Positions 1 to 33,993 of a stretch of 33,993 nt of DNA are shown here, piece by piece. Each line of letters starts with the position of its first letter. Position 1 is the first letter of the stretch. The stretch is from Clostridiales bacterium (GTDB lineage Bacteria > Bacillota > Clostridia > Oscillospirales > Oscillospiraceae). The notes under the pieces were generated by a model that did not search any database, was not told where the DNA came from, and was given only the letters and a program-made list of their open reading frames with translations. The stretch covers positions 1-33,993 of the forward strand of contig JAJBVG010000081.1 in the NCBI GenBank assembly GCA_020859945.1, read 5' to 3'. The position numbers were made by a program, and so were the translations under genes.

Positions 1-1
1 A

Positions 2-55
2 AACTCAATCGCCTTTTTCTATACCCTGGTCTCACATCTATTGTAAAGCTACATT
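2..55 (+). repeat. 54-bp inverted repeat, left arm
   Basis: Positions 2-55 are, base for base, the reverse complement of 33940-33993. Identity stops at 56, where the left side enters integrase coding sequence. Both arms run into the window edges, so the true repeat may be longer. It could be a real inverted repeat in the genome (a recombination site or a repeated element edge) or a place where assembly stopped because the sequence occurs more than once. Confidence 0.9.
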
Positions 56-961
56 TTACCCACTAAAGCCCGCTCTCTCGCGCCGAAAACCTATGATAGC
101 TACGTTTGGACGTTTGACAAGTTCATAAATCCAGCGTTAGGCGAAACGAAGCTAGAGGACGTTACAAGCGCACAAATCAATTCTTTTCTGCTTGGTTTGA
201 ATGTCAAGCACTCCACCGTGAAACGCTTTCACTCCATTCTATCAGGATTCTTTAAGATGGCCTACATGGACTATTCAATAAAAGTCAATCCTATGGACAG
301 AGTAGAAGTACCAAAAGCAAGGAAAGATGAGGATATAGCGGGAAAACCGGATAGTTTGACGGAGGACGAACTGCGCCGCTTGCTGGAATGTATGGAGCAA
401 GAGCCGCTTAAATGGCAATGCTACATCTATTTTATGGCGGAAACAGGGGCAAGGCGCGGTGAAGTCTGCGCTATCCAGTGGAATGATATAGACTTTGATA
501 GTTCATCGGGGAATGTGCCTGTAAACGTTGGTAAATCTGTTAGCTATCTACCGGGGAATGAACTCTTTATAGGCAAGCCCAAATCAGGAAAATCTAGGAT
601 AGTCTATATTTCAAGGGGAACAGCGAACCTATTAAAGCAATATCGTCTGGAACAGTCAGAGCGGGGGATTTCTCAATGGGTCTTTGCCCAGGACGATAAC
701 CCAGGTCAACCCATGCACCCGGATACTGCAAGCAGCTATTTTCACAAGATAGGAAAGAAGTACGGCTTTGAAGGGCTGCATCCTCATAAACTGCGACACA
801 CTTTTGCAAGCCTAGCAATCACCAATGGAGCGGACGTTGTTTCAGTCTCGCAGATTTTAGGCCACGCCGACACAAGTATCACCCTTAGAACCTATTCTCA
901 CGCCAATGAAAACAGTAAAAAAGTTGCGTTCAACACTTTCTTGGAAGCTATTGGAAAATAA
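47..961 (+). pseudogene. 5'-truncated tyrosine recombinase (phage/ICE-type integrase)
   Basis: The frame is open from 47, just after an in-frame TAA at 44-46 inside the terminal repeat, to a TAA at 959-961. There is no ATG or GTG start with a ribosome site; the only candidate is a TTG at 197 (254 aa) without a Shine-Dalgarno. Residues encoded from about 80 to 200 look like the core-binding domain (PKTYDSYVWTFDKFI). Counting from the TTG, the catalytic set is complete: Arg in TGARRGE (R86), a Lys in the GKPKSGKS hairpin (127-132), H197-x-x-R200 in HKLRH, H223 in LGH, and nucleophile Y233. Roughly the first 60-90 residues of a usual 370-400 aa integrase, the arm-binding domain, are missing. The catalytic half is therefore intact, but the gene as shown cannot start normally. 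It lies 135 bp from a tRNA-Thr 3' end, a typical integrase target. AT content is higher than in the rest of the window, which fits acquired DNA. Confidence 0.85.
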
Positions 962-1057
962 AAACTACGCTTTTCACTCCGATTTTTTCTAAAACTTATG
1001 TTTATTAAACCTATTAGCACATACTAAATATCGAATTATAGTTCACAGAAATAAAAG

Positions 1058-1092
1058 AAAAGCACCTGAAGCCACAGTTTCAAGTGCTTTTT
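1058..1092. terminator. Bidirectional terminator between integrase and tRNA-Thr
   Basis: AAAGCACCTGAA (1058-1070 region) pairs with TTCAAGTGCTTT (1079-1090). The plus strand ends in a run of Ts and the minus strand in TTTTCTTTT, so it can stop both the integrase transcript and the tRNA transcript. Confidence 0.75.
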
Positions 1093-1095
1093 GTT

Positions 1096-1170
1096 TGGAG
1101 CTTCTGGTCAGAATCGAACTGACAACCTTCTCATTACGAGTGAGATGCTCTGCCATTGAGCCACAGAAGC
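1096..1170 (-). tRNA. tRNA-Thr (anticodon CGT)
   Basis: The minus strand folds as a full cloverleaf. The acceptor GCTTCTG (1170-1164) pairs with CAGAAGC (1106-1100), and the D arm is GCTC/GAGC. The anticodon stem TCTCA/TGAGA closes the loop CTCGTAA, so the anticodon is CGT and reads ACG. The T arm is GTCAG-TTCGATT-CTGAC. The discriminator is T, and CCA is encoded (1098-1096). A sigma-A promoter lies just upstream and a terminator just downstream, so it is a single-gene unit. The neighbouring integrase fragment suggests its 3' end was once used as an attachment site. Confidence 0.95.
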
Positions 1171-1184
1171 GTTCCGCGAACGAT

Positions 1185-1213
1185 AGTGTACCACAGAAAT
1201 TTGCATTCGTCAA
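1185..1213 (-). promoter_or_regulatory. Sigma-A promoter of tRNA-Thr
   Basis: TTGACG (1213-1208), a 17-bp spacer, and TACACT (1190-1185) on the minus strand. The predicted transcript starts a few bases upstream of the mature tRNA 5' end at 1170. Confidence 0.8.
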
Positions 1214-1296
1214 CATTTTTCTGCCGCAGAAACGCAAATCTCTTCGGGGTGGGATGGGGGAGCGTTCCTCCCTCCACAAACGAGCAGGAGCGCAAG

Positions 1297-1863
1297 TTAA
1301 GGGAGGATGGGCAGCACCGCTTGCAGCTTTTGCAGCAGAAAGCTGGCGGAGAGCAGCTGAGTGGACAAAATCCCCAGCCGGGAGAGGATGTACAGCGCCG
1401 TCGCTTCCAGCACAGCCCCCTTGACCAGGCCGAACACAGCGCCGCCCAGTTGACCGAACTTGGTCACGGCGGGAAAATGGGTGTCCAGCTGGAAGTAGCA
1501 GCAGGCGTAGAGCCACACCACTAGGATGAGCAGGAACGCCAGCGTGAACAGCAGGGGCCGCACCACTGTGTTCTGGAGCGCGCCCAGCACCGTGACCGTC
1601 AGCGCGTCTGCCGCGGCGCTGTCCAGGCTCAGGGAGGACATGAGCTGCGCCGCCAGCGATTCCGCCGCCGCGTTTTGCAGACACGCCGTCAGCCAGGGGG
1701 TCAGCGTCCCGGCGCAGAGGATGGCGCCGATCACCGCCGCCAGCACTGCCACCGTGCCCGCCGCCGTCCGGGAGAAGCCCCGCACGGCCCCCAAAATCGC
1801 CTCTGCCAGCAGGCCCAGCAGCAGGACGTAGTCCACCAGAACAAAACTATTCGTCACGGACAT
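1297..1863 (-). CDS. CvpA family membrane protein
   Basis: 188 aa. The start is the ATG at 1863, preceded by AGAGGG at good spacing; a longer frame from 1932 has no ribosome site. The protein is highly hydrophobic with about four membrane segments. The N-terminal pattern (VDYVLLLGLLAEAILGAVRGFSRT) is the CvpA/colicin V production signature: a first helix followed by a G-x-x-RGF turn. Later segments include VRPLLFTLAFLLILVVWLYACCYF and a GGAVFGLVKGAVL helix typical of the family's last third. CvpA proteins are conserved inner-membrane proteins linked to envelope integrity and export; the molecular role is not settled. It is the last gene of a leftward run after the DUF5711-like gene, but a 188-bp gap with small repeats separates them, so co-transcription is uncertain. 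Confidence 0.8.
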   Translation of the reverse strand: MSVTNSFVLVDYVLLLGLLAEAILGAVRGFSRTAAGTVAVLAAVIGAILCAGTLTPWLTACLQNAAAESLAAQLMSSLSLDSAAADALTVTVLGALQNTVVRPLLFTLAFLLILVVWLYACCYFQLDTHFPAVTKFGQLGGAVFGLVKGAVLEATALYILSRLGILSTQLLSASFLLQKLQAVLPILP

Positions 1864-1900
1864 GGTAAACCCTCTTTTCTCTTCTGTACCGTCGTATGTG

Positions 1901-1946
1901 TGTAGGGACGCCTTCTGAATACGGGCGGCCAAGGGCCACCCCTACA
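1901..1946. repeat. Imperfect dyad upstream of cvpA-family gene
   Basis: TGTAGGG (1901-1907) and CCCTACA (1940-1946) are perfect arms around a GC-rich centre containing GCC/GGC half-sites. It could form a leader hairpin or be a small interspersed repeat. Only one copy is seen in the window. Confidence 0.4.
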
Positions 1947-2013
1947 GATTTGTGGTAATATTTGCCTGATATTATTGAGGCCGAATCAAACGCGCCTCCG
2001 CTGAAAACCGGTC

Positions 2014-2045
2014 ATTGCTAATTGCACATTGCAAATTGCAAATTA
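2014..2045. repeat. Short AT-rich repeats of ATTGCA type
   Basis: The 3' flank of the DUF5711-like gene consists of overlapping ATTGC/AATTGCA units (about four in 32 bp). Function unknown; it looks like slippage-type repetition. Confidence 0.4.
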
Positions 2046-2051
2046 TTCCCA

Positions 2052-3236
2052 TCAGGGAACGAACAGCCACGCCTCATCGGTACCGATCATCATAGCGGAG
2101 CCGTCGCTGCGCATGATGACCCGGCGGGCGGTGGTGTTGACGGTAGAGGCATACTCCTCCAAATCGCTGTTGTACACCACCAGGGAGCTGGTGGTCAGCA
2201 CGGCGATGTACCGCCCAGCCGCGGAGACGGACAGCACTTCCTCACTGACGCTGCGGGACACCTTCTGCTGGCCGCTGCTGTCAATGACCCACAGCTCGCC
2301 CATGCTGCCCGACTTGTACTTGCTCATCAGCTCCACGGCGTAGCCGTCCCCGTCCAGGGAATAGCGCTCCAGATACTTGCTGGCGTCCCCCCAGGTGTCC
2401 AGAATGTTTCCGCTGCTGTTTGCTACGGTGACGCCGTACTCCCGCTCCAGCCAAATACGCCCGTCCTGCCAGCGCAGGTCCAGGACCAGCTGCTCGCCCA
2501 GTTGGGTAGTGGAGATAACGCTGGCGTCGCTGACCTGATAAACCACCAGGTCGCTGCCCAGGGCGGATTCGTCCTGGTAAATCTCAATGACCGCCACCGA
2601 GCGGCTGTCCGGCGACAGCACCGCGTCGGTGATGAAGTTGGTGGACTCGTTGATGGCGATGCGGGGCTGGTAGTCGCTGCCATAGACGGTGACGGTGGCC
2701 TTGTAGCCGGAGGTCTGCTCCACCACCACCAGCGCGCCGTTTTCATTGACCCGTGCGGAGAGCAGAGCGTAGTCCCCGCTGGTGCTGTAGGAGAACACCT
2801 GCTCCGCGCTGTGGAACACATAGAGGTCGCTGCCCCCTACGTCGTAGACCACGGCGTAGTCCCCGGCGGTGGAGATCACCGGCTCCTTCATGCTGACCTC
2901 CATGCTCAGCGCCTCATCCCCGCTGCGGGAGAGCAGTTGGAGGGAGTTGGCGGAGCAAACCAGCAGTCCACCATCCAGGGAGGCGAAGGCGCTGTCGCTG
3001 CCGCCGCTGAACGAGAACCGCTCGGCCTGTCCGTCCTCGTCGGTGGAGAGGGACCCGTAGGCCACCCACCGTTTCAGCGCGTCCAGGTTCAGCCGGTCCC
3101 GGTAGACCACGGCCAGCACCGCGCAGATCAGCATCACGGCGGTGACGACGTAAATGACCAGCTGTTTGGTCACTCCGGCAGCAATTTGCACACCGTTTTT
3201 CTTCTGTTTTCGCTTTTTTCCGCTCTGTGCGGCCAT
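2052..3236 (-). CDS. Membrane-anchored beta-propeller protein (DUF5711-like)
   Basis: 394 aa. The start is the ATG at 3236, two bases after the truA stop, with GGGGAGGA in the end of truA as ribosome site. Residues 1-24 are lysine-rich and cytosolic (KKRKQKKN), followed by one membrane segment at about 25-45. The rest is an outside domain of repeated beta-rich units with aromatic or hydrophobic strands every 40-45 residues (DYAVVYDVGG, DYALLSARVNENG, SVAVIEIYQD, LVLDLRWQDG, YIAVLTTSSLVVY), as in WD40-like or YVTN propellers. This matches the DUF5711 family of Firmicutes; that assignment is from pattern memory, not a search. The function is unknown. Its tight coupling to truA and place in the ecf-truA cluster is context only and does not point to a role. 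Confidence 0.65.
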   Translation of the reverse strand: MAAQSGKKRKQKKNGVQIAAGVTKQLVIYVVTAVMLICAVLAVVYRDRLNLDALKRWVAYGSLSTDEDGQAERFSFSGGSDSAFASLDGGLLVCSANSLQLLSRSGDEALSMEVSMKEPVISTAGDYAVVYDVGGSDLYVFHSAEQVFSYSTSGDYALLSARVNENGALVVVEQTSGYKATVTVYGSDYQPRIAINESTNFITDAVLSPDSRSVAVIEIYQDESALGSDLVVYQVSDASVISTTQLGEQLVLDLRWQDGRIWLEREYGVTVANSSGNILDTWGDASKYLERYSLDGDGYAVELMSKYKSGSMGELWVIDSSGQQKVSRSVSEEVLSVSAAGRYIAVLTTSSLVVYNSDLEEYASTVNTTARRVIMRSDGSAMMIGTDEAWLFVP

Positions 3237-3238
3237 GG

Positions 3239-4009
3239 TCAGTCCTCCCCGTCTGTGTCCAGGCCCACCGGCTCCCTGTACCACAGTTTGGTCATATACA
3301 GCCCGCCGGGGGGCACCGTCGGCCCCGCCTCGGTGCGGTTGCCCCGTTCCAAAATGCCGTCGATGTCCTCCGGGGCGAATTTCCCCTCCGCCGCGTAGAG
3401 GACGGTCCCGGCCATCACCCGCACCTGGTTGTAGAGGAACCCATCGGCGCAGACCTTCAATTCAATGAGGTCGCCGCTGCGCTGGACCGTAAAATAATGG
3501 CAGGTGCGCACGGTGCTTCGGGTGGGGGTGCCCACGTCCCGGACGGCCCGGAAGTCGTGGGTGCCCACAAACCGCTCCGCCGCCCGGCGCATGACGTTCT
3601 CGTCCAGATGCTTGGGGTAGAAATAGGCCCGGTCCACATAAAAGGCGTTGCGGATGCGGGAGTTGTACACCCGGTAGGTGTACTCCTTCTTCCGGCAGGA
3701 GCCGATGGCGTTGAAGTCAGGAGATACCTCCCGGGCCGATTCCACCACGATGTCCGCGGGCAGACGGGCGTTCACCGCCAGGGGCAGCCGGTCCAGTGGG
3801 ATGTTGCAGTCCGCTTTGAAGTTGGCGATGTACACCTGGGCATGGACGCCCGCGTCGGTGCGCCCGGCTCCCACGCAGCGGACCGGGTGCTTGAGCACCT
3901 TGGCAAGGGCGTTTTCCAGCACCTCCTGCACCGTCACGGCGTTTTTTTGAATTTGCCAGCCGTGGTAGGCGGTGCCAACGTACATCAGTTTTAAGGCAAT
4001 GTTTTTCAT
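3239..4009 (-). CDS. truA: tRNA pseudouridine(38-40) synthase TruA
   Basis: 256 aa. It converts uridine to pseudouridine at positions 38-40 of the tRNA anticodon arm. The catalytic Asp lies in GAGRTDAGVHA (about residue 52). Other family marks are YVGTAYHGWQIQ at the N-terminus, FNAIGSCRKKEYTYRV in the middle and FLYNQVRVMAGTVL near the end. Two ATGs lie in tandem (4012 and 4009). AGGA sits one base from the first and four from the second, so 4009 is preferred, though the difference is only one residue. It follows ecfT by nine bases and precedes the DUF5711-like gene by two, so it is clearly part of one transcript. ecfA1-ecfA2-ecfT-truA is a standard Firmicutes gene order. Confidence 0.95.
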   Translation of the reverse strand: MKNIALKLMYVGTAYHGWQIQKNAVTVQEVLENALAKVLKHPVRCVGAGRTDAGVHAQVYIANFKADCNIPLDRLPLAVNARLPADIVVESAREVSPDFNAIGSCRKKEYTYRVYNSRIRNAFYVDRAYFYPKHLDENVMRRAAERFVGTHDFRAVRDVGTPTRSTVRTCHYFTVQRSGDLIELKVCADGFLYNQVRVMAGTVLYAAEGKFAPEDIDGILERGNRTEAGPTVPPGGLYMTKLWYREPVGLDTDGED

Positions 4010-4018
4010 CATATCCTG

Positions 4019-4828
4019 TTAAAAAGGAGCGACCCGCCGCAGCACAAACATCGCCGCCACCAACACCCCAAACAGCCCCATGACGAGCCAGTCGTTCCGG
4101 GTATAGTGGAGCTGGTGGAGCCGGGTGCGGCCCTCGCCGCCGTGGTAACAGCGGCACTCCATGGCCGTCGCCAGCTCGTCTGCCCGGCGGAAGGCCGAGA
4201 CGAACAGGGGGACCATCAGCGGCACCATGGCCTTGGCCTTGTCGATGACCGAGCCGCTCTCGAAGTCCGCGCCCCGGGCTTTCTGGGCGGACATAATTTT
4301 GTCCGTCTCCTCGATGAGGGTGGGGATGAACCGCAGGGCAATGCTCATCATCATGGCCAGGTCGTGGACGGGCACCTTGAGCTTTTTCAGCGGGTTCAGC
4401 AGCATCTCCAGCCCATCGGTCAGGGAAATGGGGGAGGTGGTGTAGGTCATCAGGAAGGTGCCGGAAATCAGCATCATAATGCGCACTACCATAAAGAAGG
4501 CGTTGGCGAGGCCCCCGGTGGTGATTTGCAAAAAGCCCACCTTCACCAGCACCGTGCCGGTGGTGGTGTAAAACAGGTTCAAAATGCCGGTGAAAATCAG
4601 GATGAACAGCACCGGTCTCATGCCACGGAGGAGGGCTTTCGCTCCCACGCCGGAAATTTTCACCGCCGTCGCCAGCATCAGGAACACCAGACCGTAGGCG
4701 ATGAACCCTTTTGCGGTGAACAGGGCCACGATATACAGAACCACGCAGATGAGCTTGGTCCGGGGGTCCAACCGGTGGACCAGGGAATCGCCGGGGAAGT
4801 ACTGCCCCAGGGTGATGTCTTTCAGCAT
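4019..4828 (-). CDS. ecfT: Energy-coupling factor transporter transmembrane protein EcfT
   Basis: 269 aa membrane scaffold of an ECF vitamin/metal importer. It joins the two ATPases to interchangeable substrate-binding S components. There are about five or six membrane helices in the N-terminal two thirds (for example LICVVLYIVALFTAKGFIAYGLVFL). The cytosolic coupling helix carries the ARG motif (QKARGADFESG). The second coupling motif, usually ARGY-like, reads MECRCYHGGEGRTR here, a variant. The ATG at 4828 overlaps the ecfA2 stop by seven bases (ATGCTGA), implying translational coupling. No S component is encoded in the window, as expected for a group II system whose energising module is shared by many S proteins elsewhere in the genome. 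Confidence 0.93.
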   Translation of the reverse strand: MLKDITLGQYFPGDSLVHRLDPRTKLICVVLYIVALFTAKGFIAYGLVFLMLATAVKISGVGAKALLRGMRPVLFILIFTGILNLFYTTTGTVLVKVGFLQITTGGLANAFFMVVRIMMLISGTFLMTYTTSPISLTDGLEMLLNPLKKLKVPVHDLAMMMSIALRFIPTLIEETDKIMSAQKARGADFESGSVIDKAKAMVPLMVPLFVSAFRRADELATAMECRCYHGGEGRTRLHQLHYTRNDWLVMGLFGVLVAAMFVLRRVAPF

Positions 4829-5691
4829 ACCTGTCCCCCCTTCCGGTACAGCGCGAGGAGGGCGGCTTTTGCCTCCTCCATGGTGTAAACGGAATCGTCC
4901 ACCGGCAGGCCCATCTCCCGCAGGAGGTGGAACACCTGGGTCAGCTGGGGGGTGTTCAGCCCCATGTCCCGGAGCCGGTCCCCCTGGGCGAACACCTGCC
5001 GGGGGGTGCCCTCCAGCGGTATTTTCCCATCGTTGATGACCACGATGCGGTCTGCCAGCCGCGCCATGTCCTCCATGGAGTGGGAGACGACGATGATGGT
5101 GGCGTTTCTCGCGTCGTGGAACGCCTGAATGTTGCCCAAAATGGCCTCCCGGCCCTGGGGGTCCAGCCCGGCGGTGGGTTCGTCCAGAATCAACACCTCC
5201 GGCTCCATGGCGATGACCCCGGCAATCGCAACCCGGCGCTTCTGTCCGCCGGACAGCTCGAAGGGGGACTTGTCCAGCATGTCGTCGGTCAGGCCCACAA
5301 AGTAGGCGGCCTGATGTACCCGGCGGTCAATTTCCTCCTGGTTGAGCTTCATGTTTTTGGGGCCAAAGGCGATGTCCTTGTACACGGTCTCCTCAAAGAG
5401 CTGGTACTCCGGGTACTGAAACACCAACCCCACCTTAAAGCGGGTCTGGCGGGTGGTTTTGGAATCCGCCCAGATGTCCTTGCCGTGGAGCAGCACCTGC
5501 CCACCGGTGGGTTTCAGCAGCCCGTTCAGGTGCTGGATGAGGGTGGACTTGCCGGAACCGGTGTGGCCGATGATGCCCAGGTACTCTCCCGGATAGGCTT
5601 TGAAGTTGACGTGGTCCAGCGCCACGTGTTCAAAGGGGGTGCCGATGCTGTAGGTACAGCACAGGTCTTTGGTTTCTAAAATCGGGTCCAA
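4822..5691 (-). CDS. ecfA2: Energy-coupling factor transporter ATPase EcfA2
   Basis: 289 aa ABC ATPase. Walker A is GHTGSGKST (42-50), the Q-loop is in LVFQYPEYQLF, the signature is LSGGQ (146-150), Walker B is VLILDE (166-171) and the switch His is in VVSHSMEDMA. The FQYPEYQLFEETV stretch and the C-terminal dimerisation tail are typical of EcfA2 (EcfA'). The start is TTG at 5691. AGGAG lies just upstream, overlapping the end of ecfA1, and no in-frame ATG fits better. The gene begins three bases after the ecfA1 stop and overlaps ecfT by seven, so the three are translated as a unit. It forms the heterodimeric motor with EcfA1. Confidence 0.93.
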   Translation of the reverse strand: MDPILETKDLCCTYSIGTPFEHVALDHVNFKAYPGEYLGIIGHTGSGKSTLIQHLNGLLKPTGGQVLLHGKDIWADSKTTRQTRFKVGLVFQYPEYQLFEETVYKDIAFGPKNMKLNQEEIDRRVHQAAYFVGLTDDMLDKSPFELSGGQKRRVAIAGVIAMEPEVLILDEPTAGLDPQGREAILGNIQAFHDARNATIIVVSHSMEDMARLADRIVVINDGKIPLEGTPRQVFAQGDRLRDMGLNTPQLTQVFHLLREMGLPVDDSVYTMEEAKAALLALYRKGGQVC

Positions 5692-5694
5692 TCG

Positions 5695-6555
5695 TTACTC
5701 CTTGTCCCTTTCCGTCATCAGACGGTAGATTTCTTCGGCGCACTCCTCCACAGAGAGGGCGTCCACCGGCACATCCAGCCCCGCCTGGTTCAATTCATAT
5801 AATAACCCCACCGTGTCCGGCACGGTCAGGCCGATGGCCTTCAATTTGTCCACATGGCGAAACACCTGCCGGGGGGTGCCGTCGGCCACGATTTTGCCGT
5901 GGTCCATGACCACCAGCCGCTGGGCCTGAGACGCCTCGTCCATGTGGTGGGTAATCAAAACGACTGTGGTGTGCTGCTCCCGGTTTAAACGCAGGATGGT
6001 CTCCATGACCTCCTCCCGGCCGATGGGGTCCAGCATGGCGGTGGGTTCGTCCAGCACGATGCACTCCGGCTGCATGGCGATGACCCCGGCGATGGCTACC
6101 CGTTGCTTCTGCCCGCCGGAGAGCAGATGGGGGGCGTGGCGGGCGTAGTCGCTCATGCCCACGATGGCCAGGGCGTCGTCCACCCGTCGGCGGATTTCCT
6201 CCGGGGGGACCCCCAGGTTCTCCGGGGCGAAGGCGATGTCCTCCTCCACCACGTTGGCGACGATTTGGTTGTCCGGGTTCTGGAACACCATGCCCACCAT
6301 GCGGTGGACGTCCAGCCAGCGCTCCTCGTCGGCGGTGTCCACGCCGGAGACGTAGACCTTGCCCCCGGCGGGCAGCAAAATGGCGTTCATGTGTTTGGCG
6401 AGGGTGCTTTTGCCGCTGCCGTTGTGCCCCAGCACCGCCACGAAGCTGCCCTTCTCGATGTCCAGACTGATGTCGTCCAGCACCACCGGGGCCACCCCCT
6501 CCTCCGTGGTGTAGGAGAAGGTAATATGTTCCATTTGGATGATTGGCTCTGCCAT
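5695..6555 (-). CDS. ecfA1: Energy-coupling factor transporter ATPase EcfA1
   Basis: 286 aa ABC ATPase. Walker A is GHNGSGKST (43-51), the Q-loop is FQNPDNQIV, the signature is LSGGQ (145-149), Walker B is CIVLDE (165-170), followed by PTAMLDP and the switch region LITHHMDEA. FQNPDNQIVANVVEEDIAF is the classic EcfA1 stretch. It hydrolyses ATP with EcfA2 to drive uptake of vitamins or metals through EcfT and an S protein. The ATG at 6555 has only a weak upstream GTGAGAT, so translation may depend on coupling to the methyltransferase gene that ends 13 bases before it. Confidence 0.93.
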   Translation of the reverse strand: MAEPIIQMEHITFSYTTEEGVAPVVLDDISLDIEKGSFVAVLGHNGSGKSTLAKHMNAILLPAGGKVYVSGVDTADEERWLDVHRMVGMVFQNPDNQIVANVVEEDIAFAPENLGVPPEEIRRRVDDALAIVGMSDYARHAPHLLSGGQKQRVAIAGVIAMQPECIVLDEPTAMLDPIGREEVMETILRLNREQHTTVVLITHHMDEASQAQRLVVMDHGKIVADGTPRQVFRHVDKLKAIGLTVPDTVGLLYELNQAGLDVPVDALSVEECAEEIYRLMTERDKE

Positions 6556-6568
6556 AGTTATCTCACTT

Positions 6569-7432
6569 TCACGTAGAGGACCAGCGGCCCGTGGCCCCGC
6601 AGGGCAGCGCCAGGCCGGAGGCCGTCACCGGCAGCCCCAGCTCCTGGGATTCCGTGTGGCCGCCGTAGCGCTTGCCCACCAGCGTCTCCAGCAGGTAGGT
6701 CAGCACCGAGGGGGCCAGGCCGGTTGTGTAGGAGTTGAGGATGATAAACAGCGGCCTGTCGCTGAGAACCTGCACCGCCAGCTCCAGGAAGGGATAGAGG
6801 TCGTCCTCCAGCTTCCACACCTCGCCGGAGGGTCCCCGGCCATAGGAGGGCGGGTCCATGATGATGGCGTCGTATTTTCTGCCCCGGCGAATTTCCCGCT
6901 CCAGGAACTTGCCGCAGTCGTCCACGATCCAGCGGACGGGGGCTTTCTCCAGCCCGGAGAGGCGGGCGTTGTCCCTGGCCCAGGACACCATACCCTTTGC
7001 CGCGTCCACATGGCAGACGCTGGCTCCCGCCGCAGCGCAGGCCACGGTTGCTCCGCCGGTGTAGGCAAAGAGGTTCAGCACGTTGACGGGCCGCCCGGCG
7101 GCGCGGATCTGCTGCTGGGCGAAGTCCCAGTTGGCGGCCTGCTCCGGGAAGAGGCCGGTGTGCTTGAAGTTCATGGGTCCCACCTGGAAGGTCAGGTCGC
7201 CATAGGTCACGGTCCAGCGCTGGGGCAGCTTCTCCCGCTCCCAGTGTCCGCCGCCGGTCTTGCTGCGGCGATAGCGTCCGTCCGGGTGCTTCCAGCCCCG
7301 GTGGGTGCGGGGGGTGTCCCAGATGGCCTGAGGGTCGGGCCGCACCAGCAGCTTGTCCCCCCAGCGCTCCAGCTTTTCGCCCCTGCTACAGTCCAGCAGC
7401 TCATAATCGTTCCAGCGATTTGCGATCCACAT
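6569..7432 (-). CDS. Class I SAM-dependent rRNA methyltransferase, RlmI/RlmK-like
   Basis: 287 aa. The Rossmann methyltransferase core has the SAM motif NLFAYTGGAT (120-129), an acidic ribose-binding residue in VCHVDAAKG (D143), and the catalytic-type DPPSYGRG (193-200). These belong to the family that methylates 23S rRNA cytosine C5 or guanine N7 (RlmI/RlmKL type). The PUA domain of E. coli RlmI is not visible; the first 100 residues instead form a strand-rich lead with KHTGLFPEQ, seen in short Firmicutes members. The substrate base cannot be fixed from sequence. The ATG at 7432 has GGAG ten bases upstream. It heads the ecf-truA run; its promoter region abuts the 254-bp element at 7469-7722. 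Confidence 0.8.
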   Translation of the reverse strand: MWIANRWNDYELLDCSRGEKLERWGDKLLVRPDPQAIWDTPRTHRGWKHPDGRYRRSKTGGGHWEREKLPQRWTVTYGDLTFQVGPMNFKHTGLFPEQAANWDFAQQQIRAAGRPVNVLNLFAYTGGATVACAAAGASVCHVDAAKGMVSWARDNARLSGLEKAPVRWIVDDCGKFLEREIRRGRKYDAIIMDPPSYGRGPSGEVWKLEDDLYPFLELAVQVLSDRPLFIILNSYTTGLAPSVLTYLLETLVGKRYGGHTESQELGLPVTASGLALPCGATGRWSST

Positions 7433-7461
7433 ATCAACAATACTCCATCTTAGTCAAAATC

Positions 7462-7468
7462 TAACATA
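7462..7468. repeat. 7-bp direct repeat (target-site duplication) left of element A1
   Basis: TAACATA here and again at 7723-7729 exactly bracket the 254-bp element. Read on the minus strand it is TATGTTA, similar to a -10 box, 30 bp upstream of the methyltransferase start. Confidence 0.75.
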
Positions 7469-7722
7469 ATGCGTACTGAACAAAGCCATTAGCATTGAAA
7501 GGCAAGACCTTTCATGTCTATCGGCTTTGTTCAAGTGCAAGGTTTTTTCGCAGACAAGCGAAAAAACCTTGCACCCTCCGTTGACACAGCAAGCTGTGCC
7601 AACGGAAATACGCATTGTGATAATGGCTGCTTTTCATAAAACCAGCGTAAAACTGCTGGTTTTATGAAATTGCGCGGCCTTCGCCGCGCCAATAAACCGC
7701 ACGGCGGTTATTCAGCAGACAT
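7469..7722 (-). mobile_element. MITE-like 254-bp hairpin-mosaic element, copy A1
   Basis: This is an exact-length counterpart (254 bp, about 20 differences) of the copy at 13142-13395, in opposite orientation. Its ends form imperfect inverted repeats (ATGTCTGCTGAATAA against ATGCGTACTGAACAA, 11 of 15 matching). Inside are consecutive stem-loops at 7477-7533 (with an inner hairpin), 7535-7574, 7578-7605, 7635-7666, 7672-7689 and 7691-7712. TAACATA flanks both sides. It has no coding capacity. The small size, terminal inverted repeats and target duplication are those of a non-autonomous transposon. The hairpin density resembles REP/BIME-type repeats, and structured RNA is possible. No transposase is present in the window. 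Confidence 0.8.
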
Positions 7723-7729
7723 TAACATA
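7723..7729. repeat. 7-bp direct repeat right of element A1
   Basis: TAACATA, the second copy of the duplication that flanks the element at 7469-7722. Confidence 0.75.
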
Positions 7730-7821
7730 GTATTTTACCATTGTTCCGGGGTTCCGTCAACAAAAAGCGGCCAAAATTCATGGAAATACGCTCGGAGACC
7801 GGACGGAGGTGTTCTTTTGGC

Positions 7822-7868
7822 AAAAACACGCCCCCTGGGGCCACGGAATCCCACGGCCACAGGGGGCG
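7822..7868 (-). terminator. Terminator of the giant secreted protein gene
   Basis: CGCCCCCTG (7829-7837) pairs perfectly with CAGGGGGCG (7860-7868), with further GGCC pairing inside. On the minus strand the stem is followed by TGTTTTTG. It lies 68 bp after the stop at 7936. A second dyad at 7883-7927 (GCGCGA..GGGAC / GTCCC..TCGCGC) sits between stop and terminator. Confidence 0.75.
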
Positions 7869-7935
7869 CTATGCATTGGTGTTAAGCGCGAGGGACCGTT
7901 CGCTCAGGCTCTGTCCCTTCGCGCTTCACCGGCGG

Positions 7936-10900
7936 TCATTCAATGCCGCTGCCGGTGTAGGTGATGGTGCGCTCGGCGCCATAGACGGTGGTGCCGTCCA
8001 GCGTCACCCAATAGGGGGTGATGGTGACCGCCGTGTTCGCCTCCATGCCGGAGACGCTCAAATCGGCGTAAATCAGCTTGGAGCCGGTGACAACACCGAA
8101 CAGGGACTTAGCGGTCTTGCCGCTGATGGAAGTGGAGTATTTCGTCACCTCGACGGAGCTTTCCACGTTCCCGTACTGGTACACGAAGCCCACCTCAGCG
8201 TAATTCTTGCTGTCCGTGGCGGAAATCATGCGGATGGACTTCACCACGCCCTTGCTGGACACGGTGGAAGCCTTGACCTGGAGATAATCCGCGGAGACGT
8301 ACTTGGCGTACACCGTCATATCGCCGGTGACGTCGCTGAAATCGGCGGCGGTGGTGTAATCCTCATCCGTGAACCAGCCCGCGAACAGATAGCCGTCCTT
8401 TTCGGCGTACTCCACGGTCCCGCTCGCAGCGCCCGCTTCCACCGCCTGGGTGGTGACGGTATCGCCGTCGTACTTGGTGATGGTGTAGGTAGTGGTTTCA
8501 TCCTCGATGTTGGTGACAAACGCGGTGGCCGAAACCCGCAGGGAGGAGGAGAGCAGCAGGATCACGGACCCGGAATCATTGTCTGCCACGCTTGCGGTGG
8601 AGGCGATGCCTTCATCCGTGCAGTTGTACATCCCGCTGACCGAAGTCGCGCCGCTGGCAAGGGAAATAGTCCGCTGAACGGCACCCGTGACCTTCACCCC
8701 GTCCTGGGTGACGAAGAACGGCACAAACATGACCGCGTCCGCGTCTATCATTTCTTCCACCATCTCGCTCAGGTCGTAATACCCGACCAGGTTCCGGTCC
8801 AAATCGTCCTCGTCATAATCGTCGTCCGTGAAGCCCGTGAAGTCCGAGATGTCCACGGTGCCGGTGTAGGTCTTGCCGTTGATTTCCAGCTCCTGGTACA
8901 GCTGCTTGGTCGCTTCATCCGTGACCACCAGGCTGTCCGTCTCGTCATCCGCATAGAGCAGGTCGAAGCCGTAGCTCTGATACCCGTCGCTGTCGATGTT
9001 CGTTACCAGCCAGAGGTTGGTGGGGGTGTAGCTCTGATACGCCAACAGGCACTTGATTTGGAAATACGAATCGTCCACCAGCTTGACGTAATACGTCTCC
9101 CCGTCCTCCGGGGTGAACGCCGCGCCGTTGCCGCAGGTGTCCGGTTCGATGACATCTGCAAAGTCCTCGTCCGTGAAGGTGCCGCCGTAGAGGTAGCCGT
9201 CGGGGACCAGCGCCGTCAGGTCGTAGGTCTCGCCCTCCACGACCGAGACGGTTTCCGCCGCGCCGTCCACATAGACGGTGGCGGTGACGATCGACTTCAC
9301 ATAAACGGTGGCGTCCGCGCTGTAGGTCTGGCTGACAACGTCCTCGATCCGCTTGGTGCAAGCCTCGTCCGAGTAGAACGCATACGCGCCCGCGTCGGGG
9401 TAGACGTCCGCGTCCAGCTTGCTGCCGCTGTTGATGTAGCTTGTAGAAAGAACGGTTTCGTCCTCGTCCTGGATGGTGACCTTGACCACCAGCCTGGATT
9501 CCTCATCGGTGAGGACGGGGTACGCATCGGCATCGCCGGTCAGGGTCTGGCCCCAGACCTGGGCGCTCTGGCCGTTCTGGAGCAGCCAGGCCACCTCGCC
9601 GGAGGCGAACTCGTCGGCGGACTTAGCGGTGGCATAGTCGTCGCTGCCCGCAGTGTCCAGATAGTAACAGTTGGTGACGGTGCCGCTGCTCTCACTGGTG
9701 AAAGCGCCCACGTAAGAGCTGCCGCTGACGGTTCCGGTGCTGTAACAGTTGCTGACACTGTTGGCGTCCACGCTGGTGTTAGCGCTGACATACCCGACAA
9801 AGCCGCCCACATAAGAGCTGCCGCTGACCGTACAGTGGCTGGCGCAGTTGGTGATGGTGCCGCCGGAAGCACCCGCCAGGCCGCCAACATAATTCCCACC
9901 GGTGACGCTGCCGCTGACGATGAGGTTCTGCACGGTGCCGCCCTCCCGGACGCGCCCGAACAGGCCCTGACCGTTGCTGCTGCTGTTGACGTACAGGCCG
10001 GAGACGGTATGACCCTGGCCGTCAAAAACGCCCGCATAATGCGTGAGGAAGGAGTTGTAAGCGCCGATGGGCGTCCACTCCCGGTTCTCCAGGTCGATGT
10101 CGCAGGTCAGGATGGCGTTTGAGGTATTGGCATACGTCCCGGTGAGGCCCTCCAGCGTCACCTCAACGCCGTTCACGGTGATGGTAGTGGTACTGTTGAC
10201 CAGCGCCGCGAACCAGAACAGGTTGCCCGCGTTGGTGATTTCATAATAGCCGTCGCTGTTCTGCTCGGCGGGTTCATATGCGCCGCAGCTGGTGCAGAAA
10301 CCGTCCTCGTCGTAGTCATGCGCTCCTGCGCCGTTGTTGTCGGCGTCGTTGCTGTAAATGACAGAGGTGCAGGTGTCGCCCGTACACTGGTAGACGGTAC
10401 CGTGGCTGCTGCTCAGCACGGGGTAGCTGTCCACGGTCTCGCCGTTGTCCAGGTTCTGATACCAGGTCACGCCCGTGGTGCTGTTGCTATTGAGCAGGTA
10501 AGCCACCTCGCCGGAGTTGAACTGGGCGAGGGTCACGCCTTCCGTGTTAGTCGTGGTACCCAAATCATCAAGAGCGGCCTCCAGATCCGAATAGTTCAGG
10601 AAGTAATAGCAGTTGGTGATGGCGCCGTCGTTCCAATAGGCTATGCCGCCCTCATCTACGACACCGGCGCTGTAGCAGTTCTCAATGGAGCCGCTGCTGG
10701 AATTCCAGCCGACCACCCCGCCAACTTTAGTGCCACCATAAAACATGCTGTTACAGGCATAGCCGCAGTCGGTGACGGTGCCGGTATTGTAACCAACAAT
10801 GCCGCCTACATATTCCGCGCCGAAGGCGTCCGATATAGTGCAGCTGCTGATACAGTTGGCAATGGTGCCGCTGCTGTATCCGGCGATGCTGCCAAGACCT

Positions 10901-12762
10901 TGAAAGCCTCCCGAACAGTCTATGGTGCCGTCTACGGTGAGGTTTTGCACCTTGCCGTTGGTTCCAATGACTCCAAACAGGCCCACATAGAAATCATAAG
11001 CACCTGGAATGTAAAGGCCGGAAATGGTATAGCCGCAGCCGTCAAAGGTGCCATTATACGGGTAATTGGCAATGTAGCCAATGGGCATAAGCCAGTAATC
11101 GTCGTTCAAATCAATGTCGCCCGTCAGCACCGCGTTGGCGCTGGAGTTCCGGGCGTCAATCTCCGCGTTGGAGGTGTCGCCGTTGACCAGTGCCGCGAAC
11201 CAGAACAGGTTGCCCGCGTTTTCGATTTGATACACGCCGTTGCTCAGCGTGGCGGGCTCGCAGTTGCCACAGCGGGTACAGAAGCCGTTGTCGTCATAGG
11301 TGTGCCCCGCCGTGTCGTAGAGCTGGCTGTTGCTGTAAGCGGCTGTCGTGGAAGTACAGGTATACCCATAATACACGATGCCATGGCTGCTGTCCAACAC
11401 GGGGTAGCTGTCCGTACCGAGGTTCTGGTACCAGTTGGTGCCGCCGTTGGTGCTGCCGTTGAGCAGATAGGCCACCTCGCCGCTGGCGAACTGGTCGGCG
11501 GTCATGCTGGTGGCGTTGCTGTCGCTTTGGGTTCCGCTCAGGTAGTAGCAGTTGGTAACGGGACCAAGGCTGTAGAACTCAGGATAGAAATAGGAATAAC
11601 ACAAAGCGATACCGCTTAAAATCGCCGTGCTGGAGCTTCCCGCGCTGATTGTTCCCACATTATAGCAGTTGATTACGGTTCCAGAGCTGGTACTGGCTAT
11701 GCCAGCTGCTACGGTAGCTCTGTGTGCAGGACCCGCGTTTGTTCCTCCAGTAATCGTGCCAGAGTTCCAGCAGTTGCTTATCGTTCCTCCGTTTTCACCA
11801 GCTATGCCGCCTAAGTCACACTCGGATTGGACTATATTATCACTGTCATCAAGTCCGGCAACCGTTCCGGTGTTGCAGCAGTTGGTGACTGTACCAGAGT
11901 TGCCGCCGACTATGCCGCCTCCACTATGCTTACTGTTGACTGACACCTGGTTGACACAGCCGGAAATCGTACCGGCATTGTAACCGGCTACGCCGCCAAT
12001 ATAATAATATGCAGAAAAACTGCCGCTGACGGTGACGTTTTTCACCGTTCCGCCGCTGGCAACGTACCCAAACAGGCCCAGATAGGTATAAGCGAGGTCG
12101 TAGCGATATAGCCCGGAAACAGTGTAGCCCTGGCCGTCAAAGCTGCCGGTGTATCTGCTGTCATAGCCGCCAATGGGCGTCCATGTGGCGCTCTCCAGGT
12201 CGATGTCCGCCGTCAGCACCGCGTTGGCTCCGGTGGTGCCGTTGTTCACCTTCTGCGCGAACCAGAACAACTCGCTGGCGGTGGAGATCTGATAAACCCC
12301 ATTGCTGTCCGTGGAGGGTTCGGTATAGGCGCTGGCCGTCACGGTGGTTTCGGCTTCTTCTTCCTCGTCCTCTTCTTCGGCGATGGCCGCCGCCGCGCCG
12401 AGGGTGAGCGTGGCCTTTTCGCCGCTCCCGTCGGCGGGTTCCTCCGCGCTTTCCTCTGCGGGTTCATCGGCGGGTTCCTCCTCGGTTTCGCCGGTGTCCT
12501 CCCCGGCGGAGGCGTCGGCGGATTCCTCCGCGCCCTCGTCGGCCTCGCCGCTGTCGTCCGCGGGGTCGGTTTCCGCCTCTTCCTCGGCGGGTTCCGCTTC
12601 GGTGGTCTCCTCCGCCGCGTCCTCGTCCGCCTGGGCGCTGTAGACCGGGGCGCTGGCGTCAGCGGACACGTCCGCCGCCGCTGCGGGCTGGGCCGTCAGG
12701 CTGAACAGCATGGCAAACACCACGCTCCACGCCAGAATCCGGCGCGTTGTACGTTTTAACAT
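7936..12762 (-). CDS. Giant secreted GLUG-repeat surface protein
   Basis: 1608 aa. The start is the ATG at 12762, with AAAGGAGG seven bases upstream; the longer frame from 12828 has no ribosome site and begins at the -10 box. Residues 1-30 are a signal peptide (KRTTRRILAWSVVFAMLFSLTAQPAAAA). Residues 40-140 are a highly acidic Glu/Asp/Ala linker. Three tandem modules follow (about 155-465, 508-790, 838-1085). Each opens with NGVYQI..A..LFWFA..VN and a DIDL..WTPIG strand, then GLUG-type repeats (YVGGIVGYNTGTVTDC and similar), and ends with SGEVAYLLN..WYQNL..YPVL. Cys-rich joints GFCTRCGNCEPA and GFCTSCGAYEPA separate modules. The tail (1090-1608) has InlB/Listeria-type beta repeats (GYLFAGWFTDEDYTTAADF). 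There is no LPXTG, SLH or other anchor, so it is probably shed or held by its repeats. An adhesin or host-interaction role is inferred from related repeat proteins. Confidence 0.85.
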   Translation of the reverse strand: MLKRTTRRILAWSVVFAMLFSLTAQPAAAADVSADASAPVYSAQADEDAAEETTEAEPAEEEAETDPADDSGEADEGAEESADASAGEDTGETEEEPADEPAEESAEEPADGSGEKATLTLGAAAAIAEEEDEEEEAETTVTASAYTEPSTDSNGVYQISTASELFWFAQKVNNGTTGANAVLTADIDLESATWTPIGGYDSRYTGSFDGQGYTVSGLYRYDLAYTYLGLFGYVASGGTVKNVTVSGSFSAYYYIGGVAGYNAGTISGCVNQVSVNSKHSGGGIVGGNSGTVTNCCNTGTVAGLDDSDNIVQSECDLGGIAGENGGTISNCWNSGTITGGTNAGPAHRATVAAGIASTSSGTVINCYNVGTISAGSSSTAILSGIALCYSYFYPEFYSLGPVTNCYYLSGTQSDSNATSMTADQFASGEVAYLLNGSTNGGTNWYQNLGTDSYPVLDSSHGIVYYGYTCTSTTAAYSNSQLYDTAGHTYDDNGFCTRCGNCEPATLSNGVYQIENAGNLFWFAALVNGDTSNAEIDARNSSANAVLTGDIDLNDDYWLMPIGYIANYPYNGTFDGCGYTISGLYIPGAYDFYVGLFGVIGTNGKVQNLTVDGTIDCSGGFQGLGSIAGYSSGTIANCISSCTISDAFGAEYVGGIVGYNTGTVTDCGYACNSMFYGGTKVGGVVGWNSSSGSIENCYSAGVVDEGGIAYWNDGAITNCYYFLNYSDLEAALDDLGTTTNTEGVTLAQFNSGEVAYLLNSNSTTGVTWYQNLDNGETVDSYPVLSSSHGTVYQCTGDTCTSVIYSNDADNNGAGAHDYDEDGFCTSCGAYEPAEQNSDGYYEITNAGNLFWFAALVNSTTTITVNGVEVTLEGLTGTYANTSNAILTCDIDLENREWTPIGAYNSFLTHYAGVFDGQGHTVSGLYVNSSSNGQGLFGRVREGGTVQNLIVSGSVTGGNYVGGLAGASGGTITNCASHCTVSGSSYVGGFVGYVSANTSVDANSVSNCYSTGTVSGSSYVGAFTSESSGTVTNCYYLDTAGSDDYATAKSADEFASGEVAWLLQNGQSAQVWGQTLTGDADAYPVLTDEESRLVVKVTIQDEDETVLSTSYINSGSKLDADVYPDAGAYAFYSDEACTKRIEDVVSQTYSADATVYVKSIVTATVYVDGAAETVSVVEGETYDLTALVPDGYLYGGTFTDEDFADVIEPDTCGNGAAFTPEDGETYYVKLVDDSYFQIKCLLAYQSYTPTNLWLVTNIDSDGYQSYGFDLLYADDETDSLVVTDEATKQLYQELEINGKTYTGTVDISDFTGFTDDDYDEDDLDRNLVGYYDLSEMVEEMIDADAVMFVPFFVTQDGVKVTGAVQRTISLASGATSVSGMYNCTDEGIASTASVADNDSGSVILLLSSSLRVSATAFVTNIEDETTTYTITKYDGDTVTTQAVEAGAASGTVEYAEKDGYLFAGWFTDEDYTTAADFSDVTGDMTVYAKYVSADYLQVKASTVSSKGVVKSIRMISATDSKNYAEVGFVYQYGNVESSVEVTKYSTSISGKTAKSLFGVVTGSKLIYADLSVSGMEANTAVTITPYWVTLDGTTVYGAERTITYTGSGIE

Positions 12763-12826
12763 CTCTTTTCCTCCTTTGAGTTGGTGGGGTGGGGCAAGGC
12801 CCCTGGGTGGTTCATCATTTATACGC

Positions 12827-12856
12827 ACTTTATCATTTTTTCGGGGGAAAGGTCAA
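12827..12856 (-). promoter_or_regulatory. Promoter of the giant secreted protein
   Basis: TTGACC (12856-12851), an 18-bp spacer and TAAAGT (12832-12827) on the minus strand predict a leader of about 60 nt before the ATG at 12762. The hexamers are sub-optimal, as expected for an activated promoter. Confidence 0.6.
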
Positions 12857-12864
12857 TGGGTTTT

Positions 12865-12897
12865 GCGTGAACGGTCAAAATCCGGCGTGAACGGTCA
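12865..12897 (-). promoter_or_regulatory. Tandem LytTR-type response-regulator boxes
   Basis: On the minus strand, TGACCGTTCACGC occurs twice without mismatch (12897-12885 and 12877-12865), a 20-bp period or about two helical turns, ending eight bases before the -35 hexamer. The core ACCGTTCACG fits the LytTR/AgrA-type consensus [TA][AC][CA]GTTN[AG][TC][AG] at every position. The -35 itself (TTGACC, third TGACC in phase) looks like a degenerate third unit. The cognate regulator is not in the window. Confidence 0.65.
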
Positions 12898-13134
12898 GCG
12901 GAGCCAAATTTGAAAGAGATTTTCCCAGCGCTTTTGTCTATTTTGACGGCACAGCTTTTGGAAATTGCGGGGCTGAGGGCTTCTGCCTGTAAAGGGCGGC
13001 TGCACATGGCCCAGGCGACACAAAAACGATTCTGGTCAAAATTTGCACAAAACCGCTCCACTGCCCAATGAAACTTTCGGATTTTTTTCGTATCATAACA
13101 GCAAGGACCCCTGGAAGGAAAACACCATCCGTGT
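12898..13134. other. Intergenic stretch with no recognised feature
   Basis: About 240 bp between the LytTR-type boxes and element A2. An 80-codon minus-strand frame covers part of it but has no ribosome site, and its composition is not protein-like. No hairpin or promoter stands out. Confidence 0.5.
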
Positions 13135-13141
13135 TATAATA
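13135..13141. repeat. 7-bp direct repeat left of element A2
   Basis: TATAATA, repeated exactly at 13396-13402 on the other side of the 254-bp element; a target-site duplication. Confidence 0.75.
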
Positions 13142-13395
13142 ATGTCTGCTGAATAAACCGCCATGCGGTTTATTTGCGCGGCAAAGGCCGCGCAATTTCA
13201 TGAAACCAGCAGTTTTACGCTGGTTTCATGAAATGCAGCCATTGTTGCAATGCGTATTTCCGTTGACACAGCTCGCTGTGTCAACGGAGTGTGCAAGGTT
13301 TTTCGCTAATCTGCGAAAAAACCTTGCACTTGAACAAAGCCGACAGACATGAAAGGCCCTGCCTTTCAATGCTTATGGCTTTGTTCAGTACGCAT
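13142..13395 (+). mobile_element. MITE-like 254-bp hairpin-mosaic element, copy A2
   Basis: It runs from ATGTCTGCTGAATAA to TTCAGTACGCAT. Stem-loops lie at 13152-13174, 13176-13193, 13199-13230, 13240-13252, 13260-13287, 13291-13329 and 13331-13387 (with inner hairpin 13351-13367), together about 210 of 254 bases. In the third stem, CATGAAACC/GGTTTCATG here is CATAAAACC/GGTTTTATG in copy A1. That is a G-C to A-T exchange on both sides of the stem, so pairing has been kept. Its own TATAATA duplication differs from that of copy A1, so the two copies inserted separately. The gene-side duplication supplies the only good -10 box of the downstream riboswitch gene. Confidence 0.8.
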
Positions 13396-13401
13396 TATAA
13401 T
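13373..13401 (+). promoter_or_regulatory. Candidate promoter of the riboswitch-ATPase unit
   Basis: TATAAT at 13396-13401 is a perfect -10 and sits just before the riboswitch start. The -35 at 17 bp (TTATGG, 13373-13378) is poor and lies inside element A2. The promoter may have been altered by the insertion. Confidence 0.5.
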
Positions 13402-13402
13402 A
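13396..13402. repeat. 7-bp direct repeat right of element A2
   Basis: TATAATA, the second copy of the target duplication. It contains the TATAAT taken as the -10 box for the riboswitch-ATPase transcript. Confidence 0.75.
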
Positions 13403-13407
13403 AAATT

Positions 13408-13527
13408 CCCGTGAGGGAGTAGCAAGCGCATGTTTGCGTAGCAAGTCAACATACCCGTCCGATTTTCGGTCTGGCTTGTTTTAAATTGCGAGACTCATAT
13501 ACAGCTTCGAGTTGGCTGTATCTGAGC
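13408..13527 (+). promoter_or_regulatory. yybP-ykoY manganese riboswitch
   Basis: The leader contains the hallmark pieces of this class in order: GAGGGAGTAG (13413-13422), CCCGTC with an adjacent CGATTTTCGG hairpin (13454-13469), CTGGCTTG, and GCGAGACTC (13488-13496). This class senses Mn2+ and turns on manganese exporters and related membrane proteins. It precedes a P2-type cation ATPase, one of its known gene partners. The match was made by recognition, not by a covariance model. Confidence 0.88.
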
Positions 13528-13538
13528 CTTTTCTTTTT
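13494..13538 (+). terminator. Riboswitch expression-platform terminator
   Basis: CTCATATACAGC (13494-13505) pairs with GCTGTATCTGAG (13515-13526) with one mismatch, followed by a T-rich tract (TTTTCTTTTT). The 5' arm overlaps the conserved GAGACTC of the riboswitch. Mn2+-bound folding should therefore compete with the terminator and allow read-through. Confidence 0.7.
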
Positions 13539-13609
13539 CCCACGTGTCTCCCCGCGAACCATCACCCGTTTACCCACCCTTCATCCATCAAAAAGGAGGA
13601 CAAGAGCGT

Positions 13610-16261
13610 ATGCGTTACTACTGTGAAAACAAAGAAAGCGTCCTGAACGAGCTTCGTTCCAGTGAAGCGGGCCTTGACCGGCAGGAGGCCGCAAAGCGGC
13701 TGGAACAAAACGGCAAAAACGCCCTGGAAGCGGCCAAGGGGAAGTCCCTCATCCGTCGGTTCTTTGAGCAAATGGCCGACCCGATGATCATTATTTTAAT
13801 TGTCGCGGCCATCGTCAGTGGCGTGCTGGCGGTGGTGGAAAACGACAGCTTTGCCGATGTCATTATCATCATTGCCGTGGTCATCGTCAACGCCGTGTTG
13901 GGCGTTTATCAGGAGAACAAGGCGGAAAAGGCCATCGAAGCGTTGCAAAAGATGTCCGCCGCTACCTCCAAGGTGCTGCGGGACGGCAGGGTGCAGACCA
14001 TCCACAGCGAGGACCTGGTGGTGGGTGACATCATCCTGCTGGAGGCGGGGGACGCGGTGCCCGCCGACGCCCGCATTTTGGAAAGCGCCAGCTTAAAGGT
14101 GGAGGAATCCGCCCTGACCGGGGAATCGGTGCCGGTGACGAAATTCATCGACCTCATTCAGATGAAAGAAAATGAAACCGACGTTCCCCTGGGCGACCGG
14201 AAAAATATGCTCTATATGGGCGGCACCGTGGTCTACGGCAGGGGCACCGCCGTCGTCACCGCCACCGGCATGGACACGGAGATGGGCAAAATCGCCAGCG
14301 CCCTGGCCCAGGCCGAGGACGACCAGACCCCGCTCCAAATCAAGCTCAATCAGCTGTCGAAAGTTTTGACCTGGCTGGTGCTGGGCATCTGTGTGGTGGT
14401 GTTTGCCGTTCAGCTGCGACCGGCGGGCAGCTTGACCGTCGATGTGGCGCTGGATTCCTTTATGATCGCCGTCTCCCTGGCGGTGGCCGCCATTCCAGAG
14501 GGGCTGGCAGCCGTGGTCACGGTGGTGCTTTCCATTGGCGTGACCAATATGTCCAAGCGCAACGCCATTATCCGCCGCCTGACCGCCGTGGAGACGCTGG
14601 GCTGCGCCCAGGTGATCTGCTCGGACAAGACCGGCACCCTGACCCAGAACAAGATGACCGTGGTGGACACCTACGGCCCGGACGAGCAGCGGACGGCCAC
14701 GGCGATGGCTCTCTGTTCCGACGCGGAGCTGGACGAGGACGGGCAGGTAACAGGCGAACCGACGGAGGCCGCGCTGGTGGCCTGGGCCAACAAAATCGGC
14801 CTTGCAAAGCCCGACTTGAAGGCCCGGTATGTGCGCTGTGGGGAAGCCCCCTTCGATTCCAATCGAAAGATGATGTCCACCGTCCACCAGATGGAGAACG
14901 GCATTGTCCAGTTCACCAAGGGCGCTGTGGATGTGGTCATTGGCCGGTGTACCCACTGCCTGAAGGACGGGCAGACTGTCCCCTTGACGGAAAAGGACCG
15001 AGAGGCCATTCTCGCCGCCAACAAAGCCATGGCAGACAAGGCCCTGCGGGTGCTGGCCTGCGCGGAGCGTGTGTGGAGCGAACCGCCGACAGACTGCGAG
15101 CCGGAGACGCTGGAGCAGCAGCTCTGCTTCGTGGGCCTTTGCGGGATGATCGACCCGGTGCGCCCGGAGGTGCAGGACGCCATTGTGGAATGCCGCGAGG
15201 CGGGCATCCGCCCCATTATGATCACCGGCGACCACATTGACACCGCCGTAGCCATTGCCAAAGAGCTGAACATCCTCACAGATGGGGCTTACGCCGTCAC
15301 CGGCGCGCAGCTGGCCCAGATGGACGATGAGACCTTTGCCCGGGAGTTCCAGAACATCAGCGTGTACGCCCGGGTCCAGCCGGAACAAAAGACCCGCATC
15401 GTCAACGCCTGGCGGGGCGCGGGGTATGTGACCGCCATGACCGGAGACGGCGTCAACGACGCGCCCTCCATCAAGGCGGCGGACATCGGCGTGGGCATGG
15501 GCATCACCGGCACCGACGTGACCAAAAACGTGGCCGACATGATTTTGGCGGACGACAACTTCGCCACCATCGTGAACGCGGTGGAGGAAGGGCGGCGCAT
15601 CTACGACAACATCCGCAAGGCCATTCAGTTCCTGCTGGGGTCCAACCTGAGCGAGGTGCTGAGCATCTTTCTGGCCACGCTGATGGGCTTTACGATTTTG
15701 AAGCCGGTGCATCTGCTCTGGATCAATCTGGTGACAGACTGCTTCCCGGCCCTGGCGCTGGGTACAGAGAAGGCGGAGCAAAACGTCATGAAGCGCAAGC
15801 CCCGTAACCCCAAAGCGGGCATTTTCGCGGACGGTTTGGGTGTGGATGTGCTCTATCAGGGGGCTGTTGTTACGGCGCTGACATTGGCCTCTTACTTCAT
15901 CGGCCACTTTATGGAGAGCGGCGTTTGGGAAATCACCAACAGCGCCGATGGCACCACCATGGCGTTCCTGACCATGTCCATGGCAGAGATTTTCCACAGC
16001 CTGAATATGCGCTCCCAGCGGCAAAGCATCTTCCGCCTGGGTTCCCAGAACAAAATGCTGCTCATCGCGGCCGGGGCATCTCTGGTGGCCACCACCCTTG
16101 TCTGTGAGGTGCCGGTGCTGGCGGCGGCCTTCGAGTTCACCAGTGTGGAGTTGTCGGAGTACCTGATGGCCGCCCTTTTGGGTGTGCTCATCATCCCCAT
16201 CGTGGAGATCGTCAAGCTGGTCCAGCGGAACTGCGGCAAGGAGAAAGCGCTGACGAAATAA
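13610..16261 (+). CDS. P2-type Ca2+/Mn2+-exporting ATPase (PMCA/YoaB-like)
   Basis: 883 aa, normal for the family. The start is the ATG at 13610, with AAGGAGG nine or ten bases upstream; a GTG at 13544 would lie beside the riboswitch terminator. The N-terminal cation-ATPase domain is followed by the actuator loop TGES (170-173), the PEGL motif of M4 in AAIPEGLAAVV, the phosphorylation site CSDKTGTLT (D339), TGDGVNDAP (611-619) and NLVTDCFPALALG in M6. The PEGL and NLVTD residues are the ion site of SERCA/PMCA-type pumps rather than K+ or heavy-metal pumps. The manganese riboswitch in front makes Mn2+ export the most likely job, as for Lactococcus YoaB; Ca2+ export is the alternative. A strong terminator follows. 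Confidence 0.9.
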   Translation: MRYYCENKESVLNELRSSEAGLDRQEAAKRLEQNGKNALEAAKGKSLIRRFFEQMADPMIIILIVAAIVSGVLAVVENDSFADVIIIIAVVIVNAVLGVYQENKAEKAIEALQKMSAATSKVLRDGRVQTIHSEDLVVGDIILLEAGDAVPADARILESASLKVEESALTGESVPVTKFIDLIQMKENETDVPLGDRKNMLYMGGTVVYGRGTAVVTATGMDTEMGKIASALAQAEDDQTPLQIKLNQLSKVLTWLVLGICVVVFAVQLRPAGSLTVDVALDSFMIAVSLAVAAIPEGLAAVVTVVLSIGVTNMSKRNAIIRRLTAVETLGCAQVICSDKTGTLTQNKMTVVDTYGPDEQRTATAMALCSDAELDEDGQVTGEPTEAALVAWANKIGLAKPDLKARYVRCGEAPFDSNRKMMSTVHQMENGIVQFTKGAVDVVIGRCTHCLKDGQTVPLTEKDREAILAANKAMADKALRVLACAERVWSEPPTDCEPETLEQQLCFVGLCGMIDPVRPEVQDAIVECREAGIRPIMITGDHIDTAVAIAKELNILTDGAYAVTGAQLAQMDDETFAREFQNISVYARVQPEQKTRIVNAWRGAGYVTAMTGDGVNDAPSIKAADIGVGMGITGTDVTKNVADMILADDNFATIVNAVEEGRRIYDNIRKAIQFLLGSNLSEVLSIFLATLMGFTILKPVHLLWINLVTDCFPALALGTEKAEQNVMKRKPRNPKAGIFADGLGVDVLYQGAVVTALTLASYFIGHFMESGVWEITNSADGTTMAFLTMSMAEIFHSLNMRSQRQSIFRLGSQNKMLLIAAGASLVATTLVCEVPVLAAAFEFTSVELSEYLMAALLGVLIIPIVEIVKLVQRNCGKEKALTK

Positions 16262-16320
16262 TACCCGACAACGAAGCGCGCAGCGCCCATACGGTTCGCC
16301 AGAAGCGCTTTCCTTTGGCA

Positions 16321-16366
16321 GGGACAGTCCCTCCGCCTTTCTTCTTCCCCCACGGGAGGGCTGTCC
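16321..16366. other. Strong dyad after the ATPase gene
   Basis: GGGACAG.CCCTCC and GGAGGG.CTGTCCC form a long stem around a pyrimidine-rich loop. It has no T-run, so it is probably an mRNA 3'-end stabiliser ahead of the terminator at 16380. Confidence 0.5.
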
Positions 16367-16379
16367 CCGGCGATTTTTG

Positions 16380-16420
16380 GCCCCGGCTGGCTTGTGTCAG
16401 CCGGGGCTGTTTTTTGTTTG
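16380..16420 (+). terminator. Terminator of the P-type ATPase gene
   Basis: GCCCCGGCTG (16380-16389) pairs with CAGCCGGGGC (16398-16407), followed by TGTTTTTTGTTTG. Confidence 0.9.
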
Positions 16421-16580
16421 CACAGTCGCCGTTTGATTAGCGTGGCAAAGTTTGAAATCGACAGGTTGGGACAAACGAACAGGGGAGAGGGGAGTGTTCG
16501 GCGCGGCGACAGATAGCAGCACCGGACGGATTCCGCCCTCCACCCCAAAACCTCCCCAAAACCGACCGCATAGCCGCCCC

Positions 16581-16621
16581 CTTTGCCGGGAAAACTGATG
16601 TTACCACATCCGGCAAGGAGG
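16581..16621 (+). promoter_or_regulatory. sigG leader hairpin overlapping the ribosome site
   Basis: CTTTGCCGG (16581-16589) can pair with CCGGCAAGG (16610-16618) through nine pairs including one G-U. The 3' arm covers the first half of the Shine-Dalgarno AAGGAGG (16615-16621), which serves the ATG at 16632. Translation of sigG is thus likely damped by its own leader. Confidence 0.6.
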
Positions 16622-16631
16622 GCCTGATTTT

Positions 16632-17405
16632 ATGCGGGGCAAAGTGGAGATCTGCGGCGTGAACACCGCCAAACTCAAGGTGCTGAAAAATGAGGAGATG
16701 ACCGAACTGCTCAAGCGGGTCAAGCAGGGCGACAGGGAGGCCCGGCAGCAGATGATCGAGGGAAATCTGCGGCTGGTGCTCTCCGTCATTCAGCGGTTCG
16801 CGGGGCGAGGGGAGAGTATGGACGATTTGTTCCAAATCGGTTGCATCGGGTTGATGAAGGCCATCGACAACTTCGACTGTGAGCAGTATCAGGTGAAGTT
16901 TTCCACGTATGGGGTGCCGATGATCAGCGGCGAAGTCCGCCGGTTCCTCCGAGACTCCTCCGCGGTGCGGGTCAGCCGCTCCATGCGAGACGTGGCCTAT
17001 AAGGTCCTCCAGGCGCGGGAGGCGTACCTCAATGAACACCAGAAGGAGCCGTCCCTGGACGAGCTGGCCAAAGGGCTGGACATGAAGCGGGAGGATGTGG
17101 TCTTTGCCCTGGACGCCATCGCGGACCCGGTGTCCCTGTACGAACCCATTTACTCCGACGGGGGAGACGCCATGTGTGTCATGGACCAGGTGCGGGACGA
17201 CAAAAACACCGACGAAAAGTGGCTGGAACACCTGGCGCTCCACGAGGCCATGGGGCGGCTGTCCGAGCGGGAGCGCCGTATTCTGGACCTGCGGTTTTAC
17301 CAGGGCAAGACCCAGATGGAGGTCTCCCAGGAGGTGGGCATCTCCCAGGCCCAGGTCTCCCGGCTGGAGAAGGGAGCCATCCAGCAAATCAAAAAGGCGC
17401 TCTAA
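16632..17405 (+). CDS. sigG: RNA polymerase sporulation sigma factor SigG
   Basis: 257 aa. Sigma-G is the late forespore sigma factor; it directs genes for spore DNA protection, germination receptors and signalling to sigma-K. The N-terminus KVEICGVNTAKLKVLKNEEM is almost the SigG signature. Region 2 contains GNLRLVLSVIQRF and DDLFQIGCIGLMKAIDNFD, region 3 has IRVSRS-like VRVSRSMRD, and FALDAIADPVSLYEPIYSDGGD is typical of SigG. Region 4 (TQMEVSQEVGISQAQVSRLEK) is the -35-binding helix-turn-helix. In Bacillus, sigG follows spoIIGA-sigE; here it stands alone after a metal pump. The leader hairpin overlaps its ribosome site. Confidence 0.96.
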   Translation: MRGKVEICGVNTAKLKVLKNEEMTELLKRVKQGDREARQQMIEGNLRLVLSVIQRFAGRGESMDDLFQIGCIGLMKAIDNFDCEQYQVKFSTYGVPMISGEVRRFLRDSSAVRVSRSMRDVAYKVLQAREAYLNEHQKEPSLDELAKGLDMKREDVVFALDAIADPVSLYEPIYSDGGDAMCVMDQVRDDKNTDEKWLEHLALHEAMGRLSERERRILDLRFYQGKTQMEVSQEVGISQAQVSRLEKGAIQQIKKAL

Positions 17406-17478
17406 GGCGCTTTAACAGCAAAAAACAGCAGCAGTGGAACCACCAGTCGGTTTCCGCTGTCGCTGTCTATATAAAGAG

Positions 17479-17720
17479 CAGATTGTCAAAAAGCTAATTT
17501 TCCAAAACGAAGTGGCGAAAAAAGTTATAAAAGCCCTCCGCAGGAGTTTTGTTGCGCAAGCAACAAAATAAAATGAAATCCGTGCTTTTAGCCGGGCATG
17601 TACCGGCAAAAGCACACAAGGAGGCCCCAAACGTGCGCGCTTGCGCGTGCGCTGCCGGGGCCGCATATTCGACCAAAATCCGTGATTTTGGTCGAGAGCC
17701 TGTCGTTTTTCGACAGGCTC
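17479..17720 (+). repeat. Hairpin-mosaic interspersed repeat, copy B1
   Basis: A 242-bp repeat, present again in reverse at 30861-31105. It begins CAGATTGTCAAAAA and ends CGACAGGCTC. Stem-loops include TTTTGTTGC/GCAACAAAA (17547-17568), GTGCTTTT/AAAAGCAC (17582-17615), GGCCCC/GGGGCC (17623-17662), CGACCAAAATC/GATTTTGGTCG (17670-17694) and GAGCCTGTCG/CGACAGGCTC (17696-17720). The segment 17493-17523 differs between copies while the hairpins are conserved. AGAG occurs on both sides (17475-17478, 17721-17724), a possible short target duplication. It fills the gap between sigG and the HAAS-like gene and may act as 3' structure for both. Confidence 0.75.
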
Positions 17721-17732
17721 AGAGGTTGTTTG

Positions 17733-18137
17733 TCACTCCCCAGATTTGTCCGCCGGGGATGTGGAACCATCCGTGCCCCCGCTGATGTAAGAAAACTCAT
17801 ACGTTGTGAGTTCGACCGGCCTTTCCTTGCAGAAAAAGGTGTAGACGCTGAACATCGCCAGCAGCGCCGCCAGCGCTACCAGAACCACCCGCACCGCCAG
17901 CCTCTGCCGCTTCCACTGGCTCCGCTCCTGTGGGGTCAATTCCTCCATCAGGGTCGCCGCCAGCTCCTCCGGCGCGCCGAAGGCGTCCTCCAGCGCCGCC
18001 CGGTCCGGGGCAGGGTTTTCCTCCAGAAAAGCGTTCAGCAGACCGGTCAGATGTTCCTCTAACCGCCGTTTTGCAGCCCGGCCACAGTGGAGGCACCGAC
18101 GGACTTCCCGCCGAAAATGGGTCGCCGCCTTGTTCAT
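17733..18137 (-). CDS. HAAS/DUF6120-like membrane protein, PadR partner
   Basis: 134 aa. Residues 1-75 are a helical cytosolic domain with a CLHCGRAAKRRLEEHL start (C15, C18), a LNAFLEENP helix and an EDAFGAPEELAATLMEEL helix. This layout (small helical domain with G-x-PEE-LA) is typical of HAAS/DUF1700- and DUF6120-type proteins found with PadR regulators. One membrane helix lies at about 79-102, followed by a short outside tail. It overlaps the PadR gene by four bases (ATGA), so the two are co-translated. Such partners are thought to relay membrane state to the PadR protein; that is inference from gene pairing. The ATG at 18137 has the end of the PadR gene as its leader. Confidence 0.65.
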   Translation of the reverse strand: MNKAATHFRREVRRCLHCGRAAKRRLEEHLTGLLNAFLEENPAPDRAALEDAFGAPEELAATLMEELTPQERSQWKRQRLAVRVVLVALAALLAMFSVYTFFCKERPVELTTYEFSYISGGTDGSTSPADKSGE

Positions 18138-18499
18138 GTGCCGTCCCCTCCCTTCAAAATCTCGGAAACGCCGGTGATGAACCGGTCATAGGTCTCCAGC
18201 AGTTCCCGGAGGTAGGCCCGGCCCTCTGGCGTGATTTTGTAATACTGCCGCCAGCGCCCGTCCGGGGCCACCCGCTTTTTGCTCTCGGTGATGTACTCCG
18301 CCCGTGACATCCGGTAGATGGCCGCGTAGGGAAAGACGATGGTCAGCGCGCCGCCGCTCTTTTCCTGCAAGGCGTCGGTCAGCTCTCCGATGTAATATTC
18401 CCGCTGAGAGAGAAGGTACAGCACCAGCAGCTCGGTCAGGGCTTTTTTCAGGTTATCTTCCAGGTTATTGGAACGCTCTTTCGGACTTTCCGCCTCCAA
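18134..18499 (-). CDS. PadR family transcriptional regulator
   Basis: 121 aa winged-helix protein. The core (LTELLVLYLLSQREYYIGELTDALQEKS, then FPYAAIYRMSRAEYI and GRWRQYYKITPEGRAYL) is the PadR helix-turn-helix and beta-wing, with a C-terminal dimer helix (LRELLETYDRFI). PadR proteins are usually repressors of envelope-stress, drug or phenolic-acid genes and of their own operon. The start is TTG at 18499, with GGGGAGG eight bases upstream. It is transcribed divergently from the lipoprotein gene at 18679. The shared region holds both promoters with a symmetric palindrome between them, so self-control and control of the lipoprotein are likely. Confidence 0.85.
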   Translation of the reverse strand: MEAESPKERSNNLEDNLKKALTELLVLYLLSQREYYIGELTDALQEKSGGALTIVFPYAAIYRMSRAEYITESKKRVAPDGRWRQYYKITPEGRAYLRELLETYDRFITGVSEILKGGDGT

Positions 18500-18532
18500 G
18501 CGCAGCGCCTCCCCTCGTTTTGGTCATAAAAT

Positions 18533-18561
18533 AGGATAAAAGGGAGGAGGCGGTTTGTCAA
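18533..18561 (-). promoter_or_regulatory. Promoter of the padR operon
   Basis: TTGACA (18561-18556), 17 bp, TATCCT (18538-18533) on the minus strand, upstream of the TTG start at 18499. Confidence 0.75.
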
Positions 18562-18571
18562 CCGTTTTCCC

Positions 18572-18617
18572 GCAAAAAATGCAGCAGCAAAAATATTTTT
18601 CAATTTAGATTTTTTGC
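18572..18617. promoter_or_regulatory. Bipartite palindromic operator candidate
   Basis: A 12-bp perfect palindrome AAAAATATTTTT (18589-18600) and outer arms GCAAAAAAT (18572-18580) and ATTTTTTGC (18609-18617) share exactly the same centre (between 18594 and 18595). The site lies between the two divergent -35 boxes (18561 and 18620). It is a plausible binding site for the adjacent PadR dimer or two dimers, although it does not show the ATGT..ACAT half-sites known from some PadR proteins. Confidence 0.55.
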
Positions 18618-18619
18618 TA

Positions 18620-18648
18620 TTGACAAAAAATAAAGGCTATGATAGGAT
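18620..18648 (+). promoter_or_regulatory. Promoter of lipoprotein gene 18679
   Basis: TTGACA (18620-18625), 17 bp, TAGGAT (18643-18648). Start of transcription is expected near 18655, followed by AAAGGAGG before the ATG. Confidence 0.8.
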
Positions 18649-18678
18649 GGAGATACCAAAGAGAAAGGAGGGTTCCCT

Positions 18679-19254
18679 ATGAAGAGACAAGGTTCGTTAC
18701 TCCTGATTCTGGCGCTGCTGCTGGCGGTCTGCACAGCCTGCGGCGGGAGCCAAACGCCTGCGGACGGTTCCGCGTCTGTCAACAGCAACGTTTCCGCCGC
18801 AGATGGATCGGGCGGCGAGGCGGCAGATGCCGCTGAGGTGGAGGCCGCGCTGGAGCAGTTTTTGACCAGCGTTTACACCACGGACGACCAGGGGCGGTAC
18901 ACCGCGTACCTGGCGGAGATGGAGGCGCTGGACAGCGGCGCTGGGTCGGGCAGCGCCGCCTACGAGGAATTTTCCGCTGAGGTGACAGAAGCCTATTATG
19001 CAGGAATTTCTCCGCTGGTGACGGAGGACCTGTATACTAAGCTGGTGCAAAACCGCGTCCCCTTCAAGTACGATAAGCGATACGCCGACACCCCCGCCAC
19101 GGTGCAGGACGTGACCCTGACCGCTCAGGAGGACGGTTATTCCTACGCCGTCACCCTGCAAATCGGCGGCGAGACCGAAACCCGCAGCGGCGAGTTACAG
19201 TGGGCAGAGCAGGATGGCTCGATTCTGGTCAGCTATTTTTACGAGGCGGCTTGA
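18679..19254 (+). CDS. Small secreted lipoprotein, function unknown
   Basis: 191 aa. It has a lipoprotein signal: KR, a hydrophobic stretch LLLILALLLA, then VCTAC with the likely acylated Cys at 21. A Ser/Gly/Ala linker follows, then a compact domain (about 50-190) with helices (EVEAALEQFLTSVYTTDDQGRYTAYLAEMEAL) and a final strand pair (YSYAVTLQIGGETETRSGELQWAEQDGSILVSYFYEA). The shape resembles NTF2/SnoaL-like or DUF4878-like lipoproteins, but I do not recognise a family with confidence. The ATG has GAAAGGAGGG at ideal distance. It is divergent from the padR operon across a palindromic site, so it is probably the PadR-controlled target. Confidence 0.75.
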   Translation: MKRQGSLLLILALLLAVCTACGGSQTPADGSASVNSNVSAADGSGGEAADAAEVEAALEQFLTSVYTTDDQGRYTAYLAEMEALDSGAGSGSAAYEEFSAEVTEAYYAGISPLVTEDLYTKLVQNRVPFKYDKRYADTPATVQDVTLTAQEDGYSYAVTLQIGGETETRSGELQWAEQDGSILVSYFYEAA

Positions 19255-19275
19255 CGCCGAATTTTAATCGTCCTA

Positions 19276-19304
19276 TTGACATAAGGGCAGTTCGATGGTA
19301 GTAT
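19276..19304 (+). promoter_or_regulatory. Promoter of the 19418-21003 operon
   Basis: TTGACA (19276-19281), 17 bp, TAGTAT (19299-19304). It leaves a leader of about 107 nt with a small hairpin (TTCCGTTTGAAACGGAA, near 19355-19371). Confidence 0.75.
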
Positions 19305-19417
19305 ATTTCATGGAAGATGTCTGAATCTCATTATACTGTATGCGGCAATAAGAGTTCCGTTTGAAACGGAAAAAGACGCTTCTCGAATCATTCTACATCA
19401 GAAAGGACTGGCCCGAT

Positions 19418-19981
19418 ATGAAAACACGCATTGTCAACCTCTGCGGCGTGGCGTCTCTGCTGGGCTTCGCCGTGATTCTGGGCGGCAGATTCTCCTATGT
19501 GCTGCTGTTCGCTGCTCTGCTGGTCTGGAACCTGGCGGGGAAGCGCTGGGGCTGGGCTGTGACCGACCTGGCGCTGGCGGCGGTCTGCTTCGTCTGCCTG
19601 CTGCCCTGGCTCCCGCCCTGGCGAGCGGTGACGGCGCTGCACTTCCAGCTTTGGGAGGGCCAGTATCAGGCCACCGCCCAGCAACTGATGGAGGACATTT
19701 TGGCGGACAACACCCTCTCTAACTGCCAATGGGAGGACCAGCGGGCGGCGCCGTGGTATCTTTCCCTGGGCGGAGAAGTGGACTATCTGCGGTATGAGGA
19801 CCGCGTTGCCATTCAGTTCGTGGTGGACGACGAAAACGTGGCCGGGTACGCCTATGTGCCGGACGCGGACTCCTACGAGCTGCTGTGCAACGTGCGGGAC
19901 TACTGGCTGGATTCCTCCATGGAGAACACGGCGGAGTATCCCCAAATCACGGAACAGTGGGTCTATCTGAGCATTTATTGA
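19418..19981 (+). CDS. Two-helix membrane protein with extracytoplasmic domain, unknown function
   Basis: 187 aa. The start is the ATG at 19418, with AGAAAGGA ten bases upstream; a TTG at 19361 would add 19 residues without a ribosome site. Membrane segments lie at about 8-38 (possibly two short helices) and 45-66. The remaining 120 residues form a soluble domain starting at WRAVTALHFQLWEGQYQATAQQLMEDIL, with several Tyr/Trp-rich strands (WYLSLGGEVDYLRYEDRVAIQFVVDD). No family recognised. It is followed 23 bp later by a lipoprotein gene, sharing promoter and terminator, so the pair probably works together at the membrane surface. Confidence 0.7.
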   Translation: MKTRIVNLCGVASLLGFAVILGGRFSYVLLFAALLVWNLAGKRWGWAVTDLALAAVCFVCLLPWLPPWRAVTALHFQLWEGQYQATAQQLMEDILADNTLSNCQWEDQRAAPWYLSLGGEVDYLRYEDRVAIQFVVDDENVAGYAYVPDADSYELLCNVRDYWLDSSMENTAEYPQITEQWVYLSIY

Positions 19982-20004
19982 GACAACAGAGAGGACGGAT
20001 ACCA

Positions 20005-21003
20005 ATGAACAAGCGATTTCTCCCCCTGCTGTGTACTTTGGCCCTGCTGCTCACTGGCTGCGCCGGGACTGCTGGGGACGCCAGCGCCGAGCCGTCCGGG
20101 GAAACGTCTGCCCCGGTTCAGGAGGAACCGGACAGCTCCGCCCCGGCGGAGGCAGCGGAGACCGACATGGCTTATATGTGGATCACCGACCTGACGGAGG
20201 ACGCGGAGTTTGACCAGTACATCCAGCAGGAGAGCACCATGAAACTCATGCAGGAGCTGAACGCCCGGTTTCAGCGGGAGTTCGACTTTCAGGAGTGCAA
20301 CGACCAGCAGGTCTACTATGTGGGCCAGTGCGACCTGCCCCTGCCCTTTGTACAATACAGCGACCCGGATTTAAAAGACCAGCGAGTTGAGCTGTTTCCG
20401 GGGGAGGATAAGGTTCTTGTGACCCCGCTGACCACCTGGGAGGTGGGCAAATCGGTGGCGGAGAGCCTGAACGACTGCCTGGCCGAAGGCCGGGCCTTCG
20501 GGGAGGAGGATTTTACCTTTGACCCGGAGGGGAACATCCCCATGCTGGCGGGCTGGGGCTACCGAGACTATACCGCCATCGGGGACACCTTCGACTTTTA
20601 CTATCTGGACAGCATCCTGACCTTTGAGGTGGTGGGATTCCTGGAGGAGGGGATCACGCTGACGGCCTACGGTGTGTCTCAGCCCATCGACTACGCCCTG
20701 TGCCTGCCCTTTTTGGACATCGAAGGCCCGGAGCAGTCGGGCATTTCGGTGGAGTCCATCGCCTTCCACTATATGCAGCGCAACAACGGCTTCATCGGCT
20801 ATGACCGCAGCGACCCGGACGCCAAGCAGGAGACCATCGACCGGCTCAACGCCCTGTTTCAGGAGCTGGGGGTCAACTACAACGTGTACGACGACTACGA
20901 GTTTGTCTTTGCGCCCTTCCAGTTTTATGTGGCGGAGCAGGCCCAGGGCGAGATTCAGGAGGTCAGTTGTCATACGGCTGAAAAGCTGCGATTTCTTCTA
21001 TAG
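20005..21003 (+). CDS. Lipoprotein with a MacB/FtsX-like ectodomain
   Basis: 332 aa. The signal LLCTLALLLTGCAG gives a lipobox with Cys19, followed by an acidic Ser/Pro/Ala linker to about residue 55. The middle part (about 60-240) reads like the periplasmic core of MacB/LolC-type ABC permeases: LVTPLTTWEVGKSVAESL, then AEGRAFGEEDF, IPMLAGWGYRDYTAIGDTFDFYY and LTFEVVGFLEEG. The order (Ile-Ser-like start, GR.F...D, G..y..iGD.f, f.VvGfL) matches that fold. No membrane helices follow, so it would be a detached, lipid-anchored ectodomain rather than a permease. This homology is inference from motif order. The ATG at 20005 has GAGGA upstream. A strong terminator follows the gene. Confidence 0.65.
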   Translation: MNKRFLPLLCTLALLLTGCAGTAGDASAEPSGETSAPVQEEPDSSAPAEAAETDMAYMWITDLTEDAEFDQYIQQESTMKLMQELNARFQREFDFQECNDQQVYYVGQCDLPLPFVQYSDPDLKDQRVELFPGEDKVLVTPLTTWEVGKSVAESLNDCLAEGRAFGEEDFTFDPEGNIPMLAGWGYRDYTAIGDTFDFYYLDSILTFEVVGFLEEGITLTAYGVSQPIDYALCLPFLDIEGPEQSGISVESIAFHYMQRNNGFIGYDRSDPDAKQETIDRLNALFQELGVNYNVYDDYEFVFAPFQFYVAEQAQGEIQEVSCHTAEKLRFLL

Positions 21004-21016
21004 CGTTTTCCCCTTT

Positions 21017-21058
21017 CCCCGGCTGGAGCGGTGGGTGCGTTCCAGCCGGGGATTTTTT
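21017..21058 (+). terminator. Terminator of the lipoprotein operon
   Basis: CCCCGGCTGGA (21017-21027) pairs with TCCAGCCGGGG (21041-21051), followed by ATTTTTTG. Confidence 0.9.
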
Positions 21059-21121
21059 GCGCTTTGCGGGGCCAACTTCGGCCCGATGAACGCAAAACGG
21101 GCCGCCGTCAGGCCGCCCATG

Positions 21122-21159
21122 TAAAACCCCCTCCGGCAGCCTAAAGCCACCGGAGGGGG
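21122..21159 (-). terminator. Terminator of the rmlD-like/symporter operon
   Basis: CCCCCTCCGG (21127-21136) and CCGGAGGGGG (21150-21159) form a ten-base-pair stem, followed on the minus strand by TTTTAC. Confidence 0.8.
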
Positions 21160-21161
21160 AA

Positions 21162-21221
21162 TTGGTTTTAGTTTCTCTCAGTTTAATCAGACGATTGGTT
21201 TCAGTTTCTCTCGGTTCAATT
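21162..21221. repeat. Imperfect direct repeat downstream of the symporter gene
   Basis: TTGGTTTTAGTTTCTCTCAG and TTGGTTTCAGTTTCTCTCGG (34 bp apart) are near-identical, each followed by TTYAAT. It looks like a local duplication; no function is evident. Confidence 0.5.
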
Positions 21222-21229
21222 AGGGAAGG

Positions 21230-22522
21230 TTACTTCTTCGCCGGAGCCACATCCTCGCTGTTGAAGATCTCACGGTTCAGCGCGTGGTTCTGGTGGGAGA
21301 CGATGATGGTGCAGACCGCGTCGCCGGTGATGTTGACGGCGGTACGCAGCATATCCAGAATACGGTCGATGCCCATGATGAGGGCGATGCCCTCGGTGGG
21401 CAGACCCACGGAGGAGAGTACCATAGACAGAGTGACCAGGCCGACAGAGGGGACGCCGGCGGTGCCGATGGAGGCCAGGGTAGCCGTGGCGATGACCGTC
21501 AGAATCTCCGCCGGGCCGAGGGACACGCCGTAGACCTGGGCGATGAAGATGACTGCCACGCCCTGCATGATGGAGGTGCCGTCCATGTTGATGGTAGCGC
21601 CCAGGGGGATGGTGAAGGAGCAAATCTTACGGGAGACGCCCAGTTTGTTGGTCAGGGTGTCGATGGACAGGGGGATGGTGGCGTTAGAGGTGGCGGTGGT
21701 GAAGGCGAACATCTGCACGGGGAAGAACTTTTTCAGGAACTTGATGGGGTTCAGCCGGGTGAACACCACCAGCAGCAGCATATACACGCCGAAGCACTGG
21801 ATGACCAGGGCCAGCGTGACCGACCCCATGTATTTGAGCATGGGCAGGAAGGCGTCGAAGCCGATGCCCGCGAAGGTCTTGGCGATCATGCAGAACACGC
21901 CGATGGGAGCGATGGTCATGATGGACATGGTCATCTCCATCATCACATCGTTAAACTGGCTGAAGAAGTTGGCCACGGTGCTGGCCTTGCTGCCCAGCTT
22001 GGCCAGCATGACGCCCACGATGAGGGCGAAGAAGATGACCGGCAGCATATCGCCCTCGGCCAGCGCGTTGATGGGGTTGGTGGGGATGATGTTCAGCAGC
22101 GTGTCGGCAAAACTGGTGGATTCTGCCACCGTTACCTCGGAGGTCTCGATGGCCTCCAGAGAGATGCCAATGCCGGGGTTGATGAGGGAGGCGATGCTCA
22201 GAGCGACGCACACCGCGATAGCCGTGGTACACAGGTAGAAAATGATGATGCGCACACCTACGCCGCCCAGGGTCTTGGTGTCGCCGATGGCCATGCTGCC
22301 GCACACCAGCGAGCAGAACACCAGCGGGACCACCAGCATTTGCAGCAGGCGCACAAAGCCCTGACCGATGACGTAGAGGATACCGTTGATGATGATGGTG
22401 TCCCGGATGTAGCCCTCCGGCATAAAGTAGTGGATGAGTATGCCCGCAATGGCGCCGCCGATGAGCGCGATAAAAATCTGGGAGGACAAGCCCAGCTTCT
22501 TCTTTTTTTCTTTTGCAGCCAT
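21230..22522 (-). CDS. Dicarboxylate/amino acid:cation symporter (DAACS/GltP family)
   Basis: 430 aa. This family imports glutamate, aspartate or C4-dicarboxylates with Na+ or H+. The serine-rich hairpin region reads TTATSNATIPLSI, the metal/substrate motif NMDGT is intact, and GTAGVPS and DRILDMLRTAVNITGD (helix 8 substrate residues D, R, T, N, D) are all present. The Arg in DMLRT is where an Arg favours acidic amino acids with two carboxylates, but substrate cannot be settled by eye. The start is the ATG at 22522, which shares its A with the stop of the upstream reductase gene (TAATG), so the two are translationally coupled; AGGAGG precedes it. Confidence 0.93.
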   Translation of the reverse strand: MAAKEKKKKLGLSSQIFIALIGGAIAGILIHYFMPEGYIRDTIIINGILYVIGQGFVRLLQMLVVPLVFCSLVCGSMAIGDTKTLGGVGVRIIIFYLCTTAIAVCVALSIASLINPGIGISLEAIETSEVTVAESTSFADTLLNIIPTNPINALAEGDMLPVIFFALIVGVMLAKLGSKASTVANFFSQFNDVMMEMTMSIMTIAPIGVFCMIAKTFAGIGFDAFLPMLKYMGSVTLALVIQCFGVYMLLLVVFTRLNPIKFLKKFFPVQMFAFTTATSNATIPLSIDTLTNKLGVSRKICSFTIPLGATINMDGTSIMQGVAVIFIAQVYGVSLGPAEILTVIATATLASIGTAGVPSVGLVTLSMVLSSVGLPTEGIALIMGIDRILDMLRTAVNITGDAVCTIIVSHQNHALNREIFNSEDVAPAKK

Positions 22523-23361
22523 TAGCCCTTTCCTCCTGTCGCTTTGATGTAGTCGGCCAGTGCCGTTTTCCAGTCCTTGGGTTCTTCCAGCCCCTCCAGC
22601 CGGAGCATCATGTTGTCCAGCACGGAGTACTTGGGCCGCATCCCGTGGTCGCTGTCCACCGGCACCAGGTTGGCGGTCTTTCCGGTGAGGCGCAAAATCT
22701 CCTGGGCAAACTCATACCGACTACAGCTGCCCTTGCAGACCGCGTGGTAGATGCCGTAGATGTCCTGGTCGATGAACTGCTTGATGACCTTTGCCAGCTC
22801 CGCCGCGCTGGTGGGGCAGGCGATCTGGTTGATGGGGACCCGCAGCTCTGCGCCGCTGTCCGCAGCCTCCAGCACGGTGTTGACAAAGTCCTTGCCAATG
22901 CCGTACACCCAGGAGCTTCTGACGATGACATAGCGGGTGCTCAGCGACACGATCATTCGCTCTCCGGCGTACTTGGACTTGCCGTAGACGTTGTTGGGCA
23001 TGGCTACGTCAAACTCCGTGTAGGGGAAGGACTTGTTCAGGTCGAACACGTCGTCGGTGGAGAACTGGATGACCTTGCAGTTGACCGGCTCCGCTTCGGC
23101 GGCGATGTTCCGGGCGCCCAGGGCGTTGACGCGGTAAGCCTCATCCGGGTCGTTCTCGCACTGCTGCGGGTCGGTGATACCCGCGCAGTTGATGACCACG
23201 TCCGGGCGGTTGCGCTGCATGAACATCCGCACCTCGTCCCGGTCGGTCACGTCCACCTCGTCCTTGTCGGTGGGGAAAAGCTCATAGGATTGCAGGTTCA
23301 GCAGCTCCATCAGCGCGGAACCCACGTGGCCTTTTACTCCGACGATCCAAATTTTTTTCAT
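22522..23361 (-). CDS. RmlD-like NAD(P)-dependent sugar reductase (SDR family)
   Basis: 279 aa. The N-terminal Rossmann motif is GVKGHVG. It has a VINCAGITD stretch after the third strand, ST in IQFSTDDVFD, the catalytic Tyr-x3-Lys in VYGKSKYAGE, and SSWVYG, typical of dTDP-4-dehydrorhamnose reductases and related extended SDRs. No other nucleotide-sugar gene is near, so a rhamnose pathway role is not supported by context. Coupling to a dicarboxylate symporter is unusual. The ATG at 23361 has AAGGAG upstream; two earlier ATGs run into a stop at once. Its promoter has a palindrome over the -35. Confidence 0.8.
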   Translation of the reverse strand: MKKIWIVGVKGHVGSALMELLNLQSYELFPTDKDEVDVTDRDEVRMFMQRNRPDVVINCAGITDPQQCENDPDEAYRVNALGARNIAAEAEPVNCKVIQFSTDDVFDLNKSFPYTEFDVAMPNNVYGKSKYAGERMIVSLSTRYVIVRSSWVYGIGKDFVNTVLEAADSGAELRVPINQIACPTSAAELAKVIKQFIDQDIYGIYHAVCKGSCSRYEFAQEILRLTGKTANLVPVDSDHGMRPKYSVLDNMMLRLEGLEEPKDWKTALADYIKATGGKG

Positions 23362-23402
23362 TGATTCATCATCTCCTTAATGCGTTAAAACGTTACATTG
23401 AT

Positions 23403-23431
23403 ACTATATCGAATTTTGACCGAAAGGTCAA
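23403..23431 (-). promoter_or_regulatory. Promoter of the reductase-symporter operon with palindrome
   Basis: TTGACC (23431-23426), 17 bp, TATAGT (23408-23403) on the minus strand. TTGACC-TTTC-GGTCAA (23431-23416) is a perfect 6-bp inverted repeat covering the -35, a possible operator. Confidence 0.7.
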
Positions 23432-23536
23432 TAAAAACATGGCGACAAGAGACAAAAATCAACATTTACCAAAGAATTTGTTGCGGCTTTGGAAGTAAAC
23501 AGACGAGGCGGACATGCGTTCCTCGTCCCGCCGCAC

Positions 23537-23580
23537 AAAAATATCCCTGACGCGGCTCGGAGGGAGCGCTCGCGTCAGGG
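23537..23580 (-). terminator. Terminator of the ROK gene
   Basis: CCCTGACGCG (23545-23554) pairs with CGCGTCAGGG (23571-23580); on the minus strand it is followed by ATATTTTTG. A second small hairpin (GACGAGG/CCTCGTC, 23502-23527) lies just beyond. Confidence 0.85.
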
Positions 23581-23623
23581 GCATGTGCCGCCCGGCCCGG
23601 GGAACCGGACAGAAGCAGAAAAC

Positions 23624-24748
23624 TCAGATGCTGTCGATGAAGTCAGAGATGAAGTGCAGAGCCACGCCCACGCAGGTGGACCAGCTCAGGTAACGGGACA
23701 GCTTCAAAAAGTCGCCGGTGGTCTCGAAGGAGCTGATGTTGCGCAGCCGGAACCGCAGGTCGTCCAGGTAGGGACCCATGAAGTGGGCCAGCACGCCGCC
23801 CAGGATGATGTCGCAGTCCAGCACCATGCGGATGTTGTTGATGCCGATGGCCAGGTGGTCCAGGTAGTCGCTCCAGATTTTCTGATACTCGGTGTTGCCG
23901 GCCTCCAGCGCCTCGAAGAACTCCTCGCGAGTGATGCCCAGGTCGGAGGAGATGCGGGCGGTGGAGCAGTACGCCTCCAGGCAGCCCCGGCGTCCGCACA
24001 GGCACCGCTGCCCGCCGGGGACGATGCACATGTGGCCGAACTCGCCGCTGTGGTGGTGGCGGCCCATGTAGCGCACACCGTCCAGCAGCACCGCGCCGCC
24101 CACGCCCCGCTGGATGGAGAGGTAGACCATGTTGTCGTGCTCCTGGTGGTTCCACCACTCGGCCACGCCGCCGGCGTTGGCGTCGTTTTCCACGAAGCAG
24201 GGGTAGGGGATGTGCTCCGTCAGCTTGGCGATGGAGATATCCTTGGAGGACAGAGTACGGGAGAGGGTGACGATGCCCCGGTCGATGTCGGGGATGCCGG
24301 GCAGGGCGATGCCCACCCCCAACAGACGGCTGCGGTCGATCTCGTTGCTGTCCAGGAAGGACTCCAGCTGGAGGCCGATCTCCTGGAAATAGGCGTCGCT
24401 GTCCTCAAAGTCGTGGGCGATGGTTTTTTGCGCCACCACCTTGGCCCGCAGGTCGATGCAGACGATATGGATGTGGTAGTTGGAAAGCATGATGCCCACA
24501 CTGTACTTGACGTTGGAGGCCACGCCGATGGCGCGGGGCTTCCGTCCGCCGGTGGAGTCGAAGGTGCCCTGGGTCTCCAACAGGCCGACCTCCTGCAATT
24601 CTTTCAGGTTCTGCCCCACAGTGGGCAGGCTCAGGTTCAGCGAATGGGCTACATCCTGCTTGGTGACGGGGGTGTCAGAGGAGTAGATATAGCGGAAAAC
24701 CCGGTTGCAGTTTTGTCTCCGAAGTTCAGCAGTGTTATAGGTCGGCAT
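23624..24748 (-). CDS. ROK family transcriptional regulator (NagC/XylR type)
   Basis: 374 aa. Residues 1-75 form a MarR-like winged helix (FRYIYSSDTPVTKQDVAHSLNLSLPTVGQNLKELQEVGLL). The rest is the ROK sugar-kinase fold with VENDANAGG (187-195) and the zinc site GEFGH..C.CGRRGC (H239, C249, C251, C256). E236 and H239 of the ExGH motif bind sugars in ROK proteins. Such proteins repress sugar genes until a sugar or sugar phosphate binds. The target is unknown; there is no sugar operon next to it, and the downstream reductase operon is the nearest candidate. The ATG at 24748 has AAAGGATG upstream, and a terminator closes the gene. Confidence 0.9.
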   Translation of the reverse strand: MPTYNTAELRRQNCNRVFRYIYSSDTPVTKQDVAHSLNLSLPTVGQNLKELQEVGLLETQGTFDSTGGRKPRAIGVASNVKYSVGIMLSNYHIHIVCIDLRAKVVAQKTIAHDFEDSDAYFQEIGLQLESFLDSNEIDRSRLLGVGIALPGIPDIDRGIVTLSRTLSSKDISIAKLTEHIPYPCFVENDANAGGVAEWWNHQEHDNMVYLSIQRGVGGAVLLDGVRYMGRHHHSGEFGHMCIVPGGQRCLCGRRGCLEAYCSTARISSDLGITREEFFEALEAGNTEYQKIWSDYLDHLAIGINNIRMVLDCDIILGGVLAHFMGPYLDDLRFRLRNISSFETTGDFLKLSRYLSWSTCVGVALHFISDFIDSI

Positions 24749-24934
24749 TTGTCATCATCCTTTACATAAAAATTGTAGTATCGTTGGGGGAGAATCATAG
24801 AATAAATGGAATGGTCCGGGTGTCCATTTGATTTCTTTTAGAAAAGTGCCTATACACATATATCATAGCACAGTTCGTGGAAATTGCAAGCATTTTTTCA
24901 AAATATAATTGAAAAAGAACTGAGGGGTTTGGGC

Positions 24935-25858
24935 TTATCGGTTCACCAGTACGATGCCGCCCGCCACCAGCGCCAGGGCCAGCAGCGTGGCAGGGGAGAG
25001 GAGGGATTCCGCCAGCACCAGGCTGGACAGCAGCGCCCCAAACACCGGCGTCAGGAAGGAAAACACGGCGATTTTCCCCACCGGATTGTATTTTAACAGG
25101 AACGTCCAGAGGGTGAACCCTACGGCGGAGATGGTCACCAGCAGCACCATCAGCCCCACGCCGGAGGGGTCGGGAGCGCCGATCTTCCCGCCCAGTAGCA
25201 GCCCGGCTCCCAGCAGTACGCCGCCGCCCAGGGTCAGCTGCCAGCCGGTGATGAGGAAGGGGTCCCGGCCCTGGGTCAGTACCTTGGAGCAGATGGCTCC
25301 CGCGGAGATGAAGCACACCGACAGCAAAATCATGCCTTCCCCCAGCAGAGCGAAGGGTTGTCCTCCCAGACTGCCGCCCAGGTTAACCAGTATCACTCCG
25401 GCCACTCCCATCAGGCAGCCCAGCCACTTTTTCGCCGTCATTGGCTCCTTTTCCCGCCAAATCAGCGCGGAAAGCAGCACCGTCAGGAAGGCGGAGGCGG
25501 CGTTGAGGATGCTGGCCCGGACGCCGGTGGTGTGGGCCAGGCCGATGTAATAAAACAGGTATTGCCCGGTGGTCTGCACCAGCCCGATGGTCACGATGCC
25601 TGGGCCGTCCGCACGGTGAGGGACGGGGAACCGGCGGTGGAGCAGGCCGCACAGGGCCAGCGTCACCAGCCCCGCCAGGGTGAAGCGGGTCCCGGCGAAC
25701 ACCATCAAACAGGCGGGGGAGGAGGTGTCCACCTGAAAGGCGATGTACCCCAGCTTCACCGAGGGGTAGGCGGCCCCCCACAGCAGCGTTGCGCACAGGG
25801 CCAGCAGGACGATATGGACAGGGTTTTGGTAAAAGGCTGCGGCCTTGGATTCCTTCAT
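24935..25858 (-). CDS. DMT-superfamily exporter (EamA domains)
   Basis: 307 aa. The start is the ATG at 25858, with AAGGGA nine bases upstream; the longer frame to 25987 crosses the intergenic promoter area. Ten membrane helices in two repeated halves of five, each an EamA domain. The first has the helix pattern LLWGAAYPSVKLGY and ILNAASAFLTVLLSALIWREK, the second AVGFTLWTFLLKYNPVGKIAVFSFLTPVFGALLSSLVLAE, the typical P-x-F-x-x-L-x-S/A motif. Family members export amino acids or other metabolites. The substrate is not inferable. It is divergent from recG. Confidence 0.88.
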   Translation of the reverse strand: MKESKAAAFYQNPVHIVLLALCATLLWGAAYPSVKLGYIAFQVDTSSPACLMVFAGTRFTLAGLVTLALCGLLHRRFPVPHRADGPGIVTIGLVQTTGQYLFYYIGLAHTTGVRASILNAASAFLTVLLSALIWREKEPMTAKKWLGCLMGVAGVILVNLGGSLGGQPFALLGEGMILLSVCFISAGAICSKVLTQGRDPFLITGWQLTLGGGVLLGAGLLLGGKIGAPDPSGVGLMVLLVTISAVGFTLWTFLLKYNPVGKIAVFSFLTPVFGALLSSLVLAESLLSPATLLALALVAGGIVLVNR

Positions 25859-26016
25859 AGGAAAAATTCCCTTCTCGAACAGTAGAATTAGAGTATCACT
25901 TTTAGAAAATAATGTCCATTGGAGAAATTGCAAGACTTTCTTCCCATCCAGACGAATTTGTGGTAAAATAGAACAAAAATCGCCCAAACACGGGGCGGAG
26001 AAGGGAGGCGGCGGCT

Positions 26017-28107
26017 GTGGCGATCACGCTGGACGGGTCCATCCGGCAGCTCACCCGCATTGGGGAGCAGCGGGCTAAAAAGCTGGAAAAGTTGAAAATC
26101 TACACCCCCAGGGACCTGCTCTACTGGTTCCCCAGGGACTATCAGGACCTGCGGCAGATTTATGACATCACCCAGGCCCCGGTGGGGGAACCCTGCTGCG
26201 TGGAGGGCGTGGTGGCGGAACGGGCCGTCACCCAGTACGTCCGCCGGGGCATGGAGCTGACCAAGACCCGTGTGGTGGACGGGCGGGGCCAGCTGTTCCT
26301 GACCTTTTTCAATCAGAGCTATGTCAGCCGCGCCCTGCGGCCGGGAGAAGAATATATTTTCTATGGTACGGTGGAGCAGACGGGCAGCCGGAAGAGTATG
26401 ACAAACCCCATGTTCGAATCGTCGGGGAGGCGGCACTTCACCGGGCGCATTATGCCAGTCTACCCGCTGACGGCGGGCATCACCAACTTCACCCTCTCCG
26501 AGGCGGTGCGGCAGACGCTGGTCAGCTGCGCGGAAGAAATCCGCGACCCGCTGCCGGAGGATCTGAGGGAAGAGCATCATTTGGTGGGGCTGGGCTATGC
26601 CCTGCAAAACATCCACTTTCCAAAGGACGACCAAGCGCTGGCCGCTGCCCGGCGGCGGCTGGTGTTCGAGGAGCTGTTTTTCTTCTCAGCGGGACTGGCG
26701 ATGATGAAGGGCCAGCGTTCCGGCCAGGCCGCCATTACCTGCCAGCGTCGCTCCCTCCAGCCCTTCTGGGACACGCTGCCCTTTGCGCCTACGTCTGCCC
26801 AGCGGCGGGCGGCAGAGGAAGCGGCGGCGGACCTCTGCTCTGGCAGACCCATGAACCGGCTGCTCCAGGGGGACGTGGGCAGTGGCAAAACCGTGGTGGC
26901 GGCGGCCTGCGCCTGGCTCATGGCCCAGAGCGGGGGACAGACCGCCCTGATGGTCCCCACGGAGATTTTGGCCCGGCAGCACTGCCAGACCCTGACCCCG
27001 CTGCTGGAACAGAGCGGCCTCCGGGTGGGGCTGCTGACCGGCTCCATGAAGGCCAAAGAGAAGCGGGACGTTTACGAGCGGCTCCAGCTGGGGATGATCG
27101 ACCTGGTGGTGGGCACCCACGCGCTGCTGACGGAGGGGGTGGCCTTCCGGCGGCTGGGGCTGGTCATCACCGATGAGCAGCACCGCTTTGGCGTGGACCA
27201 GCGGGCGAAGCTGGCGGAGAAGGGTCGGGAGGCGGAGGGCCTCGCCCCCCATGTGCTGGTCATGTCGGCCACGCCCATCCCCCGGACGCTGGCGCTCATC
27301 CTCTACGGAGATTTAGAGGTGTCCGTTCTGGATGAACTGCCCCCCGGACGGCAGCACATCGACACCTTCCTGGTGGGGGAGGACAAACGGGAGCGGATGT
27401 ACGGCTTTGTCCGCCGACAGGTGGCCGAAGGCCACCAGGTCTATATCGTCTGCCCCTCGGTCAGCGCCGAATCCACCCTGGAGAAGGGCGCGATGACCGC
27501 TACGGAACTGAAAGCGGTGGAGGAGTACGCCGAGAAGCTGCAAACCGCTGTTTTTCCCGACCTGCGCGTTGGTCTGGTCCACGGCAGACAGTCCGCAAAG
27601 GCCAAGGAGCAGGTCATGACCCGGTTCGCCCAGGGGGAGCTGGACATTTTGGTGGCCACCACGGTCATCGAGGTGGGGGTGGACGTATCCAACGCCACGC
27701 TGATGGTCATCGAAAACGCCGAGCGGTTCGGCCTCTCCCAGCTCCACCAGCTCCGGGGTCGCGTGGGGCGGGGCAAGGCCAAGTCCTATTGCGTGCTGGT
27801 GTCAGACAATCGCAACCCGGAGACTCGCCAGCGGATGAAGGCCCTCTGTGCTACCAACGATGGGTTCCAAATCGCGGAGGAGGATTTGAAGCTTCGGGGA
27901 CCGGGGGACTTCTTCGGGGCGCGGCAGCACGGTCTGCCCCAGCTGCGGGTGGCGGACCTGGCGGGGGACGTGAGGGTGCTCCAGGAGGCCCAGGCTGCCG
28001 CCGCAAAGCGGGTGGCGGACGACCCGGACCTGCAAAGGCCGGAAAACGTCCCCATCAAAGCGCAAATTCAGGCGCTGTTCGAGACGAATACGGACCGGCT
28101 CAACTAG
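26017..28107 (+). CDS. recG: ATP-dependent DNA helicase RecG
   Basis: 696 aa, full length for the family. RecG remodels stalled replication forks and branch-migrates Holliday junctions. The N-terminal wedge/OB domain is followed by helicase motif I GDVGSGKT (about 285-292), motif II DEQHRFGV (about 386), SATPIPRTLAL (motif III) and the C-terminal motifs VIEVGVDVSNATLMVIENAERFGLSQLHQLRGRVGRG (motifs V and VI). The TRG-type C-terminus DLKLRGPGDFFGARQHGLP is specific for RecG. The start is GTG at 26017, with GGGAGG eight bases upstream. It is a single gene, divergent from the EamA gene; the ClpE-like gene follows 154 bp later with its own ribosome site. Confidence 0.97.
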   Translation: MAITLDGSIRQLTRIGEQRAKKLEKLKIYTPRDLLYWFPRDYQDLRQIYDITQAPVGEPCCVEGVVAERAVTQYVRRGMELTKTRVVDGRGQLFLTFFNQSYVSRALRPGEEYIFYGTVEQTGSRKSMTNPMFESSGRRHFTGRIMPVYPLTAGITNFTLSEAVRQTLVSCAEEIRDPLPEDLREEHHLVGLGYALQNIHFPKDDQALAAARRRLVFEELFFFSAGLAMMKGQRSGQAAITCQRRSLQPFWDTLPFAPTSAQRRAAEEAAADLCSGRPMNRLLQGDVGSGKTVVAAACAWLMAQSGGQTALMVPTEILARQHCQTLTPLLEQSGLRVGLLTGSMKAKEKRDVYERLQLGMIDLVVGTHALLTEGVAFRRLGLVITDEQHRFGVDQRAKLAEKGREAEGLAPHVLVMSATPIPRTLALILYGDLEVSVLDELPPGRQHIDTFLVGEDKRERMYGFVRRQVAEGHQVYIVCPSVSAESTLEKGAMTATELKAVEEYAEKLQTAVFPDLRVGLVHGRQSAKAKEQVMTRFAQGELDILVATTVIEVGVDVSNATLMVIENAERFGLSQLHQLRGRVGRGKAKSYCVLVSDNRNPETRQRMKALCATNDGFQIAEEDLKLRGPGDFFGARQHGLPQLRVADLAGDVRVLQEAQAAAAKRVADDPDLQRPENVPIKAQIQALFETNTDRLN

Positions 28108-28261
28108 GGAGGAGGCCGGAAATAGTCAACGGAAAAAAGAAACTGGCAAGAGGAATTTTATTCTGAAAAGAAATTTCGATTCGGTCTAGATTTGTTCACA
28201 ATTATCTGGTATCCTTAGGGTTAAAATAATCACTCCATATGATTTAAAGGAGAAATTGACT

Positions 28262-30811
28262 ATGCAACCGACACTTTGTTCCAAATGCCGCAAAAATGTG
28301 GCAGTGGTGTTTATCACAAAAATAGAGAACAACGAAACCAAAAACGAGGGCTATTGCCTGAAATGCGCCAAAGAGCTGGGCATCAAGCCCGTGGACGACA
28401 TGTTCAAGCGGATGGGCATTTCCGACGACGACCTGGACGGCCTGACCAGCGAGATGATGAACGCGTTCGGCGGGCCGGAGGCGATGGAATCGTTGCCGGA
28501 CATCTCCCAATCGGAGAATGACGACGACGAGGACGAGGAGGGCAAGACCGCCACCTTCCCGTTTTTGAACAAGCTGTTCAACAGCAACCAGCCGCCCCGG
28601 GAGAGCGGCGAACGCCGCCAGGAAAACCGGGAAAAGGACGACAAAAAGAAGGAAGAACGTCCTCAAAAGCTGAAATACGTGGAGAATTACTGCGTTTCTC
28701 TGACCAACCGGGCCAGAGAGGGCAAGTTGGACCGGGTCATTGGCCGGGAGGAGGAAATTTCCCGGGTCATCCAGATTTTGAACCGGCGGCAGAAGAACAA
28801 CCCCTGCCTCATTGGTGAGCCGGGCGTGGGCAAGACTGCCATTGCCGAGGGGTTGGCCCAGCGCATCGCTGCGGGTAACGTCCCCTACAAGCTCAAGGAG
28901 AAGGAGGTCTACCTGCTGGACCTGACCGCTCTGGTGGCGGGGACCCAGTTCCGGGGCCAGTTCGAGAGCCGGATGAAGGGTCTCATCGAAGAAATCAAAA
29001 AGGCGGGCAACATCATCCTGGTCATCGACGAGATCCACAACATCGTGGGCGCGGGAGATGCGGAAGGCTCCATGAACGCCGCCAACATCCTGAAGCCCGC
29101 CCTGTCCCGGGGAGAGATTCAGGTCATTGGCGCCACCACTTATAATGAATACCGCAAGTATATCGAGAAGGATGCCGCCCTGGAGCGCCGGTTCCAGCCG
29201 GTGACGGTGGAAGAACCTTCCATCGAGGACAGCGTTCAGGTCATCATGGGCATCGCCCCGTACTATGAGAACTACCATCAGGTGGTCATTCCCGCTGCTG
29301 TGGCGCGGGAGGCGGTGCTGCTCTCCGAGCGGTACATCACCGACCGCTATCTGCCCGACAAGGCCATCGACCTCATCGACGAAGCCTGTTCCGACGTGAA
29401 CCTGCACAACAAGGCCCTGGCACACCGGGCGGAGCTGGAAAAGGACAAAGCGGACCTGGAGAAGGAGATGGAGATGCTCTCCGGCCAGTCCGACGAGTTC
29501 ACCAACCGCAAGACCCAGGAGCTGACCGCCAACGAGCGCAAGCAGTCCCGGTGCCGCCAGGAGCAGGCCACGCTGAACCAGGCGCGCCAGACCCTGCGCA
29601 CCAACACCACTCTGACCGAGGAGGAGCGGGACGAGCGCCTGGCACTGAACGAGGGCCAGATGCAGAAGAACCAGGAGCAGCTGCGGGCCTTGCAGGAGGA
29701 GCGCCGCCGCATCCAGTCGGAGACCGACACCACCTTCTTCGAACAGCGGGCCATCGTCCAGAGCAAGATTCAGCAGGTCCAGCAGCAGCTGGACGAGATG
29801 GGCAGCCAGCCCGCCCCGGAGCTGACCATGGAGCATCTGGCCCGGGTCATCGAGCAGTGGACGGGCATCCCCGCCAGCCGCATCGAGGAGGCGGAGTTCT
29901 CCCGGCTGTCCAAGCTGGACGAGCGACTGAAAAGCCACATCATCGGCCAGGACCAGGCGGTGGACGCCGTCACCCGTGCCATCCGGCGCAACCGGGTGGG
30001 CATCTCCCCCAAGCATAAGCCGGTGTCCTTCATCTTCGTGGGTTCTACCGGCGTGGGCAAGACGGAGCTGGTCAAGCAGCTGGCCGCCGACCTGTTCGAC
30101 ACGCCGGATTCCCTGATTCGGCTGGATATGTCCGAATATATGGAGAAATACGCCGTCTCCCGCATCATCGGGTCCCCTCCCGGCTATGTGGGCTACGATG
30201 AGGCCGGGCAGCTGACCGAGAAGGTCCGCCGCAAGCCCTACTGCGTGATTCTGTTCGACGAAATCGAAAAGGCCCACCCGGACGTGCTGAACATTCTGCT
30301 CCAGATTCTGGACGACGGGCGCATCACCGACGCCCACGGGCGCACCGTCAACTTTGAACACGCCGTCATCGTCATGACCTCCAACGCGGGCAGTGCCACC
30401 AAGGAGGGGACGGTGGGCTTTGGCCGCACCCTCGACGAGCAGGACGAAGAGCGCACCATGAAGGCGCTGCAATCCTTCCTGCGGCCGGAGTTCATCAACC
30501 GGGTGGACGAAATCATCCACTTCAACCGCCTGACCGAGGAGAACTTCAAGGGCATTACCAACATCATGCTGAACGAATTGAAGGACTCTCTGGCGGACAA
30601 GAACATCAACTTCATGTGGGACGACGCGCTGGTGGACTACCTGACCGAAAAATCCTACTCCCTGACCTACGGCGCCCGGAACCTGCGCCGCTTGATCCAG
30701 CGGGAGCTGGAGGACGCCATTGCCACCCTGCTCATCAACCAGTACATGGACACCATCACCCAGCTGAAAGCCACGGCGGTGGACGGGAACATTCAACTGT
30801 TGTCCATGTAA
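28262..30811 (+). CDS. ClpE-like Clp protease ATPase with N-terminal zinc finger and long coiled coil
   Basis: 848 aa HSP100 unfoldase. The ATG at 28262 has AAAGGAG nine bases upstream; the TTG at 28256 is too close. A four-Cys zinc finger (C6, C9, C32, C35) replaces the Clp-N repeats of ClpC, as in ClpE and like McsA. An acidic linker is at about 86-95. AAA1 has Walker A GEPGVGKT (185-192) and IDEIHNIVG. The middle helical region (about 381-520) is some 140 residues, twice that of ClpC and close to ClpB in length. AAA2 has GSTGVGKT (594-601). A VGF tripeptide (718-720) after MTSNAG is the ClpP-docking loop position, so it should feed the ClpP protease. No CtsR or CIRCE box is visible upstream. 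Confidence 0.85.
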
Positions 30812-30826
30812 CCCTTACAAAGCAAA

Positions 30827-30860
30827 AAAGGACTGTGCCATAGAAACGGCACAGTCCTTT
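30827..30860 (+). terminator. Terminator of the ClpE-like gene, copy 1
   Basis: AAAGGACTGTGCC pairs with GGCACAGTCCTTT around an 8-nt loop, preceded by an A-run. After the stem only three Ts remain before repeat B2 begins. The same 34 bp recur at 31106-31139. Confidence 0.75.
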
Positions 30861-31105
30861 GAGCCTGTCGAAAAACGACAGGCTCTCGACCAAAATCACG
30901 GATTTTGGTCGAAAATGCGGCCCCGGCAGCGCACTCGCTGCGCTCGCACGTTTGGGGCCTCCCTGTGTGCTTTTGCCGGTACACGCCCGGCTAAAAGCAC
31001 GGATTTCAATTTATTTTGTTGCTTACGCAACAAAACTCCTGCGGAGGGCTTCTATAACTTCTCACGATACTTAATACCCTCAAGAATGACTTTTTTGACA
31101 ATCTG
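30861..31105 (-). repeat. Hairpin-mosaic interspersed repeat, copy B2
   Basis: A 245-bp inverted counterpart of 17479-17720, with the same series of stem-loops: GAGCCTGTCG/CGACAGGCTC (30861-30885), CGACCAAAATC/GATTTTGGTCG (30887-30911), GGCCCC/GGGGCC, GTGCTTTT/AAAAGCAC and TTTTGTTGC/GCAACAAAA. It lies exactly between two identical 34-bp terminator hairpins, at the convergent 3' ends of the ClpE-like and AraC genes. There is no coding potential. Insertion into the terminator with duplication is the simplest reading. Confidence 0.75.
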
Positions 31106-31139
31106 AAAGGACTGTGCCATAGAAACGGCACAGTCCTTT
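31106..31139. terminator. Terminator hairpin, copy 2 (convergent genes)
   Basis: An exact second copy of the 30827-30860 hairpin, followed on the plus strand by TTTTTGTG. It lies 18 bp after the AraC stop on the other strand, so it probably ends both transcripts. Confidence 0.75.
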
Positions 31140-31157
31140 TTGTGTTCTTTTCGATTT

Positions 31158-32069
31158 CTATTCCCGAAGGGAGAGAGCTTGCAGCTGCGCCCGGTATTGG
31201 CTGGGGGTCATCCCGGCCCGGCGCTTGAAGGCAGCAAAGAAGGTCTTTTCGTCAGGAAAACCGCAGTCCATTCCGATTTGGCCCACGCCGTGGTCGGTGG
31301 TGCGCAGCAACCGCAGCGCCGCGTTCAGCCGCAGCTCGGTCAGGTACTGTTTGAAGGTCTGGTTGGAGTGGCGCTTGAACAGGCGGCAGAAGTATTCCCG
31401 ACTGTAGCCGAAATAGCTGGACACGCTCCGGGTAGTCAGGTTCTCCTGGTAGTTTTCCTCCAGGTACAGCAACGCCTCAAACAGGCGGCTGTTTCCCTCG
31501 GTGCTGCGCCGCTCCCCTGTGCAGAAGTGCGTGTCGATTTGGTGCAAAATCGCAGCAAGAGTGTCGCTGACGGCGGGAGCCTGTTCCGGGTCGGCCTGCT
31601 CCTGCTCCGCCTGCTCCCGGAGCTGCTGACACAGGGCCTGCAAGCTGGCGACGGCGGCGGCGGACGCGCCGGGGGCGTCCCGGTCTATGGCCAAGGCAGG
31701 GCGGTCAGACCCCAGACAGCGGGGCAGAAAGCTGACCGACAGCAGGTCGTGTTCCTCCGCCGGGGCGTTAGGGATCACCACATGGAGGGCGTAACAGCTG
31801 ATGAGCAGAAAGTCGCCGGGCCGCAGCAGATGTTCCTCCCCATCGATGAGGACAGTGACCTCTCCCTTTTGAGAGTAGAGCAGTTCCGCGCCGGGGTGCC
31901 AGTGGAGAGGGACGTTTTGGACGCTCTGGTTGGGGCAGACCTGCACCAGCGCGGGGCAATCCTCCGGCAGCTCCATGCGCAGAAACAGGTCCCGGCGGTC
32001 GTAGGGCGTGCCGCCCGGTTCCAAAAAGGAAACAATATGATTTTGAAACAGCTTATCCTCCGCCGCCAT
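31158..32069 (-). CDS. AraC family transcriptional regulator with cupin sensor domain
   Basis: 303 aa. The N-terminal cupin-type pocket has PLHWHPGAELLYSQKGEVTVLIDGEEHLLRPGDFLLI. The C-terminal AraC DNA-binding domain has two helix-turn-helix units (LTTRSVSSYFGYSREYFCRLFKRHSNQTFKQYL and VGQIGMDCGFPDEKTFFAAFKRRAGMTPSQYR). Such proteins usually activate carbohydrate or stress genes on ligand binding. The ATG at 32069 is chosen because AAAGAGG precedes it; an ATG at 32093 adds eight residues without a ribosome site. It stands alone, with no obvious target operon adjacent. TATAGT about 20 bp upstream of 32093 may be its -10. Confidence 0.88.
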   Translation of the reverse strand: MAAEDKLFQNHIVSFLEPGGTPYDRRDLFLRMELPEDCPALVQVCPNQSVQNVPLHWHPGAELLYSQKGEVTVLIDGEEHLLRPGDFLLISCYALHVVIPNAPAEEHDLLSVSFLPRCLGSDRPALAIDRDAPGASAAAVASLQALCQQLREQAEQEQADPEQAPAVSDTLAAILHQIDTHFCTGERRSTEGNSRLFEALLYLEENYQENLTTRSVSSYFGYSREYFCRLFKRHSNQTFKQYLTELRLNAALRLLRTTDHGVGQIGMDCGFPDEKTFFAAFKRRAGMTPSQYRAQLQALSLRE

Positions 32070-32194
32070 GAAACTCGCCTCTTTGCCCTGCATGGGATAT
32101 ATCTATGTTTACTATATCACAAAGAAAGAAGAAAGTACAGGATTTTTTGCTATTTCGGACGAAAAACATTTTAAGGCGGCGAAAAGGGGGAGAC

Positions 32195-32374
32195 CTAGGC
32201 CATGCTGTAGTCGAACATCACCCGTTGTACCCGGCAGCCTTCGGTCACTTCGTCGGGCAGCAAGGCCAGCGCCACCATGATCGGCTCGGCGGCGGGGTCC
32301 GTCACCCGGCGCAGCCAGGCGTAATCGCCATCGATTTTGAGGACGGTGTAGAGAATGGGGTCAGAAAATGCCAT
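32195..32374 (-). CDS. Conserved-looking 59-aa small protein downstream of purA
   Basis: 59 aa. The ATG at 32374 has a perfect AAGGAGG six bases upstream; a longer in-frame extension to 32428 runs through the terminator and is rejected. The sequence is beta-rich: AFSDPILYTVLKIDGDYAWLRR, EPIMVALALLPDEVTEGCRVQRVMFDY. The pattern IDG-x-A-x-L ... LLP-x-x-v-x-EG-x-x-V recalls the tiny DUF3006-type proteins, but this is a weak resemblance. Soluble, no signal or membrane helix. A hairpin with TTTTCT lies between it and purA, so it may be expressed by read-through or its own promoter. Function unknown. Confidence 0.65.
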   Translation of the reverse strand: MAFSDPILYTVLKIDGDYAWLRRVTDPAAEPIMVALALLPDEVTEGCRVQRVMFDYSMA

Positions 32375-32394
32375 AGTTTTCCTCCTTGTAAATA

Positions 32395-32431
32395 GAAAAG
32401 CCTTGCCCGAAAGAGACGCTCCGGGCAAGGC
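32395..32431 (-). terminator. Terminator or attenuator after purA
   Basis: GCCTTGCCCG (32400-32409) pairs with CGGGCAAGGC (32422-32431), a ten-base-pair stem, followed on the minus strand by TTTTCT. It sits ten bases after the purA stop and upstream of the 59-aa gene. Confidence 0.85.
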
Positions 32432-32440
32432 AAAGGTGGA

Positions 32441-33727
32441 TCAGGAACGCCGGAAGGTCATCTCGTGGCGCTTCGGCCCGGTGGAGACCATGGTGATAGG
32501 CGCTTCGATTTGGCTCTCCAGGAAGTCTACGTATTTTTTGGCGTTCTCCGGCAGGGCGTCATAGTCAGTGATGCCCCGGATGTCGCACTTCCAGCCGGGG
32601 AGAACGGTGAACACCGGCTTGGCCCGCTCCAGCACGCCGGGGACGGGGAAGGTGGTGGTCACCTGGCCGTCGATCTCGTAGCCGGTGACAACGGGGATCT
32701 CGTCCAGGTAGCTGAGCACGTCCAGACAGGTCAGGGCCACCTGGGTCGCGCCCTGGACCATGCAGCCGTACTTGGTGGCCACGGCGTCGAACCAACCCAC
32801 CCGGCGGGGCCGCCCGGTGGTGGCGCCGAACTCGCCCTTGTCGCCGCCGCGCCGACGCAGCTCGTCGCCCGCATCGCCCAGCAGCTCGGAGACGAACGGC
32901 TCGGTCTTGGCTCCCACACAGGAGGAATAGGCTTTGGTGACGGCGATGACATCCTCAATGGAGGTGGGCGGCACGCAGGCCCCCACACAGCCGAAGCCCG
33001 CCAGGGTGTGGGAGGAGGTGGTCATGGGGAAGATGCCCAGGTCGGGGTCCTTCATGGAACCCAGCTGCCCTTCCAGCAGGATGGACTTACCCTCCCGCAG
33101 CGCCTGATGGACGAAGGTGACGGCGTCCCCCACGTAGGGGCGCACCAGCTCCCGGTACTCCATCAGCTGGTCGAACAGCTCGTCAGCGTTCAGGGTGGGC
33201 TTGTGGTAGAGATACTGGAACATAACGTTCTTCCGCTCCACGGCGGCGTCCAGCCGCTGGCGCAGCCGCTCCTCGTCGAACAGGTCGCAGACCTGGATGC
33301 CGGTCTTGGCGTATTTGTCGGAGTAGAAGGGGGCGATGCCGGACTTGGTGGAGCCGAAGGCTTTGCCGCCCAGCCGCTCCTCCTCATAGGCGTCCTGCAA
33401 AATATGGTAGGGCATCAGCAGCTGCGCCCGCTCGGAGACGATCAGGTTGGGAGCGGGGACGCCCTGGGCGGTGATGTCCTTCAGCTCGTTCACCAGCCGC
33501 TGGATGTCCAGCGCCACGCCGTTGCCGATGATATTGGTCACGTGGGGATAGAAGGAGCCGGAGGGGAGGATATGCAGCGCAAAGCGGCCATACTCGTTGA
33601 TGATGGTGTGGCCCGCGTTGGCGCCGCCCTGGAAGCGGATGACAACATCGGACTCCTCAGCCAACATATCGGTAATTTTTCCCTTGCCCTCGTCGCCCCA
33701 GTTTGCGCCTACGATTGCTTTTACCAT
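32441..33727 (-). CDS. purA: Adenylosuccinate synthetase
   Basis: 428 aa. It catalyses the first committed step from IMP to AMP: IMP, aspartate and GTP give adenylosuccinate. The N-terminal GTP/catalytic motif is GANWGDEGKGKITD (catalytic Asp and the GKGK loop), followed by QGGANAGHT with the catalytic His. GEFGATTGRPRRVGWFD (IMP and aspartate contacts) and the C-terminal guanine-binding STGPKRHE are present. The start is the ATG at 33727, with AAAGGAG nine to ten bases upstream; 15 extra in-frame codons to 33772 lack a ribosome site. No purine riboswitch is visible in the 150-nt leader. The promoter is at 33883-33911, close to the right inverted repeat. Confidence 0.97.
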   Translation of the reverse strand: MVKAIVGANWGDEGKGKITDMLAEESDVVIRFQGGANAGHTIINEYGRFALHILPSGSFYPHVTNIIGNGVALDIQRLVNELKDITAQGVPAPNLIVSERAQLLMPYHILQDAYEEERLGGKAFGSTKSGIAPFYSDKYAKTGIQVCDLFDEERLRQRLDAAVERKNVMFQYLYHKPTLNADELFDQLMEYRELVRPYVGDAVTFVHQALREGKSILLEGQLGSMKDPDLGIFPMTTSSHTLAGFGCVGACVPPTSIEDVIAVTKAYSSCVGAKTEPFVSELLGDAGDELRRRGGDKGEFGATTGRPRRVGWFDAVATKYGCMVQGATQVALTCLDVLSYLDEIPVVTGYEIDGQVTTTFPVPGVLERAKPVFTVLPGWKCDIRGITDYDALPENAKKYVDFLESQIEAPITMVSTGPKRHEMTFRRS

Positions 33728-33882
33728 AGTGAAAATTCTCCTTTTGCGCCCCGGCGGAGCCAAAGCGCCCATGATCCGCCCAGGACCGGCGCGCAGAGCA
33801 ATCCCTCTGCCACAGGCCGCCTGGCGGTAGCTCGTCCCGGTCCGCCGCGAAGAAAGCAGGCGTCAGAACAAAGCACGACTCT

Positions 33883-33911
33883 ATTATACGGAAAAAGAAC
33901 CCTGATTGCAA
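33883..33911 (-). promoter_or_regulatory. Promoter of purA
   Basis: TTGCAA (33911-33906), 17 bp, TATAAT (33888-33883) on the minus strand. The right arm of the 54-bp inverted repeat begins only 29 bp upstream of the -35. The 150-nt leader contains small GC-rich hairpins but no riboswitch I recognise. Confidence 0.8.
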
Positions 33912-33939
33912 GGGCGTACAGGGAATTTGTCAGGACAAC

Positions 33940-33993
33940 AATGTAGCTTTACAATAGATGTGAGACCAGGGTATAGAAAAAGGCGATTGAGTT
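33940..33993 (-). repeat. 54-bp inverted repeat, right arm
   Basis: The reverse complement is identical to 2-55. The flanking sequence (33939 and below) differs from that of the left arm, so the boundary of identity is sharp on the inner side at both ends. Confidence 0.9.

Follow-up and report, generated by a model that had tools for sequence, protein, structure and literature searches.

Two copies of a non-coding element in one contig

The window, by which we mean the whole stretch of 33,993 nucleotides analysed here (contig JAJBVG010000081.1 of a Clostridiales bacterium in the family Oscillospiraceae, assembly GCA_020859945.1), carries two copies of a 254-bp element on opposite strands: copy 1 at 7469-7722 (+) and copy 2 at 13142-13395 (-). 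In a sequence search of their own genome, the two align along the entire 254 bp at 92% identity. Each lies within its own perfect 7-bp direct repeat, to which no strand is assigned: TAACATA for copy 1 (7462-7468 and 7723-7729) and TATAATA for copy 2 (13135-13141 and 13396-13402), the left repeat of copy 2 being -10-like on the + strand in the extended form TGTTATAAT. The terminal repeats, ATGCGTACTGAACAA and ATGTCTGCTGAATAA, match as inverted repeats at 11 of 15 positions (ATGnnTnCTGAAyAA). An earlier note, made from the sequence alone, had reported near-identical copies of equal length and opposite orientation, each with its own perfect repeat and with inverted ends, and these features all held up. 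The element is non-coding; no open reading frame of at least 80 aa overlaps copy 1, and the one such frame that extends into copy 2 is of no known meaning.

By folding, copy 1 divides into a first domain, D1 (7469-7615, +), which is closed by a stem of ATGCGTA with TACGCAT (7469-7475 with 7609-7615) and contains three hairpins (7477-7533, 7535-7574 and 7577-7606); a strandless 7-bp spacer, TGTGATA (7616-7622), which in other copies most often reads TGTAACA; and a second domain, D2 (7623-7722, +), which is closed by a stem from its own two ends and contains three hairpins at about 7632-7669, 7672-7689 and 7691-7712. In copy 2, alignment places D2 at 13142-13242, the spacer at 13243-13249 and D1 at 13250-13395, all on the - strand.

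Copy 1 adjoins the host promoter of a - strand gene (6569-7432) that, by eye, we take to encode a methyltransferase. Copy 2 lies upstream of a + strand gene that starts at 13544 or 13610 and presumably encodes a P-type ATPase, again by eye. The leader between copy 2 and this gene (13406-13538) recurs at 85% identity in another contig of the same genome (G000:C68) and in relatives, and resembles the yybP-ykoY manganese riboswitch, but its Rfam score is only 9.4 bits against a cut-off of 45. Elsewhere in the window, a tyrosine-recombinase-like protein (197-961, by eye) is encoded next to a tRNA-Thr(CGT) gene at 1096-1170, and the two perhaps mark the edge of an integrated element.

Insertion with target duplication

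The genome contains two further whole-length copies (241 and 247 bp), making four matched over their whole length, plus two partial ones. Matches also occur in 9 of the 32 genomes of the genus and in 40 of 400 genomes of the family, representing 21 of 106 genera, so the pair in the window is not a product of chance. A 19-base end, searched against named genomes, returned 100 stretches, of which 80 were taken for study; the titles of these loci name Flavonifractor, Pseudoflavonifractor, Intestinimonas and Galloscillospira, as well as bins labelled Oscillospiraceae, Clostridiales and Clostridia.

Among 60 copies, 57 could be tested for flanking repeats (a few orthologous insertions are counted twice), and a perfect 7-bp duplication was present in 35 and an imperfect one in 22; a further 26 of 37 additional insertions have a perfect duplication. 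The earlier note had named copies without flanking duplications as evidence against a transposon. The 22 imperfect cases point that way. The same note had asked whether the duplications might pre-exist the element. At the site of copy 1, four genomes of the same genus (G013, G018, G015 and G003) have the same flanks with no element and a single copy of the target, TAACATG or TAACACC; the duplication of copy 1 therefore does not pre-exist, and the transposon reading survived both checks. For copy 2, relatives were searched for a clean empty site and none was found; G003 retains there a remnant comprising one end and part of the hairpins. Short, non-coding and multi-copy, with terminal inverted repeats, duplication on insertion and an autonomous relative with similar ends (described below), the element is securely identified as a MITE, as the earlier note had proposed.

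Three other accounts were considered and rejected. D1 and D2 do not appear to be separately mobile, as strong matches to each are usually paired, by eye, in the 80 named loci; this fails where the end of a contig or locus truncates the copy and in a few loci, L185, L206 and L164 among them, whose D2 is weak or missing. Nor are L015, L024 and L158 tandem copies sharing one duplication, as their flanks hold a short end remnant at most and no second element. Finally, an integrated satellite or phage-borne element was rejected: the 19-base end has no exact match in the viral contigs searched, and the element is unmatched in plasmids and phages at blastn sensitivity.

Several partial forms were also encountered. 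Solo remnants, consisting of the outer D2 end with at most partial hairpins, occur twice in the window's own genome (G000:C5:27573 and G000:C39:95237) and at L090, L091, L092 and L098; several adjoin TATAATA-like letters, as if deletions strip the rest of the element yet spare one end. In other places, two ends face each other across about 55 to 198 bp (G003:C29:4323-4462, G019:C43:25977-26116, G298:C2:29902-30085, G154:C25:10341-10538 and G104:C6:40409-40463); these are probably shortened elements. At L025 (G018:C125), about 1.1 kb, in which a small membrane protein may be encoded, separates one element end from a damaged opposite end; this is perhaps captured cargo, in a locus whose ends and flanks are incomplete.

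A probable IS5-family partner in relatives

The full-length element with matching ends and a transposase that the earlier note had suggested seeking was found in an element-bearing relative (genome G184, locus L099). This complete insertion sequence reads TACGTTA, ATGATTACTGAACAATGG ... TTATTCAGGATACAT, TACGTTA, and its 477-aa transposase matches the NCBIfam IS5-family model NF033578 at 414.8 bits (cut-off 275) as well as Pfam DDE_Tnp_1_2 and DUF772. Two more complete copies, L120 and L121, sit within the 6-bp repeats TAAATA and TATATA, such that the duplications of the complete copies measure 6 bp as well as 7 bp. L121 has the terminal repeat ATGTCTACTGAACAA at both ends; 13 of 15 positions are common to it and the element at each end, and 2 of 15 differ.

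The likeness continues past the terminal repeat on one side. When D1 of L040 was compared with eight promoter ends of the insertion sequence, at most 1 of 300 shuffles was as good for seven of them (best z = 11.2), whereas none of three opposite ends reached that level. Homology is weaker for D1 of the window copy, which only three of the eight promoter ends match at this level (no more than 1 of 300 shuffles as good). D2 has no homology to the ends of the insertion sequence past the terminal repeat, the best comparison being equalled by 24 of 300 shuffles. These comparisons suggest that D1 derives from the promoter end of the insertion sequence. The element thus resembles IS5-family insertion sequences (NF033578) in its terminal repeats, its TAnn(n)TA duplications and its D1, and differs from them in having no transposase and in its D2, which lacks homology to their ends past the terminal repeat.

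In the partner insertion sequences at L119-L123, a hairpin of the GTGCAAGG...CCTTGCAC type lies directly before the transposase start. In IS10 and IS50, such a hairpin curbs translation of read-through transcripts, and the hairpin of the partner possibly limits their translation too. The second hairpin of D1 appears, from its sequence, to derive from it.

The transposase and the element are seldom found together. The transposase is present in 29 of 400 family genomes and is without a match in 34 of the 40 element-bearing ones; the two co-occur in only six genomes across two 400-genome searches, whose overlap was compiled by hand. The window's genome gave no transposase match, and its assembly of 97 contigs may lack repeats. 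Across the 32 genomes of the genus, no transposase was found except for one weak hit and fragments in G028, a bin with a contamination of 10%; the fragments belong to a broken copy and were set aside as a partner in favour of L099. With no transposase found in the window's genome, the mobiliser of its copies is absent, has died out or is a different one; an IS5-family partner is well supported by sequence in relatives and was not seen in this genome. Conceivably another recombinase moves the element and the IS5-family element merely has the same ends. The 34 genomes lacking a match would fit such a scheme, as would the variation of some duplications in their central three bases, for the coupling sequences of some tyrosine recombinases differ likewise. 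However, it would not account for the homology of D1 to the promoter end past the terminal repeat or for the similar TAnn(n)TA duplication, and we regard it as very unlikely.

A preference for -10-like sequence

Read on the promoter strand (52 of the 60 copies; six that were duplicated or misframed, and those whose right flank was short, were removed), the duplicated 7-mer is usually TATAATA, and many copies have a -35-like hexamer 16-18 nt upstream, across the element. Among 57 perfect TAnnnTA duplications, 36 (63%) have TTA or TAA at the centre, compared with 11% of the TAnnnTA sites that occur in the flanks (p = 8e-21). In the orientation of the element, 30 of the 57 read TATTATA and 6 read TATAATA (p = 7e-5). 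Copy 1 shows a variant of this arrangement. The host promoter that it adjoins, read from the sequence, has a -35-like TTGACG (7755-7760, -) 17 bp from a -10-like TAAAAT (7732-7737, -), both with the same letters in the empty sites. On the promoter strand the duplication reads TATGTTA and starts 2 bp past the downstream edge of the -10, close to where transcription is expected to begin.

The position of the insertions relative to genes follows the same pattern. Neighbouring genes were predicted with a rough codon-based finder, and its errors enter every count of gene orientation or distance given here. On the D1 side, 57 copies have a predicted gene; in 48 of them the nearest such gene is directed away from the element, and 36 of these 48 genes start within 95 nt. 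Two sets of insertions were then scored, with orientation (class A or B) assigned from the duplication sequence alone. Set 1 comprised 51 of the 60 copies (six duplicates or misframed copies and L065, L082 and L085, with irregular ends, were left out), three of which had flanks that were too short; set 2 comprised 37 independent insertions (56 found, 19 of them already in set 1), one of which was too short. In 38 of 48 insertions of set 1 and 29 of 36 of set 2, the first gene downstream is co-directional; its distance is below 100 nt in 32 and 23 of them, respectively, or 55 of 84 together. Both sets have higher -35 scores than their flanks do after shuffling (p = 9e-10 and 7e-9); the score exceeds 3 in 25% and 19% of insertions against 3% of shuffled flanks.

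Unoccupied sites with the same motif set the bounds of what can be concluded. Outside genes, 39 of 65 such sites lie less than 100 nt before a co-directional gene, against the 55 of 84 insertions, and they too have -35-like boxes (mean 0.37, with 16% above 3; the mean for insertions is 1.40). Because these sites resemble insertions in gene proximity and carry a -35 signal, we limit our claim to the -10-like sequence itself, the targeting of which is well supported as a sequence preference. A preferred orientation, with the D1 end toward the gene, is likewise evident from the sequences. A different origin for the pattern would be random insertion in AT-rich intergenic DNA followed by selection that removes all but the promoter copies. 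As 33 of 98 unoccupied motif sites fall inside genes, purifying selection could indeed shape the distribution. But selection of this kind would explain neither the excess of TATTATA/TATAATA among the perfect duplications relative to the flanks nor their 30:6 orientation bias, and we judge it distinctly unlikely.

Two closed domains around a fixed spacer

The earlier note had described the interior as a succession of hairpins. The hairpins are real, but they are grouped in two closed domains around a 7-bp spacer rather than strung in a plain row. Folded as a single DNA strand, copy 1 reaches -90.6 kcal/mol (z = -16.1), which none of 200 dinucleotide shuffles equalled, and its other strand folded as RNA gives z = -15.5. 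D1 (147 bp) and D2 (100 bp) each have their own closing stem and three hairpins. The domain plan, worked out partly on 42 copies, varies little in size: D1 measures 138-149 bp and D2 91-103 bp in 50 copies, and the spacer is exactly 7 bp in all 59 aligned copies (of 60, with L074 left out).

Covariation was assessed in 49 of the 60 copies, omitting nine near-duplicates, L074 and L085. Changes on both sides of a pair were seen in 34 of 56 D1 pairs (228 cells) and 22 of 36 D2 pairs (139 cells), or 56 of 92 overall. Pairing is retained in 94.1% of cells in D1 and 95.2% in D2, against 29-49% in slid control structures, and none of 500 shuffles reached any of five measures of fold conservation. One closing pair of D2 breaks in 26 of the 49 copies. 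The interior therefore consists of two closed foldback domains kept through compensatory change.

Such pairing need not reflect function. Template switching at quasi-palindromes copies one hairpin arm onto the other, and mutation of this type could maintain the hairpins by itself. The pairing is mostly Watson-Crick, with G.T equal to A.C (below), and certain hairpins of L079 and L081 are entirely new in sequence along each arm, as template switching would produce. A local process, however, would not be expected to keep the domain plan or the invariant spacer, and the closing stems are conserved although about 130 bp separate their arms in D1 and about 90 bp in D2. We therefore consider maintenance by mutation rather unlikely.

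The domain plan also recurs in four other bacterial families of the order, despite much changed sequence. Of 394 genomes of the order, a covariance model of D1 picks out 21, and seven of those belong to these four families rather than to the family of the window. One locus from each (L356, L359, L363 and L364) has the plan domain, 7 bp, domain, at identities to copy 1 of 0.68, 0.59, 0.56 and 0.55, against a mean of 0.49 for shuffled letters; the D2 model finds a match in two of them, L356 and L359, and D2 is visible through folding alone in L363 and L364. In two other distant loci, L358 and L360, D2 was sought and none was seen, and the 17 extra distant loci include several that are damaged, that run off a contig or in which D2 is not clear. 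By eye, several distant copies carry 6-bp repeats, for example TAATTA, TATTTA, TATATA and TACATA.

Conservation at the level of DNA or RNA

The element shows the compensatory base-pair conservation by which structured RNAs are recognized, and the earlier note had raised a functional RNA as one possibility for the interior. A functional RNA bears G-U better than A-C on its own strand. Among strand-neutral pairs of the element, predicted from both strands (49 elements, reduced to 23 by clustering at 85% identity), G.T occurs 23 times and A.C 27 times (p = 0.67). In RNase P from the same bacterial family, treated by the same procedure (23 of 30 sequences after omission of seven long ones, 18 after clustering), the counts are 44 and 19 (p = 0.002). 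The element and RNase P have similar ratios of intermediates to double changes (0.42 and 0.45, respectively). Folding the strands of the element separately gives G.T 56 against A.C 34 for the plus strand and, in its own letters, G.U 71 against A.C 23 for the minus strand; as the wrong-strand fold of RNase P gives 87 against 45, such one-strand counts lean toward whichever strand is folded. Because the strand-neutral pairs lack the G-U preference seen in RNase P, conservation at the DNA level is suggested, and this strand symmetry indicates, short of proof, that the fold is mainly a property of DNA. Thus the suggestion of a functional RNA is half borne out: the conserved fold is present, whereas the G-U bias of an RNA is absent from the strand-neutral pairs. 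The lean of the separate folds toward the minus strand, which class A insertions would transcribe, may nevertheless reflect some selection on RNA.

It has to be asked whether the element could act as a mobile RNA leader. In that case, after insertion into a -10 box, the minus strand would be transcribed at the 5' end of the host mRNA, its hairpins would shield or control that message, and the covariation would reflect selection on RNA. Insertion keeps the upstream promoter, most copies have one orientation relative to the gene, and the minus strand has both the stronger consensus fold, with lower energy than the plus strand, and more G.U, all of which such a leader would show. Yet the near-equality of G.T and A.C on two-strand pairs sets the element apart from RNase P, and 18 of 84 insertions are of class B with a co-directional gene, in which the other strand would be transcribed. 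In Rfam, no family reaches its gathering score over the element, where matches are sub-threshold only, and we rejected a known RNA family; the sole match at gathering score in the window is a tRNA. We consider the RNA leader unlikely.

Discussion

Correia and RUP elements are thought to be moved by IS transposases, and Correia, RUP and BOX elements have TA duplications, whereas the element described here duplicates 6-7 bp of a -10-like box. We know of no target duplication for REP/BIME sequences; with 254 bp and a 7-bp duplication, the element falls outside their definition. The accounts of Correia elements (PMC10969869) and of RUP and BOX elements (PMC3049150), in the portions that concern us, describe small repeats, many of them upstream of genes and with stem-loops, as in the element, and describe promoters carried inside Correia elements (PMC10969869). 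REP/BIME sequences are presented, in parts of two papers, as palindromic intergenic repeats, like the element, with palindromes of 20-40 bp (PMC3733652, PMC2817692). The closest likeness is to bacterial MITEs derived from insertion sequences, which the relevant sections of a review describe as short, non-coding, IS-mobilised and often near genes, with terminal repeats, target duplications and stem-loops (PMC10969869), all traits of the element. The MITEs in those sections differ from the element, in which a 7-bp spacer parts two closed domains, compensatory changes preserve the fold across families, and the target is mostly the -10 box itself; the MITE promoters discussed there are carried by the MITEs, rather than being their targets (PMC10969869). 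Among the papers listed in searches of the open-access literature, none describes the element, and its promoter targeting and two-domain plan go beyond an ordinary MITE.

We think it probable, from these sequence comparisons, that the element is a MITE moved in trans by an IS5-family transposase, inserting in -10 boxes and retaining its two-domain fold at the DNA level. In this model, the DDE transposase would recognise the terminal repeat of about 15 bp and mobilise the element, the D1 of which probably arose from the promoter end of the insertion sequence. Insertion, as the sequences show, occurs at TAnn(n)TA, mostly at TATAATA, the -10 box of a promoter, with a duplication of 7 bp, or 6 bp in some relatives. 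It leaves a -10-like box on each side and the upstream part of the host promoter in place; the host gene would then be transcribed from its original promoter through the element, which would become a hairpin-rich leader. The fold itself is most likely retained because, as a cruciform or in single-stranded DNA of the lagging strand, it would set the two ends about 7 bp apart and aid their pairing by the transposase. The spacer between D1 and D2 resembles a target duplication between adjoining units, each of which begins with ATG and ends with CAT; it is our guess that the two domains were once neighbours with one common duplication.

A broader version of this model is possible, though we advance it tentatively and doubt that it holds in full: the element may represent promoter-seeking mobile DNA found throughout the order, with a two-domain, six-hairpin shape selected as DNA, that spreads without silencing the genes it invades. 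Here, folding of one strand would juxtapose the ends, and insertion in the -10 or melted region would duplicate the -10 box.

MITEs are usually viewed as decaying scraps of insertion sequences. In the element described here, the architecture outlives much of the sequence across families, which makes the function of MITE interiors directly testable, and the usual target is the promoter core itself. If folding as DNA is what has been selected, then strand-symmetric covariation could reveal other DNA-structure elements that searches for RNA have mislabelled.
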